Positions 1 to 64,000 of a DNA stretch of 64,000 bases are shown in pieces; within the stretch, counting starts at the first letter, position 1, and each line of letters begins with the position of its first letter. Both the position numbers and the translations under genes were made by a program. The notes beneath the pieces are model-generated. The model was not told the origin of the DNA, did not search any database, and saw only the letters and a program-made list of their open reading frames with translations. The stretch is from Terrimicrobium sacchariphilum (GTDB taxonomy: Bacteria; Verrucomicrobiota; Verrucomicrobiia; Chthoniobacterales; Terrimicrobiaceae): positions 3,286,001-3,350,000 of the forward strand of contig NZ_BDCO01000002.1 of NCBI RefSeq assembly GCF_001613545.1, in the 5' to 3' direction.

Positions 1-1272
1 CAGGCGGAGAAGTCCAACACCCAGCGCTTCCTGGAGAAAGCCGAGCAGGGCTACGCCGCAGGCGTCATCGCCTTCACCGCGCTCGTGCTCCTGGTTCCGT
101 GGCTGCTCTGGCACGAGGACTTCGCCTCCTCGTTCTACCGCGCCATGACCGTGATGGTCGTCGCCTCCCCCTGCGCGCTCGTCATCAGCACCCCGGCAAC
201 CGTCCTTTCCGCCATCGGCGGCGCGGCCCGGCGCGGCGTGCTCATCAAAGGCGGCGCACACCTGGAGACCGCCACCCGCGTCGACATCGTCTGCCTCGAC
301 AAGACCGGTACGCTCACCGTGGGCAAGCCGACCGTCACCGACATCGTCACGGTGGGCGGCAGCCATTTTGCCCTGACCGCCCCGCTCCCCGCCGCAGGCG
401 AACAGCTCCTCGCCACCTGCGCGAGCCTGGAGGCGAAGTCCGAGCACCCGCTCGCCACCGCCGTCGTCCACGCCGCGCAAAAGGCGGACCTCACGCTCTC
501 GCCCGCCCTCGATTTCCAATCCTCGCCCGGTCGCGGCGCGGATGCCCTCATCGACGGCGTACGCTACGTCGTCGGCAGCGAGCGCCTTTTTGCGGAATCC
601 TCCGCCTCCGGCATGGACGCGCTACGCGCCGCCTCGCTCGAGCTGCAATCCTCCGGCAAATCCTGCATCTGGCTGGGCCGCCGTCTCGCCGATGATTCGC
701 TCGCCGTGGAGGCCATCTTCGGCCTCGCCGACACGCTTCGCCCCGAGGGCCGCGAGATCGTCCGCAAGCTCCACGCCCTCGGCGTGCGCAAGGTCGTCAT
801 GCTCACCGGCGACCAGCAGCCCGTCGCCGCCGCCATCGCGAAGGAAGCGGGTATTGACGAATTCCACGCCGCCCTCCTTCCCGCCGACAAGGTCGCGGCC
901 ATCCGGCAGTTGAAAACCGAGGGCACCGTGATGATGGTCGGCGATGGCGTGAACGACGCGCCCGCCCTCGCCACCGCCCATCTCGGCGTGGCCATGGGTG
1001 CCGCCGGGACGGACATCGCGATGGAAACGGCCGACATCGTCCTCATGGGCGACCGCCTCGACAACATCCCGCTCCTCGTCGGCATCGCCCGCCATTCCCG
1101 CCGTGTCCTGATCCAGAATCTCACCTTCGCCTCCGGCGTCATCCTCGTCCTCCTCGCCGCCAGCCTCGGCTTCGCCCTGCCCCTGCCATTGGGCGTCGTC
1201 GGCCACGAAGGCAGCACCGTCCTCGTCTGCCTCAACGGCCTGCGCCTCCTGGTATACAAAGGAAAAAGCTAG
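1..1272 (+). CDS. P1B-4-type heavy-metal ATPase, C-terminal part (5' truncated by window)
   Basis: The frame is open from base 1, so the start lies outside the window. This is the catalytic half of a metal-exporting P-type ATPase of the inner membrane. Visible are the transmembrane metal motif SPC (166-174) in place of the common CPC, the phosphorylation site DKTGT (from 298), the HP motif (SEHPLATA, about 440-463), the hinge [11 protein letters not shown] near 940, and HEGST in the last membrane segment (1204-1218). SPC together with an HEG(G/S)T motif is the signature of the P1B-4 subgroup (CoaT/CtpD-like), whose members export cobalt, iron, zinc or nickel. It differs from the second ATPase at 30069-32258, which has CPC. 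The substrate is inferred from the subgroup only. Confidence 0.9.
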   Translation, partial: QAEKSNTQRFLEKAEQGYAAGVIAFTALVLLVPWLLWHEDFASSFYRAMTVMVVASPCALVISTPATVLSAIGGAARRGVLIKGGAHLETATRVDIVCLDKTGTLTVGKPTVTDIVTVGGSHFALTAPLPAAGEQLLATCASLEAKSEHPLATAVVHAAQKADLTLSPALDFQSSPGRGADALIDGVRYVVGSERLFAESSASGMDALRAASLELQSSGKSCIWLGRRLADDSLAVEAIFGLADTLRPEGREIVRKLHALGVRKVVMLTGDQQPVAAAIAKEAGIDEFHAALLPADKVAAIRQLKTEGTVMMVGDGVNDAPALATAHLGVAMGAAGTDIAMETADIVLMGDRLDNIPLLVGIARHSRRVLIQNLTFASGVILVLLAASLGFALPLPLGVVGHEGSTVLVCLNGLRLLVYKGKS

Positions 1273-1331
1273 CCGAAGTCGGAACGAACAGCTCCACGCT
1301 TACTTGCACAGAAGTACGAAGACAGAAGTTA

Positions 1332-1351
1332 AACAGAAGGAAGCAAAGGAA
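1332..1351 (+). repeat. Purine-rich dispersed repeat A, copy 1
   Basis: The 20-mer AACAGAAGGAAGCAAAGGAA is identical to 24174-24193 and, on the other strand, to 24436-24455. It sits in the 1273-1596 gap between the ATPase and the ABC permease, which convergently transcribe toward it. Related (C)AGAAG runs continue on both sides. No gene is supported in this gap. Confidence 0.8.
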
Positions 1352-1450
1352 TCGAAGGGCTGAAGACCTCTACCAAAGCTCGCAAAGGCTTGGTATCGGG
1401 TGTTAAAGCGGCGTTTTTAGAAGGAGAGGCGCCCGAGAAGAGACGTAGGG

Positions 1451-1470
1451 CCGGCATCCTGCCGGCCTGC
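1451..1470. repeat. Palindrome GGCCGGCATCCTGCCGGCC
   Basis: GGCCGGCA and TGCCGGCC form an almost gap-free inverted repeat in the intergenic gap, between the repeat A and repeat B copies. It could fold in RNA, but there is no T-run, so it is not a classical terminator. It may be part of the composite dispersed repeat. Confidence 0.5.
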
Positions 1471-1556
1471 GAGTTCGGCTGCGTAGTCACGGCGCATGAC
1501 AGTGCAAATGCGAAAAAGGTCTCTCCGGCATCCTCACACAAAATGCGCGGAAGCAA

Positions 1557-1594
1557 AAAAACTTCCGACTTCCGAAATCCCACTTCCGACTTCG
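1557..1594 (+). repeat. Dispersed repeat B (ACTTCCGACTTCC type), copy 1
   Basis: A 38-nt segment built from tandem (A/C)ACTTCCGACTTCCG-like units. It matches 46084-46121 with three mismatches. It ends a few bases before the stop codon of the convergent permease gene. Both copies lie close to a repeat A copy, suggesting a composite intergenic element. Confidence 0.75.
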
Positions 1595-1596
1595 CA

Positions 1597-2730
1597 TCAG
1601 TCGAGCGTCCGCCGGTACCGCATCGCGCCAAAGGCCATCACCACGACGCCGAAGGCGAGGATCGGCCACAAGTCGGGCCAGATATCAGCAAAGCCGTTGC
1701 CCTTGAGCAGGATGCCGCGCAGCACGCGGAGGAAGTGCGTGAGCGGCAGCATCTGGCCCAGCGTCTGCGCCCACTCCGGCATACCCCGGAAGGGAAACAT
1801 GAAACCCGAGAGCAGCAGCGAGGGCAGGAAGAAGAAAAACGACATCTGCATGGCCTGAAGCTGGTTCGTCGCCAGGGTGGAGATGGTAATACCAACCGCC
1901 AGCGTGGCCGCGATGAAGCACAGCGCGCCGAGATAAAGCAGCCCGAGATTTCCCACCATCGGCACCTGGAACAACACCCGCGCCGCCAGCAGGATCACCG
2001 TCACCTGCACATAACCCACGACGATGTAGGGAATGATCTTTCCCGTCATCACCTCGATCGGCACAGCGGGCGTGGCCAGCAGGCTTTCCATCGTGCCCCG
2101 CTCGCGTTCGCGCGTCACCGCCAGCGCCGTGATGACCACCATCGTCATCGTAAGCACCACGCCCATCAGGCCAGGCACGATGTTGTATTGCGTGAGGCGG
2201 TCGGGATTGTACATCAGGTGAATCCGCAATTCCGCAGGCCCGGGCTGGGCGGTGAACTTCTGCAGCGGCCCCTCCAGGTCGCGGTCAAAGGCCGTGCGCG
2301 CCACCTCGTTTACCACCTGCACGGCGGAGCTCACCGCCGACGGGTCCGTCGCGTCCACCTCCATCAGCATCGGAGGCCTTTCGCCCCGCACCAGCCGCTG
2401 CGAGAAATCGCTCGGCAGGCTGAGCACGAACTGCACATCGCCGCGCGCCAGCGCCTGCCGCGCCTCGTCCTCATGCTCGAACTGGTCGACCACCGTGAAG
2501 TATTGACTCTGCTCCAGCGCGTGGGCGAAGGACCGGACAAACTGGCTGTTGTCCGTCGACAGAATCGCCATCGGCAGGTGCTTCGGGTCCGTGTTGATCG
2601 CGTATCCGAAAAGGATCAGCTGGATGATCGGGATGCCGAACATCATGGCAAACGTCAGCCGGTCCCTCCGCATCTGGATGAACTCCTTGCGAATGATGGC
2701 AAAGAACCGGTGGATGCTGAATCCGTTCAT
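1597..2730 (-). CDS. ABC-2 type transporter permease (YbhR/YbhS-like)
   Basis: A 377-aa inner-membrane permease. An N-terminal membrane anchor (MFGIPIIQLILFGYAI, about residues 29-44) precedes a periplasmic domain of about 130 residues, followed by five hydrophobic segments; PSLLLSGFMFPFRGMPEWAQ is typical of ABC2_membrane_3 permeases. It is the last gene of a four-gene minus-strand operon and overlaps the upstream ATPase gene by 4 nt. With the neighbouring ATPase and HlyD-like adaptor it should form a YbhFSR/YhiI-type exporter. E. coli ybhS/ybhR are two permeases; only one is present here, so a homodimer is inferred. Substrate unknown, perhaps a drug or lipid-like compound. Confidence 0.88.
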   Translation of the reverse strand: MNGFSIHRFFAIIRKEFIQMRRDRLTFAMMFGIPIIQLILFGYAINTDPKHLPMAILSTDNSQFVRSFAHALEQSQYFTVVDQFEHEDEARQALARGDVQFVLSLPSDFSQRLVRGERPPMLMEVDATDPSAVSSAVQVVNEVARTAFDRDLEGPLQKFTAQPGPAELRIHLMYNPDRLTQYNIVPGLMGVVLTMTMVVITALAVTRERERGTMESLLATPAVPIEVMTGKIIPYIVVGYVQVTVILLAARVLFQVPMVGNLGLLYLGALCFIAATLAVGITISTLATNQLQAMQMSFFFFLPSLLLSGFMFPFRGMPEWAQTLGQMLPLTHFLRVLRGILLKGNGFADIWPDLWPILAFGVVVMAFGAMRYRRTLD

Positions 2731-3653
2731 CGGAAATTATCCTCCGAGGTTTGCATGAGTCCGATGAACGCATCCTCCAGCCCCGGCTCGATCCGCCGCC
2801 AGGTCTGGCGGTTGCTTGCCCGCAGCGCCGCGATGCCGCGCTCCAGCGCCGCCTCGTCGCGACCGCTTACGTGCAGCTTGTTGCCAAAGGCCGTGACCTG
2901 CTCGACGCCCTCGCGTCCGTGCAGTTCCTTCGACAGCGCACCGAGCTCCGGCCCGGAGACCTCCCAGGTCGCCAGCCCCGCCGAGGCCAGCACGTCGCGG
3001 AGCGTGCCCATCGCCAGCAGCTTGCCGTAGGCGATGTAGGCGAGCCGGTGACAGCGCTCGGCCTCGTCCATGTAGTGCGTCGTCACAAGCACGGTCAGCC
3101 CGTCGGCGGAAAGGCGGTGAATCTCCTCCCAGAAATCACGCCGCGCCTTGGGGTCCACGCCCGCCGTCGGCTCGTCGAGGAGCAGCAGCTCGGGTTGATG
3201 AATGAGGCACGCCGCCAGCGCCAGCCGCTGCTTCCACCCGCCGGAAAGTGTCCCGGCCAGCTGGCTGCCGCGCCCTTCGAGACCCATCGAGGTCACCGTG
3301 CGCTCGACCGCCTCGCGGGCGTTTTTGATCTGATAGATGTCGGCGACAAAGCGCAGGTTCTCCGCGATGGTCAGGTCCTCGTAGAGGCTGAAGCGCTGTG
3401 TCATGTAGCCGACGCGGCGCTTGATCTGGTCGCTCTCCGTCAACACGTCGCAGCCCAGGCACGTGCCGCTGCCGGAGTCCGGCTGCAACAGCCCGCAGAG
3501 CATGCGCAGGAAAGTCGTCTTGCCGCTGCCATTCGGCCCGAGGAAGCCGTAAATCTCCCCGCGCCGCACCTGCATGGCGAGGTTGTCCACCACCACGCGG
3601 CCGTCGAAGGACTTGGTAATACCCTCGACATCGATTGCGAGTTCCTCCGTCAC
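2727..3653 (-). CDS. ABC transporter ATP-binding protein (YbhF-like, single domain)
   Basis: A 308-aa cytoplasmic ATPase energising the neighbouring permease. Walker A is GPNGSGKTT (about residues 39-47), the signature is LSGGWKQR (Trp where the consensus has Gln, as in several DrrA/YbhF-type proteins), Walker B is LLLLDEPTAGVD, followed by the H-loop at TTHYMDEAERC. A C-terminal extension of about 80 residues after the ATPase core is typical of drug-export ATPases. E. coli YbhF carries two such domains, this gene one. Start and stop overlap both neighbours by 4 nt (ATGA), implying translational coupling. Confidence 0.92.
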   Translation of the reverse strand: MTEELAIDVEGITKSFDGRVVVDNLAMQVRRGEIYGFLGPNGSGKTTFLRMLCGLLQPDSGSGTCLGCDVLTESDQIKRRVGYMTQRFSLYEDLTIAENLRFVADIYQIKNAREAVERTVTSMGLEGRGSQLAGTLSGGWKQRLALAACLIHQPELLLLDEPTAGVDPKARRDFWEEIHRLSADGLTVLVTTHYMDEAERCHRLAYIAYGKLLAMGTLRDVLASAGLATWEVSGPELGALSKELHGREGVEQVTAFGNKLHVSGRDEAALERGIAALRASNRQTWRRIEPGLEDAFIGLMQTSEDNFR

Positions 3654-4486
3654 GGCTGTTTGCGTACGACCTCGACCGGCGCGCCGGGGTGCAGTTGTTT
3701 TGCCTGATCGGGCGCGAGCCGGACCTCGGCGAGGAAGACGAGCTTGTTGCGGTTCTCGCGGCTATAGATGATGGGGAGCGTGTACTCGGCTGAGGGCGAG
3801 ACAAAGCTCACCCTGCCCTCCAGCGGAGCCGCCAGCCCGTCCATGCGAATCTCCACCGGCGCGCCGATCTGGAATTCCCCCAGCCGCTCCTCCGGCAGGA
3901 AGAACCGCACTTTCATATATTCGGGAGGCAGGATCGAGGCCACGGGCGAACCCGCCGCCACCCACTCGCCGGGACGGTAGTAGGTATCATAGACCAGCCC
4001 GCCCGCCGGGGCCGGCTGCACCTTTTGCGAAAACCGCCAGTTTGCCTGCGCCAGGCCGCGCTCGTAGGCGTTCACGTTGTGCTGGGCCGCGAGATATCCC
4101 TGCTCCGCCGCATCATAGTCCTCCGACGCGATCACGCGCTTGTCGCGCAGGCTCTTGGCCCGGTCGTAGTCGAGCTTGGCCTTCGAGAGCCGCGTCTGGC
4201 TTTCGCGCAGCGAGGCCTCCGCCTGCTGCATCGCCTCGCGCTCCTCCTCGCGCTCGAGGCCAAATAGCTCCGCTCCCGCCTGCGACTGGTCGCCGCGCTG
4301 CACCTTCAGGTCCTGCAACTGCCCCGCGATGGGTGAGGAGACGTACACCATCTCGCCCTCCGCGTAACCCGACAGATGCTCGTTGGTCTTGTCGCGGTTG
4401 TGTGTGAGCCAATACGCCGCGCCCCCGCCGATCAGCAGGACGAGGATCAGCGGACGCAGTACCGTCGCCGGTTTTTTCTTTTTCAT
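3650..4486 (-). CDS. HlyD-family periplasmic adaptor (YbhG-like)
   Basis: A 278-aa membrane-fusion protein. A single N-terminal membrane anchor (LRPLILVLLIGGGAAYWL, about residues 11-28) is followed by a lipoyl-like half (YVSSPIAGQLQDLKVQRGDQ), a coiled-coil hairpin rich in Glu, Arg and Ala (about residues 78-135), and a beta-barrel region (VRFFLPEERLGEFQIG). It should link the ABC exporter to an outer-membrane channel; no TolC-like gene is present in the window. It overlaps the ATPase gene and the tetR gene by 4 nt each. Confidence 0.88.
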   Translation of the reverse strand: MKKKKPATVLRPLILVLLIGGGAAYWLTHNRDKTNEHLSGYAEGEMVYVSSPIAGQLQDLKVQRGDQSQAGAELFGLEREEEREAMQQAEASLRESQTRLSKAKLDYDRAKSLRDKRVIASEDYDAAEQGYLAAQHNVNAYERGLAQANWRFSQKVQPAPAGGLVYDTYYRPGEWVAAGSPVASILPPEYMKVRFFLPEERLGEFQIGAPVEIRMDGLAAPLEGRVSFVSPSAEYTLPIIYSRENRNKLVFLAEVRLAPDQAKQLHPGAPVEVVRKQP

Positions 4487-5088
4487 TTCAGCACCTCCCG
4501 GGCCTTCTCGGTGAAGACCCCTTGGAAAATCACGCGCAGGATTGTGTCGAGCGCCTGCACCGGCGGCATGTCGAGCGTCATCATGTTATCCACCCGCAGG
4601 ATGCCCTGCACGCATGCCACCAGCATGCGGACCACCATCACCGGCTTCACATCCTCGCGAATGAAACCCTCGCGTATCCCCTCCTCCAGCAGCCCGCCGA
4701 GATACTTCGGTATCGCCTGCGCCCGGTACTCCTCCACGATGCGAAAAACCTCCGGCGTGTACCGCCGCAGATCCTCGATAAACGCCGGACTCACCTCGCC
4801 CAGCCTCCGTTGCATGCCGAGCATCAGCCCGCGCACCTTCGCGTCAAAACCCGCCTCCATTGCCAGCACGGCGCGAAACTCCGCGTCCACCCGCTGCACC
4901 CGGCGGCGCATGATCCCCGCCACCAGGTCGTCCTTGCTGGCAAAGTGCGCGTAAAGCGTCTTCTTGCTCATCGCCAGCTCGCGGGCCAGTTCGTCCATCG
5001 AGACACGATGAAACCCCCGCGACAGAAATATCCGCTCCGCCGCGTCGAGGATTCTTCCCTCAGTCGAAGCCGGCATTTCGGAAACCAT
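4483..5088 (-). CDS. TetR-family transcriptional regulator (CecR/YbiH-like position)
   Basis: A 201-aa regulator. The N-terminal helix-turn-helix is clear (RILDAAERIFLSRGFHRVS, then MDELARELAMSKKTLYAHF, ending with a Lys-Asp linker), and the rest is an all-helical ligand-binding domain. It is the first gene of the operon that encodes the HlyD-like adaptor, ATPase and permease, so it probably represses its own exporter and releases on binding the exported compound. The annotated ATG is immediately preceded by a palindrome. A second Met at residue 5 (5076) is an alternative start that would leave room for a short leader. Confidence 0.9.
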   Translation of the reverse strand: MVSEMPASTEGRILDAAERIFLSRGFHRVSMDELARELAMSKKTLYAHFASKDDLVAGIMRRRVQRVDAEFRAVLAMEAGFDAKVRGLMLGMQRRLGEVSPAFIEDLRRYTPEVFRIVEEYRAQAIPKYLGGLLEEGIREGFIREDVKPVMVVRMLVACVQGILRVDNMMTLDMPPVQALDTILRVIFQGVFTEKAREVLK

Positions 5089-5116
5089 GGAAACTATAAT
5101 CGTTCATTAAGTTTCC
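5089..5116 (-). promoter_or_regulatory. Palindromic operator and probable promoter of the tetR-exporter operon
   Basis: Read on the minus strand, GGAAACTTAAT, five bases, then ATTATAGTTTCC form a near-perfect palindrome (one extra base in one arm), directly abutting the tetR ATG. It contains a -10-like TATAGT (5093-5098) with a weak -35 TTGTGG 16 bp upstream. The predicted transcription start falls at the start codon, so repressor would block the polymerase and the mRNA would be nearly leaderless. Confidence 0.6.
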
Positions 5117-5166
5117 ACAAGCAACAAAATTACGCTCTCATGGGCAAATATCGCCAAAATCGCCGG

Positions 5167-5814
5167 CTACCAGTCGGCGTTGTTTCCGCGGGTGTCGATG
5201 TGGGTGAATCCCGCGTACCGCCCCACGCCTCCGGCAAACATCCCGCTTGAGCGCATCGCTCGAGCCATGGCCGCCACCTTCCCGGGAGCGCAGGGAAACA
5301 CGATGTCGATCGCATTGTTGCGCATGTGGAAGGAATTGCTCTTCGCACCCGGGCATTTCGCATTGTAAGCCGGGCTCCGATAGACGGATACGACGTCCTT
5401 GACCTGAAGGTCGAGGCGGTCTGCCAGGGAATCGATCACCTTGAGCGTCGAGCGCACATTTGGCCACATCGACCTCGGCGGCAGCGAGTTGTGCACCATC
5501 CCCCGGATATGCGTGTGGGGCTCGATGAGCTGCCGTACCGATACGAACTTCAGGTGCGCCTTGCGTAAAAACTCGGCATACGAGGGTAGCATCGGCCCGA
5601 GCGTCGCCTGCCAATCCGCAGGAATCCTCAAAGCCTGCAACGTCGAGGGCGATGCGTTCGTATAACTGGAGAAGAAACCCATGAAAGCCTCAGATCGCGT
5701 CGTACCGGCAAAGAGTCCCGCACCGGCAAGAGCAAGCAGCCGCAGCGCCGAACGCCGGCCAAACTGTGCCCCGAGAGGCTCCGTAGTATGAGATGTAACG
5801 TCAGAATTGCTCAT
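5167..5814 (-). CDS. Secreted M15/DUF882-type (YcbK-like) peptidase
   Basis: A 215-aa protein with an N-terminal FGRRSALRLLALAGAGLFAG segment that looks like a twin-arginine (Tat) signal. The mature part has the metallo-peptidase pattern of DUF882/M15 enzymes: SFHMRNNAIDI (His and Asp zinc ligands) and GFTHIDTRG near the C-terminus (third ligand His). E. coli YcbK/MepK of this family cleaves peptidoglycan crosslinks. It lies 78 bp upstream of tetR on the same strand and is divergent from the oxidase genes. The Tat call is inferred from the RR and the hydrophobic stretch. Confidence 0.82.
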   Translation of the reverse strand: MSNSDVTSHTTEPLGAQFGRRSALRLLALAGAGLFAGTTRSEAFMGFFSSYTNASPSTLQALRIPADWQATLGPMLPSYAEFLRKAHLKFVSVRQLIEPHTHIRGMVHNSLPPRSMWPNVRSTLKVIDSLADRLDLQVKDVVSVYRSPAYNAKCPGAKSNSFHMRNNAIDIVFPCAPGKVAAMARAMRSSGMFAGGVGRYAGFTHIDTRGNNADW

Positions 5815-5967
5815 TATCGGAGTTGGCCGCTAACAAAACACACTTTGGTCAAACGCAAAATACTTTCTCGTTTCAGCCAGTTTTCTAGCAACTTTCACGC
5901 CACGTTCACCCCATGTACTCCGTAAAAAAAATGTGGGAGCGGTCAAAAAGTTGGGTTTTTTGAAAAA

Positions 5968-7080
5968 ATGAGTTCCCCAAACTGGAATGCTTGGTTAACC
6001 ACATCCCCGGTGAGAGCAAGAGGTCTATCTTTCTATAGTTTTTTGACGACCTGTTTATTGATGGCCGTCGGGATGACCGGAGTCCATGCGCAAGGCGCAG
6101 GCGCCGATCTTCCGACCCACATGGTCGCGGACATGTTCAAGCCTCTGTCACGTCCGGCAGAGATGATCCATGAGACATCGCTTCTCGTTCTGGTCATTTG
6201 CGCTGTCATTTTTGTCGTTGTCGCAGGACTCCTCCTGTACATCGTGGTGCGCTTCCGCAAGAAGGCGACCGACAACACCCAGGAACCACCCCAGATCTAC
6301 GGCAGCACGAACATCGAGCTCGCCTGGACCGTCATCCCGATCCTCATCACCGTGGTGTTGATCCTCGTGACCAGCCGCACGATCGGTGAAGTGCAGAACG
6401 CCAAGCTCCCGGAGGATGCCCTCCAGATCCGCGTCGTAGGTCACCAGTGGTGGTGGGAGGTCCACTACCCGCAGTACGGTATCATTACCGCCAACGAGAT
6501 TCATATCCCGGTGAGCAGCAAGGATCCCCAGAAAGCCCGACCGACCGAACTGATCCTCCAGTCCGCCGACGTGATCCACTCCTTCTGGGTGCCTCAGCTC
6601 GCCGGAAAGACCGATCTCATCCCGAACCGCACCAACAAGATGTGGGTTGACCCGTATACGATCGGCACCTACTTCGGCAATTGCGCCGAGTATTGCGGTA
6701 CCCAGCACGCCAACATGCTCCTGCGCGTGATCGTTGACACCCCCGAAAATTTCGAGAAGTGGGTCGCCAACCAAAAGGCTCCCGTCCCGCCCCCGCAGAC
6801 TCCGCAGGAAATCGAAGGCCGCCGCCTTTACTACGCGAATGCCTGTGTAAACTGCCATACGATCGGCGAGAGCGTTTCCAAGGGAATCTTCGGCCCCGAC
6901 CTCACCAAACTCATGACCCGCCAGACGATCGGCGCGGGCGTTGCTCCGCTGAACCACGAGAATCTCCTGAGCTGGGTCCGCGATCCGCAGATCCTTAAGG
7001 TCGGCTGTCTCATGCCGAACATGCAACTCCTCGATAACGAGGTCGAAGCCATCACGGCCTACCTCGAAACGCTGAAATAA
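5968..7080 (+). CDS. ctaC: Cytochrome c oxidase subunit II with fused cytochrome c (caa3 type)
   Basis: A 370-aa subunit that accepts electrons for oxygen reduction. A leader (about residues 15-43) and two membrane helices precede the periplasmic CuA domain. The CuA ligands are visible as H204 (VIHSFW) and C239-E241-C243-H247-M250 within NCAEYCGTQHANM. A C-terminal haem-c domain carries CVNCH (C293, C296, H297) with a late methionine (CLMPNM) as likely axial ligand. The fusion makes this a caa3-type enzyme that can take electrons directly from the bc complex or from the dihaem lipoprotein encoded downstream. First gene of the respiratory cluster; ctaD follows after 2 nt. Confidence 0.97.
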   Translation: MSSPNWNAWLTTSPVRARGLSFYSFLTTCLLMAVGMTGVHAQGAGADLPTHMVADMFKPLSRPAEMIHETSLLVLVICAVIFVVVAGLLLYIVVRFRKKATDNTQEPPQIYGSTNIELAWTVIPILITVVLILVTSRTIGEVQNAKLPEDALQIRVVGHQWWWEVHYPQYGIITANEIHIPVSSKDPQKARPTELILQSADVIHSFWVPQLAGKTDLIPNRTNKMWVDPYTIGTYFGNCAEYCGTQHANMLLRVIVDTPENFEKWVANQKAPVPPPQTPQEIEGRRLYYANACVNCHTIGESVSKGIFGPDLTKLMTRQTIGAGVAPLNHENLLSWVRDPQILKVGCLMPNMQLLDNEVEAITAYLETLK

Positions 7081-7082
7081 TC

Positions 7083-8780
7083 ATGGCTAGTGAAACGATC
7101 GTAGATCCGGACTTTAAAGTCCCTGCGCCCGAGCGTGTGGGCGAGGAAGGCAAGACGTGGTCCCACGTCATCCAGAACCTGGTCTTCACCGTCGACCACA
7201 AGAAGCTCGGCTTGATGTATATCGGCTCGGGCCTGCTCTTCTTCGTCGTGGCTGGCATCATGGCCACGCTCATCCGCGTCCAGCTGTTTTTCCCGCGCAG
7301 CACTTTCCTCGACCCGGATGTCTTCAACCGTTTCTTTACGATGCACGGCACGGCCATGGTGTTCCTGGTCGGCATGCCGATGATCTTCGGTTTCGCCAAC
7401 TACCTGATCCCGATCATGATCGGCACGCGGGACATGGCGTACCCCCGCCTGAATGCCTTCGGCTTCTGGGTGTTTTTCTTTTCCGGCCTCCTGTTGTACT
7501 TCAGCTACTTCGGTGCCCCCGGCCTCTACAATGCCGGTTCCGCTCCCGATGTCGGCTGGTTCGCCTATTCGCCGCTCACGGCAAAGGCGTTCTCCCGCGG
7601 ACACAGCACGGATTACTGGACCCTCTCGATCCTGCTCGGCGGTATCGGCAGCTTGGCAACCTCGATCAATATCCTGGTCACCACCTTCTGCCTGCGCTGC
7701 AAGGGCATGACTCTGGGTCGCATGCCACTTTTCGTGTGGCTCTTCGTCGTGGTGGCCTTCCTGGTCATCATCGCTCTGCCGCCTCTTTCGGCCTGCCAGA
7801 TCATGCTCACGCTCGATCGTTACCTCGGGGCGAAGTTCTTCGACACCCAGGCTGGCGGCGACGCCGTCCTGTGGCAGCACTTCTTCTGGATCTTCGGGCA
7901 CCCCGAGGTGTACATCCTGATCCTTCCCGGCTTCGCCATCGCAAACGAAATCATCCCGGTCTTCTCCCGCAAGCCCATCTTTGGCTACCCGATCATGGTG
8001 GCCGCCACGGTGATGATCGCCTTCATTTCCCTCGGTGTGTGGGCTCACCACATGTTCACCGTCGGCATGACCTCGCTGGGCAACACCTTCTTCGCCATCT
8101 CCACGATGGTCATTGCGGTGCCAACCGGCATCAAGATCTTCAACTGGCTGGGTACCATGTGGGGCGGCAAGCTTCACTTCGAACTCCCGATGATCTTCTG
8201 TCTGGCGTTCCTCTTTCAGTTCCTGATCGCCGGTCTTACCGGTGTAATGCTCTCGGTGGTGCCGTTTGACTGGCAGCTGAGCGACTCGTACTTCGTCGTC
8301 GCCCACTTCCACTACGTGCTCATCGGCGCGTTGCTCTATACGCTCTTCGCCGGCATCTACTACTGGTACCCGAAGGCCTTTGGCCGCATGCCCAATCGCA
8401 AGCTCGGTTTGTGGCACTTCTGGCTCTTTACCATCGGATTCCACCTGACCTTCTTCCCTCAGCACATCTCGGGCTTCCTCGGCATGCCTCGCCGTATCTT
8501 CACCTACGAGGCTGGCCGTGGATGGGAGATCTGGAACCAGCTTTCCACCATCGGCGTGATCATCCAGATCCCGGGCATCCTCTTCTTTGTCTTCAACCTC
8601 ATCTACTCGTATTTCAAGGGCGAGGAAGCAGGCGACGATCCGTGGGATGCATGGACCCTCGAGTGGGCCACGACCTCCCCTCCGCCGGAATACAACTTTG
8701 AGAAAACACCGGAAGTGCGCAGCCGCCGTCCTCTGTGGGACCTGAAGCACCCCGACGACCCTGACTGGAAATTCGAATGA
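7083..8780 (+). CDS. ctaD: Cytochrome c oxidase subunit I
   Basis: A 565-aa, twelve-helix catalytic subunit holding haem a, haem a3 and CuB. The motif HPEVYILILPGFAI contains the CuB His, the proton-channel Glu and the crosslinked Tyr of A-family haem-copper oxidases. WAHHMFTVGM supplies the two other CuB histidines, and VAHFHYVL the haem a3 and haem a histidines. FFTMHGTAM near residue 95 carries the other haem a ligand. Length is typical. Its stop overlaps the start of subunit III (ATGA), and the whole cluster is tightly packed. Confidence 0.98.
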   Translation: MASETIVDPDFKVPAPERVGEEGKTWSHVIQNLVFTVDHKKLGLMYIGSGLLFFVVAGIMATLIRVQLFFPRSTFLDPDVFNRFFTMHGTAMVFLVGMPMIFGFANYLIPIMIGTRDMAYPRLNAFGFWVFFFSGLLLYFSYFGAPGLYNAGSAPDVGWFAYSPLTAKAFSRGHSTDYWTLSILLGGIGSLATSINILVTTFCLRCKGMTLGRMPLFVWLFVVVAFLVIIALPPLSACQIMLTLDRYLGAKFFDTQAGGDAVLWQHFFWIFGHPEVYILILPGFAIANEIIPVFSRKPIFGYPIMVAATVMIAFISLGVWAHHMFTVGMTSLGNTFFAISTMVIAVPTGIKIFNWLGTMWGGKLHFELPMIFCLAFLFQFLIAGLTGVMLSVVPFDWQLSDSYFVVAHFHYVLIGALLYTLFAGIYYWYPKAFGRMPNRKLGLWHFWLFTIGFHLTFFPQHISGFLGMPRRIFTYEAGRGWEIWNQLSTIGVIIQIPGILFFVFNLIYSYFKGEEAGDDPWDAWTLEWATTSPPPEYNFEKTPEVRSRRPLWDLKHPDDPDWKFE

Positions 8781-9373
8781 GCTCCGCTGAACTGACCAAC
8801 ACTGACTCCGACTGGAAGCTGCCATCACAGCGCAAAGTCGGGATGATCTGCCTGATCATTACCGAATCCGCGCTGTTCACCATCTTCGTCGTCGCCTACG
8901 TCTGGTACATGGGCAAGAGCCTCAACGGACCCTTTCCCAAGGAAGTTCTGCACGTGCCCTGGCTCGCGAGCATCGCGCTCTTCGGCAGTTCCTTCACCGT
9001 GACGATCGCGGAGAAGTTCCTGCACAAGGGCAACCGCGCGCTCTTCCACGTCTGGTGGCTCCTTACCATCGCACTGGGCGCGTACTTCGTCTACTTCACC
9101 GGGGCGGAGTGGTATCACCTGATCTACAAGGAAAACCTCACGATCAGTACCAACGTCTTTGGCTCGACCTTCTACGCGTTGGTCGGCCTCCACGCCAGCC
9201 ACGTCATTATCGGCCTCATCCTGCTCTCGATCGTCGTGATCTCCAGCTTCCGCGGGAAACTGGATCCCGGCCACTCCGAGCACGTCGAGATGATCGCGTG
9301 GTACTGGCACTTCGTCGATGCCATCTGGGTCGTCGTTCTCACTCTGGTCTATTTCATCAGCGTCAACTACTAG
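8777..9373 (+). CDS. ctaE: Cytochrome c oxidase subunit III
   Basis: A 198-aa membrane subunit with five hydrophobic helices. Family hallmarks are TIAEKFLHKGNR, the helix ending FYALVGLHASHVIIG and the C-terminal WYWHFVDAIWVVVLTLVYF. It stabilises subunit I. The length corresponds to the short five-helix form common in bacterial caa3 oxidases. It begins inside the ctaD stop codon. Confidence 0.96.
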   Translation: MSSAELTNTDSDWKLPSQRKVGMICLIITESALFTIFVVAYVWYMGKSLNGPFPKEVLHVPWLASIALFGSSFTVTIAEKFLHKGNRALFHVWWLLTIALGAYFVYFTGAEWYHLIYKENLTISTNVFGSTFYALVGLHASHVIIGLILLSIVVISSFRGKLDPGHSEHVEMIAWYWHFVDAIWVVVLTLVYFISVNY

Positions 9374-9376
9374 GCA

Positions 9377-10219
9377 ATGCAGCAGCACCCACATCACGAT
9401 CCTGACACCATCGAGTTGCCCACGCCCACAGCGTGGCCGATTGTGTCGGCGTTCGGCCTTACCCTTCTCGTCGCCGGTCTGGTGACAAACCTCCTGGTTT
9501 CCGCCGTCGGCTTTCTCGTCGGTCTTCTCGGCACCGTCGGCTGGTTCTCCGATGTCTTCCCTCATCCGAAGCACGAACCCGTGCCGGTGAATCCCGATCG
9601 CGCCCGCCCGGCTCCCATCCGCACGCAGGGCCGGGTGGTGCAAATGCTCAAGCAGGGCAACATCCCGCACCGTGCGCATGTCCCCACGGAGTTTCATCCC
9701 TATCGCGTTGGCGTTATCGGCGGTCTGGCCGGTGGTCTCGTGATGGCGGTACTCGCCTGTATCTGGGGTGTTGTCTTCGAAAAGAGCCTCTGGTATCCGA
9801 TCAACCTCATGGCCGCCACAGGCGTGCCGGAGTTGGGGGCTTCCTCGCTCAAGGCCCTGCACGATTTCAGCGCCGCCGGCCTTATCGTTGGCACCATCGC
9901 CCACGTGACCCTCTCGATCCTCGTCGGCCTCCTCTACGCGGTGCTCGTCCCGATGTTCCCGCGCAAGAGCGAGTTCGTCCTCGGTGCTCTCGTCGGCCCG
10001 CTCCTCTGGACCGCGCTCGTCTGGTCGACCCTCCACTGGGTCTCTCCGATGCTCTCCCAGGGCATCAACTGGCCGTGGTTCGTTTTCTGCCAGATCGCCT
10101 TCGGCGCGGTCTGTGGCTGGGTCGTCTTCAAATCCGGAAAAATGGCAACGATGCAATCATGGTCGCTGGCCCAGAAAATGGGCGTGGAAAGCCAACATCG
10201 CGACGAGGAGTCCCACTAG
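9377..10219 (+). CDS. Unrecognised membrane protein of the caa3/bc gene cluster
   Basis: A 280-aa protein starting 3 nt after ctaE. About the first 65 residues, with hydrophobic stretches (SAFGLTLLVAGLVTNLLVSA) and WFSDVFPHPKHEP, look like a small subunit IV-type oxidase peptide. The rest adds about four more helices (residues 115-135, 170-195, 200-220 and 235-255). No haem or copper motif is seen. The position between oxidase subunits and the cytochrome c lipoprotein suggests a structural or assembly subunit of the oxidase or of a bc-oxidase supercomplex. Its stop codon overlaps the next gene's GTG by one base. Confidence 0.8.
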   Translation: MQQHPHHDPDTIELPTPTAWPIVSAFGLTLLVAGLVTNLLVSAVGFLVGLLGTVGWFSDVFPHPKHEPVPVNPDRARPAPIRTQGRVVQMLKQGNIPHRAHVPTEFHPYRVGVIGGLAGGLVMAVLACIWGVVFEKSLWYPINLMAATGVPELGASSLKALHDFSAAGLIVGTIAHVTLSILVGLLYAVLVPMFPRKSEFVLGALVGPLLWTALVWSTLHWVSPMLSQGINWPWFVFCQIAFGAVCGWVVFKSGKMATMQSWSLAQKMGVESQHRDEESH

Positions 10220-10923
10220 TGAAAATCGCCGCCCTTTCCCTAGCCTGTATCTCGGCCATCGCCCTCTCGGGCTGTGACAACGTGCCCGGTCGCCCCAAGA
10301 AGGAAGACCGCCGCCCCGAGCCGCATCACGTCACCGACTTCAAGACGCTCTACAGCCAGAACTGCGCCGGTTGCCACGGTAATGGCCAGTCTGTCGGCCC
10401 CGTCATCGCGATGAACGACCCGCTCTATCTGTCGATCCTGCCCAAGGAGCAGATGCGCCAGATCGTAACCAACGGCCGCGCCGAGAACGGCATGCCCGCC
10501 TTTTCACTGGCCAATGGCGGTTCACTCACCAACGAGCAGATCGGCATCATCGTCGACAACATCTACGCGTGGGCCAAAAACCCGCCGCCAGCCAACGCCC
10601 CGGCCTACAGCGCCCCGATCGGCGACGTCGCCCGCGGAGCCGCAGTCTTCGCCGCGAATTGCGCGAGCTGCCACGGTGCGGACGGCAAAGGCCTGAAGGA
10701 CAAGGCGGGCTCGGTCGTCAACCCGGCCTACCTCGGCCTCGTGTCCGACCAGTATCTCCGCACCATCGCCATCGCTGGCCGCAACGATCTCGGGTGCCCC
10801 GATTTCGCCAGCCGCGTCCCCGGCAAGGCAATGACCAGCGAGGAAATCAGCGATGTCGTCGCCTGGCTGGCGTCGCACCGTGAGAATGAATTTGGCCAGA
10901 AGCTGGCCCCGGCCCAGCAGTAA
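10219..10923 (+). CDS. Dihaem cytochrome c lipoprotein
   Basis: 234 aa from a GTG overlapping the upstream stop; the frame is open further upstream, but this start gives a clean lipoprotein signal (IALSGC at residues 15-20). Two haem-binding sites are present, CAGCH (C49-H53) and CASCH (C148-H152), each in a class I cytochrome c domain with later methionines (GMPAF; KAMTSEE). As a membrane-tethered periplasmic carrier it probably shuttles electrons from the Rieske/cytochrome b complex to CuA or haem c of the caa3 oxidase. Confidence 0.93.
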   Translation: MKIAALSLACISAIALSGCDNVPGRPKKEDRRPEPHHVTDFKTLYSQNCAGCHGNGQSVGPVIAMNDPLYLSILPKEQMRQIVTNGRAENGMPAFSLANGGSLTNEQIGIIVDNIYAWAKNPPPANAPAYSAPIGDVARGAAVFAANCASCHGADGKGLKDKAGSVVNPAYLGLVSDQYLRTIAIAGRNDLGCPDFASRVPGKAMTSEEISDVVAWLASHRENEFGQKLAPAQQ

Positions 10924-10940
10924 TCAGTTTTGCACAGGAA

Positions 10941-11510
10941 ATGACCACCGAGACGAATAACGACAAACCCTGCGGGTGTGACCACACGCCGGAGCCGAAG
11001 AAGACTTCGCGCCGCGACTTTCTCCTCCTGCTTGGCTTCGGTCTGAACGCCATCGCCGGCGCCATGATCGGCATCCCGCTCATCGGCTACCTGCTTTCCA
11101 CCTTCTTCAAGAGCTACCCGCTCCAATGGATCTCGCTCGGCCCGGTGACGAAGTTCCCCGAGGGAACCACCCGCCTCGCCAGCTACCTGAACCCCGACCA
11201 CCGCGAATGGGACGGCCAGACTGCGGAGATCCCCTGCTGGGTGCGCCGCATCCAGGAGAATGACTTCCAGGTCTTCGCCATCAACTGCACCCACCTCGGC
11301 TGCCCGGTCCGCTGGTTTGAGGAGTCCAAGCTTTTCATGTGCCCCTGCCACGGCGGCGCCTTCTATGAGAATGGCGAGCACGCCGCAGGCCCGCCGCCCC
11401 GCGGCCTCTACGAGTACCCCTTCAAGGTGGAAAACAACGAACTGTTCATCCAGGGCGGCATCCTTCCGACGCTCGCCAATCCCATGGACGACAAGAAGCC
11501 CCGGCACTAA
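10941..11510 (+). CDS. Rieske iron-sulfur protein of a bc-type complex
   Basis: A 189-aa protein with a short Cys/His-containing N-terminus, one membrane anchor (DFLLLLGFGLNAIAGAMIGI preceded by SRR, a Tat-like context) and a Rieske domain. The 2Fe-2S ligands are C116-T-H118 with C121 (CTHLGC) and C134-P-C136-H137 (CPCHGG). It takes one electron from quinol at the Qo site of the cytochrome b encoded immediately downstream (6 nt gap). Confidence 0.96.
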   Translation: MTTETNNDKPCGCDHTPEPKKTSRRDFLLLLGFGLNAIAGAMIGIPLIGYLLSTFFKSYPLQWISLGPVTKFPEGTTRLASYLNPDHREWDGQTAEIPCWVRRIQENDFQVFAINCTHLGCPVRWFEESKLFMCPCHGGAFYENGEHAAGPPPRGLYEYPFKVENNELFIQGGILPTLANPMDDKKPRH

Positions 11511-11516
11511 CACTCG

Positions 11517-13037
11517 ATGAACGGCAAGGCTCTTATCCAGGCTCTGAACGGTGTGTACGAGTGGGTCGACAAGCGACTCCACGTCACGGACCTCTTCAAT
11601 CACACCGCCGGCCACCCGATCCCGAAAAGCTCCGCGAGCTGGTTCTACGTCTTCGGCAGCGCCACGTTGCTCTGCTTCATGATCCAGCTCCTGACGGGCT
11701 GCCTGCTGGCGCTCGTCTACGTGCCCTCGGCCGCCGAGGCCTACACCACGCTGGAGTATCTGACTTTCCGGCAGGAACTTGGCTGGTTCCTCCGCGCCAC
11801 GCACTACTGGGGGTCCAATTTCATGGTGGGCATCATGCTCATCCACGTCACTCAGGTCTTCCTCTTCGGTGCCTACAAGTACCCGCGTGAGATCACCTGG
11901 ATGTCCGGCGTGGTCCTCATGCTCCTCACACTCGGCCTCGCCTTCACTGGCCAGGTGATGCGTTTTGACGAGGACGCCTACTGGGGTCTCGGCATCGGCG
12001 CCGCCATCGCCGGTCGTTCGCCGATGATTGGCCAGCAGGTGGTGAACTTCATGCTCGGCGGTCCCATCATCGCCAGCGAGACGCTATCGCGCTTCTTCAC
12101 CCTGCACGTCTTCGTCCTCCCGGGTTCCGTCCTCGCCCTTGTGGCCCTGCACCTCCGCATGGTGCTGACCAAAGGCATTAACGAATACCCGAAGCCCGGC
12201 CAGATCGTTCGCAAGGAGACCTACGACAAGGAATACGCCACGATCATCAAGAAGGAGGGCATCCCGTTCTTCCCGCACGGTATCTGGAAGGATCTCGTCG
12301 CGGCATCCATCGTTATCGGCGGCATCCTCTTCTGCGTCCTCATGTTCGGTCCCAAGGGGCCGCTCGGTGAGCCAAATCCGACGCAGATCGACACGGTGCC
12401 CCGGCCGGACTTCTTCTTCCTCTGGATCTTCGCCATCGCGGCGCTCATGCCGGACTACATGGAGACATTCATGCTCCTCGTGGCTCCGCCGATCATTATC
12501 GGGTTGCTCTTCATCCTGCCGTTCATCAACAACACGGGTGAAAAGAGCTGGCGTCGTCGTCCGATCGCGGTCCTCTCCGTTATTCTTATCTACCTCTCGC
12601 TCGGCCTCCTCACCTACCTCGGCCAGACCTCTCCCTGGTCTCCCGATATGAAGGCATGGTCGGGTGCGGAAACGCCGCGCGAGTTCGTCGAAGGCCGTTC
12701 GCCGCTGGAGCTTCAGGGTCTGGCCGTGCTGCAGAACAAGCAGTGCCGCAATTGCCATGCCATCGACGGCATCGGCGGTCATCGCGGCCCCGATCTCGCC
12801 GACGTGGGCACCCGCCTCACGAAGGATCAGCTTGTGCGCCAGATTATTCAGGGTGGCGGCAACATGCCCGCCTACGGTAAGAATCTCTCCCCGTATGAGA
12901 CCGAAGCCCTTGTTGCCTACATGGTCTCCCTGCATCCCAAGGACGAACTGCCCGCGCGCGACTCGACCATCCCGGCCACTCCCGCGCCGCTGTCCGTCCA
13001 GGAAGGCGAACAGCACGAAGCCGTGGGTGCTCACTAG
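11517..13037 (+). CDS. Cytochrome b (b6 + subunit IV) fused to a C-terminal cytochrome c domain
   Basis: A 506-aa quinol-oxidising subunit. The four haem-b histidines are H96/H110 and H197/H212; the second pair has 14 intervening residues, as in b6f-type proteins. The subunit IV part follows in the same chain. The Qo-loop motif normally PEWY reads PDFF here (about residue 297, in VPRPDFFFLW). After the last membrane helix the chain continues into a haem c domain with CRNCH (C410, C413, H414) and GNMPAYG. So one polypeptide covers cytochrome b and a c1-like function, and no separate c1 gene is needed. Confidence 0.95.
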   Translation: MNGKALIQALNGVYEWVDKRLHVTDLFNHTAGHPIPKSSASWFYVFGSATLLCFMIQLLTGCLLALVYVPSAAEAYTTLEYLTFRQELGWFLRATHYWGSNFMVGIMLIHVTQVFLFGAYKYPREITWMSGVVLMLLTLGLAFTGQVMRFDEDAYWGLGIGAAIAGRSPMIGQQVVNFMLGGPIIASETLSRFFTLHVFVLPGSVLALVALHLRMVLTKGINEYPKPGQIVRKETYDKEYATIIKKEGIPFFPHGIWKDLVAASIVIGGILFCVLMFGPKGPLGEPNPTQIDTVPRPDFFFLWIFAIAALMPDYMETFMLLVAPPIIIGLLFILPFINNTGEKSWRRRPIAVLSVILIYLSLGLLTYLGQTSPWSPDMKAWSGAETPREFVEGRSPLELQGLAVLQNKQCRNCHAIDGIGGHRGPDLADVGTRLTKDQLVRQIIQGGGNMPAYGKNLSPYETEALVAYMVSLHPKDELPARDSTIPATPAPLSVQEGEQHEAVGAH

Positions 13038-13082
13038 TCCCGGTCATCCCAGCGGCGCGCTAGCGCCGCAACGCCCGGGGCA

Positions 13083-15338
13083 GTGAATCTGGAGACTGCC
13101 ATAGCGACGTCGTGGACGTTTCAACCCGTCCCTGCGTTCGGTCTCGCCGCGACCGCCCTCATTTACTTCCTCGGCTGGAATCGTCTCCGCCGTCAGGCCC
13201 CGCATCGCTTTACCCCGTACCGGCTGCTGAGTTTCCTTGGCGGCCTGGTCACGATCTACATCGCGCTGGCCTCACCGCTCGACGCCTTTGCGTCGTTCCT
13301 GCTCATCTCGCACATGGTGCAGCACCTCCTGCTCACCATGGTCGCCCCGCCATTGATCCTGCTGGGCTTTCCGCAACTCCCGCTGCTCCTCGGCCTGCCG
13401 CGCCGCTTTGTCAGCCAGGGTCTGGGGCCCTTTCTGCGATGGCCGGTATTTCATGCCATCGTCGACCGCATCACGCATCCCATCGTCTGCTGGGTGCTCT
13501 TTGTCTCGAGCAACGTCATCTGGCACATCCCGCAGTTCTACGACCTCGCACTCCGCCATCGCGGCTGGCACGAGTTTGAGCACTTCTGCTTCCTCGTCAC
13601 CTCGCTGCTCTTCTGGTGGTACGTGATCCTCCCGTGGCCCAGCCGGTCAAAATATCCTCGCTGGACTGTCATCCCGTACCTGCTCGGCGCGGATCTCCAG
13701 AATACAGCCCTCGCCGCCTTCCTGTCCTTCTCCACCAAGGTCATCTACCCGACCTACGAGGCCGCGCCCCGGCTAGGGGGCTTTTCGCCGCTGGAGGACC
13801 AGAATGGCGCGGGAGCGATCATGTGGGTCCCCGGGTCCATCGTCTTCCTTTTCCCCGTCGCCTACATCGCCATCCAGTTCCTCTCTCCCAAGCGCCGCCA
13901 TGCGGAGCCCGCGCCGCCGCCGCGTCCGCCCGCCACCTCGCGCCGTGCCGGGCCGTTTGACCTCCTTCGCGTCCCATATCTCGGGCCGCTCATTCGCTCG
14001 CGCTACTTCCGTACGGGCCTGCAAATGACTATGTTTGGCCTCGCGCTCGCCATCATCCTCGACGGCCTGCTCGGCCCCCAGATGAGCCCGATGAACCTCG
14101 CGGGCGTGCTGCCGTGGACGCACTGGCGCGCCGCCACCGTCCTCGCCCTCCTCATTGCGGGGAATTTCTTCTGCATGGCATGCCCCTTCACCTTCGTACG
14201 CGACCTCGGGAGGAAATTCCTCCCCGCGCGCTTCGTCTGGCCCCGCGCCCTGCGGTCAAAGTGGATCGCCGTCGGCATCCTCGTCGTCTACTTCTGGGCC
14301 TACGAGGCCTTTGACCTCTGGGACAATCCCGCCGCCACCTCCGGCGTGTTCATCCTCTATTTCCTCGGCGCGCTCCTCATCGACGGATTTTTCAAGGACG
14401 CCAGCTTCTGCAAATACGTCTGCCCGGTCGGCCAGTTCCACTTCGTCCAGTCGCTCGTCTCGCCGCTTCAAGTGCGCGTGCGCCAGCCCGACGTTTGCGC
14501 CAGCTGCCGGACGTACGATTGCATCAAGGGTAACGCCACCCAGCGCGGATGCGAGCTGAAGCTCTTCCAGCCGCGCAAGGCCGGGAACATGGACTGCACC
14601 TTCTGCCTCGACTGCATCAAGGCCTGCCCGCACGACAACGTCGGCATCCTCGCCACACCCATCGCCACCGATCTTTCGATCGACCTGCCGCGCTCCTCCG
14701 TCGGACGCTATGCGAAGCGCCTCGACCTCGCCTCGCTCGTCCTCGTACTCACCTTTGGCGCGTTTGCCAACGCCGCCGGCATGGTCGTGCCCGTGCTGAA
14801 CTGGCTCGATGCGCTGAACAAGCAGCTCGGCCTCTCCTCCGACCACCTGCCCACCGCCATCCTCGGCATCCTCACCCTCGTCGTCCTCCCCGCCCTGCTC
14901 GCCTCGTGGGCGGCGGCCTTAAGCAGGAAACACTTAGGCCTTACCCAGAGAGAAACCTTCTGCCGATTCTCGATGGCTCTTGCCCCGCTCGGATTCGGCA
15001 TGTGGATCGCGCACTTCACCTTCCACTTCTTCACCGCCGCGCTCACGCCGATACCCGTCATTCACCGCGTCCTGCGCGATCTCGGGCTGGCGGGAGGAGA
15101 GGTGCAATGGGCCGTGCCTTCGTGGGCCTTTTACGATCTGCCCGCACTCGAGCTGGCTCTTCTCGGGCTGGGCTTCCTCACCTCGCTCTACATCCTCTGG
15201 CGACTCGCCTCCTCGCTCCGGCCCTCGCGCCCCTTCCCAGGGTTCCTGCCATGGGGGCTTATCGCCGTCGCCCTTTACGTCGCCGGGGTCTGGATTATCT
15301 TCCAACCGATGCAAATGCGCGGCACCATGATGCACTGA
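13083..15338 (+). CDS. CtaG (caa3 oxidase assembly) fused to NapH/CcoG-like membrane polyferredoxin
   Basis: 751 aa from GTG. Residues 1 to about 265 match the multi-helix CtaG family (Caa3_CtaG; LLISHMVQHLLLTMVAPPLI, EHFCFLVTSLLFWWYVI), proteins needed for CuB insertion into caa3 oxidases. After a Pro/Arg-rich linker (about 265-290) comes a second membrane part with C364-C367 (CMACP), C443-C447 (CKYVCP), then a ferredoxin-like domain C472/C475/C480 and C505-C508-C511-C515 (CTFCLDCIKACP), as in NapH, NosR and CcoG, followed by five more helices. CcoG-type proteins reduce Cu(II) during oxidase assembly, so a combined copper-reducing and copper-delivering factor is an attractive inference. Confidence 0.88.
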   Translation: MNLETAIATSWTFQPVPAFGLAATALIYFLGWNRLRRQAPHRFTPYRLLSFLGGLVTIYIALASPLDAFASFLLISHMVQHLLLTMVAPPLILLGFPQLPLLLGLPRRFVSQGLGPFLRWPVFHAIVDRITHPIVCWVLFVSSNVIWHIPQFYDLALRHRGWHEFEHFCFLVTSLLFWWYVILPWPSRSKYPRWTVIPYLLGADLQNTALAAFLSFSTKVIYPTYEAAPRLGGFSPLEDQNGAGAIMWVPGSIVFLFPVAYIAIQFLSPKRRHAEPAPPPRPPATSRRAGPFDLLRVPYLGPLIRSRYFRTGLQMTMFGLALAIILDGLLGPQMSPMNLAGVLPWTHWRAATVLALLIAGNFFCMACPFTFVRDLGRKFLPARFVWPRALRSKWIAVGILVVYFWAYEAFDLWDNPAATSGVFILYFLGALLIDGFFKDASFCKYVCPVGQFHFVQSLVSPLQVRVRQPDVCASCRTYDCIKGNATQRGCELKLFQPRKAGNMDCTFCLDCIKACPHDNVGILATPIATDLSIDLPRSSVGRYAKRLDLASLVLVLTFGAFANAAGMVVPVLNWLDALNKQLGLSSDHLPTAILGILTLVVLPALLASWAAALSRKHLGLTQRETFCRFSMALAPLGFGMWIAHFTFHFFTAALTPIPVIHRVLRDLGLAGGEVQWAVPSWAFYDLPALELALLGLGFLTSLYILWRLASSLRPSRPFPGFLPWGLIAVALYVAGVWIIFQPMQMRGTMMH

Positions 15339-15341
15339 TCG

Positions 15342-15926
15342 ATGAGCAAGCCACCATCAACGCCCCGTCTCGTCCTCGCGCTCTGCGTGCTTTGCCTGCT
15401 CGCCGTGATCGTGCCGATCCCGGGAGCGCGTGCTGATGGCGGTGTGATCCTCGACCGCAAGGTCGTTGGCCCCTACGACATCACCGTGTTTGCCTCCCCT
15501 GCGCCGATTCGTGCCGGACCTGTCGATTTCAGCGTACTCGTCCAAGACCCTGTCACCCGCGCTCCGTACCTCGATGCCGAGGTCGCCATGGCTTGGTCGG
15601 CGGAGGCCGACGCCTTCCCCGCCTGGCTGCCACCCTGCTGCAGCATGGGCACGGCCGACAAGGCAGAGGCGACCCGTAACCACTCGGAAAACAAGATGCT
15701 CTACTCCGCAATCATCCCCGTGCGTTCCCAGGGAGCCTCCCAGCTCCTTGTGCGTGTGAGCCGAAATGGCGAAACGCACACCATGACGTGCCATCTTGAG
15801 GCCGGCCCGCCCCAGCCCCCGGTGCTCGCGTACTGGCCCGTACTGGCGTTCCCGCCCCTGATCATCCTCGGATTTGGAATCCATCAGCGCCTCGTCCGAA
15901 AAGGCCGCATTTTACCGAAAGAATAA
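15342..15926 (+). CDS. Membrane-anchored periplasmic protein, YtkA-like
   Basis: A 194-aa protein with a signal peptide (LVLALCVLCLLAVIVPI), an immunoglobulin-like periplasmic domain (GPYDITVFASPAPIRAGPVD) similar to YtkA/CopC-type folds, and a C-terminal helix (about residues 160-180). A CCSM motif with later His residues could bind copper. It starts 3 nt after the ctaG fusion, so a role in oxidase metallation is inferred from position only. Confidence 0.7.
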   Translation: MSKPPSTPRLVLALCVLCLLAVIVPIPGARADGGVILDRKVVGPYDITVFASPAPIRAGPVDFSVLVQDPVTRAPYLDAEVAMAWSAEADAFPAWLPPCCSMGTADKAEATRNHSENKMLYSAIIPVRSQGASQLLVRVSRNGETHTMTCHLEAGPPQPPVLAYWPVLAFPPLIILGFGIHQRLVRKGRILPKE

Positions 15927-15975
15927 GACATTCTAATAGACAATGCGCGTGACCACGTAGTATTACGTCCTCATC

Positions 15976-17490
15976 ATGGACGCAGAGATACTCGCCAGGG
16001 TCCAGTTTGCCTTCACCGTAGCATTTCACTACATCTATCCCCCGCTAAGCATCGGCTTGGGTATCGTTCTGGTAGTGATGGAGGCCATCTGGCTGAAGAC
16101 CGGCAATCCCCTCTATCACAACATGGCTCGCTACTGGACGCGCGTCTTTGCTCTGACCTTCGCCATCGGTGTGGCCACTGGTATCGTGATGGAGTTTGAA
16201 TTCGGCACCAACTGGGCGACCTACTCCCGATTCGTAGGCGATATCTTCGGCAGTGCACTCGCCGCCGAGGGCATCTTTGCCTTTTTCCTCGAGAGCGGCT
16301 TTCTGGCCATCCTTCTCTTCGGTTGGAACAAGGTCGGACCCAAGCTTCACTTTTTTGCCACCTGCATGGTTTGCTTTGGCGCGCACTTCAGCGCCATCTG
16401 GATTGTCGTGGCCAACTCCTGGATGCAAACCCCCGCCGGATATCACCTCGAGACCACAGTGAACGGCCAGAGCGTGCGCCTCCCGGCCGAGCACATCCTC
16501 ACCGAGGCCGACCTTGGCAGCGTTCGCGCCGTCATCGACGACTTCTGGGCCATGGTCTTCAATCCCTCCTCCGTCGATCGCCTCATCCACGTCGTCCTCG
16601 GCGCCTGGATGGCCGGAGCCTTCCTCGTCATCAGCATCAGCGCGTTTTACCTGCTCCGCAAACGTCATCTCGACTTTGCCAAGGCCTCGATGAAGGTCGG
16701 GCTCGCCGTCGGCACCGTCGCCACCCTCCTCCAGATGGTCAGCGGTGACTTCACCGCCAAGGGCGTCCTCAAGAACCAGCCCGCCAAGTTCGCCGCCCTC
16801 GAGGGCGTCTACCAAACCGAGGCCCGCGCCCCGATGACCGTCATCGGCTGGGTCGATCCGGTCAACGAAACCGTCCAGGGCCTGAAGATTCCCGGCCTCC
16901 TCAGCTTCCTTAGCTACGAGGATGTGAATGCCACCGTCACCGGCCTGCACAACATCCCAAGCGACGATTTTCTAAAGGCACGGTATCCGAATGCCTCCCC
17001 CGAGGAGATCAGCAAGATCCGACGCTCCTACTGGCCTCCGGTACCCGCGACCTTCCAGTTTTATCACATCATGATCAGCATCGGCGTCGCCTTGCTGGTG
17101 ATCGTGATCATTGCGCTATTTCTGCTCTGGAGCGGACGTCTCTTCAAGACGGACAGCAAGCTCACCCGGGCGTTCCTCTGGGTGCTTGTCTTCAGCGTGC
17201 TCGGCCCCCAGATCGCCAACCAAGCCGGTTGGTTCACCGCCGAGCTCGGCCGCCAGCCATGGATCGTGTATGAACTGCTCAAAACCTCCGAGGCACTGTC
17301 CAAGGTGGTGACAGCAAATCACATTCTGGCCTCGCTCATCATGTTTGCCTTTGTCTACCTGCTGCTCTTCCTCGTCTTCATCTTCCTGCTGACGCGCAAG
17401 ATCCAGCATGGCCCGGATCATCTCGAGGAGGATCTCGAGATGCCCGACAGCTGGAAGGCCATCATCCGCACCAAGGAGGCGAGGGCTTAA
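15976..17490 (+). CDS. cydA: Cytochrome bd quinol oxidase subunit I
   Basis: A 504-aa subunit with haem b558, b595 and d. Conserved stretches are [15 protein letters not shown] (a haem His), the [16 protein letters not shown] region, and [11 protein letters not shown]. The periplasmic quinol loop around residues 300-360 appears short compared with E. coli CydA, placing it in the short-Q-loop group. It gives a high-oxygen-affinity, non-proton-pumping route that bypasses the bc/caa3 chain. It lies 50 bp downstream of the YtkA-like gene, so it may have its own promoter. Confidence 0.95.
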
Positions 17491-17494
17491 CACT

Positions 17495-18511
17495 ATGGAC
17501 CTGAACATCGTCTGGTACATCCTCGTCGGAGTCTTGCTCACGGGTTACGCCGTGCTCGACGGCTTCGATCTCGGCGTCGGCACGCTCCATCTCTTTGTCA
17601 AAAAGGACGAGCATCGCCGCCTCCTCCTGAACTCCATCGGTCCCGTGTGGGACGGCAACGAGGTGTGGCTCGTCACCGGCGGCGGCGCGCTCTTTGCCGC
17701 CTTCCCCGAGGCTTACGCGACGGTCTTCTCCGGCCTGTACCTCGCCTTCATGCTCCTGCTCTGCGCGCTCATCTTCCGCGCGGTCGCGATCGAGTTTCGC
17801 AGCAAGGAGCCGTGGGGCTGGTGGCGCAAGCTGTGGGACACCGCCTTCTCGCTCGGCAGCTTTGTCTCCGCCCTTCTCATCGGCGTGGCCATGGGCAACA
17901 TGGTCATCGGCCTCCCACTTACGGCGGACCACGAATACGCCGGCACCTTCCTCAGCCTCCTCAATCCCTACGCCCTCGTCGTCGGGATCACCACCGTGCT
18001 CCTCTTTGTCATGCACGGCGCGATCTACCTCGCGATGAAAAATGACGGCGAGTTGCACGACATCATCGTCGGCTGGATTCCCCGCCTCATCGGCTTCTTC
18101 ATCACCGCCTACGTGGTGCTCAACATGCTCACGCTCGTCTACGTGCCGCATGTGCTGAAGACCGTGCAGTCCCGCCCCTGGATCCTCGCCATCGTGCTCT
18201 TCGGAGTGCTCATTGTGATGAACATCCCGCGCGAGATTCACAAGGGCCGCCGCTTCAATGCCTTCCTCTCCTCCTGCTTCGGCATGATCGCGATGATGGC
18301 CACCTTCGGCGCGACCTCGTTCCCGTACATGGTGTACTCCAATCCCAACCCGGAAAACAGCCTCACCATCTACAACGCCGCATCGACCGACAAGACCCTC
18401 GGCATCATGCTCATCATCGCCCTCATCGGCGTGCCGATTGTGCTGGCCTACACCGCCTGCATCTACTGGATCTTCCGCGGCAAGACCCGCCTTACCGGTC
18501 ACAGCTACTAG
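17495..18511 (+). CDS. cydB: Cytochrome bd quinol oxidase subunit II
   Basis: 338 aa from the ATG at 17495, 4 nt after the cydA stop; an in-frame start further upstream would overlap cydA and is rejected. Hallmarks are GYAVLDGFDLGVGTLH at the N-terminus, the segment GPVWDGNEVWLVTGGGALFAAFP, and about eight hydrophobic helices. It partners CydA. No CydX-like short ORF follows before the terminator. Confidence 0.95.
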   Translation: MDLNIVWYILVGVLLTGYAVLDGFDLGVGTLHLFVKKDEHRRLLLNSIGPVWDGNEVWLVTGGGALFAAFPEAYATVFSGLYLAFMLLLCALIFRAVAIEFRSKEPWGWWRKLWDTAFSLGSFVSALLIGVAMGNMVIGLPLTADHEYAGTFLSLLNPYALVVGITTVLLFVMHGAIYLAMKNDGELHDIIVGWIPRLIGFFITAYVVLNMLTLVYVPHVLKTVQSRPWILAIVLFGVLIVMNIPREIHKGRRFNAFLSSCFGMIAMMATFGATSFPYMVYSNPNPENSLTIYNAASTDKTLGIMLIIALIGVPIVLAYTACIYWIFRGKTRLTGHSY

Positions 18512-18533
18512 GCTGGAAGATCATTTCCCAGTC

Positions 18534-18574
18534 GGCGGCTCTGGCAGCAAATGCCTGGGCCGCCGCTTTTTTTT
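18534..18574 (+). terminator. Intrinsic terminator after cydB
   Basis: GGCGGC pairs with GCCGCC, with inner GGCA/TGCC, followed by eight T residues (18567-18574). It ends the plus-strand respiratory cluster and runs into the stop codon of the convergent radical SAM gene. Confidence 0.85.
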
Positions 18575-20057
18575 AATCCCGGGCCGACAGCGCGCTGACG
18601 CGGAAGTGGAATCCGAAGACGGACAGCGTGATCGCGTGGGGCAGGAGTTCCGGACGATTGACGACCGTCCACACCATCAGCCGCCAGAAATGCACACGCT
18701 CCTGGCCGAGAATCCCCAGCGAATAAAACGCGCGAAAGGCGGCGGCTATATGCCGCGACTCAAGTCGCTCGCGAATTTCTGGAGCCCGGTATTCCTGCAG
18801 GAAGGTGGTGACGCGGCGGTAATAATTTCCCGGTGAGTAAATCGTCTCCACGATCCGGCGGTAACCGTCGCGGAGCGTAGGCCAGTCCATCGTGGTCCGG
18901 ATGTTCGTCGTACCGTCTCCATTGTCGCCCGTGATCTCGCCGATGAGGCGCTCGGACTCCTGCAGCCGCTTGTACAGCCGCGTCCCCGGGATGGCCTGCA
19001 ACAGCCCGACCATGGCCACGACGATGCCGCTCTTTTGGATAAAATCGATCTGGCGCTGAAAGATCGTGGGCGTGTCGTTGTCGAAGCCCACGATGAAGCC
19101 CGCCTGCACCTCCAGCCCGGCGCGCTGGATGCGCTTCACGTCGCTGATCAGGTCGCGGCTCGTGTTCTGCTTTTTATTGCACTCCTCCAGCGCCTCCGGA
19201 TTCGGCGTCTCGATGCCGATGAAGACAGACTCAAAGCCCGCCTGCCGCATCTTTTCCATCAGCGGCACGTCGTCGGCGATATTGATGGAGGCCTCGGTGT
19301 AAAACGGCATTCCGCCGCCATTCTTCTGCCATTCGATCAAGGCGGGCAGCAGTTCGCGGGAAAGCCGGCTCTTGTTGCCGATGAGGTTGTCGTCGACGAA
19401 GAAGACCTTGCCCCGCCAGCCGAGGTCGCGCAGGAGGTTCAGTTCCTCGATCACCTGCTCGGGCGACTTCGTGCGCGGTCGATGCCCGAAGAGCGCCGTA
19501 ACATTGCAAAACTCGCATTGAAAGGGACACCCGCGCGAGTATTGCAGGCTCATCGAGGCGTATTTCCTCAGGTCCGCGAGTTCCCACATCGGAACCGGCG
19601 TCGTGCGAATGTCGGCAAACTCCCCGTTCGCACTGTAAAGCCGCTGCGGCGTGCCGTTTTCCAGATCGGCCAGGAAACGCGGCAGCGTGATCTCCGCCTC
19701 GTCGAGAATGAGATGATCCACCTCGGGAAAGCTCTCCGCCTCGGTGCTGAACAACGGACCGCCCGCCACGACCTTCAGCCCCGCCGCCTTGCACCGGGCG
19801 ATCAACTGGCGCGCGGAACTCCGCTGCACCGTCATCCCGCTGATCAGCGCGTAATCCGCCCAGTCCAGATCGGAATCCCGCAGATCCGCCACATTCATAT
19901 CGATCATCCGCTTGCGCCAGTGGGCTGGAAGCAGGGAAGCCACCGTCAGGAGGCCGAGAGGAGGAAACGCTGACTTCCTCGAGACAAATTTCAACGCATG
20001 GCGAAAACTCCAGAACGTGTCCGGGATTTCAGGATAAAGGAGAAGGACGTTAGGCAT
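18573..20057 (-). CDS. B12-binding radical SAM protein with DUF4070 C-terminus
   Basis: 494 aa from MPNVLLLYPEIPDTF (start 20057; a longer start at 20114 adds an unconserved 19 residues). Order: a Rossmann-like B12-binding domain (about 1-150) without a clear DxHxxG motif, the radical SAM domain with CPFQCEFC binding the 4Fe-4S cluster, then a C-terminal region of about 120 residues like DUF4070. HpnP hopanoid C-2 methylases share this architecture, but so do many uncharacterised enzymes, and no hopanoid genes are adjacent. It probably catalyses a methylation or other radical modification of a lipid or cofactor. Monocistronic, convergent with cydB. Confidence 0.85.
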   Translation of the reverse strand: MPNVLLLYPEIPDTFWSFRHALKFVSRKSAFPPLGLLTVASLLPAHWRKRMIDMNVADLRDSDLDWADYALISGMTVQRSSARQLIARCKAAGLKVVAGGPLFSTEAESFPEVDHLILDEAEITLPRFLADLENGTPQRLYSANGEFADIRTTPVPMWELADLRKYASMSLQYSRGCPFQCEFCNVTALFGHRPRTKSPEQVIEELNLLRDLGWRGKVFFVDDNLIGNKSRLSRELLPALIEWQKNGGGMPFYTEASINIADDVPLMEKMRQAGFESVFIGIETPNPEALEECNKKQNTSRDLISDVKRIQRAGLEVQAGFIVGFDNDTPTIFQRQIDFIQKSGIVVAMVGLLQAIPGTRLYKRLQESERLIGEITGDNGDGTTNIRTTMDWPTLRDGYRRIVETIYSPGNYYRRVTTFLQEYRAPEIRERLESRHIAAAFRAFYSLGILGQERVHFWRLMVWTVVNRPELLPHAITLSVFGFHFRVSALSARD

Positions 20058-20315
20058 CGTAAAATGCCCTTTGGCATCGTCGGTCCATTTTAGAAATGGC
20101 TGCAAACGACGCAAAGAAATTCCCCGGAGGCCGTGTATCCGCGGCCGGGCGAAACGACTGCCGGGCCTGTATTTTCCAGCCTTCCCGGAGCAGCGACCTT
20201 ATCGTCCGTAAAGGAGTCTGATTCCCGCCGTTCGCAAAAAATGCCCTCCGGAATTTATTATGCTCTTCTCGCAAAAACACGCTCCTTCATTGCCGCCGAT
20301 GGCGAAAAAAGCATA

Positions 20316-20822
20316 ATGACGCCGATGAGCAGCCGAGGAATGTTTTTTCAAGCTCCTTGGGGCCGCATGCTGGTCGTGCTGTCCATCGTCTGCACTGCCG
20401 TCACGCTGAGCCTCGCCCTGCTCCTGGCCACGGGGGGACTCGCCCGGCAGCCGATTCTTTCCCTCATCCTGGTGGCTTTCACCCTCGGCTGCATTCCCTT
20501 CGCCGTACGCGGCTACACCATCGAGGGGACCACGCTTTTCATCCACCGCATCGGGTGGAAGACTCGCATCCCGCTTGATGACCTGCAATCCGCTGTCGCC
20601 GACTCGTCCCTCATCGCCGACAGCTACCGCCTGTTTGGCAATGGCGGATTTTATTCCTTCACCGGCACGTTCAGTTCACCCAAGCTCGGCCGTTACCGCG
20701 CCTACTTCACCGATAGCCGCAAAGCCGTCGTATTGACCTTTCCCAAACGCAAGATCGTCGTCTCTCCCGACCGCCCCGGCGAATTCGCCGCCAAGCTGGG
20801 CCTGGTGATTCAGAACGCCTGA
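20316..20822 (+). CDS. Membrane protein with PH-like domain (paralogue 1)
   Basis: 168 aa from ATG 20316. Two hydrophobic helices (about residues 15-60) are followed by a small beta-rich domain: YTIEGTTLFIHRIGWKTRIP, then LGRYRAYFTDSRKAVVLTFP and KIVVSPDRPGEFAAKLG. This is the pattern of bacterial PH-like domain proteins. The next ORF is a clear paralogue: WKTRIPL, LGKYDAF and IVISPSNPEAFAA all repeat. Function unknown. Confidence 0.7.
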   Translation: MTPMSSRGMFFQAPWGRMLVVLSIVCTAVTLSLALLLATGGLARQPILSLILVAFTLGCIPFAVRGYTIEGTTLFIHRIGWKTRIPLDDLQSAVADSSLIADSYRLFGNGGFYSFTGTFSSPKLGRYRAYFTDSRKAVVLTFPKRKIVVSPDRPGEFAAKLGLVIQNA

Positions 20823-20885
20823 CTCCGGCTTCGCCATACTGCTCCCCGCCGAGAGTTTCATTTCGCCCTCTGGGGCGGCTGGCAG

Positions 20886-21341
20886 TTGTTCACTTATATA
20901 ATGTTCCTTCTGACGGTCTCGGCACTCGTAGTTCGCTCTTTCCGATTCGACGGCTACAATATTACCGTTCTCATTCTCATCCCCATGGTTCTTGCTTCGG
21001 TGCTTTCCATCATCTGGGGATACTCAATTAAAGATGGCATCCTGATCATTCATCGTCTCGCCTGGAAGACTCGCATTCCCCTGGCTGGTCTGGTCGCGTT
21101 TTGGCGCGATCCGTCTCTCACCAGCAAAGATATACCAAGTTGGACAAACACCCCCTATTGCAGCGCAACTGTGTTCTCCCGGCGCCCTTCCTGCCCAAAG
21201 CTCGGAAAATACGACGCCTTTCTCAATGGCCACAAAAACGCCATCGTATTAGCATTCCCCTCACGCAGGATCGTGATTTCGCCCAGCAATCCCGAGGCAT
21301 TCGCCGCCGCACTCCAGCAGACCGTCCCGACCGCATCATGA
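20886..21341 (+). CDS. Membrane protein with PH-like domain (paralogue 2, uncertain start)
   Basis: 151 aa from a TTG at 20886, or 146 aa from ATG 20901. It shares the IIHRLAWKTRIPL, LGKYDAFLNGHKNAIVLAFP and RIVISPSNPEAFAA pattern with the gene just upstream, so the two arose by tandem duplication. The frame stays open back to the upstream stop at 20822, and that non-initiating stretch (FHFALWGG) aligns with FFQAPWGR of paralogue 1, so the ancestral start was probably lost. It overlaps the next gene by 4 nt. Confidence 0.62.
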   Translation: MFTYIMFLLTVSALVVRSFRFDGYNITVLILIPMVLASVLSIIWGYSIKDGILIIHRLAWKTRIPLAGLVAFWRDPSLTSKDIPSWTNTPYCSATVFSRRPSCPKLGKYDAFLNGHKNAIVLAFPSRRIVISPSNPEAFAAALQQTVPTAS

Positions 21342-21880
21342 GCGTCCCGTTGCGCATCGTCCTGGCCCTTCTGGCGATCTGCCTCGCGACATGGGGCGTC
21401 TTGGCCGAAGAGCCCCCTGCGAACCAGCCCCGCATCGTGATCCGTGTCGAGCAGAGCAAGGACCTGATTTTCAGGATTAACGGACTCGCCAGAACAGAGA
21501 AGGAAACAAAAGACTGGCTGGCGAAAATCTCCGCCACCGCCGGCCGTCAGGATCCGATCATCATATTCGCCGAACTCTCTCAGTCTCCGGAGCCCGCGAA
21601 GATGATCTACAGGTTTGCCCAAGAGCACTTTGATCGCGCCGGTCTGGTCGTTTTCGACGAGTCCCGCCAAGAATATGTCGTCATCACGGAAAACGGCGAC
21701 GACTTCCGCGAGTGGATTCGCCGTCACGTGCGTCTTCCGAAAATCTCTCCGGCCCAGCAAACCACCACGACGGTCTCCGAGCCGAGGCAGCCCTTCGCGC
21801 CCGATTCCACAGGCCCCGTCCAGCAGCAAATCCAGCAGTTTGATTCGCTGGAAAAAGGGCGGCTTCCCGGCAGCCCCTAG
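21338..21880 (+). CDS. Secreted or anchored protein with ExbD/TolR-like periplasmic domain
   Basis: 180 aa from ATG 21338, overlapping the preceding stop (ATGA). An N-terminal hydrophobic segment (IVLALLAICLATWGVLA) acts as signal or anchor. The mature part IVIRVEQSKDLIFRINGLAR, DPIIIFAELSQSPEP and FDRAGLVVFDE follows the beta-alpha pattern of ExbD/TolR periplasmic domains, but the membrane Asp needed for proton coupling is not visible. Gln/Pro-rich tail. Probably co-transcribed with the two PH-like genes; family assignment tentative. Confidence 0.6.
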   Translation: MSVPLRIVLALLAICLATWGVLAEEPPANQPRIVIRVEQSKDLIFRINGLARTEKETKDWLAKISATAGRQDPIIIFAELSQSPEPAKMIYRFAQEHFDRAGLVVFDESRQEYVVITENGDDFREWIRRHVRLPKISPAQQTTTTVSEPRQPFAPDSTGPVQQQIQQFDSLEKGRLPGSP

Positions 21881-21957
21881 CCAGCCGGCCCAGCCACCTG
21901 CGAGGCCGCTCGTCCCTGCGCCCCTGAGAGCGGCGTCGAAATGGTGGATACGTCTCC

Positions 21958-22572
21958 TCAGGCCTGCGGAGGCAGGGCGGGAGGGAGCGAGGGCTTGTAT
22001 TCGAGATTGTTGATGAGGCCGCTGTTCAGGCGGTAGCACCAGGCGTGAATGCTCAGCTTCTGGCCACGCCGGAGGGCATTTTGCACGATGGTGGTTTCCT
22101 CCACGTGACGCGCCTGGTCGATGGCGTTCAGCTCACAGAGCATGTCCTCCTTTTCAATCTGGTCGAGTCCAGTGAAGCGTTCGGGCTGACGGCGGTATAT
22201 CGAGCGCACGTGGCGGAGCCAGTTGTCGATGAGGCCAAACTCCTGGTCCAGCAGGGCCGCGCGCACGCCACCGCAGCCGTAGTGACCGACGACCATCACA
22301 TGCTCGACCTTGAGCACGTCGACGGCGTACTGGAGCACGGAGAGGCAGTTGAAATCGGTGTGGTTGACGAGGTTCGCCACGTTGCGATGCACAAAAACCT
22401 CGCCCGGCTTGAGTCCGAGAATTTCATTGGCCGGCACGCGGCTGTCGGAACACCCGATCCACAAATACTTCGGGTTTTGCACGTCGACCAGTTTGGAGAA
22501 GAAATCCGGCTCCTCCTCGATCATCTGAGCTGCCCAACGACGATTCTGTTCAAAGAGAATTTCGATGCTCAT
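21958..22572 (-). CDS. can: Beta-class carbonic anhydrase
   Basis: A 204-aa zinc enzyme interconverting CO2 and bicarbonate. Zinc ligands and catalytic dyad are visible in CSDSRVPA (Cys, Asp, Arg) and VVGHYGCGG (His, Cys). EVFVHRNVANLV is the conserved central strand. Length is typical. It is transcribed on the minus strand, convergent with the PH-like/ExbD-like set. Confidence 0.95.
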   Translation of the reverse strand: MSIEILFEQNRRWAAQMIEEEPDFFSKLVDVQNPKYLWIGCSDSRVPANEILGLKPGEVFVHRNVANLVNHTDFNCLSVLQYAVDVLKVEHVMVVGHYGCGGVRAALLDQEFGLIDNWLRHVRSIYRRQPERFTGLDQIEKEDMLCELNAIDQARHVEETTIVQNALRRGQKLSIHAWCYRLNSGLINNLEYKPSLPPALPPQA

Positions 22573-22649
22573 GCGCGGCAGTAACTAGTCGGCTTTTCGC
22601 CAAACGTCCCGCATTTTTTCACCGGAAAGCCCCGCCTCAGGGAATCTCC

Positions 22650-23810
22650 CTACTTTCTAGCGATGACGTCGCGGTACATCTCCTCGATGGCAGCAACCTG
22701 CCGGGCGGCGGAAAATCGCTCATGAATCGTCTGCGAGGCGTGCCGGGAAAGCTCTTCGTACAGCACGGGATCGTCGGCGACACGCAACATTGCCTTCGCC
22801 AGTGCTGCATGGTCCCGCTCCTCGACGAGCAGTCCTTCGCGACCCTCGGTGACAACCTCCGGGATACCCCCGTGGTGCGTGGCAAAAACCGGCAGCCCGA
22901 TCGCCATCGCCTCCAGCATAGCATTGGGCACGCCCTCGACATCGCCTCCCGCCGTTTCGCTGGGCTGGAGAAAAAAGTGCGACCCGGCGAAAAGCCCGTG
23001 CAGCGACTCCTGATCGAGGAACCCGGCAAACTCGACGCGATCCTCAATATTCAGTTCGCTGGCAAGAGCGCGAAGCTCGTTTTCCAGTGGCCCCTCTCCC
23101 GCAATGGTCAGGGTGGAAAAGGGATGCACGCGCGTAAACTCGGCAAAAGCCCGCAGCGTGGTGGGAATGCCCTTTTTGCGCACCAGCCTCGCCGCCTGCA
23201 CCAGCCGCCACGTACCGTCGGCCGGCGGATGCGGCCGCACGATCCCGGCGAATTCCGGCACGATCGTGCGCATGATGCGCAGCTTGTCCTGCGGGCAGCC
23301 GAGCTTGTGCACGGCGCGGGCGAGTTGCTCGCTCCGGCAGGGCACGAAGGCCGCCCGATCGAAAATCTCCACCAGCGTATCCGTATACTCCGGGGAGGCC
23401 ATCGAGCCCGCCACGTCCGAACCATGGAAGGAAACGACGAAGGGGATCTTCAGCTTGCGAAAGAGCGGCAGCATGTGCACGGCCACATTGCCAAAGAACA
23501 CGTGAAGCAACTCACAGTCGTGCCGATCAAGAGCCGCGCAAAAGGCCTGCACCTCGCCGGGCGATATCTGCCATGGACGCCCCGTGCGCTTTTCAAAAAA
23601 CCTCCCGAGAAAACGGAACGACGAGCGCGGGATCACCTCGACCGTCTCGGCCACCCAGTCGCCTTCCAGCTTTTGAGTGAGCACGATGGGGCGAAATTCC
23701 CGCAAACCGGTGACGTGCCGGTAGATGTGCAGCATCTCCGGCTTCAGGAAAGTCGCGCAAAAGAGCCCGACTCCCGGCCGTTTACCACTCGACACCGGCA
23801 ACGACCACAC
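22650..23810 (-). CDS. GT4-family glycosyltransferase
   Basis: A 386-aa GT-B fold enzyme resembling WcaL/exopolysaccharide glycosyltransferases. The N-terminal half has VPFVVSFHGSDVAG. The C-terminal half has RLVQAARLVRKKGIPTTL and the donor-binding segment EGVPNAMLEAMAIGLPV followed by HHGGIPEVV, the E-x7-E type of GT4. It probably transfers a sugar from a nucleotide donor to a surface glycan or lipid. An alternative GTG at 23795 would also overlap the end of the upstream 99-aa gene; coupling with that gene is likely. Confidence 0.9.
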   Translation of the reverse strand: MWSLPVSSGKRPGVGLFCATFLKPEMLHIYRHVTGLREFRPIVLTQKLEGDWVAETVEVIPRSSFRFLGRFFEKRTGRPWQISPGEVQAFCAALDRHDCELLHVFFGNVAVHMLPLFRKLKIPFVVSFHGSDVAGSMASPEYTDTLVEIFDRAAFVPCRSEQLARAVHKLGCPQDKLRIMRTIVPEFAGIVRPHPPADGTWRLVQAARLVRKKGIPTTLRAFAEFTRVHPFSTLTIAGEGPLENELRALASELNIEDRVEFAGFLDQESLHGLFAGSHFFLQPSETAGGDVEGVPNAMLEAMAIGLPVFATHHGGIPEVVTEGREGLLVEERDHAALAKAMLRVADDPVLYEELSRHASQTIHERFSAARQVAAIEEMYRDVIARK

Positions 23811-24081
23811 CCGTGGAATGATAGGGCGTGCCCGGTCCGAAGTCCTTGGAAACGAACTTCTGGCCCGATCCGTACTTCGCCGGAGCAGCCGGATTGATCA
23901 TCTGCCAGGGCTTCTTGTTGTTGAAAATATCGGCCACGATGCCCTCGATCGACGGACCCTGCTGGATCACGATGGTCTGGGTCTGGTATCGGGCATCCCG
24001 GGGCTTCTCCGCGGAAAAGTCCTGGGCCACCAGCGGCGCAAGGGAGGCCGCCAGGAACAGCGATGTGAGAATCTTGCGCAT
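23782..24081 (-). CDS. Small secreted protein, unknown function
   Basis: A 99-aa protein with a standard signal peptide (MRKILTSLFLAASLAPLVAQ). The mature part (FSAEKPRDARYQTQTIVIQQ, GPSIEGIVADIFNNKKPWQMINPAA) has no motif I recognise. Its stop overlaps the start of the GT4 gene on the same strand, so the two are probably co-expressed. Confidence 0.7.
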   Translation of the reverse strand: MRKILTSLFLAASLAPLVAQDFSAEKPRDARYQTQTIVIQQGPSIEGIVADIFNNKKPWQMINPAAPAKYGSGQKFVSKDFGPGTPYHSTGVVVAGVEW

Positions 24082-24168
24082 ATTTTTACTCTAGTATCGT
24101 ATTCCGTACCCGGCAAGACCGCATAATCCCGAGCAGCCCATCGGTGAGATCCCGCACATAAAGACCCA

Positions 24169-24205
24169 ATCGGAACAGAAGGAAGCAAAGGAAACAAAGG
24201 GGGAG
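24169..24205 (+). repeat. Composite repeat A element, left inverted arm
   Basis: This 37-nt purine-rich arm has its reverse complement at 24424-24460 with one mismatch. A second, inner inverted pair (AGAAGGTCGCAAAGGACAC near 24222; reverse complement near 24383-24418) makes a roughly 290-nt imperfect palindrome occupying most of the 24082-24513 gap. No coding gene is supported in that gap. Confidence 0.85.
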
Positions 24206-24423
24206 GGCAGAAGAAGTTTTTACAGAAGGTCGCAAAGGACACAAAGGACCGCTGCTTTCGCCGCCTTTTTGGCTCGGACCGCCTGTCTCCGGCCGTCGCG
24301 GAAAACGGAAATGCCAACGGAAACGTCTTTCCTCCGTCGCCCATCCCGTAAACAGTGCCGCTTCACCCGGGCGCAACGCCCACCTTTGCGTTCTTTGCGT
24401 CCTTCTGTTGATTGCGTTTTTGT

Positions 24424-24460
24424 CTCCCCCTTCGTTTCCTTTGCTTCCTTCTGTTCCGAT
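24424..24460 (-). repeat. Composite repeat A element, right inverted arm
   Basis: Reverse complement of 24169-24205 with a single mismatch. It ends 53 bp before the kdsD start, so transcripts reaching kdsD may carry a large hairpin leader. Confidence 0.85.
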
Positions 24461-24513
24461 CTGCCTTGGGGTTCTCCCCTTGAATCGTCCGCCCGGAAAC
24501 TCCACAATGCGGC

Positions 24514-25485
24514 ATGGATCATCTCGTCCGTGCTCGAAAAGTCGTAGAGATCGAGCTCGCAGAAATACAGGCCATGGCCGACCGCCTGAACGGCAGCTTC
24601 AATGAGGCCGTGGAACTCGTGCGCGCCGCCGCCGACAGCCGCCACAAGGTCGTCGTCGTGGGCGTGGGCAAGAGCGGCCACATCGGGGAGAAAATCGCCG
24701 CCACCCTCACCAGCACCGGCACCCCGGCCGTCGTGCTGAACTCCCTCAATGCCCTCCATGGCGACCTCGGTGTCGTCAGCGATGGCGACATCATCATCGC
24801 CCTGAGCTACAGCGGCGAGACCGACGAACTTCTCAATATCCTCCCCGCCCTGGCCCGCTTCGACGTGAAGCTCATCGCCATCACCGGAGGCCTGTCCTCG
24901 ACGCTCGCCAAAGCGGCTGATTGCGTGCTCGACGCCCAGGTTTCCCAGGAGGCATGCCCGCTCAATCTCGCCCCCACCTCCAGCACCACCGCGATGCTCG
25001 TACTCGGCGACGCCCTCGCCATGGCGCTGCTCGAGGCCCGGGGCTTTGACAAGGAGGATTTCGCCCGCTTCCATCCCGGTGGGTCCCTCGGTCGCTCGCT
25101 CCTGCTCAAGGTGCGCCAGATCATGCGCGACGCCGACCAGCTCGCTGTCGTCTCGCTCGACACCCCTGTCATCGAGGTGATCAAGGTGATGAACTCCCGC
25201 CGCACCGGCGCCGCCGTCATCGCCGACGAGGCAGGCATCCTCCTCGGCATCTTCACCCACGGGGATTTCGCCCGGCATTTCTCCAACCACCCCGACATCG
25301 GAAGCCGACCTGTGGGCGATTACATGACCCGACGGCCCATCACCATCGGGGCCGACCGCCTCGCCGCCGAGGTGCTCAACATCCTGCAAAAGCACAAGAT
25401 CGACGACCTCGTGGTGGTCGACGGCGCCGGACGCGCCATCGGGCTCGTCGATTCCCAGGACCTATCCCGCTTGAAAATCCTCTAG
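24514..25485 (+). CDS. kdsD: D-arabinose-5-phosphate isomerase (KpsF/GutQ family)
   Basis: A 323-aa enzyme turning ribulose-5-phosphate into arabinose-5-phosphate, the first step of Kdo synthesis for LPS. An N-terminal SIS domain (VGVGKSGHIGEKIAAT, SLNALHGDLG, ALSYSGETDELL) is followed by two CBS domains (from about residue 205: QIMRDADQLAVV and YMTRRPITIG). The ATG at 24514 gives MDHLVRARKVVEIE, which matches family N-termini. Presence of Kdo synthesis fits a Gram-negative-type outer membrane. Confidence 0.95.
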   Translation: MDHLVRARKVVEIELAEIQAMADRLNGSFNEAVELVRAAADSRHKVVVVGVGKSGHIGEKIAATLTSTGTPAVVLNSLNALHGDLGVVSDGDIIIALSYSGETDELLNILPALARFDVKLIAITGGLSSTLAKAADCVLDAQVSQEACPLNLAPTSSTTAMLVLGDALAMALLEARGFDKEDFARFHPGGSLGRSLLLKVRQIMRDADQLAVVSLDTPVIEVIKVMNSRRTGAAVIADEAGILLGIFTHGDFARHFSNHPDIGSRPVGDYMTRRPITIGADRLAAEVLNILQKHKIDDLVVVDGAGRAIGLVDSQDLSRLKIL

Positions 25486-25531
25486 CCAGCCCCCCGCCCG
25501 CGCGGCTACGCTGACCCATTCTCTTCCTTTC

Positions 25532-26089
25532 ATGGCACTCGCAAACGATCTCCGCAAAGGTATGGCCATCCGGTATAATAACAACCCGGCCATCGTTCTT
25601 GAAGTTCAGCACCGCACGCCCGGCAACCTCCGCGCCTTCGTGCAGGTCATCATCCGGTACATCAATACCGGCAAATCCGCCGACGTGCGCTTCTCGTCCA
25701 CGGAGAAGGTCGACCTCGTCGACGTGAACCGCCAGGAGCTCGAGTTCAGCTACGCCGACCCGCAGGGCTTTCATTTCATCAATCCCGACGACTACGAGAC
25801 CATTACGCTCCAGCCCGAGCTCGTCTCGGAGGTGAAGGATTACCTCGTGGAGAATCTCAAGGTGGAAGTCCTCAGCATCGAGGGCCGTCCCGCCCAGGTG
25901 GAAATCCCCTCCTCCGTCGTTCTCAAGGTCACGGAATCCGCCGAGGGCGTCCGTGGCGACAGCGCCAACAACGTGCAGAAACCGGCCACGCTCGAGACCG
26001 GCCTCGTCGTTCAGGTCCCGCTCTTCATCAAGGAAGGCGAGTTGATCAAGATCGACACGCGCACGGGCTCCTACATGGGCCGCGCCTAA
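25532..26089 (+). CDS. efp: Elongation factor P with asparagine at the loop tip
   Basis: A 185-aa translation factor relieving stalls at polyproline. Three domains: KOW-like (1-65), OB domain II, and OB domain III ending in the conserved GELIKIDTRTGSYMGRA. In the domain I loop, E. coli has KPGKGQAF with modified Lys34; here the loop reads RTPGNLRAF, putting Asn32 at the tip position. The usual modification enzymes (EpmA, DHS, EarP) could not act on Asn. It could be an EfpL-like or unmodified-type EF-P. It follows kdsD by 46 bp. Confidence 0.93.
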   Translation: MALANDLRKGMAIRYNNNPAIVLEVQHRTPGNLRAFVQVIIRYINTGKSADVRFSSTEKVDLVDVNRQELEFSYADPQGFHFINPDDYETITLQPELVSEVKDYLVENLKVEVLSIEGRPAQVEIPSSVVLKVTESAEGVRGDSANNVQKPATLETGLVVQVPLFIKEGELIKIDTRTGSYMGRA

Positions 26090-26113
26090 GTCCGGCACCC
26101 GCCCATCCCCACG

Positions 26114-26881
26114 GTGGCGAGGCGAAAAACCACGACCAGACGCAGGCCGGTGCGGCGACTCGATGTCTCCGCCGCCGGCGTTCTGCCGGCCACCGTGCCG
26201 AAGCGATTCATCAAGCTGCTCGTCGGTCTGTTTCTTTTGCCTGCCGCCTGGGTGCTCACGCAGACGTTTTTCATGGCGTTTGCGCGGACCACGATCCGGA
26301 ACCAGTTCTGGATCACGGAAGAGTTCTGGTTCTTTTCTCTCGGCGTCATTCTCTGGCTTGTCGCCTTCTTTGGCCTGCCACGACCGATCTGGCTCTACGT
26401 TTTCGGCCATGAGCTGACCCATGCCATCTGGGTCATGCTCATGGGCGGACGAGTCCACCGCTTTCAGGTCACCCGACAGGGAGGGCACATCCTCGCTGAT
26501 CGCACAAACACCTGGATCGCCCTCGCACCGTACTTTTTCCCGCTCTACAGCCTCCTCGCCATCATCGTGTATGGCATCTGCGGGATCTTTTGGGACGTCG
26601 CTCCGTACCGGTGGATTCTTTACATGGTCATCGGCGTCACCTGGGCGTTTCACCTCACCTTTACCGTCTGGATGATCACCAAGGGGCAGCCCGACCTCTA
26701 CTATGGCGGCACGTTTTTCTCCCTCGTCGTCATCTACATCCTCAACCTCATCCTGCTCTCGATCATGCTGGTGCTGGCCGCGCCTGAGATCACGTGGCTG
26801 AGCTTCCTGCGCGAGCTGTTCCAGAACACGGTCGACTTCACCGCCGATCTCACGCTCCTCCTGAACCGGGCGATCCGGTGA
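26114..26881 (+). CDS. Polytopic membrane protein with HExxH motif (M50-like)
   Basis: 255 aa from GTG, 24 bp after efp. A basic N-terminus is followed by about six hydrophobic helices. H99-E100-x-x-H103 (GHELTHAIW) sits at a helix end, as in site-2 protease/M50 enzymes, and APYFFPLYS plus QPDLYYGG later in the chain could supply further active-site features. It could be an intramembrane metalloprotease or a degenerate relative. Its TGA stop overlaps the GTG of the methyltransferase. Confidence 0.72.
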   Translation: MARRKTTTRRRPVRRLDVSAAGVLPATVPKRFIKLLVGLFLLPAAWVLTQTFFMAFARTTIRNQFWITEEFWFFSLGVILWLVAFFGLPRPIWLYVFGHELTHAIWVMLMGGRVHRFQVTRQGGHILADRTNTWIALAPYFFPLYSLLAIIVYGICGIFWDVAPYRWILYMVIGVTWAFHLTFTVWMITKGQPDLYYGGTFFSLVVIYILNLILLSIMLVLAAPEITWLSFLRELFQNTVDFTADLTLLLNRAIR

Positions 26882-27846
26882 GCAGCTCGACGATCGACTT
26901 TCTGGAGCGACTCCAGGCCGCCCATGGCGGGAGCATCCCGTTCGATCGCTGGATGCAGGAGGCGCTCTACCATCCGCAGTACGGCTACTACACGGCAAAC
27001 ATCCGCGACATCGGGCGCGGAGGCGACTTCACCACCTGGCCCGTCATGCGGCGCAATCTCTCCCGTGCCATCGCCCGCTGGGCGCGATCGCACCAGCCGC
27101 GCGGCAAATGGCATCTCATCGAGATCGGCGCGGGCACTGGGGCGCTCGGGGCGGACGTATGGAAGGCCCTCGGGTGGTTCGGCCGCCCGCAACTCCATAT
27201 CGTCGACGTCTCGCCCGTCCTCCGCGCGGCGCAGAAAAAGGTGCTCCCGCGCGGCACCCGCTGGCATGACTCCCTGGCGGACGCCCTCGCCGCCTGCAAC
27301 GGTGAGGCGGTGATTTACTCCAACGAACTGGTGGACGCCTTTCCCTGCCGGGTCTTTCAGAAACAGGATGATCGCTGGCGCGAGCTCTCGCTCAGCATCG
27401 GCGGCTCCCGCTGGATCGAACACTGGACCGAGTCCGCAACATTGCCCGACTCCACCGCGATCACGCATCCTTGGCCCGACGGTCAGCGCGTCGAGACACA
27501 GGAAGCCTTTCGCCAATGGTACGAGACTTGGCGTCCGCTCTGGAAAGCTGGGGCCATGCTCGTCATCGACTATGGCGAGGAGGTTGCCGAGCTGTACCAC
27601 CGCCGACTGCGCGGGTCGCTCCGGGCCTATGCCCACCATCAGCGCCTCGAGGGACCACAGGCCTACCTTGGCTTCGGCAAACGCGACCTCACGGTGGACG
27701 TGAATTTCACCGACCTCCGCCACTGGCTCCGCGCTCCTGGACCCACGCAAACCCTCGCGCAATTCCTCTCCGCCCAGGGCCAACCCGTGGAGCTAGGCGA
27801 TGCCGGAGAAGCCTTCAAGGTGCTGGAAACCTCTCCTCATGCCTAG
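26878..27846 (+). CDS. SAM-dependent methyltransferase, MidA/NDUFAF7 family
   Basis: 322 aa from a GTG overlapping the upstream stop; an in-frame ATG further upstream lies inside the preceding gene. Family signatures are MQEALYHPQYGYYT near the N-terminus, the SAM-binding IEIGAGTGALGADV, EAVIYSNELVDAFPCRV and VIDYGEEVAELYH. Mitochondrial NDUFAF7 methylates an arginine of complex I; the bacterial target is unproven. It overlaps the next gene by 8 nt. Confidence 0.85.
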   Translation: MSSSTIDFLERLQAAHGGSIPFDRWMQEALYHPQYGYYTANIRDIGRGGDFTTWPVMRRNLSRAIARWARSHQPRGKWHLIEIGAGTGALGADVWKALGWFGRPQLHIVDVSPVLRAAQKKVLPRGTRWHDSLADALAACNGEAVIYSNELVDAFPCRVFQKQDDRWRELSLSIGGSRWIEHWTESATLPDSTAITHPWPDGQRVETQEAFRQWYETWRPLWKAGAMLVIDYGEEVAELYHRRLRGSLRAYAHHQRLEGPQAYLGFGKRDLTVDVNFTDLRHWLRAPGPTQTLAQFLSAQGQPVELGDAGEAFKVLETSPHA

Positions 27847-28462
27847 GCTTCCCAAGACCTACAAGGACACCCCAGTCCTCCCATTTACATCGCAGGCCGA
27901 GTGGCGTCGTTGGCTGGAAAAGAACCACACAACCTGCAACGCCCTCTGGATCTGCTATGCGAAAAAATCCGCCGGCATTCCCTCCATCACCTATAGCGAG
28001 GCGCTTGAGGAGGCTCTGTGCTTCGGGTGGATCGACGGACAAGCCGCCTCGCTGAGCGAAACGCATTACCTTCAGCGCTACACACCTCGCCGCAAGCGCA
28101 GCCTCTGGTCGCGAATCAACCGAGGCAAGGCTGAGGCTCTCATCGCCAGCGGCCGCATGCAACCTGCAGGCCTCCGAGAGGTGGAGGCTGCTCGCGCCGA
28201 TGGTCGCTGGGAAAACGCCTATGCCTCCTCGACGACAATCGAGATCCCCCAAATCCTCCGTCACGCCTTTGACTCCTCCCCGGTAGCTGCTGCAGCCTTC
28301 GCCAGGCTCGACAGCCGCAACCGCTACGCCATTCTTTATCGCCTCACTCATGCGAAGCGAGAGGAGACCCGCCAGCGTCTAGTCGGGCAGTTCGTCGCCA
28401 TGCTGGAAGAAGATCGCACCATTCATCCCCCGGCCACCCGCCGTAAACCAGCCACGGGATAG
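27839..28462 (+). CDS. YdeI/OmpD-associated-type protein
   Basis: 207 aa from ATG 27839, overlapping the methyltransferase stop. It contains the family stretch EWRRWLEKNHTTCNALWICY, then ITYSEALEEALCFGWIDGQ and RYTPRRKRSLWSRIN, typical of YdeI-like proteins sometimes annotated as bacteriocin-protection or OmpD-associated. Biochemical role unknown. Last gene of the efp-HExxH-MidA series. Confidence 0.85.
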   Translation: MPRLPKTYKDTPVLPFTSQAEWRRWLEKNHTTCNALWICYAKKSAGIPSITYSEALEEALCFGWIDGQAASLSETHYLQRYTPRRKRSLWSRINRGKAEALIASGRMQPAGLREVEAARADGRWENAYASSTTIEIPQILRHAFDSSPVAAAAFARLDSRNRYAILYRLTHAKREETRQRLVGQFVAMLEEDRTIHPPATRRKPATG

Positions 28463-28778
28463 CCCCCCCACCCGCCAGCCATCCCTTGCAGGTCAAAGTG
28501 CAATTTTGGCGTAGTTATTAGCAAAAAATCATTAGCGAATACTGGACTCTCGCTTATTTTGTTAACCGTTCCCCAAGTAGTCCAATGATTAGCACCCCCC
28601 TGTCAGCAAGCCTGCCGGCCATCCCCCCAGGTTGGCCTCAATCCAGGCAGATAATAACCAAAGATAGCCGTAAGAACCAAGAGCCCGCTTCCCCGCGCCG
28701 CCAGCCTGCCGATCCCCACGGACCAGTCAGTATGACCCCGCTTCGGATCCGCAACGTTGCCAGCACGAGGAAGACCCG
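28463..28778. other. Intergenic region with AT-rich island
   Basis: No gene is supported. An AT-rich stretch (28500-28575) unlike its surroundings carries the hexamer ATTAGC at 28517, 28531 and 28588. It may contain the promoter or a regulator site of the lipoprotein gene downstream. Confidence 0.4.
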
Positions 28779-29132
28779 GTGAAAACGCTCCTCACCCTCG
28801 TCGAGGCTGCGATCCTCACCGCCTGCACCAGCACGGGAACGACCACCGTCAAGAAGATCCCGAACGCCTGCCACGTCTATGCCGTGGCCGCCGCCCAGAA
28901 GCTTCTCGTCGAGAACCACGTTCCCGCCAAGGTGATGACCATGACATTCGCCGATGGCTCGAAGCATGCTGTAACCGCTTACGCCCATAATGGCGGAGTC
29001 TACATCTACGACCCGACAGTGACGAAGGGATCGACCCTGATCGGTCCCGGTCCGCTATGGAACGCACCGTCGGAAATCCAGCAGATGAATCCCTACGCCA
29101 AGCCTATCGCCGGCGTGTGGATGGATAATTAG
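28779..29132 (+). CDS. Small lipoprotein with transglutaminase-like Cys-His-Asp arrangement
   Basis: 117 aa from GTG. The lipobox ILTAC (C16) suggests lipidation. The mature part has C31 in NACHVYAVAA at the head of a helix, H63 in SKHAVTAY and D78 in YIYDPTV, the spacing and local sequence of transglutaminase-like or papain-fold peptidases, though the domain is minimal. Function is inferred from motif order only. A GC-rich hairpin follows. Confidence 0.6.
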   Translation: MKTLLTLVEAAILTACTSTGTTTVKKIPNACHVYAVAAAQKLLVENHVPAKVMTMTFADGSKHAVTAYAHNGGVYIYDPTVTKGSTLIGPGPLWNAPSEIQQMNPYAKPIAGVWMDN

Positions 29133-29140
29133 CCGTACCC

Positions 29141-29175
29141 CCGGCGGAGGGTGAGCAGTCAGCGCCCTCCGCCGG
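29141..29175 (+). terminator. Hairpin after the lipoprotein gene
   Basis: CCGGCGGAGGG pairs perfectly with CCCTCCGCCGG across a 13-nt loop. The tail (TTCCTTCTC) is only partly T-rich, so termination strength is uncertain. Confidence 0.6.
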
Positions 29176-29290
29176 TTCCTTCTCACCGCCGATTGCTCAA
29201 CGAAAGGCAATACATGGGCGATCCGTGCCAAGGGACGGGTATCGCATTCCCGCGGGCAAACTATGTTCATCGCGAAACCAATCCACGCCC

Positions 29291-29497
29291 ATGAAAAACA
29301 CACCTAATGTTTATCTTCGCGGTTCCAATCGAGTCGGCTCCCCCACGTCGCTCACCCCCGAGAAAGATCGCGCCACCCATCTGTCCCGTCATCGCGTGTC
29401 GCCGCTCTCGGTCCTGACCTTTCCCAATCTCGAAAGCCGTTCCATCGTCGGGTACGCCCGGTTCGTGGAGCCTGCCGTCTGGGAAGACGACATCTAG
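29291..29497 (+). CDS. Small hypothetical protein
   Basis: 68 aa from ATG 29291 (MKNTPNVYLRGSNRVGSP), with a basic N-terminal half and an acidic end (EPAVWEDDI). No motif recognised. A convergent hairpin region follows. Coding status is uncertain, but the composition is protein-like. Confidence 0.4.
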   Translation: MKNTPNVYLRGSNRVGSPTSLTPEKDRATHLSRHRVSPLSVLTFPNLESRSIVGYARFVEPAVWEDDI

Positions 29498-29577
29498 TTT
29501 TCTGAAGTTCCCCGGTCGCCGGAAGTCCCCACCCCGTCGCCTCCGGAGGAAAACTCCATCTGCTGCCTGCCAGGAGG

Positions 29578-29607
29578 GGAGGGCGAACCCAAGCCGTGCC
29601 GCCCTCC
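29578..29607. terminator. Hairpin between convergent genes
   Basis: GGAGGGCG pairs with CGCCCTCC around a 14-nt loop between the 68-aa ORF and ynfA, which converge here. It is a possible bidirectional terminator without a strong T-run. Confidence 0.45.
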
Positions 29608-29662
29608 CTTTCCGCTTGCCAGCTCGCTCAAGCGCGCGGGCCGCTGGTCTCGTGCATTCCCA

Positions 29663-29992
29663 TCACCCTCTCGGTCCAAAGTAAATGATCGCCGCACCGA
29701 TGAGACACACGGTCACGCCGATGGAGTCCCATCGATCAGGCGCGTGCTTCTCAATGGCCCACATCCAGACTACGGATGCGGCAATATAAACCGCTCCATA
29801 TGCAGCATATATGCGCCCGGCTGGTCCCGAATGCATCGTGAGCAGGTAGCCAAAGAGCAACAAAGCCATCGCTCCAGGAACAAGCCACCAAACCGGCTTG
29901 CCCAAGCGGACCCAGGCGTAAATCGCGTAGCATCCGGCAATCTCCGCCACAGCGGTCACAACGTAAAGCCCGACGGCTGAGAGAGCATTCAT
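29663..29992 (-). CDS. YnfA/UPF0060 family membrane protein
   Basis: A 109-aa four-helix inner-membrane protein. [39 protein letters not shown] and [20 protein letters not shown] are the conserved blocks of YnfA proteins, distant relatives of SMR transporters proposed to export drugs. Full length. Confidence 0.92.
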
Positions 29993-30068
29993 AGGCTCGC
30001 AATATGCCAGTGCCGGAAGTCTCCGCCATGTTTTCCCGCTGCGGCACTCGCTCTTAAAACGAAGAATT

Positions 30069-32258
30069 TTACGACTTCACCCCTCGCAACAGGCGCAGGG
30101 CATTCGCGGTGACGATCAACGTCGCTCCGGTATCGGCCAGGATAGCAAACCAGAGGCTGGTCAGCCCAAAGATCGCGAGCAGGAGAAAGACCGCTTTGAT
30201 CGCGAGGGCAAAGCAGATGTTGAAGCGAATCATGCCGAGGGTGCGACGGCCCAGCAGGATGGCTTCCGGCACCATACCGAGATCATCCCGCATGAGAGCC
30301 ACATCGGCCGTCTCGATCGCGGCATCAGTACCCGCCGCCCCCATGGCGATTCCCACATTGGCCACGGCCAGCGCAGGAGCGTCATTCACCCCGTCGCCGA
30401 TCATTCCCACGCTGCCGTATTTTGCGGCAAGTTCCTTCACCTTTGCGATCTTGTCGTCGGGCAGCAGGTCGCCGTAGGCCTCGTCGATGCCCGCTTCCTG
30501 CGCGATGGCGCGGGCGGTTTTCGTATTGTCCCCGCTCAACATCACGACGTGACGCAATCCCGCCTTGTGCATACGGGCGATGGCGTGGCGCGCCTCGGGC
30601 CGGATGGTATCCGCTATCGCGATCACTCCCAGCACCTCGCCGGTGCAGTCGCCATGCGGACGATGACCGACCACCACCACGGACCGCGCCGCCGCCTCGA
30701 TCCCGGCCAGCCGTTGCTCGAGAGCCGGTGAGCAAACCCCGATCTCGTGGGCGAAGCGGTGATTCCCCACAAAGTAATCATGCCCGCCGAGCGATCCCTC
30801 GGCTCCGCGTCCCTGGACGCTTCGGTATTCCGAGCATTCCTCGACGGCAACGGACTCGCTCCGCGCCCGGGCCACAATGGCCCGGGCCAGAGGATGGGTG
30901 GAGTGCGCGTTGATCGAGGCGGCGATGCGCAGGATTTCGACCGCCGAAGCCTGACCGACCGACTGGATATCGACGACCCTCGGCTTGCCCTCGGTAATCG
31001 TCCCCGTCTTATCGAGAGCCAACGCCTTCAGGCCGCCGAGGGCCTCCAGGTACGCGCCGCCCTTGACCAGCACGCCACCACGGGCCAGCGCCGCGAGACC
31101 GGAAACGACACTTATGGGAGTGGCAATGACCAGCGCACAGGGACAGGCGATGACGAGCAGGACCAGCGCGCGATAAATCCAGTCCATCCACGGCTGGCCA
31201 AACGCCAGCGGCGGCACGAGGGCGAGAGCGATGGCAAAGACCATCACCGCCGGCGTGTAAATACGGGCAAAGTTGTCCACGAACCGCTGCGCCGGGGCTT
31301 TGGTCGCCTGCGCCTCCTCCACCATGTGAATGATGCGGGCCAGCGTCGTATCTCCCGCCACCTTGGTCGTTTCAATCTGGAGCGAACCGTCGCCATTGAT
31401 CGTTCCCGCAAACACCTCATCGCCCGGCGATTTTTCCACGGGCAGGGATTCGCCGGTGATGGGCGCTTGATTCACGGCAGAGCTGCCCCCGACCACACGC
31501 CCGTCGAGCGGGATGCGCTGCCCGGAGCGCACCAGCACGATCTCGCCGACTTTCACGGAATCCGCCGCCACCTCGATGAAGTCGCCCTCGCGTTTCACCA
31601 GCGCCGTTTCCGGAGCGAGTTCCATCAGAGCGAGGATCGCCCGTCTCGCGCGACCCACGCTCCACGACTCCAGCAGTTCCGAAAGCGAAAACAAAAACGC
31701 CACCGCCGCGCCCTCCGCATGCTCGCCGATGGAGACCGCGCCGATCACGGCCACGGTCATGAGTACGTTCATGTCGAGCGACCGGGATCGCACCGCCCGC
31801 AGCGCCTTGGGCAGGACGAGCGCACCGCCGCTCACGATCGCAACGAGAAACGCCGCATCCGGCCAGAGCGTTTCCCGCAATCCCACCCACTGAAGCGCAA
31901 TGCCCAGACCCGTTCCCAAACCCGACAAAGCCACCAGCCAGGTGGAAAGCGAAATGCCTCGCCGGTTCTCCGTCCCGCCACTCTCGACGGTCACTCCGCT
32001 GCGGTTGATCGCCTGCACGAGTTCGTTCTCCGCCACCTCTCCGTCGGTATGGATCGTGACGGAAGAGGCCATGAGATTGGCCGTCACGCCGACCACGCGC
32101 GGGACGGACTTCATCTCGCGTTCGATGGCGGCAATCTCATCAGGGCAATCCATGCCACGCACCCGAAACGTCCGTGCCGTTGCACCCTCCGGGATTTCCA
32201 CGGGTGAAGGCGCGGGCTGTTCCTTGCGGCAGCAATCATGATGGCAACAATCGGACAT
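30069..32258 (-). CDS. Zn/Cd/Pb-exporting P1B-2-type ATPase
   Basis: 729 aa from [10 protein letters not shown] (start 32258; an upstream ATG at 32273 would lie within the promoter). A Cys/His-rich N-terminus and one HMA domain with GMDCPDE precede the transporter core: CPCAL in the sixth helix, [11 protein letters not shown] for phosphorylation, the HP motif [18 protein letters not shown], and [16 protein letters not shown] in the last helix, whose Asp defines the P1B-2 (ZntA/CadA) group. It pumps divalent soft metals outward. It is divergent from the MerR-type regulator with a shared operator. The GRRTLGMIR-type end is complete. Confidence 0.93.
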
Positions 32259-32264
32259 GATCCG

Positions 32265-32295
32265 AGTAAACACCTTGAAGTCACTTCAAGGTCAA
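32265..32295 (-). promoter_or_regulatory. MerR-type promoter/operator for the metal ATPase
   Basis: The perfect palindrome ACCTTGAAG-TCA-CTTCAAGGT (32272-32292) sits in a 19-bp spacer between a minus-strand -35 TTGACC (32290-32295) and -10 TTTACT (32265-32270). The 19-bp spacing is the hallmark of MerR-activated promoters. The predicted transcription start coincides with the ATPase ATG at 32258, implying a leaderless mRNA. Confidence 0.85.
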
Positions 32296-32309
32296 ACGAC
32301 ATTGTTCCC

Positions 32310-32729
32310 ATGACGATAGGCGACCTCGCCAAAGCGGCGGACTGCACGACCGAAACTGTGCGCTACTACGAAAAGCAGGGCCTGCTCCCCAAACCCGAAC
32401 GCAGCGGCAACAACTACCGCACCTACGGCGCAGGCCATCTCGAGCGGCTCCGCTTCGTGCGAAACTGCCGCGCCCTCGATCTCTCTCAGGCCGAGATCGC
32501 GGAACTACTCGGCCTCATGCAGCGCCCCTCCGCCGACTGCGATTCCGTCAATACCGTCCTCGACGCGCATATCGCCGACGTCGAGGCGCGCCTTCGCGAG
32601 CTCCGGTCACTGCGGAACCAACTCCTCACCCTGCGCAAGGAATGCCAGAGCAAATCGACCGTGGGCCAATGCCGCATCCTGCAGGGCATCTCCCATCTCG
32701 GGGAAAACGCAATGCACCTTGCCCACTGA
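32310..32729 (+). CDS. cadR: MerR-family metal regulator, CadR/PbrR type
   Basis: 139 aa from ATG 32310. The N-terminal winged helix (MTIGDLAKAADCTTETVRYY) and YYEKQGLLP are typical MerR; a long dimerisation helix follows. Cys77, Cys112 and Cys121 match the metal-binding triad pattern of CadR (77, 112, 119). It is divergent from the P1B-2 ATPase and sits by the operator, so it most likely activates the exporter on Cd, Pb or Zn and autoregulates. Confidence 0.9.
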   Translation: MTIGDLAKAADCTTETVRYYEKQGLLPKPERSGNNYRTYGAGHLERLRFVRNCRALDLSQAEIAELLGLMQRPSADCDSVNTVLDAHIADVEARLRELRSLRNQLLTLRKECQSKSTVGQCRILQGISHLGENAMHLAH

Positions 32730-32788
32730 CGCGCATCCAGCGGAATTGACGAAGCCCCGCCCGGTCGTTATTACGCAGGGGCCGCGCC

Positions 32789-34642
32789 ATGAATACCCCC
32801 ACCCTCCGGCTGCTCGCCTGCAGCTTCGTCCTTTCCGTCATCGCGACCTCCACCGGCTCCGCTCAGACCGCCTCGCAGGCCGTTCTCACCGAACTGGACC
32901 AACTCGTGGCTGACAACCAAGACAAGGGCGGCGGCATCGTTCGCATCGCCGGCCGCGACGGCGTCCTCTGCCAGGGCGCGGCGGGGAAGTTCGCCGGACC
33001 GGATTCCCCCGACATGACGCCGGACACGCCGTTTGAGATCGCCAGCATCACCAAGGCCGTCACCGCCGCAACGATCCTCGTCCTCGCCGAGGAGGGCAAG
33101 CTTACGCTCGACACTCCGATCGGCAAGGTGCTCCCTGCGAAAACCGTGCAGGGTTTTGATAGCTCCCTCACCATTCGCCAACTCCTCTCCCACACTAGCG
33201 GCCTCCTTCACTATTGGACAGATGGCGCACGAGACCGCGAGGGCAACAACGCCTTTCTCCGCTCCTTCCTCGCCGACCCGGGGCACAACTGGACGCCGGA
33301 TGAAATCCTCTCCTACGCCCGCGAGATTCCCTCTCGCCGCCCTGGCCGTTTTCACTATTCGGATACAAACTTCGTCCTCCTTGGCCTCATCATCGAGCAT
33401 GTCACCGGCCAGCCGCTGCATGCGGTCTACCGCCAGAAAATCTTCCGCCCGCTTGGCATGGACTCGACGTGGCTCACCTATCACGAACCCCGTCGAGGCG
33501 CACCACAGTCGCATCGCTATGAAGGCAGCGAAGACCTCACCGACGTGCCCCGCCAGAGCGCCGACTGGGCAGGCGGCGGCCTCGTGAGCACTGCGCGCGA
33601 TCTCGAGCGCTTCCTGCGCGGGCTGGCCGACGGGAAACTCTTCCACGATCCCGCCACGCTCCAGGCCATGCTCACCTTTGTCCCTACCGGCGAGCAGGAC
33701 ATCTCGTATGGACTCGGCCTTTACCGCGTGAAGCTCGACGGCGGGCTCGGCGAGGTCTGGGGCCACGACGGACACGGCAACTCCTTTGCCTACTACTGGC
33801 CGCAGCGCGGCGTCACCTTCACCGGCACGCTCAACCAGGTGGACAACGACTGGTGGCCGCTCGTCGAGGCCTGGGTCTCCGGCGGCAAAAGCCTCTCCGA
33901 CTTTGAGGAGGATCGCCAGACCTTCAATGCCAGCCTGTCGACGGGATGGGATAGTCTCTACATGGACAAGGGCGCCAACGGCCTGAATGACAACAACCGC
34001 TACGGTGCTGGCATCTACTGGACCGCCCTCTCCCTCACCTGGAACATCTCGGAATCCAACTTCCTCACTGCCGGAGTCTGGCAGGCCTTTGCCACCAGCG
34101 GCCCGTCGTATCGCGAAACCGATACCGACATCACTTTCACCCAACTCGTCGGCGACGGTTTCGTCAGCCTCGCGTATGACTTCAACTACGGCTACAGCGA
34201 CGGCAATTTTTACTCGAACGAGCTGGTCGCCTCTGCCGGGTGGGACTTCACCCTCGGTCCGCTCACCCTCACGCCCTCGGCCACCTACTGGTTCGCCCTC
34301 GGGCCGGATTCCGACAGCGGCAGCGGGTTCGTCGAGGCTTGCTCGAGCTTCCTCAACCTCCGCCTCGACGGCAACCTGCCGCTCTATCGCGACATCCTCG
34401 CCCTCGATTTCTGGGGCGCCTTCGGCGTGAACTTCCGCTACAATACCTCACCCGCCCCCGACGACGAGGTCACTCCCTTCACTGGACCAAACAACCTCGA
34501 GTGCGGCCTGTCGCTCCCGGTCCGCGTCAACCGATACATTACTTTCTCCGTCTACGGTGCCTACAGCCACGCGCTCAACGACATCAGTGGCACTGCCGCC
34601 AATACCTTCTGGGGCGGTGGCAGTGTACAGTTCTCTTATTAG
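32789..34642 (+). CDS. Serine hydrolase (S12/beta-lactamase family) fused to an outer-membrane beta-barrel
   Basis: A 617-aa protein with a signal peptide (FVLSVIATSTGSAQT). Residues about 30-370 form a penicillin-binding/DD-peptidase-like domain: S86-I-T-K89 (nucleophile and base), Y190-S-D192 in YSDTNFVLLG (DD-peptidase R61 has YSNTNF), and H326-D-G328 as third motif. From about residue 380 to the end the chain alternates hydrophobic and polar residues in strands rich in Gly, Tyr and Trp, and finishes with the aromatic-terminated SVQFSY, the usual signal of BAM-assembled barrels. So a catalytic domain is tethered to an outer-membrane pore. Substrate unknown. Signals of the two halves are clear; the fusion is unusual. 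Confidence 0.8.
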   Translation: MNTPTLRLLACSFVLSVIATSTGSAQTASQAVLTELDQLVADNQDKGGGIVRIAGRDGVLCQGAAGKFAGPDSPDMTPDTPFEIASITKAVTAATILVLAEEGKLTLDTPIGKVLPAKTVQGFDSSLTIRQLLSHTSGLLHYWTDGARDREGNNAFLRSFLADPGHNWTPDEILSYAREIPSRRPGRFHYSDTNFVLLGLIIEHVTGQPLHAVYRQKIFRPLGMDSTWLTYHEPRRGAPQSHRYEGSEDLTDVPRQSADWAGGGLVSTARDLERFLRGLADGKLFHDPATLQAMLTFVPTGEQDISYGLGLYRVKLDGGLGEVWGHDGHGNSFAYYWPQRGVTFTGTLNQVDNDWWPLVEAWVSGGKSLSDFEEDRQTFNASLSTGWDSLYMDKGANGLNDNNRYGAGIYWTALSLTWNISESNFLTAGVWQAFATSGPSYRETDTDITFTQLVGDGFVSLAYDFNYGYSDGNFYSNELVASAGWDFTLGPLTLTPSATYWFALGPDSDSGSGFVEACSSFLNLRLDGNLPLYRDILALDFWGAFGVNFRYNTSPAPDDEVTPFTGPNNLECGLSLPVRVNRYITFSVYGAYSHALNDISGTAANTFWGGGSVQFSY

Positions 34643-35098
34643 CGCAATATCACCGGACTGCCGGAAAGACACCGGCCGCCGCGTCAGCCATGTTATTAAA
34701 GGCTCTGCTGCCGATTTTGCAGGGCCTGCGTGCGAGCCTCACTCACATCGGAGCAACCGGAAAAGCCGGCACACTAGCAACGCCTACAGCAAAAGGCCGC
34801 CAAGCATCGCTCCGCGTGGGGAAAAGCTCTTCATGCAAAGCGAGTTACTAGAGCATGACCACTTAGCCGGGAAGCACGCAGAAGCAAATCGTGCGGCAAA
34901 GAAAAATCCTTGTTTGCAGCACACATCCGCTCCCGAAATCTGCCCCGCCAATACGTTGGCTGCGCGACCGCAGGAAGCGCTGCTATGTCAGAAGACGCCA
35001 CATGCAGAGGCTATATCCGGCAGAATGGACAGAAATCGACACGGGATGAAGCGGAGTTCAGCTTAAAGAAATTTGTGCCATTGCCCTATAAATGGCCA
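34643..35098. other. Intergenic region, no feature recognised
   Basis: Between the hydrolase-barrel gene and the beta-helix gene. The frame of the downstream gene is open into it (from 34910), but the encoded residues are not protein-like and a good signal peptide begins at 35099. No RNA gene or repeat was recognised. Confidence 0.5.
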
Positions 35099-37021
35099 AT
35101 GTCCCCTCCCATTGCGGTATCCCTCCTTATCTTGATCAGCAATCCATTCGCTGCGCTATCAGCATCCGAGCCGGACCGGATATTTCCCGCCGATGCGGTA
35201 GTCAATGTCACCCTGCCGCCTTATGGCGCAAAGCCCGACGACGACAGCGATGACACGGCAGCGATTCAGCGTGCCATTTCCGCGAATGTCGGAACAGGCC
35301 GCGTGCTGTACTTCCCGGCGGGCGTTTATAATGTGTGCGACTCCCTTGTTGCAAAGAACATCAGGGGAAACTGGGAGGCACATCTCACACTTCAAGGACA
35401 GCGGCGCGACAAAACCATCCTCAGGCTCGCATCGGGCGCGCCGGGATTTGGCGACGCAGCGCACCCAAAGGGGGTATTGGTAACCGGGTCCCACTGGGAA
35501 CCGGGCGATGCGTCCGACGGCGGCGGCAACAAGGCCTTTCGCAATAATGTCTTCGACCTCACCATCGACACTGGCAGCGGGAATGCCGGAGCGATCGGCA
35601 TCGACTATGCCGTGAGCAACCAGGGCGCGATCGAGCGGGTCACGATCACGGGCGGGGGCGTCGCCGGCATCGCGCTACGGCGAAAAATCCCGGGGCCGGG
35701 CCTGATCAGGGACGTGGCGGTGCGGGGATTCGACACAGGCATCGACCTCGGGGACATTCAGTATGGACTCACCCTGGAGCATGTCACGGTTGAGGGCCAG
35801 CGAGTTGCCGGGATACGGACGAGCCGCAACGTGCTGCACATGCGCGGCATCACCAGCCGCAATCGCGTGCCCGCCCTCGTCGTTTCGGATCGTCTGGGCA
35901 TGGCCACGCTCCTCGACTCCGACCTCTCTGGAGGGGATGCCGGGGAGTTTGCCATCGACTGCGCGGGCAGCCTGCTGGTTCGCCATGTGAAGATCGGCGG
36001 CTACCGCGCCAGGCCGATCCGGTGCCGCGATGGCGAGCGCGAGCCCGGCCCGATCATCAGCCCGCCCGCCATCGGAGAAAACGCCTTTGCCCCGCTCGAA
36101 ATCCGCGAAACTCCCGCCTACTGGAATGGCGACCTTTCCGACTGGTCCGCCGTCGGTGCGCGCCGCGAAGGAGAGCCCGACGACACCGCCGCCATCCAGC
36201 GCGCCATCGATGCCGGAAAAAGCGTGGTGTATTTCCCCAATGACCGCACCTACTTCCTCTCCGATACCATCATCGTACGCGGAGCCGTCAGGCAGGTGCT
36301 GGGCATGGGCGCCGAGATCAGCCTGGGCGCGGCGGAGCCGCCCTTCCGCGACCCACAAAACCCGCGCCCACTCCTCCGCATCGACTCGCCGGCAGGTGCG
36401 GCAGTGTTTCTTGAGAATCTGTTCTTCAACGCCCAGTACCCCGGCGAACTTCTTATCCTCAACAACTCCCCCGCCATGCTCGTGATCTCGCACAGCTCCG
36501 GGTGGGTCGGAGCCAGCGGCATCGCCCGCACCTACCGCAACACGCCCAAGGCAACCGGCCCGCTCTTCATCGAGGACGTCTTCCTCCCTGGCTGGGAGTT
36601 CACCGGCCAGCACGTCTGGGCGCGTCAATTCAATCCGGAGAATTGGGCCAGCGACGGCTCGGAGCCCCAGGTGACAAATACCGACGGCGTGCTCTGGATT
36701 CTCGGCTTCAAAACCGAAGGCGCAGCACCATTCCTCGCCACCCGCTCCGGAGGCCGCACGGAACTCCTCGGCGGCTACAACTATATCTCCGCCACTAAGT
36801 CCGCCACCGTCCCCGCCGACTCCATCCCCTACCTCGCCGACAACGCCACGATGGCCCTCACCTTCCTCGCCGAGAACTTCCGCGACAGCGACTACCGCGC
36901 CTATATCCGCCAGACCCTCGACGGAAAAACCACGGTATTTGCAAGAACCGAGCTCCCCCCGCGCAGTGGCCACCCCGGCGACCGCTCCATCGCCGTCACC
37001 CTCTTTCAGGGTGGGAAGTGA
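35099..37021 (+). CDS. Secreted parallel beta-helix protein with two pectate-lyase-3-like domains
   Basis: 640 aa from ATG 35099 with a signal peptide (SPPIAVSLLILISNPFAALS). Two copies of the Pectate_lyase_3 entry pattern are visible: YGAKPDDDSDDTAAIQRAI (about residue 39) and EGEPDDTAAIQRAIDAGKS (about 355), each starting a repetitive beta-helix. Such proteins are glycoside hydrolases, lyases or epimerases on polysaccharides, or structural. Catalytic residues could not be placed, so the substrate is unknown. It is convergent with a PEP-CTERM gene. Confidence 0.82.
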   Translation: MSPPIAVSLLILISNPFAALSASEPDRIFPADAVVNVTLPPYGAKPDDDSDDTAAIQRAISANVGTGRVLYFPAGVYNVCDSLVAKNIRGNWEAHLTLQGQRRDKTILRLASGAPGFGDAAHPKGVLVTGSHWEPGDASDGGGNKAFRNNVFDLTIDTGSGNAGAIGIDYAVSNQGAIERVTITGGGVAGIALRRKIPGPGLIRDVAVRGFDTGIDLGDIQYGLTLEHVTVEGQRVAGIRTSRNVLHMRGITSRNRVPALVVSDRLGMATLLDSDLSGGDAGEFAIDCAGSLLVRHVKIGGYRARPIRCRDGEREPGPIISPPAIGENAFAPLEIRETPAYWNGDLSDWSAVGARREGEPDDTAAIQRAIDAGKSVVYFPNDRTYFLSDTIIVRGAVRQVLGMGAEISLGAAEPPFRDPQNPRPLLRIDSPAGAAVFLENLFFNAQYPGELLILNNSPAMLVISHSSGWVGASGIARTYRNTPKATGPLFIEDVFLPGWEFTGQHVWARQFNPENWASDGSEPQVTNTDGVLWILGFKTEGAAPFLATRSGGRTELLGGYNYISATKSATVPADSIPYLADNATMALTFLAENFRDSDYRAYIRQTLDGKTTVFARTELPPRSGHPGDRSIAVTLFQGGK

Positions 37022-37110
37022 CGTGCGACCAGCAGCCTCCGGGGCAAACAAAGCCGAGGCTGTTTCGGCTCCGCAGTACCAACCTCGCTTGGAATCCTTT
37101 TCCAAGAACG

Positions 37111-37150
37111 AAAAAGGCCGGTTGAAAAGGCATTGCCCATTCCAACCGGC
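37111..37150 (-). terminator. Intrinsic terminator of the minus-strand PEP-CTERM gene
   Basis: On the minus strand GCCGGTTG (37143-37150) pairs with CAACCGGC (37117-37124), followed by five T residues (37111-37115). It lies between the convergent beta-helix and PEP-CTERM genes. Confidence 0.75.
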
Positions 37151-37176
37151 TCTATGGTATCGGAATGATCTGGTTA

Positions 37177-38283
37177 TCAGGCCGTGGCTCGGCGTCGCAG
37201 GCCCAAGACCACGGCGGTCAGGCCAAGCGCGACGAGCGCGTAGGTCGACGGCTCCGGCACAGTAGCCGTGTACGTGTTCACGGCGGACGAACCCGACGTG
37301 GCGTAAACACCGATACCGACATTCTCATAGACCGTATTGCCGGTCGTGAGGTCGGAGCCGTTGACATCAAGGCCCGTCCAGACGGCATCAGGGTTGAACA
37401 CCCCGTCGGTGACGGAGATAAAGGCCAGGGCGGCTCCGATCGCCGAACCATCCTCGTTGTTCGTCACCGTGGCGATGACGTTATATCCGCCGTCCACCGC
37501 AGTGATACCCTCAAAGTGCGAGATAGCGCCACCCTGATCATTAAAGGTGTAAAACGTCTGGCCAGTGACGGTATTCGAAGTCAGGTTGTAATTGGCAATG
37601 AACGCCTGGTTCAAATCCGCCGCGCCGGGATTGCGAGCACCTCCGACGATGACATAGTTGTCACCCCCGGTATGCCACACCCCATAAAGCGAGGACTCGT
37701 TTCCAAGACTCAGCGACTTAAAGGTGTTGGATGTCAGGTCAAAAATAAACGAATTGCCGGTTTGAGCCGTCCCTTTATCGTACGCTCCCACCACGACGCT
37801 CCCAGCCGTGCTGTGCGGGATGGTATTGACTGCGTCCGGAACATTGATTGCCGTTACGCCATACGTGCCAGACTGAAGGGCGCCCTGGTACATGAAGCCA
37901 AAGGTGCCATCCACCTCGTCAAGTTGATAGGTGCCGACGGCGCGAATCTGACCCTCCGGGATGAGGGAATTAAACGCATGCGTATCCGGCCCGTAATAGA
38001 TCGAGCCGATCAGCGTACCCGAGACCTGCGGCAGGATCGTGTAATAGGTGCCGATATTGGAGTAGAGATTGCCACTCCAGAGCAGCCCCTGGGTGACTCC
38101 GGAGACCTGCTGGCTTCCCGTCAGGATGACATTGCCGGTGTTGGTGGTATCCGTACCCCGCACACCCGTGGCGGAGTCGTTGACTTCCAGAATGGTGTTG
38201 TAAGTCGGCTCCGCGTGGGACAGGGAGGCTGTCATTACGAGTGCCGAGGCGACAACGCTAGCTGTGTGAAGTATGCGGCGCAT
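37177..38283 (-). CDS. PEP-CTERM-sorted secreted protein
   Basis: A 368-aa protein with an N-terminal signal (TASVVASALVMTASLSHA) and the sorting tail VPEPSTYALVALGLTAVVLG followed by RRR. The mature part has several short repeats of YNTILEVND / GTYQLDEVDGTFGFMYQGAL type, without catalytic motifs. PEP-CTERM proteins are recognised by exosortase and often associate with exopolysaccharide. No exosortase gene is in this window. Confidence 0.9.
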   Translation of the reverse strand: MRRILHTASVVASALVMTASLSHAEPTYNTILEVNDSATGVRGTDTTNTGNVILTGSQQVSGVTQGLLWSGNLYSNIGTYYTILPQVSGTLIGSIYYGPDTHAFNSLIPEGQIRAVGTYQLDEVDGTFGFMYQGALQSGTYGVTAINVPDAVNTIPHSTAGSVVVGAYDKGTAQTGNSFIFDLTSNTFKSLSLGNESSLYGVWHTGGDNYVIVGGARNPGAADLNQAFIANYNLTSNTVTGQTFYTFNDQGGAISHFEGITAVDGGYNVIATVTNNEDGSAIGAALAFISVTDGVFNPDAVWTGLDVNGSDLTTGNTVYENVGIGVYATSGSSAVNTYTATVPEPSTYALVALGLTAVVLGLRRRATA

Positions 38284-38679
38284 AGTTTAGTTTTGCCGGG
38301 CCTATAATGAAAATCCTCCCGAGACGTCACTGGAAAATCAGCAAAAATTGCGCCCGGCTTCGTTTCATTCGAGAAACCCGCCGTTTCGTGAATTCCTCAT
38401 TCATTTCCGCCTTAATTATGCAACTGGTAGCTCTTTCTGCAACAGGGCGTCTGCATGGTGCGCCGGGAAAAGGATCGTTTCAGGGACTAAGGTATCGCTC
38501 TCTCCACGCGCCCGGTTTCCGAGGAACGGAGGCAAGGACCAGTCAGCCCCGCCGGCGCGTCCCTGGCGCACGCTCAACGCCAAGTTTTCCTAACAAGGAT
38601 CAGTCATTTCCCGATACGGCCGAGTCGCATCGCATTGCCCATTGACGCGCTTCATCCCGCGCGCTAGACCAGCCGCAGC
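38284..38679. other. Divergent intergenic region between two PEP-CTERM genes
   Basis: It probably holds both promoters, but no convincing -35/-10 pair was found. Open frames here (for example 38307-38645) are arginine- and serine-rich without protein character and are not annotated. Confidence 0.5.
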
Positions 38680-39348
38680 ATGAAGCGACTCATACTAGCA
38701 GGGGGAATGGTGCTGTTGATGTCCGGCGGAGCTTTTGCATCCACACTGTTCACTTATTACACAACTGCCACCGCCAGCGCCGTCGCGCTCGGCTTCACTC
38801 TCGACCAGGAGGTCATCTTCCAGTTCCAGGTCTTCGGCACGAATACCGCCGACGAGGCCGACAACAATCAGGTCATCTGGAACGGCACGCTTTCCGACCC
38901 GCTCTGGGAATCCGTCTCCATGGGCACCACCACCGGGACCGCGGGCTTTGCCGATCCCGGCAATATTGTGGAAGTGTACGGGACGGGCGGCACGATTACC
39001 AACATGCACAACAAGGTGTCCCCCTCGGCCACCTTCCAGACTCCGAATAACGAGCGTGTCGTCTATATCGAGGTCTATGCCGCCAACATCGTGAACTTTG
39101 CCACGGCCCCGGTCGGCACGACCGTCGACGATTACTTCTTGAACTACGAGGGAGACTACACCCCCACGGCTCTCACCGAGGTCCTCACCCGCGCCGACAC
39201 CGACGGCCGCTTCCGCGTAACGAAGCTAAACATCGACGTCGTCCCCGAGCCCTCCACCTACCTCCTCCTCGCCCTCGGCGGAGCTATGCTTCTCTGGACG
39301 AATAAGCGCCTAAGGCAGCAACTCCTCCCCTGGCTCGGGAGCGAGTAG
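38680..39348 (+). CDS. PEP-CTERM-sorted secreted protein
   Basis: A 222-aa protein with a signal peptide (LILAGGMVLLMSGGAFA) and a C-terminal VVPEPSTYLLLALGGAMLLW tail. After the hydrophobic stretch the tail is longer than usual (TNKRLRQQLLPWLGSE). The mature region is Thr/Asn-rich and beta-like. No enzymatic motif. Confidence 0.88.
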   Translation: MKRLILAGGMVLLMSGGAFASTLFTYYTTATASAVALGFTLDQEVIFQFQVFGTNTADEADNNQVIWNGTLSDPLWESVSMGTTTGTAGFADPGNIVEVYGTGGTITNMHNKVSPSATFQTPNNERVVYIEVYAANIVNFATAPVGTTVDDYFLNYEGDYTPTALTEVLTRADTDGRFRVTKLNIDVVPEPSTYLLLALGGAMLLWTNKRLRQQLLPWLGSE

Positions 39349-39432
39349 GGTTCCCCTGCCTATCCGGCTTCCGTCTCGAAAGTCGGAGCGCCTGCGAAAA
39401 TCAGAGGGTCAATTGTGATATTGCCTGATCCC

Positions 39433-39768
39433 TCAAGCCTTGAGGGACATCAGGCGACCTTTTCCTTCCTTTCGGAAGGATTGATATCGCGTCAGATAAT
39501 ACCAGCAGGCTCCGAACACGTTCATGCCGATAATAAAGATCAGCCAGATGGAACGGTCCCTCGGAGAGGAGAGATACTGCGTGGAGTGAAGCGCAGCGAA
39601 CCCGCAGTAACACACCAGCCCAACCACACACACCAACTGTGCACCCAAGGAGATAGCCGCCAGGGTCATATCGAAAGTCTGACTTCCGCAGCTTTGCTCA
39701 GTCGCCCCGACAAGAACCACCAGCCCACAGAGAATTACTGCGAAAAGAATAGCGAAAGCGCGGCTCAT
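39433..39768 (-). CDS. Small membrane protein
   Basis: 111 aa from ATG 39768 (a longer frame to 39843 adds a non-conserved, Cys/Ser-rich start). Three hydrophobic helices: AFAILFAVILCGLVVLVGA, LAAISLGAQLVCVVGLVCY and SIWLIFIIGMNVFGACWYYL. The last resembles PLDc_N-type helices, but this is weak. Function unknown. Confidence 0.6.
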   Translation of the reverse strand: MSRAFAILFAVILCGLVVLVGATEQSCGSQTFDMTLAAISLGAQLVCVVGLVCYCGFAALHSTQYLSSPRDRSIWLIFIIGMNVFGACWYYLTRYQSFRKEGKGRLMSLKA

Positions 39769-39920
39769 TGTCTGGCAGGCATCATAAGTCAAAAGGCTCT
39801 TGCTTGGCAACGAAAGGAGGCAGGAGCAAGCGCCGCCGCCCATCGATCAATTCGGCCCAAGGTGAAAGATCTTGCACCCTGACCCCTTAGTTTCCTTTCC
39901 TGTGCTGATTCCTTATCTTC

Positions 39921-40478
39921 TCAACTTTTCGTGAAGCGGTAAATACTCTCGATTTCAGGATTGTATTCACTGCGGCAACTAACGATCAACGTCGGAACCC
40001 CAAGTTCCGGCGGCTCATACCGTGTCGCGGGCATCAGCTTTTGATTAACAGGCTGATTGTGAAATTCATCCCAATATGGGTCAGCATTCCTTCGCCTCTC
40101 CAGTCGCTCCGAGGCAATGTCGTCCTCGACATCGCAAACAACCAAATTAATCTTTGCAAGCGGACCCAGTTTCGCGATTTGGCTTTTCCACAACTCTTCC
40201 GGGAAAAAAGCATCAGCAACTACTGTAACGCCTCTCCCAAGAAGAAGCTCAATCACTTCAAAGAAAGTCGTGAGTGCATTTTGAGCCAATTGTCCTCCCG
40301 GCACGCCCTTATCACCGGTCGCGTTGACCATGCCTTCCTTAATGTCGTCACGACTGATCAATGGGCAGTGAATTCTCTTGGCAAGAATGTGCGCAAGCGT
40401 TGATTTCCCTGCTCCAGGGCGTCCGGCAACAATCGTCAACGTAGGTAGCTTGCTATTCCTAGAGGAGCTCATTGACAT
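39921..40478 (-). CDS. P-loop kinase/ATPase of the AAA_33 or zeta-toxin-like type
   Basis: A 185-aa protein with Walker A GRPGAGKSTLAH and ISRDDIKEGM, the substrate-side Asp pair typical of small-molecule kinases, then VVADAFFPEELW and an Arg-rich lid (RLERRRNADPYW). It could phosphorylate a small molecule or nucleoside. The gene and the flanking 40479-40756 gap are clearly more AT-rich than neighbours, suggesting recent acquisition. No antitoxin-like partner gene is visible. Confidence 0.75.
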   Translation of the reverse strand: MSMSSSRNSKLPTLTIVAGRPGAGKSTLAHILAKRIHCPLISRDDIKEGMVNATGDKGVPGGQLAQNALTTFFEVIELLLGRGVTVVADAFFPEELWKSQIAKLGPLAKINLVVCDVEDDIASERLERRRNADPYWDEFHNQPVNQKLMPATRYEPPELGVPTLIVSCRSEYNPEIESIYRFTKS

Positions 40479-40756
40479 TACGATCTTAAGTTGGAGTGAA
40501 TATTGTTAATATCGAGATCGGCTATATTCAAACTCTCTCGAATTCTTCGGCTCGCCGAACTTTAAAATCGCTCACGTAGCGAGCTTGCACATGAGATCAC
40601 CATGCCGATCGAGAATGCGGCGGGAAACCACCTACTCGCGCTCTCGGGCGGTCAGGGAAATCTTTTCCCCATAACCCACTCTCCTTCAACATCCTACCCA
40701 AACTTTCCGCCACGTGCTCGACAAGCTCTCCCGGCGCGACATATTGATGGGCTGCT

Positions 40757-41671
40757 ATGGAGAAGGCCCTTTCTGAAGTCGCAAATGAAGTTCTCGCTTC
40801 CTACGAGCGTGTGGGAGACCTGAACAGCAGCGGCGCGAACCTGCCTTCCAAGCGCGCCATGGGCGCGGTCTGCGAGGACCTCCTGCAACTGCTCTTCCCC
40901 GGGTTTCATGACGAGGAGGCGATTCAAAAGCGGTCGCTGCCCGTGCTCACCCGGCATCGCCTCGCCACCATCGCCGAGCGGCTGAATACCCAGGTGCGCC
41001 AGAGCCTGCGCATCGTCGACCCCGGCTGCCCGATCGCGCTGTCGCACGAGGTGACCATCGAGTTTTGCCGCCAGATTCCCGCCGTGCGCGAGATCCTGCA
41101 TACGGATATCGAGGCCGCCTACGAGGGCGACCCGGCGGCGCTGAGCCGCGAGGAGATCATTCTTTCCTACCCGTCGATGGAGGCCATCGCCATCCAGCGG
41201 CTGGCCCATCTGCTTTACGAGGCCCGGGTGCCGGTGCTGCCGCGCATCATGACGGAGTGGGCGCATTCCCGCACGGGAATCGACATCCACCCCGGCGCGA
41301 CGATCGGGTCGCATTTCTTCATCGACCACGGCACGGGCGTCGTCATCGGCGAGACCTGCGTGATCGGCGAGCATGTGAAGCTCTACCACGGCGTGACCCT
41401 CGGGGCGCGGAGCTTTGCCAAGGACGACTCCGGCCAGATCGTGAAGGGCGGCAAGCGCCACCCGAATGTCGAGGATTACGTCACGATCTACCCCAACTCG
41501 ACCATCCTCGGCGGCGAGACCGTCATCGGGGCGCGCTCGACCATCGGCGCGAATGTCTTTCTCCTGCACAGTGTTGCGCCAAATTCCCTCGTCGTTTACG
41601 AGGAAAAGCAGCTTCACATCCTGGACAAGGTGAACCGCAAAAAGGAGGCCGAGCTCGAGTGGTCTATCTAG
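40757..41671 (+). CDS. cysE: Serine O-acetyltransferase
   Basis: 304 aa. It makes O-acetylserine from serine and acetyl-CoA for cysteine synthesis. An alpha-helical N-terminal domain of about 150 residues is followed by a left-handed beta-helix of hexapeptide repeats: IDIHPGATIGSHFFIDHGTG, VVIGETCVIG and GGETVIGARSTIGANV. The acetyl-acceptor His and Asp are in FIDHGTG and EWAHSRTG-like stretches. It overlaps the cysteine desulfurase gene by 13 nt. Confidence 0.95.
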   Translation: MEKALSEVANEVLASYERVGDLNSSGANLPSKRAMGAVCEDLLQLLFPGFHDEEAIQKRSLPVLTRHRLATIAERLNTQVRQSLRIVDPGCPIALSHEVTIEFCRQIPAVREILHTDIEAAYEGDPAALSREEIILSYPSMEAIAIQRLAHLLYEARVPVLPRIMTEWAHSRTGIDIHPGATIGSHFFIDHGTGVVIGETCVIGEHVKLYHGVTLGARSFAKDDSGQIVKGGKRHPNVEDYVTIYPNSTILGGETVIGARSTIGANVFLLHSVAPNSLVVYEEKQLHILDKVNRKKEAELEWSI

Positions 41672-42810
41672 ACTACAACGCCACGACTCCGCTGGCGCCC
41701 GAGGCGCTGGAGACCATGCTGCCCTTTCTCCACGGGGGGTATGGGAATCCCTCGAGCATTCACGCCGCCGGGCGCGAGGCCCGGGCGGGCATCGACGACG
41801 CGCGGGAGAAACTGGCCGCCCTGCTCGGGGTGAAGGGCCACGAGATCATCTTCACCGGCGGCGGCACCGAGGCGTGCAATCTCGGCGTGCTCGGCATCGC
41901 CCGCGCCCACCTGCCACGTGGCCGCCATCTCATCACCACGGCGACGGAGCACCACGCCGTGCTGCATGCGTGTCAGCATCTGTTGCATCACGAGGGGTAT
42001 GAGCTTACGATCCTGCCCGTGGATGCCTCTGGACGAGTCGACCCGCAGGATGTGGCGCGAGCCATTCGCGCCGACACCACCGTCGTGTCCGTGATGCATG
42101 CGAATAACGAGACCGGCGTGCTCCAGCCCATAGAGGAAATCTCCGCCCTCTGCCGCGAGCGAAAGGTGTTTTTCCACACCGATGCCGTGCAGACTTTCGG
42201 AAAAATCCCCGTGCGTCCCGCCGAACTCGGCGCGGCGGCTGTCTCCATCGCCGGCCATAAGTTCTACGGCCCCAAGGGCGTAGGCGCTCTGTACCTCCGC
42301 TCGGGCATCGCCACCGCGCGCACCCTCCACGGTGGCGCGCAGGAGAATACCCGCCGCCCCGGCACGGAAAATGTCGCCGCCATCGTCGGCATGGTCGCCG
42401 CCGCGGAAAAGGCACTCGCCGCAGGCATCGCCGACCAGCCGCGTCAGGCCGCACTCCGCGACCGGCTCTGGGCCGGCATCCAGGAGGTCGAGCCCCGCGC
42501 CATCCGCAATGGCGCCGCGGACGACCTTTCGCTGGGGAATACCTTGAACGTGAGCTTCCCCGGCGTTGATGGCGAGGCGCTCCTCATCGGCCTCGATCTG
42601 GAGGGCGTGTGTGTCTCCAGCGGGTCCGCCTGCATGGTGGGCTCCGTGCAGCCCTCCCACGTGCTCATCGCCATGGGAGTCGCCCCCGCCGTGGCGTCGT
42701 CCACCGTCCGATTTTCGCTGGGCCTCGCGACCACAGAGGCCGATATCGATCACTGCCTGCGTGCGCTGGCGTCTGTCCTCGCGCGGCAGGCCGCATTTGC
42801 AGCCGCATGA
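41659..42810 (+). CDS. Cysteine desulfurase (NifS/IscS family)
   Basis: 383 aa from GTG 41659 (VVYLDYNATTPLAPEA, the normal family start), overlapping cysE. It is a PLP enzyme releasing sulfur from cysteine as a persulfide for Fe-S clusters or thio-modification. PLP Lys201 is in AGHKFYGPKG, and the persulfide Cys325 is in SSGSACMVGS. The substrate-side HADAVQ-like motif appears as HTDAVQTFG. Pairing with cysE makes and then uses cysteine in one operon. Which acceptor it serves (IscU or NifU) is not visible. Confidence 0.95.
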   Translation: MVYLDYNATTPLAPEALETMLPFLHGGYGNPSSIHAAGREARAGIDDAREKLAALLGVKGHEIIFTGGGTEACNLGVLGIARAHLPRGRHLITTATEHHAVLHACQHLLHHEGYELTILPVDASGRVDPQDVARAIRADTTVVSVMHANNETGVLQPIEEISALCRERKVFFHTDAVQTFGKIPVRPAELGAAAVSIAGHKFYGPKGVGALYLRSGIATARTLHGGAQENTRRPGTENVAAIVGMVAAAEKALAAGIADQPRQAALRDRLWAGIQEVEPRAIRNGAADDLSLGNTLNVSFPGVDGEALLIGLDLEGVCVSSGSACMVGSVQPSHVLIAMGVAPAVASSTVRFSLGLATTEADIDHCLRALASVLARQAAFAAA

Positions 42811-43448
42811 TCAAACACACGCAACTTTTGCTGAAGTTCAGCCGCAGCATCATGCGGAGCCTCAGCCTCGTGCCCGACCTCGCCGTCGTGGCCGAGAAAA
42901 AGTCGCCCCCGCCGCGCAAGGCAAAGCCCTCCACCCGCCGCGAACTCCTCCTCGAGGCCCTCGCCGCCGAGCTCCTGCGCGCCGCCGGGTGCCACGACCT
43001 GAAGGTCGAGGTTTACTGGAACTCCCGCCTGCGCACCACCGCCGGGCTCGCCTCCTGGCGCGACCACGCCATCTACCTGAACCCGAAGCTCATGGACGTC
43101 TCGCAGGACGAGGTGCAGCGCACGCTGCGCCACGAGCTGGCCCATTTCCTCGCGCAACACCGGGCGGGCCGCCGCCGCATCGCCGCCCATGGCGCGGAGT
43201 GGAAGCGCGCCTGCGCCGACCTCGGCATCCCGCGCGAGTCGCGGTGTCACGACCTGCCCTTCAAACGCGCCAAGGTCGCCCGCCGCTACTTCTACGCCTG
43301 CCCCGAGTGCGGCACCCAGCTCGCCCGCGTGCGCCCGCTGAAGCGCCGCGTCGCCTGTCTGAAATGCTGCCGCGCCCACAATCACGGCCAATACCACGAC
43401 CGCTTCCGCTTCGTCCCCATCGAGCCGCCGAAGAGCATCGCCGCGTAA
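42807..43448 (+). CDS. SprT-like zinc metalloprotease domain protein
   Basis: 213 aa from ATG overlapping the desulfurase stop (ATGA). A basic linker precedes an SprT-type core with H109-E110-L-A-H113 (RHELAHFLAQH) and a later His (HGAEWKRA), then a C-terminal zinc ribbon (CPECG, and CLKCC about 25 residues on). SprT/Spartan relatives cleave DNA-crosslinked proteins in eukaryotes; bacterial roles are mostly unknown. Co-transcription with cysE and the desulfurase is implied by overlap. Confidence 0.85.
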   Translation: MIKHTQLLLKFSRSIMRSLSLVPDLAVVAEKKSPPPRKAKPSTRRELLLEALAAELLRAAGCHDLKVEVYWNSRLRTTAGLASWRDHAIYLNPKLMDVSQDEVQRTLRHELAHFLAQHRAGRRRIAAHGAEWKRACADLGIPRESRCHDLPFKRAKVARRYFYACPECGTQLARVRPLKRRVACLKCCRAHNHGQYHDRFRFVPIEPPKSIAA

Positions 43449-43673
43449 CCCCGCTGGCGGCAGCGAGTTTTCCCCGATTTTCCAGCAAGGGACGATTTCC
43501 TCGCGAGCGCATTTCGCAGCATTCCCGTCGACGCAACCGGTTCTCTTATTTTCCCAAAGCTCTTAAGCTTAGAATGAGCTAAGAAAAAAGCAGGCGTGCT
43601 CCCGCCTTTCCCGGGGAATTCTCCAATCTCGCCGTGCCTGGACAGCACGCTGCGGCTCCGAACCGCCCCCGTC

Positions 43674-43715
43674 GCCCTCCCCAAGCCCTCCCCAAGCCCT
43701 CCCCAAGCCCTCCCC
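43674..43715 (+). repeat. 11-bp tandem repeat, about four copies
   Basis: GCCCTCCCCAA is repeated three times exactly and followed by a partial fourth unit (GCCCTCCCC). It lies in the 43449-43845 gap upstream of acs. The array is very pyrimidine-rich on the plus strand and may be slippage-prone. Confidence 0.9.
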
Positions 43716-43845
43716 GCTCGCCCATTTCCCCTTTTCCGAAGCCCCTCCGGCGGCCTTTTTGCCTTTTTCCGACCCCCTGCCAAGATTTCCCTTCCGGTCA
43801 GGCCGGGATCGTGCCTAAAAGGGCGCTCCCAAGATTCTTCCCCAC

Positions 43846-45792
43846 ATGAGTCAAAGCATCGAATCCGTTCTCACGGAGAAGCGCGTTTTCAAACCCTCCC
43901 GCGAATTCTCAAAGCAGGCGAAAATCAAAAACTTCGCCGAGTACAAGAAGCTCTACGACGAATCCATCAAGAACCCGGAGAAATTCTGGGGCAAGCAGGC
44001 GGCCGAGCTGCTTTGGAACAAGAAGTGGACGAAGGTCCTCGACTGGAAGGCCCCCTTTGCCAAGTGGTTCGTCGGCGGCAAGCTGAACGTCAGTGAGAAC
44101 TGCCTCGACCGTCACCTCAACGGCCCGCGCCGCAACAAGGCCGCCATCATCTGGGAAGGCGAGCCCGGCGAGAAGCGCACGCTCACCTACCACCAGCTCC
44201 ACCGCGAAGTCTGCATCTTTGCGAACATCCTGAAGCGCAACGGCGTGAAGAAGGGCGACCGCGTCCTCATCTATCTCCCGCATATCCCCGAGGCCGCCAT
44301 CGCCATGCTGGCCTGCACCCGCATCGGCGCGATCCACACCGTCGTCTTTGGCGGCTTCAGCGCCGAGAGCATCAAGGACCGCCTCGCCGACAGCGGCGCG
44401 ACCTGCGTGGTCACCGCCGACGGCAGCTACCGCCGCGGCCAGGCTGTGACGTTGAAGCAAAACGTCGACCGCGCGCTGGAAGGCAACACCGCCGTGAAGC
44501 GCGTCATCGTCTTTCGCCGGGCCAACATGGACATCCACATCACGGAAGGCCGCGATGTGTGGTGGCACCGCGAGGCGGATTACGTCACCGCCGACTGCCC
44601 GCCCGTGCCGCTCGACAGCGAGCACCCGCTCTTCATCCTCTACACCAGCGGCTCGACCGGGAAACCCAAGGGCATCCTGCACACCACCGGCGGCTATCTG
44701 CTCGGCTCGCTGCTCACGACGAAGTACGTCTTCGACATCCGCGAGGAGGATATCTACTGGTGCACCGCCGATGTCGGCTGGATCACCGGCCACAGCTACG
44801 TCGTCTACGGTCCCCTCGCCCTCGGCGCCACCTCGCTCATGTACGAGGGCGCTCCGAACTGGCCGCAGAGCGACCGCTTCTGGGACATCATCGCCCGCTA
44901 TGGCGTGAATATCTTTTACACCGCGCCCACCGCCATCCGCTCCTTCATCAAGTGGGGCGACGAATGGCCGGCCAAGCACGACCTCTCCTCCCTGCGCCTC
45001 CTCGGCACCGTCGGCGAACCGATCAACCCCGAGGCCTGGATGTGGTTTTACGAGAAGATCGGCGGCGGCCGCTGCCCGATCTCCGACACCTGGTGGCAGA
45101 CCGAGACCGGCGCGCACATGATCACTCCCATCCCCGGCGCGACCCCGCTCAAGCCCGGCACGGCCACGCTGCCCTTCTTCGGCATCGACGCCGCCATCGT
45201 CGACGACAATGGCAAGGAAGTCGGCCCCAATGAGGGCGGCAAGCTCGTCATCCGCAAACCCTGGCCCTCCATGCTGCGGACCATCTACGGCGACAAGGCC
45301 CGGTACAAAAAGCAGTACTGGAGCGAGGTCAAGGGGTGCTACTTCACCGGAGACGGCGCGCGCCGCGACAAGGACGGTTATTTCTGGATCGTCGGCCGCA
45401 TCGACGACGTGCTCAACGTCGCCGGTCACCGTCTCGGCACCGCCGAGGTCGAGAGCGCCCTCGTCGCCCATGAGGCCGTCGCCGAGGCCGCCGTGGTGGG
45501 CCGTCCCGACGAGATCAAGGGCCAGGGCGTCGTCGCCTTCGTCACCCTCAAGACCGGCATCAAGGCCACCGAGGACCTCTCCGAGAAGCTGCGCAAGCAC
45601 GTCGGAGCCGTCATCGGCCCGATCGCCAAGCCCGACGAGATCCGCTTCGCCGAGGCGCTGCCCAAGACCCGCTCTGGCAAGATCATGCGCCGCCTGCTCA
45701 AGCAGATCGCCGCAGGCAACGCCGTCACGGGCGACACGACCACGCTGGAAGACTTCAGCGTCCTCGCCAAGCTCCGCGCCAGCGACGAATAA
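43846..45792 (+). CDS. acs: Acetyl-CoA synthetase
   Basis: A 648-aa AMP-forming enzyme activating acetate to acetyl-CoA. The P-loop [20 protein letters not shown], the adenylation motif DTWWQTETG, and the C-terminal [14 protein letters not shown] with the acetylatable lysine are intact. Length is typical. It is monocistronic, closed by a strong terminator. Confidence 0.97.
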
Positions 45793-45813
45793 GAAACCCT
45801 CTCTCCCGCAAGG

Positions 45814-45855
45814 AAAGCCCCGCCGCGAGCCACTAGCTCGCGCGGGGCTTTTCCG
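45814..45855 (+). terminator. Intrinsic terminator after acs
   Basis: GCCCCGCCGCGAGC pairs with GCTCGCGCGGGGC (one bulge) around a CACTA loop, then TTTT and another T-run at 45856-45860. It closes the acs transcript. Confidence 0.85.
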
Positions 45856-45942
45856 TTTTTACAAAGCCCGCCCGGCCCTATCGCCTCCGCCACAAAATCG
45901 CGCCTCCGCCCAAAAGCGTCCCGCCGCAAACACCCACCGCCC

Positions 45943-46020
45943 AACACTTTGCGACCTTAGCGACCTTCTGTAAAAGCCTTCCTGCCTTCCCCCTTCGTTC
46001 CCTTCGCTTCCTCTTTGTTC
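45943..46020 (-). repeat. Purine-rich dispersed repeat A, copy 4
   Basis: Read on the minus strand this segment is alignable over about 75 nt with 24173-24247, sharing blocks such as TTTTACAGAAGGTCGC and CGAAGGGGGA(A/G)GGCAG. It fills much of the 45793-46208 gap, where no gene is supported. Confidence 0.75.
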
Positions 46021-46083
46021 ATCTCTTCAGTCTTCCGTCGCCCCCGAGGCCGCGCCTGGAGATCATCCCGTCGCGCAATTCCG

Positions 46084-46121
46084 AAAAACTTCCCACTTCC
46101 GCGATCCCACTTCCGACTTCG
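46084..46121 (+). repeat. Dispersed repeat B, copy 2
   Basis: It matches 1557-1594 with three mismatches over 38 nt, again next to a repeat A copy and upstream of a gene start. Confidence 0.75.
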
Positions 46122-46208
46122 TCATCTCCCCTTGCGCATCCCGCAAACCGGCCCGACGTTAAAGAGTGGCCGGTCCCCGGAACGGAACCCCCGGCCCGCA
46201 GACGAGCC

Positions 46209-47090
46209 ATGAAAAGGAACGCACTCCTCCGCTGGCTGGGAGTCGGATTGTCCTCCCTCGCCTCCATCTTTGCCGGTCATCAGGTCCACGCCACCCCCGT
46301 CACCACCGGCGACGGAAAGCCCAAGCCCCGCAACGGCAAGGACCCCGAGCGCAATGGCAACGGCGGCGGATTCGCCGGATTCAGCCTCTTCCCCCGCACA
46401 AACTCCGGGAACACCGCCCGCCAGTACCCCTGGCGGTACTCCATCGTCACCACCACCTTCTGGGTCGGCGAACGCCCCACGGAAAACAACCCCGTCCCCA
46501 ACCACAAAAGCTGCTGGGACCCACAATGGGCCCGCAACTACGGCGGCACCGACACGCCGAAAAAATCCGCCCGCACCCCCTCCTACACGCCCGCCGCCTT
46601 CACCCCGCGCCAGAACCCCTTTTACGTCGCCCTCCCCTACAACGACGTCACCTCGCAGGGCCTCAAGCCCGAGGCCTCCAGCGTCATCCCGTGGTTCAGC
46701 GAGGCCTTCAAGGGGCCGAAGGAATCCGTCTGCAAAGGCCGCTGGATCGCCATCCGGTTCAAGGACCGCGTCTGCTACGCCCAGTGGGAGGACGCCGGCC
46801 CGTTCCGCACCGACCACTGGCAGTACGTCTTTGGCACCGAACGCCCCAAGCCCAACCTGAACAAAGGCGCAGGCCTCGACGTTTCGCCCGCCGTCCGCGA
46901 CTTCCTCGGCATGAACGACACCGACGTGACCGACTGGAAATTCGTCGAGTTCGCCGACGTCCCGCAAGGTCCCTGGGCCGCCTTCGGCGACAACAACACC
47001 TTCGTCCAAAACCGCCGCGCCCAACTCCAACGCGAAGCCGCCGTCAGCGCCGAGCCAGGGAAATCACGCGCCAAGGCAGCGGTGGAGTAA
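46209..47090 (+). CDS. Secreted protein with double-psi-barrel-like segment
   Basis: A 293-aa protein with a signal peptide (LGVGLSSLASIFAGHQVHA). A Gly/Asn-rich linker is followed by a folded region with four cysteines. The stretch CYAQWEDAGPFRTDHW ... GLDVSPAVRDFLGM resembles the DPBB/RlpA pattern (D-x-GPF, then DVSPA-x-x-x-LG), including the conserved Asp. RlpA-type proteins cut denuded peptidoglycan glycans; the match here is to motifs only, so function is tentative. Confidence 0.72.
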   Translation: MKRNALLRWLGVGLSSLASIFAGHQVHATPVTTGDGKPKPRNGKDPERNGNGGGFAGFSLFPRTNSGNTARQYPWRYSIVTTTFWVGERPTENNPVPNHKSCWDPQWARNYGGTDTPKKSARTPSYTPAAFTPRQNPFYVALPYNDVTSQGLKPEASSVIPWFSEAFKGPKESVCKGRWIAIRFKDRVCYAQWEDAGPFRTDHWQYVFGTERPKPNLNKGAGLDVSPAVRDFLGMNDTDVTDWKFVEFADVPQGPWAAFGDNNTFVQNRRAQLQREAAVSAEPGKSRAKAAVE

Positions 47091-47196
47091 TTTCTTGAGA
47101 TGAGGGCATCTGTCCTCCACTCATTACATGCTAATCTTAATAAGGGATTAATGCCCGTCCAAGGCTCATTTTGGAATCATCTTTATAAGGCAGCCA

Positions 47197-47466
47197 GTGT
47201 TTTATAAGATTCCCTGGTTGAAAATGGACATCAGGTACCTAATTGGACCAGCCTTGATCTGGTTCGGCGTGGCTTTTGGCATCAAGGGCTGGCGGGGCAA
47301 ACTTGGGCGTGAGTGGTTCGGGCTAATGTGGCTGCCTCCGGACATCGAGGATCGGATTTACTTTCACCGTTTTCTCTCGGTCTTCTTCTTCGGGTTCGCC
47401 GTGCTCTTCGGCGTTGGCCTCATCGTCTCGGCGTTGCTTGAGTTCATCAGGCACGTACATTCCTGA
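47197..47466 (+). CDS. Small membrane protein
   Basis: 89 aa from a GTG at 47197, or from ATG 47224. Two hydrophobic helices (YLIGPALIWFGVAFGI and FLSVFFFGFAVLFGVGLIVS) flank a conserved-looking loop (LMWLPPDIEDRIYFHR). Function unknown; part of an accessory cluster of unrelated small membrane or secreted genes. Confidence 0.55.
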   Translation: MFYKIPWLKMDIRYLIGPALIWFGVAFGIKGWRGKLGREWFGLMWLPPDIEDRIYFHRFLSVFFFGFAVLFGVGLIVSALLEFIRHVHS

Positions 47467-47524
47467 ACGGCGCGGCGCGTTCCGTAGGGAGTCCAACCTT
47501 GAGTAGCAACCTGTCGGGCTTTGG

Positions 47525-48079
47525 CTAATCGATCGTCTTGCTGCGCAGCAAAATCTGCTCTTTGGCCTCGGCAACGAGGCCCCCAAAGGTCAGAACTCGG
47601 GTGATGTCTCCGGGTTTTACCGGCATGCCATCGGCGTCCCGGAACGATCGGCCTGCGACGGCGATGTAGAGTTGCCTCGGAGTCACCACGCGGGCCGGGA
47701 GGGATTGCTCCCTGAATGTGTCCTCCACCTGCTGCAGGAGGGCAAACAGCCTGTCGCTTTTCTTCGCGAAATTCTCGGCGGCGATGATGTCACAGGCGAG
47801 TTCCAGAAAGGCCTGATCCAAAGTTCCTCGGGCGCGCAGGGTGGCTGGTTCAGAGGCGGCTCTCTTAAGCTCCTCGCGGGCATCTGCAATGATTCCCAAC
47901 CCGCTCTCGATGTTATACTCCACCACCGATTGGCGAAACTCATACCGAACCCCGCCCATAATTACCTTATCAGAGGTCAATGGAACAACGGGAAAACCCG
48001 TACCATTGACTGTCTGGCCCGCATCTTGAGCAACAGCCGAGGAAAGAACCCCAAGGAAAAAGATCAGGGCGTGTTTCAT
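47525..48079 (-). CDS. Secreted hypothetical protein
   Basis: 184 aa from ATG 48079 with a signal peptide (KHALIFFLGVLSSAVAQ). The frame is open to 48148, but the extra N-terminus is not signal-like. The mature part is largely helical (REELKRAASEPATLRARGTL), with no recognised motif. Confidence 0.6.
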   Translation of the reverse strand: MKHALIFFLGVLSSAVAQDAGQTVNGTGFPVVPLTSDKVIMGGVRYEFRQSVVEYNIESGLGIIADAREELKRAASEPATLRARGTLDQAFLELACDIIAAENFAKKSDRLFALLQQVEDTFREQSLPARVVTPRQLYIAVAGRSFRDADGMPVKPGDITRVLTFGGLVAEAKEQILLRSKTID

Positions 48080-48317
48080 AGAACTATGCCTCAGGCTAGC
48101 TACTAATCGACAGGGCGGCAATACAGTCTGACTTTTCGACTCATGCAAACCGAATCGAAGACGACGGAATTTCCGAAAAAATGCGGAGAAATCCAGCCCC
48201 GCTTATTCTCTTCTCGGCCCGACTTTCCGAACATCCCGGGCGCGACCAGATCAAAGAATGGCCTTTTCTCAACCACACCGCTAAGGCATCATAAACCGAC
48301 CAAACGCCCGCCCGGCA

Positions 48318-48671
48318 ATGAGGATCACTTCTTTCTATCCGCCGCCCTTCTGGGTGTCAGGTGTCTTGGTCACCTTGTTCATCGTAGTCTTTTGTTTTTC
48401 GTTCCGTTCGCGCCGGGAGCCGTTAACCACCACGCTCCTCGCCGTGCTCGCGCTCTTCGGCCCTCTTCTCTCCATGGGCTGGCTGGTCTGGCTCCTTCAC
48501 GACATACACGGAGGGTGGCCATCATATCCGGACATTCGGGAAGTCTACCCCCTCCACAAAGCCCTTGCCGAATGGACCTTTGCCACGTCGGCGGTGATGG
48601 GGCTGGCGATCATCATTCGCTGCATCGTCATCGCGTTGCAGCAACCCCGCCCCGGGTCGAAGGATCTATAA
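48318..48671 (+). CDS. Small membrane protein
   Basis: 117 aa, three hydrophobic helices (VSGVLVTLFIVVFCFSF, LLAVLALFGPLLSMGWLVWL and FATSAVMGLAIIIRCIVIAL). No motif recognised. It lies among unrelated small genes. Confidence 0.55.
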   Translation: MRITSFYPPPFWVSGVLVTLFIVVFCFSFRSRREPLTTTLLAVLALFGPLLSMGWLVWLLHDIHGGWPSYPDIREVYPLHKALAEWTFATSAVMGLAIIIRCIVIALQQPRPGSKDL

Positions 48672-48750
48672 CCCAACGCTTCGCATCGAAGGCGGCAGGA
48701 TTGCCTCAGTGCGCTGATCTCTCTAGACATAGCACAAAGCGTCAAAGCCA

Positions 48751-49419
48751 ATGCCTTTAGCTCGCACGCTCAGAATATTCGTCGCCCTTATCGCAATGCC
48801 GCTGTGTGCGGCCATCGCAAATCCCATCGCCATCGACTCCGAGCAGCGGCTAACCACGATGCTCGCCGAGGATGTCGTGATCACGGTGGATCGCGATGCG
48901 TCCTCCGTATCGGGGCGCTACGTCTTTCAGCAGCAAAAGGACGTCTGGCCGGAGGTGCGGGATTCCCATGTTTTGATCTGCGTCCCGGTGCTGCTGCCGA
49001 AAGGCGGAGCTGCGGCGTATGAACACCGATACGGCACCCCGACTGTGACGATCGGCGATAGAGCCTTCCCTACGAAGGCCGGGGAGAATTTTTATCCAGA
49101 CATCCTGCCAGCGCAGGTGCGCCTTCCCAAGGGATGGCATTTCGCCGTGTATGAGGCGAAGATTCCACTCTCGGCTGTGGCTCGGAAGTTCGACGCGAGT
49201 ATCCACTACGTACAGCCAAACTTCCCCGGTCACATCGCCGGATACGTGCCGATTCACCCGCCCGAGCCAGCGGGTAAATCCAAGATCGTCTTTGTCCCGG
49301 CAAACGGCCACGCCCTGCGGCCGGCCGGCTTTCTCGCGACCTTCCGCCGCCCGGTGGAGCGAATCGAGTTCACGCCGCAGAATCAAAAACTCGTCACCGC
49401 GCGCTTTGTCTCCCGGTAG
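48751..49419 (+). CDS. Secreted hypothetical protein
   Basis: A 222-aa protein with a signal (IFVALIAMPLCAAIANP). The mature part is beta-rich (VSGRYVFQQQKDVWP, VPVLLPKGGAAAYEHRYG, HFAVYEAKIPLSA), suggesting a sandwich fold. No family recognised. Confidence 0.65.
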   Translation: MPLARTLRIFVALIAMPLCAAIANPIAIDSEQRLTTMLAEDVVITVDRDASSVSGRYVFQQQKDVWPEVRDSHVLICVPVLLPKGGAAAYEHRYGTPTVTIGDRAFPTKAGENFYPDILPAQVRLPKGWHFAVYEAKIPLSAVARKFDASIHYVQPNFPGHIAGYVPIHPPEPAGKSKIVFVPANGHALRPAGFLATFRRPVERIEFTPQNQKLVTARFVSR

Positions 49420-49446
49420 TCCGGGAAGGAAGGAACAGGCTATTTG

Positions 49447-49788
49447 CTAAGAACCAGCCTGCGATCGTCGCCAATATTCCCGGGCGGCAAATGAGGAGAA
49501 AACCAGCACCGCCAAAGCCACGACGGAGAACTCCAGCCAGTTATTTCGCAGGACCAGAAGCTGCAATGCCGCAAGGATGAACTGCGGGAATCCCACAAGG
49601 GTGAGAGTGACAAAAGAGCGGCAGAGGCGGCCTGTGGAGAAGGTCGCGAGGAGAAAGAGCAAAAGATAGACCGTGACCGCGCCAAAAATTGCGTGACCCG
49701 ACCAAACCGCTGTCCGGCTATGTTCGATCCAGGCATGAAGGAACCAACCCAGCACAAGAACTCCCGCCACTCGGACCGCCCATTTCAT
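49447..49788 (-). CDS. Small membrane protein
   Basis: 113 aa from ATG 49788 (an upstream open frame adds a basic, non-conserved segment). About three or four hydrophobic helices (VRVAGVLVLGWFLHAWI, AIFGAVTVYLLLFLLATF and LVGFPQFILAALQLLVL). Unknown function; convergent with the 222-aa secreted protein gene. Confidence 0.55.
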   Translation of the reverse strand: MKWAVRVAGVLVLGWFLHAWIEHSRTAVWSGHAIFGAVTVYLLLFLLATFSTGRLCRSFVTLTLVGFPQFILAALQLLVLRNNWLEFSVVALAVLVFSSFAAREYWRRSQAGS

Positions 49789-49987
49789 TCCTGAAATGAT
49801 AATACCATCCGACCAATGCAGACGATTGGAATCAGCGATCTGCCTCTCCCGCTTCAAGAATCGGAGAGAACGCAAGAGGGGCTATACACGAGCATTTGAG
49901 GACCTACGAAAGGTGAATGCCCGAGGGGCGAAACCTCCCCCATGCTCACAGTAGACACCCGGCTTGCGGCGTGGTAGCCATGCGGCG

Positions 49988-50731
49988 ATGAGCAGCGAGG
50001 CGGTGGCGCGGGCGGGGGAGGATGTCGAGAATGTGCGCAGTTTTTTCGACCAGTGGGGGATTTATCGGCGCGTGATCGAGCGGAACTACCTCTTCCATCG
50101 CGAGGCGTATGCGGAGGTGGACCGCGTGCTCGGCGGCTTCGGCGGGCGGGCGGTTTCCGTGCTCGACCTGGGGTCGGGCGATGCGAGCTACATGGCCGAG
50201 GTGCTCGGGCGGCATGCAGTGGCGTCGTACCACGGCGTCGATATTTCGCCGGTGGCGCTTGCGCTGGCGCGGGAGAATGTCGGGCGGGTCGGGTGCGCGG
50301 CAGAGTTCGCGCAGGCGGATTTCTTTGCGCTCGTGCCGGGGCTGCGCGAGGCGGTGGATTTTGTGTATATCGGCCTGTCCCTGCATCACCTGCCGCCGGG
50401 GGACAAGGGGCGGTTCCTCGCGGAGCTGCGCCGTCTCGTGAAGCCGGGCGGCTGCCTCATGGTCTGCGAGCCGATCTGCCGCGCGGGGGAATCCCGCAGC
50501 GACGTGCTCGCGCGCTGGTGGGAGGTCGTCTCGCGCAAATGGACGGAGCTTTCGCCCGCCGACATGGCCTCGGTGAAGGAACACGTCTTTGGCAACGACT
50601 ACCCGGAGAGCCTCGATACGTACGGCGCGCTGGCGCGGGCGGCGGGATTTGCCGCCGTGAGCGTGCGCTTCGTCTGCCCGGATGAACTTTACGCCGTGCT
50701 GGAGTTTCGCCCGGCGGCTGGGCTTCGCTAA
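49988..50731 (+). CDS. Class I SAM-dependent methyltransferase
   Basis: 247 aa from ATG 49988. The SAM-binding motif I is SVLDLGSGDASYMAEVLG, with HGVDISPVALALA as motif II and GGCLMVCEPICRAGE later. The substrate is unknown; the N-terminal FFDQWGIYRRVIERNYL resembles small-molecule methyltransferases. The strand carries unusually many g/gc-rich codons, with no obvious shift. Confidence 0.8.
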   Translation: MSSEAVARAGEDVENVRSFFDQWGIYRRVIERNYLFHREAYAEVDRVLGGFGGRAVSVLDLGSGDASYMAEVLGRHAVASYHGVDISPVALALARENVGRVGCAAEFAQADFFALVPGLREAVDFVYIGLSLHHLPPGDKGRFLAELRRLVKPGGCLMVCEPICRAGESRSDVLARWWEVVSRKWTELSPADMASVKEHVFGNDYPESLDTYGALARAAGFAAVSVRFVCPDELYAVLEFRPAAGLR

Positions 50732-51083
50732 AAAATCCCGCAGCGCGGGGCTAGGAAGCAGACGCGCAGTGATGTGCGCAACGTACCGGCAGCCAGTGAG
50801 ACGCCGAGTACAGAAATCGACCAGCACTTTTCGGAGACCGGCAGGAACACCATTCGCCGCTCTGCGACAGTCGGGCAGATTGCATCACTCTGCCGCCCAT
50901 GCCCGGCGGCGATAACCCTGCCTCTCCAGAGCGTGTGCTCTGGCTGGAAGGATACGGCCCCTGGCGGCGTAGCTCGCAGAGATCGACGCAGAGACGGGAG
51001 GCGGCATCCCGTACTGGCCGGTTTTTCCGCCCGGAGCGGGTTCGCTACGTAAGGGAAGAAAACAGCCCCGCCCCGGAAAAAGA
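50732..51083. other. Intergenic region, no feature recognised
   Basis: Between the methyltransferase and the RRM gene terminator. Short hairpins (for example GCGCA/TGCGC near 50770) occur, but no tRNA, small RNA or ORF could be supported. Confidence 0.4.
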
Positions 51084-51119
51084 AAATCCCGGCGCGGAGA
51101 GGACTCCGAACCGGGATTT
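51084..51119 (-). terminator. Intrinsic terminator of the RRM gene
   Basis: AAATCCCGG pairs with CCGGGATTT, with an inner CGGAG/CTCCG stem, and the minus strand continues into a T-rich tail (TTTTCTTTTT). It lies 30 bp past the stop. Confidence 0.85.
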
Positions 51120-51148
51120 CGAAAAAACAGCGAGAGCGCGAAGGCTAC

Positions 51149-51472
51149 TTAGTAGCGACGACGGGCGCCACGATCGCGGTCGTTGCCACCGGAGCGGCGA
51201 TTGCCACCGCCGTTGCCGCCGCCGAAGTCTTCACGAGGACGAGCTTCGTTGACAGTGAGGGCGCGGCCGTCGACCTGCTTGCCGTTGAGGGCATTGATCG
51301 CAGCCTGGCCTTCCTCGGCGCTGCCCATGGTGACGAAACCAAAGCCGCGCGAGCGGTTGGTCATCTTGTCCATGACGATGGCGGCGTCGACGACCTGGCC
51401 GTGAGCTTCGAAGAGTTCTTCGAGATCAGCACTGGAGGACTGGAAAGAGAGATTTCCGACGTAGAGTTTCAT
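51149..51472 (-). CDS. RRM-domain RNA-binding protein (glycine-rich tail)
   Basis: A 107-aa protein: one RNA recognition motif with RNP2 LYVGNLSF and RNP1 RGFGFVTM, then a Gly/Arg/Asn-rich tail (GGGNGGGNRRSGGNDRDRGA). Such proteins in cyanobacteria and some other bacteria are cold-responsive RNA chaperones. It has its own strong terminator. Confidence 0.93.
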   Translation of the reverse strand: MKLYVGNLSFQSSSADLEELFEAHGQVVDAAIVMDKMTNRSRGFGFVTMGSAEEGQAAINALNGKQVDGRALTVNEARPREDFGGGNGGGNRRSGGNDRDRGARRRY

Positions 51473-51844
51473 ATGATTTTGGATTTAGGAGCTATAACTG
51501 ACGATCACATAGCCGTTCCCGAGAACCGGGTTTCGATCATCATCGGATAAACCCGCCTGACAACTACCGCGCAACGAACCTGAACAATTTACTCTGAGGC
51601 CATAGGGTGCTCCACTTTCTGGAATTCGCAACACTTTTTTGCCGGATTTCCCCAAAATTCCCTCCTCCGCCCGAGGGAAAAGCCAGTCGCGGCTTGACAC
51701 CGGGCCGAGACGGCTATCAGGAGGAAAACCGCTCTTTTTCGCCGGAAGGAAGGGTGCGCGCGCGTCGTTTCCGCGCCAGATCGGGGTTTTTTCCGCGCCT
51801 ATTGACTCGTCCGCCTGTCGCGCAGGCCGACTGCGACGCCGGGC
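51473..51844. other. Upstream region of the RRM gene
   Basis: A 372-nt gap, divided from the convergent-side TPMT gene. No ORF is supported. A long leader for the RRM gene is possible; cold-regulated RRM genes can have structured leaders, but none is shown here. Confidence 0.35.
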
Positions 51845-52504
51845 CTACGGGCTTCCTGCCTTGCCAGCCTGGCGGCGCAGCGCCCAGACATCCTCGGTGG
51901 CAGGGCAGAGGCCCTTCAACCCGCCCGCGATCTCCACGCTCTCGAGCGGTTCCACAGCGTAGTGCGCGCTATAGAGGGCGGCGACCTCCTTTTCCCCGAT
52001 GGAAAATGGCGGGCCGCCCATGAGCGACTGGTCGTAATGGAAGCAGACGAGCAACTGCGGCGCGTGCTGCGTGATCGCACGGAGATGCGCGGCATAGCGC
52101 ACGCGCAAATCGCCGGGCAGCGCCACCAGCGCAGCGCGATCATAGATGAGATCGACCGGCCCGAGCGTCTCCGCACTCACCTCAAAAATATCGCCCTGGA
52201 GGATGTCGAGGTGCGGCGCGTGAAAGCGGGTGAGCGCCCCGCAGGGCGTGACCTGCGGCGTGACGCGCAGATCGGCGAAGAGCTGCTCGACCGCGACGCG
52301 GCTCAGCTCCGCCCCCACGACCTGATACCCGCCCGCCAGCAGCCAGTGAATATCCAGCGTCTTCCCGCAGAGCGGCACGAAAACGCGCGCACCCGGCGCG
52401 GGAGCGAGCTGGGCGAGGAAGTTGACCAGGTGGGTATTCGGGATCGGCGCGTGAAAGCCGATGTCATTCGTCGCCCATTTGTCGTGCCAGAAGTCGTGAT
52501 CCAC
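51845..52504 (-). CDS. tpm: Thiopurine/thiol S-methyltransferase (TPMT family)
   Basis: A 219-aa SAM-dependent enzyme. HDFWHDKWATNDIGFH, LVPLC-like FVPLCGKTLDIHWLLAGG, VVGAELSRVAVEQLF and DLIYDRAALVALP are the conserved blocks of bacterial TPMT proteins. It methylates thiol or selenium/tellurium compounds in related bacteria. Independent transcription unit on the minus strand. Confidence 0.9.
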   Translation of the reverse strand: MDHDFWHDKWATNDIGFHAPIPNTHLVNFLAQLAPAPGARVFVPLCGKTLDIHWLLAGGYQVVGAELSRVAVEQLFADLRVTPQVTPCGALTRFHAPHLDILQGDIFEVSAETLGPVDLIYDRAALVALPGDLRVRYAAHLRAITQHAPQLLVCFHYDQSLMGGPPFSIGEKEVAALYSAHYAVEPLESVEIAGGLKGLCPATEDVWALRRQAGKAGSP

Positions 52505-52570
52505 GCTTGAAAACTAGCTCGAAAGAAAGGCGGCGCGAATCAATTCTCACCCCTCATCGGAATGCTACGT

Positions 52571-52608
52571 AATAAAAAGCGGCGACACCGGGAGCCGGTG
52601 TCGCCGCT
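52571..52608 (-). terminator. Intrinsic terminator of the thioredoxin-like gene
   Basis: A 14-bp perfect stem (AGCGGCGACACCGG with CCGGTGTCGCCGCT) around a 3-nt loop. On the minus strand it runs into TTTTTATT, downstream of the gene ending at 52638. Confidence 0.93.
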
Positions 52609-52637
52609 GAAAAGAGAGACAGGTTAAGCTCGCAAAC

Positions 52638-53090
52638 TTAGTTTTTCTCCGCGGCTTTGACCCATTTCATGAATCCATCCGGACCGCCGGGGAGGTAACC
52701 GACATTGCGGGCGATTTCCTTGCCTTCGGAGTTGAGCAGGACGAGGGTCGGGAATCCCTCGACACCGTACTGCTTGCTAAGCGCCTCATTCTGCTCCTTC
52801 AGTTCAGCCGACTGTGTCTTTTTCTGAGGAAAGTCCACCTCGACGAGAACGAGGTTGTTCTTCGCGAAGTTCTTGAAGCGCGACTCGGAGAAGGTCTCCT
52901 TGTCGAGCTTGATGCACCATCCACACCAGTCGGAGCCGGTGAAGTCGAGGAGGACGGACTTCTTTTCCTTGGCTGCCTGGGCGAGCGCTGCCTTGTAATC
53001 CGTCTGCCAATCCGCTTCGGCGGCGCGGACATTGGACATTGAGAGGGTGGAAGCCACGAGAACCGTCAGGAGGGATGCGAGGAATTTCAT
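52638..53090 (-). CDS. Secreted thioredoxin-family protein
   Basis: 150 aa from ATG 53090 (upstream frame not signal-like). Signal peptide FLASLLTVLVASTLSMSNVR. A thioredoxin fold with redox motif WCGWC in DFTGSDWCGWCIKLD and cis-Pro in EGFPTLVLLN. It resembles DUF255/thioredoxin_7-type periplasmic proteins that reduce or protect disulfides. Its own terminator follows. Confidence 0.9.
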   Translation of the reverse strand: MKFLASLLTVLVASTLSMSNVRAAEADWQTDYKAALAQAAKEKKSVLLDFTGSDWCGWCIKLDKETFSESRFKNFAKNNLVLVEVDFPQKKTQSAELKEQNEALSKQYGVEGFPTLVLLNSEGKEIARNVGYLPGGPDGFMKWVKAAEKN

Positions 53091-53220
53091 GGCTGAAAGC
53101 ATCCGCCGGACCGAGAAAAAATCAACTCCTTCCCGCGAAGAAAACAAAAAGTTTTTTAACTAAACTTTATTCCAGCTGCCCCCGGGGCTGAGGGCGCACA
53201 TTATCCCGGATCCGGAGAGT

Positions 53221-54768
53221 TCAATGGTCGATCACAGCGTGGGAACGAATCTCGCGCCATGCCTCGGCGTCGGCGGGTTCGGCGACGAGGGATTTCACCA
53301 GTTGGTCGGGGTTCCCGTAAATGGGCATGATCTCCACCGCGCGGCGGAGCGCCCGCACGGCATCGCTCGGGCGGCCCATGCGATCGAGCGCGATGGCGGC
53401 CCCGGCCCAAGCGTCGGCTTTTTTCCCATTGGTCAGCTGGAGGGCGCGCTCAAAGGCGGCGAGGGCCTTGGCGTTGTCGCCCTTGCGCAGCCAGGCGTAG
53501 CCGAGGTTGTTGGCGGCATTGTCCGAGGCGGGGCTCTTCGCCACGGTGTCGGTCCAGAGATTAAAGGAGGTGGCAAAGACCTCCTGCCTCTGCCAGCCGA
53601 GCCACGCGAGCGCAGTCAATACCACCGCGCACCCGACCGCCAGGAACGGCCACGCCCGCGCCCCGGGCCGCACTCGGGCGAGGAGGGCAAAGAGAGTCAG
53701 CGCGAGCCCCGCCAGCGGCACGTAAAGATAGCGATCCGCCGCCGGGCAGTACATGGGGAGGAGGTTTGAGACCGGCCCCATTGCGGCCCAATACATCAGC
53801 ATCCCGAGCATGCCCACGCGATTGCGCCAGGCCGCGAAGCCCTGCACGAGCACGAGGGCGGCGAGCATGAGGTAAAGCCAGACAGCCGCGATGCGGCCGA
53901 CATTCTGCGGCATATAGATGGCGGAGAGTTCCACCGGCCAGAAGATCTGCCGCACGTAGAAGCCCCAGATGCGCGGCTGGATTTTCAGCGTCTCGACGAG
54001 CGAACCACCCAGCCTGCCGGGCTTGCTCAGAAAGATCATCGACTCGCGCGGCTCGAAGGCGAAACGCGCAGCTACAAACCCGCCGACCACCGCCGCCGCG
54101 AGCGCCGTCATCACCACCCACCGCCGCCCCGTGCCGCGCTCGCGAAAGAGCACACCGCACGCCCCCACCAGCACCGGAGCGATGACGCCCGTTTCCTTCG
54201 CCCCCACCGCTAGCAGCGACGCGGCCACACACCCGGCACCCGTCCACAACATCACACGACCCGTGCTCCGTCCGCAGCGCAGCGCGAGGAACATGGCGAG
54301 GAGCAGGAAAAATAAGGTCAGCACATCCTCGCGCGACGAAACCTCCGCCACCGGCTCGACCAGCATCGGATGCACGGCAAAGGCCAGCGCGGCAAGGATC
54401 GCCGGTCCCGCGCGTCCGCCGCCCAGCTCCATGAGCAGGAGGAAAAGCAGCGCGACATTCGCCGCATGAAGGGCCGCGCTCGTGAGGTGATAGCCCACGG
54501 GATTGCGCCCCCATAGCGCGGAATCGAGCATGAGCGAGGCGAGCTGCACGGGGCGGTTCGCATCGAGCACATCCTGCCCGAGCACGCGGAAGGTCAGCAC
54601 CTCGCCCCAGTGCGACGGGTCATGAATATAATCGCCAAAGAGCACCTGCGACCGCGCGTCGTAGACGAACTCCGACCCGACCGACCGCGCATAAAAAAGG
54701 AACGCCACCACGCCGGCCAGCACAGCCAGCAGAACGACTCGGAAGCGCGCGATACTCGGAGCAGACAT
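53221..54768 (-). CDS. Membrane glycosyltransferase-like protein with C-terminal TPR
   Basis: 515 aa from ATG 54768. About ten hydrophobic segments; an extracytoplasmic loop with FVYDARSQVLFGDYIHD and an ANRPVQLASLMLDSALWG region match the TMTC/PMT-like O-mannosyltransferase (GT-C) layout, in which an early acidic loop is catalytic. The last about 110 residues form two or three TPR repeats (NNLGYAWLRKGDNAKALAAF). It may glycosylate exported proteins. The ORF frame is open to 54885, but the shorter start is preferred. Confidence 0.8.
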   Translation of the reverse strand: MSAPSIARFRVVLLAVLAGVVAFLFYARSVGSEFVYDARSQVLFGDYIHDPSHWGEVLTFRVLGQDVLDANRPVQLASLMLDSALWGRNPVGYHLTSAALHAANVALLFLLLMELGGGRAGPAILAALAFAVHPMLVEPVAEVSSREDVLTLFFLLLAMFLALRCGRSTGRVMLWTGAGCVAASLLAVGAKETGVIAPVLVGACGVLFRERGTGRRWVVMTALAAAVVGGFVAARFAFEPRESMIFLSKPGRLGGSLVETLKIQPRIWGFYVRQIFWPVELSAIYMPQNVGRIAAVWLYLMLAALVLVQGFAAWRNRVGMLGMLMYWAAMGPVSNLLPMYCPAADRYLYVPLAGLALTLFALLARVRPGARAWPFLAVGCAVVLTALAWLGWQRQEVFATSFNLWTDTVAKSPASDNAANNLGYAWLRKGDNAKALAAFERALQLTNGKKADAWAGAAIALDRMGRPSDAVRALRRAVEIMPIYGNPDQLVKSLVAEPADAEAWREIRSHAVIDH

Positions 54769-54966
54769 GGGAGGGAGATTTCTCCCGGCGAGCCTCACCG
54801 CCCCGCGCCCGGGTGTCAACTTTGCAGAACGCAACGCAAGCCTCCCCGTTATGCAACGTTGAGCAGTTAATCGGGAACAGCTCACTCAGTCATTAGCATC
54901 ACACAATTTCCAGCCTGATACCTCTGGACAAGGAAAAACCCGTTAGCTATACGGCGAAGTATCGGT

Positions 54967-55554
54967 ATGCTCCACACATTCCCGTCCCGGATTCTTTGCG
55001 CCTGCGTCGTCGCCTTGTCTCTCGCCTGGGGAGGACACGCCCAGGCCGAGATCCTGAAAACCCGCCTGGCCTTCACCAACGCCATTTGGAACGACACCGC
55101 GCCAATGTCGGGGTACTTCGAGTACCAGTACGATACGACCAACGATAACAACCTAGTATCAGTCACGTCTGTCGACATCACGATCGGTGCAGGCAATACT
55201 ATCACTCCCTTCCGTTTCCTCTACGATGTCCCGGGAGAGACCGACACGGCCGTGCATCCCGGTTATGATTTCAACCGCGGCAGCTCCCAGATTTACGAAG
55301 CCTACTTCACAAGCCTCGACAGTACGCGACAGATGTTTCTCGACTGGAGCGGCACCGGGGTGAACTCCGTGCTGCAGGTCACGATCCCGGGCAATTATTC
55401 CAGCTACACCCAAAATTCGGGAACTAATGTCATTTCGCTGCAGTCCGCCGGCACGAGCGTGGCCACGATCGTTCCCGAGCCATCCGAGATCGGCCTCATC
55501 GGCTTCGCGCTCCCGCTCCTCGGCCTGGCCCTTCGCAGGCGTCGCAGCCTCTAG
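54967..55554 (+). CDS. PEP-CTERM-sorted secreted protein
   Basis: A 195-aa protein with a signal peptide (ILCACVVALSLAWGGHAQA) and the tail VPEPSEIGLIGFALPLLGLA ending RRRRSL. Beta-rich body (STRQMFLDWSGTGVNSV). The third such gene in the window. No exosortase nearby. Confidence 0.88.
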   Translation: MLHTFPSRILCACVVALSLAWGGHAQAEILKTRLAFTNAIWNDTAPMSGYFEYQYDTTNDNNLVSVTSVDITIGAGNTITPFRFLYDVPGETDTAVHPGYDFNRGSSQIYEAYFTSLDSTRQMFLDWSGTGVNSVLQVTIPGNYSSYTQNSGTNVISLQSAGTSVATIVPEPSEIGLIGFALPLLGLALRRRRSL

Positions 55555-55641
55555 GCTGCTTGGCCGTTTGCTGAACGCCTCCCACCTTTCACTCAGGGGC
55601 CATACCGAGCCGCGCGGAAGGACGGGAGGCGATTCTCTGGT

Positions 55642-55809
55642 ATGAAGAGCCTCTTCCCCTGCCTTGCACTGCTTCTCTCCGCCCTCACCGGCTGCGACCG
55701 CACGCCGGGGGTACGGACTTCCCAAAGCGCGGGCGGCCCGGGCAATGCGCCCGATACCGAGCGATCGCCCTCTCCCGCACCGACGTCCATTCCCAGAGCC
55801 ACCCCGTAA
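55642..55809 (+). CDS. Short lipoprotein, 55 aa
   Basis: ATG 55642 to TAA 55807-55809. A signal with lipobox LTGC (residues 15-18) is followed by a short Ser/Pro/Gly-rich tail (PNAPDTERSPSPAPTS-like). Typical of short surface lipoproteins; no motif beyond the lipid attachment site. Confidence 0.55.
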   Translation: MKSLFPCLALLLSALTGCDRTPGVRTSQSAGGPGNAPDTERSPSPAPTSIPRATP

Positions 55810-55881
55810 CGCCATGCCGACGAAAAATTCAGGCTGAGCCCCCACGCGCAGGTGCGCCCGGGAACGCGATACCCCTGTCCA

Positions 55882-56328
55882 ATGAACGCATCGTTCCTGT
55901 ACATCGCCGACCGCGGGGGCCTGAAGATCTACCGCGTGGAGGACCACGTCCCGCGCCTGCTTGAGTTCTTTCCCGTCGATGATGCCAAGGGACGCTGGCG
56001 CGATCACCTGACCGACAAAGCCGGAGGTTTCCCCGCCGGAAAAACCGCTGGCCACGGGAACTCCACCGCCGAGCGTCTGCGCCTCGAGGCGGAGACCGAC
56101 ATGCGGTGCCTGCGCAAGATCGCCACCCGTCTCTGCGAGTCCTTGGACGAGCATATCGATGTTGGCTGGTCCTTCGCTGCGCCTTCGGAGCTCAATGGAG
56201 CCATCCTTGATGGCCTGCCCGACCGCTATCGCTCCCGCCTCGTACAAAGCCTGCGTGCGGACCTTTTGAACACCACCGAGGATGAGCTCGCCACCCATTT
56301 TGATCTTCATGCCGTCCCGAATCACTAA
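55882..56328 (+). CDS. Host-attachment/baeRF-type protein
   Basis: 148 aa from ATG 55882. The first strand LYIADRGGLKIYRVEDH and the C-terminal segment AAPSELNGAILDGLPDRYRS then LVQSLRADLLNTTEDELATH resemble the family annotated as protein required for attachment to host cells, a release-factor-like (baeRF) fold. The role in free-living bacteria is unknown. The next short ORF begins 13 nt later. Confidence 0.6.
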   Translation: MNASFLYIADRGGLKIYRVEDHVPRLLEFFPVDDAKGRWRDHLTDKAGGFPAGKTAGHGNSTAERLRLEAETDMRCLRKIATRLCESLDEHIDVGWSFAAPSELNGAILDGLPDRYRSRLVQSLRADLLNTTEDELATHFDLHAVPNH

Positions 56329-56341
56329 CCTCAAACATCCC

Positions 56342-56632
56342 ATGTCCACACCGGAAACCAGTCCATCAGTCTCTCCCGCGCCATCTCCCGCGCCATCTCC
56401 CGAGTCTCCCCAGCTTCCTCCGAGTACGCCGACCTACCCCGGCCCCACCACCGTGCCCAATCCCTCGCCGCCGGTCGCTCCGACACCGCAAACTTCGGAG
56501 CCCGACTTCATGCCACCAGATCAGCCTCCCCCGGAGAGAAAAGAATCCTCACGTCATCCCAACCCTGTCGAGCTTCACCGCGCCGAGGCCAATACCATCG
56601 CACGACATACTCGCGTAATGCTAAAGCACTAG
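56342..56632 (+). CDS. Proline-rich small protein
   Basis: 96 aa, with (S)PAPSPAPSPESPQL and PTPQTSEP type Pro/Ser runs; the last about 20 residues are charged (HRAEANTIARHTRVMLKH). It has no signal peptide. Low-complexity composition makes coding status uncertain, but it directly follows the baeRF-type gene (13 nt). Confidence 0.4.
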   Translation: MSTPETSPSVSPAPSPAPSPESPQLPPSTPTYPGPTTVPNPSPPVAPTPQTSEPDFMPPDQPPPERKESSRHPNPVELHRAEANTIARHTRVMLKH

Positions 56633-57453
56633 TTGGTCTCGCGAGCCAGAGCATACCCCGGCATCGGCTTTCCAAGATCATCAAGCTTGCCTGTCGCCCA
56701 AAGGATGCCGCGAGTAACAAGGTCAAGATAGCGTGCGTCTGCCACCGTGGCATTATTGTGCGCCAGCGTAGTGCTAAAGACACGGGTGCCGCGATAAACG
56801 TGTGCCCACGCCACTATGGCCTCCACGTCCCGCCCCTCGATACGCTGGGTGCCACGTGCAAGGGGGGTGATTCCCGGGAGCAGACGGATGTTGTTGTAAA
56901 GCTCCTCTTTCTCTGTAGTCCAGTCCGTCAGACCCTGTATCAGAGGGTTATCAGCTGGCAGGTAATGCACGGCGATCGGCTCCTGGGGACCGTGAAAGGT
57001 GGATTGCAGCCCTACATACTCGTACCAGATTGCATTCGCGGCTCCATCAGCCACAGGTTTATGATAATCACCGAAGCGGTACGAGTGCATGGCGCAGTGG
57101 AGGTTGACGCCAGGGACCCCGTCCCGGTGGGGTTGGAGGACCTTTTCAATCACTGAGGGGTCGTCAACACCTCCCGCACATTCCGTATGGATCACCACAT
57201 CGTATCCTCGGGCATAGTCAGGTTGGTCATAGATTGGCAGTCGGGGACGTGAGGAGGTGTCGTCGACATGCGCATGATCGACCACTGCGTGAATACGGGA
57301 TTCTATGCCCGCTTTCAGGATGTCTTTCTGCGCCGCATAATCATGGTATCCCCCGCCCGTGATAAGAAGGGCCTTGATCGGCGGCACGTCCGTAGCGTGG
57401 GAATACCCCATTACGAAAGCGATGGCTATAGAGATAAGGGTCGAGCGAGTCAT
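56629..57453 (-). CDS. Secreted ThuA-domain protein
   Basis: A 274-aa protein with a signal peptide (STLISIAIAFVMGYSHA). It is a ThuA/trehalose-utilisation-type domain (KALLITGGGYHDYAAQKDIL, VNLHCAMHSYR with GLQST, WAHVYRGTRVFSTTLAHN). Planctomycetes and Verrucomicrobia are rich in such proteins linked to carbohydrate use. It shares an operon-like minus-strand run with the upstream monooxygenase (about 30 bp gap). Confidence 0.88.
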   Translation of the reverse strand: MTRSTLISIAIAFVMGYSHATDVPPIKALLITGGGYHDYAAQKDILKAGIESRIHAVVDHAHVDDTSSRPRLPIYDQPDYARGYDVVIHTECAGGVDDPSVIEKVLQPHRDGVPGVNLHCAMHSYRFGDYHKPVADGAANAIWYEYVGLQSTFHGPQEPIAVHYLPADNPLIQGLTDWTTEKEELYNNIRLLPGITPLARGTQRIEGRDVEAIVAWAHVYRGTRVFSTTLAHNNATVADARYLDLVTRGILWATGKLDDLGKPMPGYALARETN

Positions 57454-57485
57454 GGATTGATAAGCACTCCGGAAAAAATCGCAGG

Positions 57486-59096
57486 TCAGATTGCCACGAT
57501 CCTGCGCAGATACTCCCGCAGACCTGTGACGGTTGGTCGAGTACTACACCAGCCCACGTGACCGTCGGGTCGGATGAGCCAGGCCATGCCAGGCGTCGCT
57601 CCGTATTCCGCGGCGAATTTTCCAGCCACATCGACAAAACACGGCACGCGATTATCCAACGATGCCGCTCCTCCTTGGGCAAGAATGGCGTAGCTGCTCG
57701 TGAAATCGGGAGGGAGTTCATTCAAGACGTCGAGTAGTAAGGCAAAATCGCCGGTCGCAGTCTCGGCGAAATACCCAAGCAAAAGGTGGCGCCCTTTGCC
57801 CGTAAGCTCATGCAACCGGAATGGCTGGGCGACACGGCAGCGCTGAAGTGGACCTGCGTCCGGGGCACGATCTCCAGCGACGACTGGCGCATCCGGGGCG
57901 GTGTCTCCTCGTTCATCGCAGACGATGCTGCTGTCGCGGTACGCGATGAGAAGCTGCGTCTCGCGCAAGCCCGGCAGGGCATGGCGCTGGTCCAGCACTT
58001 CAGCCATGGCGCGGCTCGTATTTTCCACCACGTCGAGTCCGACAGGCCGGCGCTCCTCCTCATAGGTCTCCAGCAACGAGGGTGCGGCCAGACCGCGAGC
58101 AGCCAGCGAGAGTTTCCAGGCGAGATTATGAGCATCTTGCAATCCTGTGTTCATCCCCTGCCCTCCGACCGGAGGATGAATATGCGCGGCATCACCAGCA
58201 AGAAACGCCCGCCCACGCGAATACTCTGCAGCGATGCGATGGCTCACGCGGTAAACCGAGGACCAATGCAGGGAAGAAAGCTTCGTCCCGGCAGGTAGCA
58301 GCGGACTCATTAGCTCGATAACTTCGGCCAGACTAGGAGCAGGAAATTCCTGCTCATTCATGCCCGCCACCTCCGGGATCACAGTAGAGAGGCGAAACCT
58401 CTTCCCTGTCGGACTGTATACCGGCACTGCTGCCAGGATTCGCCCGCCGGGCTGCCCAGGCTCGCCCAGATTGAACCTGTACATGCGGTTATGCGGAAGG
58501 TCCCACTCGACCTCCAAATCCGCCAAGGTAAACGTCTGCGGATATCGCCCGCCCTCAAAAGCCACGCCCAGAGAAGATCGCACCCGGCTATGCGCGCCAT
58601 CGCAGCCCACGAGCCACCGGCACGCCACCGACCTCGTCTCGCCACCCGGCCCGGTCAATGCGGCCTCCACACAATCGGCTGTCTCGCGAAAATCCGTCAA
58701 CGCCCAGCCGTAATGAACTCGCCCACCATGGCGCTGCAGCCCTCGTTCGAGCACGCGCTCCGTCTCGTATTGCGCCAGCGAAAGACTACCAAAAGGCAAC
58801 TCTTCCGGAATATCCATTCCCCCTGCGAATTCACCATTCGCAAAGGCTGAAACGCCCTCTATCCACACGCCTCGATCGATCGCATCATGCAATACGCCGA
58901 GATCGTCAAAGATTTCCAACGTGCGTGGCGTGATGCCAAGCGCCTTGCTGAAAAATGTCCGCCCCGTCATGGCATCGATCGACAACGCTTTCACTCCATC
59001 ACGCACAAGTTCGGTCGCCAGCAGCAATCCCACAGGACCCGCACCCACCACCAGCACGTCGACATTCGCATCCATCCCTCGACTAATCGCGATCAT
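57486..59096 (-). CDS. FAD-dependent aromatic monooxygenase (PheA/TfdB-like)
   Basis: 536 aa from 59096 (M at 59075 is an alternative). Rossmann GxGxxG: VLVVGAGPVGLLLATEL. DG motif LVGCDGAHSRVRSS and FAD-phosphate motif GDAAHIHPPVGGQGMNTGLQ are intact. A thioredoxin-like C-terminus (LPPDFTSSYAILAQGG) is typical of phenol hydroxylase-like enzymes. It hydroxylates an aromatic substrate with NAD(P)H and O2; the substrate is unknown. Confidence 0.9.
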   Translation of the reverse strand: MIAISRGMDANVDVLVVGAGPVGLLLATELVRDGVKALSIDAMTGRTFFSKALGITPRTLEIFDDLGVLHDAIDRGVWIEGVSAFANGEFAGGMDIPEELPFGSLSLAQYETERVLERGLQRHGGRVHYGWALTDFRETADCVEAALTGPGGETRSVACRWLVGCDGAHSRVRSSLGVAFEGGRYPQTFTLADLEVEWDLPHNRMYRFNLGEPGQPGGRILAAVPVYSPTGKRFRLSTVIPEVAGMNEQEFPAPSLAEVIELMSPLLPAGTKLSSLHWSSVYRVSHRIAAEYSRGRAFLAGDAAHIHPPVGGQGMNTGLQDAHNLAWKLSLAARGLAAPSLLETYEEERRPVGLDVVENTSRAMAEVLDQRHALPGLRETQLLIAYRDSSIVCDERGDTAPDAPVVAGDRAPDAGPLQRCRVAQPFRLHELTGKGRHLLLGYFAETATGDFALLLDVLNELPPDFTSSYAILAQGGAASLDNRVPCFVDVAGKFAAEYGATPGMAWLIRPDGHVGWCSTRPTVTGLREYLRRIVAI

Positions 59097-59177
59097 ATCG
59101 ACATAAGGCAAAGAAAAATCTGCCCCCGGGGATTGATAATTTCCTTCCTTGCCCCGATAAGACCGGTCGTACCGCCC

Positions 59178-59564
59178 ATGACCAAACGTAAACGCACCGC
59201 TCTCCTCTTCCTCATCCTCGCCAGCCTGAATCTCCTGGCAGCCATCAGCGTGCTCCTCCATGTCGGGCGGCAGAACGACCGGGAAAAGGTCATCCACACC
59301 CACGCCGCCGCGCTCACCGAGATCCCGGCTGACGCCATCGACAAGATCAAGGCGAACACCGTCGCCCTCGCTCTCTCTGCCAACCTAAACGCCCAGCACG
59401 AGGTCGCCGTCCGCATCTTCGCCCTCTACGATCACCTCCTGCGCGACTCCAACCGCCTCGCCGTCACCCTCTTCCTCGTTCTCGCGGCCAATACAGCCTT
59501 CTTCTTCGGCGGGGCGTATTTTCAGCTCCGCGCAAGTGCGCACTGCGGATTAGTCCGCCAATAG
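59178..59564 (+). CDS. Small membrane protein
   Basis: 128 aa from ATG 59178. Two hydrophobic helices: LLFLILASLNLLAAISVLL near the N-terminus and NRLAVTLFLVLAANTAFFFG near the C-terminus, with a soluble helical part between. Function unknown. Confidence 0.6.
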   Translation: MTKRKRTALLFLILASLNLLAAISVLLHVGRQNDREKVIHTHAAALTEIPADAIDKIKANTVALALSANLNAQHEVAVRIFALYDHLLRDSNRLAVTLFLVLAANTAFFFGGAYFQLRASAHCGLVRQ

Positions 59565-59626
59565 TCATTCCCCCGTTCCGCGCTCGACGGCGAGCCTCGC
59601 TCCCATTACAGGATGCTGCCTGGCCT

Positions 59627-59959
59627 ATGCACCCTTACATTTACCTGCTCATCGCCATCTTTGCCGAAATCGCCGGGACCACTGCGCTCAAGGCGTGTGA
59701 AGGGTTTTCCAAGCCTTGGCCGACTGTGGTCGTCTTCGTGGGCTATGGCATCGCGTTTTACTTTCTCTCGCTCAGCCTGCGTACCATCCCAGTCGGCATC
59801 GCCTATGCCATCTGGTCCGGCCTGGGCATCGCGGTAATCAGCCTCATCGGATGATTTGTCTTCAAACAGGCCTTGGATCTCCCAGCCGTCATCGGCCTCA
59901 GCCTGATCATCGCGGGAGTCGTGGTGCTGAATTTCTTTTCCAAGTCTGTCGCGCACTAG
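59627..59959 (+). pseudogene. SMR-family multidrug efflux gene interrupted by in-frame TGA (codon 76)
   Basis: The frame encodes MHPYIYLLIAIFAEIAGT..., YAIWSGLGIAVISLIG and then TGA (59852-59854). In-frame reading continues FVFKQALDLPAVIGLSL, IIAGVVVLNFFSKSVAH and ends TAG at 59957. Total 110 codons, the EmrE length; the TGA falls at EmrE position 76, where a Trp is usual. Essential Glu14 is present. So the gene is broken by a TGG-to-TGA change, or the base is a sequencing error, or there is recoding. Confidence 0.85.
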
Positions 59960-60047
59960 AGAGCGGAGCCAAGCCTGCTGACTGTGGAATACTTCTACAG
60001 CCACCCGGGTCACTGAAATATTCCTGCGCGTTTCATTCGGTGTGTCG

Positions 60048-60416
60048 CTACGTCTTGTCCGAGCGACCATCCCTCGCCGCATCCCAGCGCGCCCCCTCCC
60101 TCACCGCACCATGGTGTGTAGTCCGCCATATCCGGGCAAAGAAGAAATACATCCCGGCACTCACGTAGGAGCAACCGAGCAGACCGATCATGGCAAGACC
60201 ACGGTCCAGTCCACCGGCGTCTCGGCCTATCAATCCTGCAGCCCAAAGGACCGAGAAAGCCACCCAACCAGCGACAACACCGACCAATCCGGCAAAAAAC
60301 ACATCCCATCGGGTTCCCGCTTTCATCGGAGCAGCCATGGCACAGATCAACATGAAGCCCACTGGTGCCAGCAGAAAAAGCATCTGCACCGTCAGGAATG
60401 ACCACATCGTTTCCAT
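60048..60416 (-). CDS. Small membrane protein
   Basis: A 122-aa protein with three or four hydrophobic helices (MWSFLTVQMLFLLAPVGFML, VFFAGLVGVVAGWVAFSVL and LAMIGLLGCSYVSAGMYFFF) and a basic C-terminal tail. No motif recognised. Confidence 0.55.
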   Translation of the reverse strand: METMWSFLTVQMLFLLAPVGFMLICAMAAPMKAGTRWDVFFAGLVGVVAGWVAFSVLWAAGLIGRDAGGLDRGLAMIGLLGCSYVSAGMYFFFARIWRTTHHGAVREGARWDAARDGRSDKT

Positions 60417-60591
60417 AGTCTTTACGGGAGTTGGGCTTCCGAAGTTACCTTACCACATTCTCTGCGCGACCTGAACAACAAAACAGCCCAGGCAAAAAAT
60501 GCCTGCGCCGCCCGCGCCGGGAGTCACCCCCCAGCAACTCCCGGTAACCGAGCGGCGCAAAACATTCAGATCCAGCCCTAGCAGGAACTTT

Positions 60592-60744
60592 TTATATTCG
60601 TCCCATGAGGACGAGAATCAGGACAATAACCAAAATCAATCCCAGCCCCCCACTCGGATAATATCCCCAGCGGGAACTATGCGGCCACGTCGGCAACGCT
60701 CCAACCAGGAGCAGGATCAGGATGATAAGCAGCAATGTACTCAT
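60592..60744 (-). CDS. DUF3309-type small membrane protein
   Basis: 50 aa from ATG 60744. STLLLIILILLLVGALPTWP, the invariant-looking WGYYPSGGLG and a final hydrophobic helix with GRI are characteristic of DUF3309. Function unknown. Confidence 0.8.
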   Translation of the reverse strand: MSTLLLIILILLLVGALPTWPHSSRWGYYPSGGLGLILVIVLILVLMGRI

Positions 60745-60849
60745 GCTGGTATATCGCATGGAACCCCATTTCCCGGACGTACCAGAAGAACATCTCCTCT
60801 CGTTTCCGGCTCGCAGCAGCGTCACCTGAAAAATTCGTGCCTCTCCCGA

Positions 60850-61227
60850 TTAGGAACTGGCCACCCCGTAGAAGGCCACCCGATCATCTGCAGAAAAGAA
60901 GACGTAAATTTTGTCCGTATTCGGACGCTGAAACGCCATCCCTCCATATTCCGCCACGCGATCCGGCAGCGGTCGCCATCCCGTCATGCGAAACTTTCCA
61001 CCCGGGCCGATCTGCTCCAGAGATTCTCCAAATCGACTTATGACCTCATCTCGAGACGGCCTACCATCGAGAAACGCGCGGTCCAGTCCCGGCTGCACGC
61101 AATACGGCTCAACAAACTCAAAGAAAAGCAGACCAGCCAGCACAATCCCAATCGCGCCATTCACCACCCATGACCAGTTCCGCCGCATATCCGAGACATA
61201 TTTCGCCACAATCCCTCCCTCAATCAA
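60850..61227 (-). CDS. Membrane-anchored hypothetical protein
   Basis: 125 aa. A single anchor (WVVNGAIGIVLAGLLFFEFV) is followed by a short soluble part (FLDGRPSRDEVISRFGESLE). FLDGRPSRDEV resembles the start of SmpA/OmlA-type domains, but this is weak. A shorter start at 61185 (MRRNW) is possible. Confidence 0.55.
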   Translation of the reverse strand: MIEGGIVAKYVSDMRRNWSWVVNGAIGIVLAGLLFFEFVEPYCVQPGLDRAFLDGRPSRDEVISRFGESLEQIGPGGKFRMTGWRPLPDRVAEYGGMAFQRPNTDKIYVFFSADDRVAFYGVASS

Positions 61228-61408
61228 GTCGAAGACGCCCTTTCGGTTTCGTTCGAAGCATGTTCAAAATATAGAGGTCGTTGGCAGCAGAGTACTTCCG
61301 CGTACTCCCGGCAGGGTGCGGCTTATGCTTCCGGATCAGCCGCATCCGATGTGTAAGGAATAAGAAAGAGCCCCCCTGGGGCGGGTGGGAGTGCGGCAGT
61401 GGGGGGGT

Positions 61409-61444
61409 AAAAAAAAGCGCCAGGCGCTGGTGGGCGCACTGGCG
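61409..61444 (-). terminator. Second rRNA-operon terminator
   Basis: On the minus strand CGCCAG/CTGGCG pair and are followed by eight T residues (61409-61416). It lies downstream of the first rRNA terminator. Confidence 0.7.
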
Positions 61445-61450
61445 TATAAA

Positions 61451-61489
61451 AAAAAGGACCCCGCTACGGGCTTTCGCCTATAGCGGGGT
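61451..61489 (-). terminator. First rRNA-operon terminator
   Basis: ACCCCGCTA pairs with TAGCGGGGT; the minus strand runs into a long T-run right after the stem. It is a few bases past the 5S 3' end. Confidence 0.9.
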
Positions 61490-61493
61490 TAAC

Positions 61494-61608
61494 TCTGGCA
61501 ACGACCTACTCTCGCGCAAGCTATACAAGCACTACCATCGGAGCTGTGACGTTTCACTTCCGTGTTCGAGATGGGAACGGGTGGGACCATCACGCCAGGA
61601 TCACCAGA
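61494..61608 (-). rRNA. rrf: 5S ribosomal RNA
   Basis: On the minus strand, TCTGGTGAT (5' end) pairs with GTTGCCAGA (3' end) in a 115-nt RNA with the 5S conserved core CCCATCTCGAACACGGAAG. It follows 23S by about 160 nt, the usual order in an rrn operon. Confidence 0.95.
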
Positions 61609-61771
61609 CTTCGGGAGTTGATCCCGGGTGTCTAGCGACCGCTAAAACGTTACCAATTTTTATGATGTCGAAGAGAACAAGTTAGTGCTCTCTGACATCC
61701 GCATACAGTGGACAAACAACCGCAGACTCCAACTATCTGAGACTGCATGATAGTAATTAAAGGAGTTTAAA

Positions 61772-64000
<2,229 letters not shown>

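Follow-up and report, generated by a model that had tools for sequence, protein, structure and literature searches.

Known serine hydrolases of the S12 family include alkaline D-peptidase (4y7p), the S12 peptidase 3wwx and R61, which is a DD-peptidase; the solved chains of these three have 347–388 residues and carry no barrel. Alkaline D-peptidase combines D-endopeptidase with beta-lactamase activity (PMC4570186, in the part of that paper drawn on here). Among enzymes fused to outer-membrane barrels, the main known examples are autotransporters, which present the enzyme outside the cell (the relevant part of PMC6555100, and general knowledge). EstA of Pseudomonas aeruginosa (type Va) places a GDSL esterase before a C-terminal 12-stranded barrel, and PlpD/FplA (type Vd) likewise unite a hydrolase, here a patatin lipase, and an outer-membrane barrel in one chain, with a POTRA domain between the two (same part of PMC6555100). 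Among the papers listed in searches of the open-licence PMC literature for such a fusion, none describes, by title and opening of the abstract, a protein that joins an S12 domain to a barrel.

The locus considered here lies in a window of 64,000 nucleotides, by which the whole analysed stretch of Terrimicrobium sacchariphilum DNA is meant. A complete open reading frame with an ATG start (32789..34642, + strand; orthologous fusions L055–L058) encodes a protein of 617 residues, along which a signal peptide, an S12 serine hydrolase, a short linker and a predicted 12-stranded outer-membrane barrel follow one another. By computation, the domain make-up of this protein is that of an S12 enzyme plus a barrel. 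The sequence-only reading of the locus, which placed an S12 domain and an outer-membrane beta-barrel in one open reading frame, is thereby borne out, both by a Pfam match to PF00144 and by a confident barrel model. This single protein of a soil bacterium combines a penicillin-binding-type enzyme with a predicted outer-membrane barrel, and most likely keeps the enzyme at the membrane's inner face. Like EstA, it has an N-terminal hydrolase and a C-terminal 12-stranded barrel; unlike EstA, it uses another hydrolase family, has no autotransporter sequence match and has a short linker, and its enzyme is likely periplasmic. It adds a variant to barrel-tethered enzymes such as EstA. Cell-wall and D-peptide chemistry at the outer membrane is otherwise done with lipoproteins; a barrel that keeps a penicillin-binding-type enzyme on the inside, if true, would be a different way of retaining this chemistry there.

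The S12 domain and its active-site motifs

A putative Sec signal peptide, read by eye, covers approximately residues 1–25 (32789..32863, +). A lipoprotein signal is unlikely, because Cys11 precedes most of the hydrophobic stretch. The S12 domain follows at residues 37–352 (32897..33844, +), where hmmscan matches PF00144 with E 9.5e-58 and 196.4 bits against a cut-off of 27, covering profile positions 2–312 of 329. The three features of the S12 family, SxxK, HxG and a catalytic Tyr, are all present, as S86–K89, H326–G328 and Y190. Motif alignment places them in SITK (Ser86 and Lys89; 33044..33055, +), YSD (Tyr190, and Asp192 where YxN has Asn; 33356..33364, +) and HDG (His326; 33764..33772, +). 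The SxxK, YSD and HDG motifs reported from the sequence alone are thus real, at residues 86 (SITK), 190 (YSDTN) and 326 (HDGHG).

By sequence, the solved chains that come closest are 4y7p, an alkaline D-peptidase (6e-37), and 3wwx (7.6e-37), followed by 9s7k (1.9e-32) and R61 DD-peptidase (6e-28). In pairwise alignments, the SxxK, Tyr and His of the window protein fall onto those of the solved chains; the catalytic domain is homologous to that of 4y7p, 3wwx and R61, with a barrel after it that those chains lack. The third motif reads HDG in the window protein as against HGG or HTG in the aligned solved chains, and YxN has become YSD.

This last exchange, which the sequence-only reading had pointed out as Asn to Asp, is real and typical of the fusions. 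All five of them have Asp at the YxN position (YSD in three, YAD in two), as against one of 28 other S12 open reading frames; among these 28, which came from searches with this S12 domain and PF00144 in this phylum and are no sample of S12 proteins overall, 15 have Y-x-N, nine have another residue and three could not be aligned at the motifs. The YxN of AmpH-type class C penicillin-binding proteins (PBPs) is thus replaced by YSD in the window protein. This is no bar to membership of that class, since most members, and not all, carry YxN according to the part of PMC4570186 used here. The Asp suggests a changed specificity, and the S12 activity is perhaps altered or lost because Asp replaces the Asn of YxN.

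Models at the level of function do not narrow the activity down. Scores against NCBIfam lie far under the cut-offs for AmpH (69.7 vs 266 bits) and class C beta-lactamase (43.8 vs 415 bits), and even the top function-level score, for the methyl acetate hydrolase AcmB, reaches 72.7 bits against a cut-off of 550; the matches listed (25 of 38) all lie within the S12 part. Hydrolysis of D-peptides or cell-wall peptides is the best guess for the activity. By analogy with the fold family, activity on peptidoglycan or beta-lactams might also be guessed at.

The predicted barrel and its relatives

The C-terminal region is predicted to have an outer-membrane barrel fold. For residues 366–617, AlphaFold2, run with an alignment of 37 rows (the window sequence and 36 rows from named contigs), gives 12 strands with a mean pLDDT of 90.6 and a pTM of 0.86. 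The first nine residues of this construct (from 366) have a pLDDT below 50, and strand 1 begins at residue 379; the barrel thus spans residues 379–617 (33923..34639, +), ending in Tyr. The 23 aligned relatives share this kind of ending, with Phe or Tyr as the last residue. Hydropathy alternates in the predicted strands more than by chance (of 2000 shuffles made within the strands, 6 give as high a value), and the alternation is weak in three of the 12 strands taken singly (differences 0.2, 0.5 and 0.9). Antiparallel strands, amphipathicity and an aromatic C-terminus, as expected of an outer-membrane beta-barrel, are all found in the prediction, with closure of the barrel deduced from the fold matches. 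The region with barrel-like alternation and an aromatic end that had been seen from the sequence alone therefore holds up in the shuffles, the terminal Tyr and the 12-strand model; the prediction is a barrel with high confidence, and not another fold.

Fold comparisons place the barrel among both channels and autotransporters. The top Foldseek match in the PDB is full-length EstA (3kvn, E 2.3e-9), one of 387 chains at E ≤ 0.001. A second comparison is led by the COG4313 channel 4rl8 (Z 17.4; 212 residues, 2.9 Å), and the further matches include the autotransporters AaaA (Z 17.4), EspP (17.4) and NalP (17.1) and the small channels KdgM porin (17.3), Tsx (16.0) and NanC (15.9). Since the scores of channels and autotransporters tie, they demonstrate a common 12-stranded fold and not a function.

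Pfam has no match at E ≤ 5 to the barrel part of seven barrel proteins, the window's included; PHROGs has none to the barrel part at E ≤ 0.1, and a search of PDB sequences with the barrel alignment profile A1 gave none at E ≤ 5. Six stand-alone barrels were compared with NCBIfam, with stray matches to unrelated models in two of them (E 0.033 and 4.2). The search for a barrel family that the sequence-only reading had proposed did lead to a result at profile level: barrel profile A2 matches a profile of ten Gcw_chp (PF09694) proteins, drawn as PF09694-positive from 59 genomes, with 99.0% probability over 213 columns and, as a single pair comparison, with E 2.5e-18. The barrel profile also recovers four of the ten PF09694-positive loci (with E-values for a small set). 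By this profile likeness, the barrel is a far relative of Gcw_chp, though it falls below the Pfam model and has an enzyme in front; the PF09694 model itself finds no match in the window's own genome. Gcw_chp goes by the NCBI name 'TorF family putative porin'. In the open-licence PMC literature, a paper listed under that NCBI name deals with gold nanoparticles, and no paper under the name Gcw_chp was found.

Relatives of the barrel, counting the own genome each time, occur in 34 of 58 genomes by single-sequence search, in 64 of 213 genomes of the order with profile A1, and in 59 of 387 genomes of the phylum with profile A2, where many matches are weak and partial. The fusion offers a handle on a barrel family that has no Pfam model and is widespread in this Verrucomicrobiota order, and the fused enzyme hints at what might lie close to the barrel or be carried by it. 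Most members have no such partner: of 37 named barrel loci, 33 are stand-alone and four are fusions. The own genome holds a stand-alone paralogue (G000:C2:512238; 309 aa in the longest reading) that is 47% identical to the barrel part. In G018, an open frame of 703 aa also looks, by eye, like a stand-alone barrel that has open sequence ahead of it. A second subfamily of stand-alone barrels (L035:1285-2214 and L147:1434-3281) has stretches rich in His, among them HAHEHEHEE and HGDEHGEKHEDHGHAH, that are possible metal-binding sites.

Placement of the enzyme and rival readings

The protein is probably a serine hydrolase of family S12, of the same type as R61 and alkaline D-peptidase, that is anchored by its barrel in the outer membrane and has its catalytic domain in the periplasm. 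In this mechanism, Sec would export the 617-residue protein and the C-terminal 12-stranded barrel would insert into the outer membrane, so placing the S12 domain in the periplasm just beneath the barrel and near the peptidoglycan. Together with Lys89, Tyr190 and His326, Ser86 would then react with a D-amino-acid peptide, or with a comparable ester or amide, to give an acyl-enzyme; the peptide could be a cell-wall stem peptide or an imported D-peptide. Export, insertion, the periplasmic side, activity and the class of substrate are all what we infer for this chain.

That the enzyme lies in the periplasm under the barrel, and not on the surface, is the part of this reading that appears very likely, because the linker is short and both barrel ends are on one side. 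In a barrel with 12 strands, both ends point to the same, periplasmic, side. The predicted strands are joined by gaps of 4, 2, 6, 3 and 4 residues on the side of the ends and of 20, 6, 3, 14, 5 and 9 residues opposite them, where the long loops lie. By eye, the last S12 helix ends near residue 365; if the chain ends of 3wwx and R61 are carried over through the alignments, the S12 fold would end at about 371–377. With strand 1 at residue 379, the linker has at most about 13 residues (366–378; 33884..33922, +), its start set by eye and its extent by the low-pLDDT stretch before strand 1. In type Va autotransporters, a linker helix runs through the pore, and a helix spanning the pore would probably fit poorly into so short a linker. 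Of the two placements that the sequence-only reading had offered, anchoring from the inside is therefore favoured over display by linker length and barrel topology. The full-length AlphaFold2 prediction from the single sequence has a pLDDT of 34.5, with the arrangement of S12 domain and barrel outside the usable model.

Several other readings have to be set against this placement. The barrel might carry the S12 domain out of the cell as an autotransporter does, as in EstA of Pseudomonas, whose full-length structure is the best Foldseek match even though its enzyme sits outside, which counts against an inside placement. AaaA, EspP and NalP, all autotransporters with 12-stranded barrels, also score about level with channels, and type Va proteins have the same arrangement, with the enzyme at the N-terminus and a 12-stranded barrel at the C-terminus (PMC6555100, in the part used). 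Such display is nevertheless unlikely. Searched as a whole at E ≤ 1, the protein has three Pfam matches, all of the penicillin-binding type and none to an autotransporter family; the barrel part, as noted, is without a Pfam match at E ≤ 5, and its kin are mostly stand-alone. Besides the short linker, the model has no helix of more than three residues before strand 1, in a construct whose first nine residues are of low confidence. A refinement that is compatible with the periplasmic placement makes the barrel a channel, with the S12 domain at its inner mouth hydrolysing a small substrate as it enters (a D-peptide, an ester or a beta-lactam). Small substrate channels (4rl8, KdgM, Tsx and NanC) are among the best fold matches, and several positions that alternation predicts to face inward are polar and conserved, for example D388, E443, D445, N548, N552 and N569; the equally good match to autotransporter barrels speaks against it, and the refinement is doubtful, if somewhat more plausible than display. 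Equally tentative is the wider proposal that the single chain is an uptake device, in which a small 12-stranded outer-membrane channel would bear its own S12 hydrolase at the periplasmic mouth and process D-peptides or destroy beta-lactams on their way in; such a porin with an enzyme of its own would have come from a single fusion of a duplicated Gcw_chp-related barrel.

The remaining two readings concern the enzyme and the gene itself. The S12 domain could be catalytically dead, as YSD might indicate, and serve as a peptidoglycan-binding module, in line with the Asp that all five fusions have for the motif Asn. This is improbable, slightly more so than display, since the Ser, Lys, Tyr and His tetrad of AmpH-type class C PBPs (PMC4570186, in the part used) is wholly retained and the S12 part is better conserved between genera than the barrel. 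An artefact of assembly or gene calling that joined two genes could draw on the frequency of stand-alone barrel genes; its likelihood is negligible, as five separate genomes from three genera all have the junction open and free of stop codons.

Spread of the fusion and its surroundings

Among the 64 barrel-positive genomes of the order, five carry the fusion: the window's own genome (G000) with G001 and G002 of the same genus, and G006 and G011 of two other genera of the same family. Each has an S12 match of 65% identity or more, and each also keeps a stand-alone barrel. The family is represented by 26 genomes; the 21 without the fusion have no S12 match or, at best, a weak one (three genomes, at most 34% identity), and no unfused member of this S12 lineage was found. 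The separate genes in relatives that had been named earlier as a check are thus found for the barrel, which occurs alone, and not for this S12 lineage, which was found only fused, in three genera. Two barrel patterns, run against the collection of named genomes, gave fusions in Spartobacteria bacterium LR76, MAG SCN18_30_10_14_R3_B_61_17 and MAG AH-24oct19-86, and a fourth in MAG PowLak16_MAG3, where the open reading frame is cut by the contig end. The five fused barrels group together as a single clade, supported at 100/100, in a tree built from 38 barrel sequences. It seems that the fusion arose a single time and was then retained by a few related bacteria.

In the class, 17 of 384 genomes match the S12 part at E ≤ 1e-25, with at most five candidates scored per genome, so that a copy may be missed; these are the fusions of G000, G001, G002 and G006 and 13 others that are 33–43% identical, and G011 is not among the matches listed. 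Of 14 weaker S12 places, the two longest (L123 and L124) have C-termini that are, by eye, repeat-like and not this barrel; the remaining 12 are open frames of 384–485 aa. Apart from the window's own, every barrel match in the phylum sample sits in an open frame of 464 aa or less. Plasmid searches matched 630 records, none of which covers 80% of the query at a single location, and the matches listed (10 of 630) cover the S12 part only.

Within the genus, both the S12 part (dN/dS 0.065–0.068) and the barrel (0.037–0.043) are under purifying selection, as calculated by an own Nei–Gojobori script; values between genera (0.09–0.36) are unreliable, with synonymous sites near or at saturation. Identities to the two fusions outside the genus are 68% and 64% for the S12 part and 59% and 49% for the barrel. 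Taken with the dN/dS values within the genus, they indicate that both parts are maintained.

The fusion gene seems to act alone. Immediately upstream of it (30069-32729) lie a metal P-type ATPase, which has an HMA domain and an N-terminus rich in Cys and His, and a MerR regulator divergent from it. This pair also stands beside the fusion in G001 and is absent there in G002, and was thus gained or lost within the genus; an operon of the pair with the fusion gene is ruled out by G002, which is without the pair at that place. In G002, the fusion gene adjoins homologues of the window genes at 26–29.5 kb, an upstream block that is common to the genus. For none of the window's open reading frames from 26 to 42 kb was a counterpart found beside the fusion in G006 (16 kb covered) or in G011, where the fusion sits at the margin of a contig of 7.8 kb. 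No neighbour gene common to the three genera was therefore found, and the surroundings give no pointer to a pathway. A promoter scan found no promoter-like site, and a terminator scan found two terminator-like sites, which is not above the level in shuffled sequences.

Downstream lies a pectate-lyase-like protein (34910-37021; PF12708, two matched stretches), which has no match beside the fusion in G001 or G002. It is followed by an open reading frame on the opposite strand (37177-38283, −) with, by eye, a PEP-CTERM-like signal at its end (VPEPSTYALVALGLTAVVLGLRRR). Elsewhere in the window, a cytochrome b protein (11517-13034) ends in a cytochrome c domain of the CBB3 type; the stretch around it also contains COX1, COX2 plus cytochrome c, CtaG and cytochrome bd subunit I.
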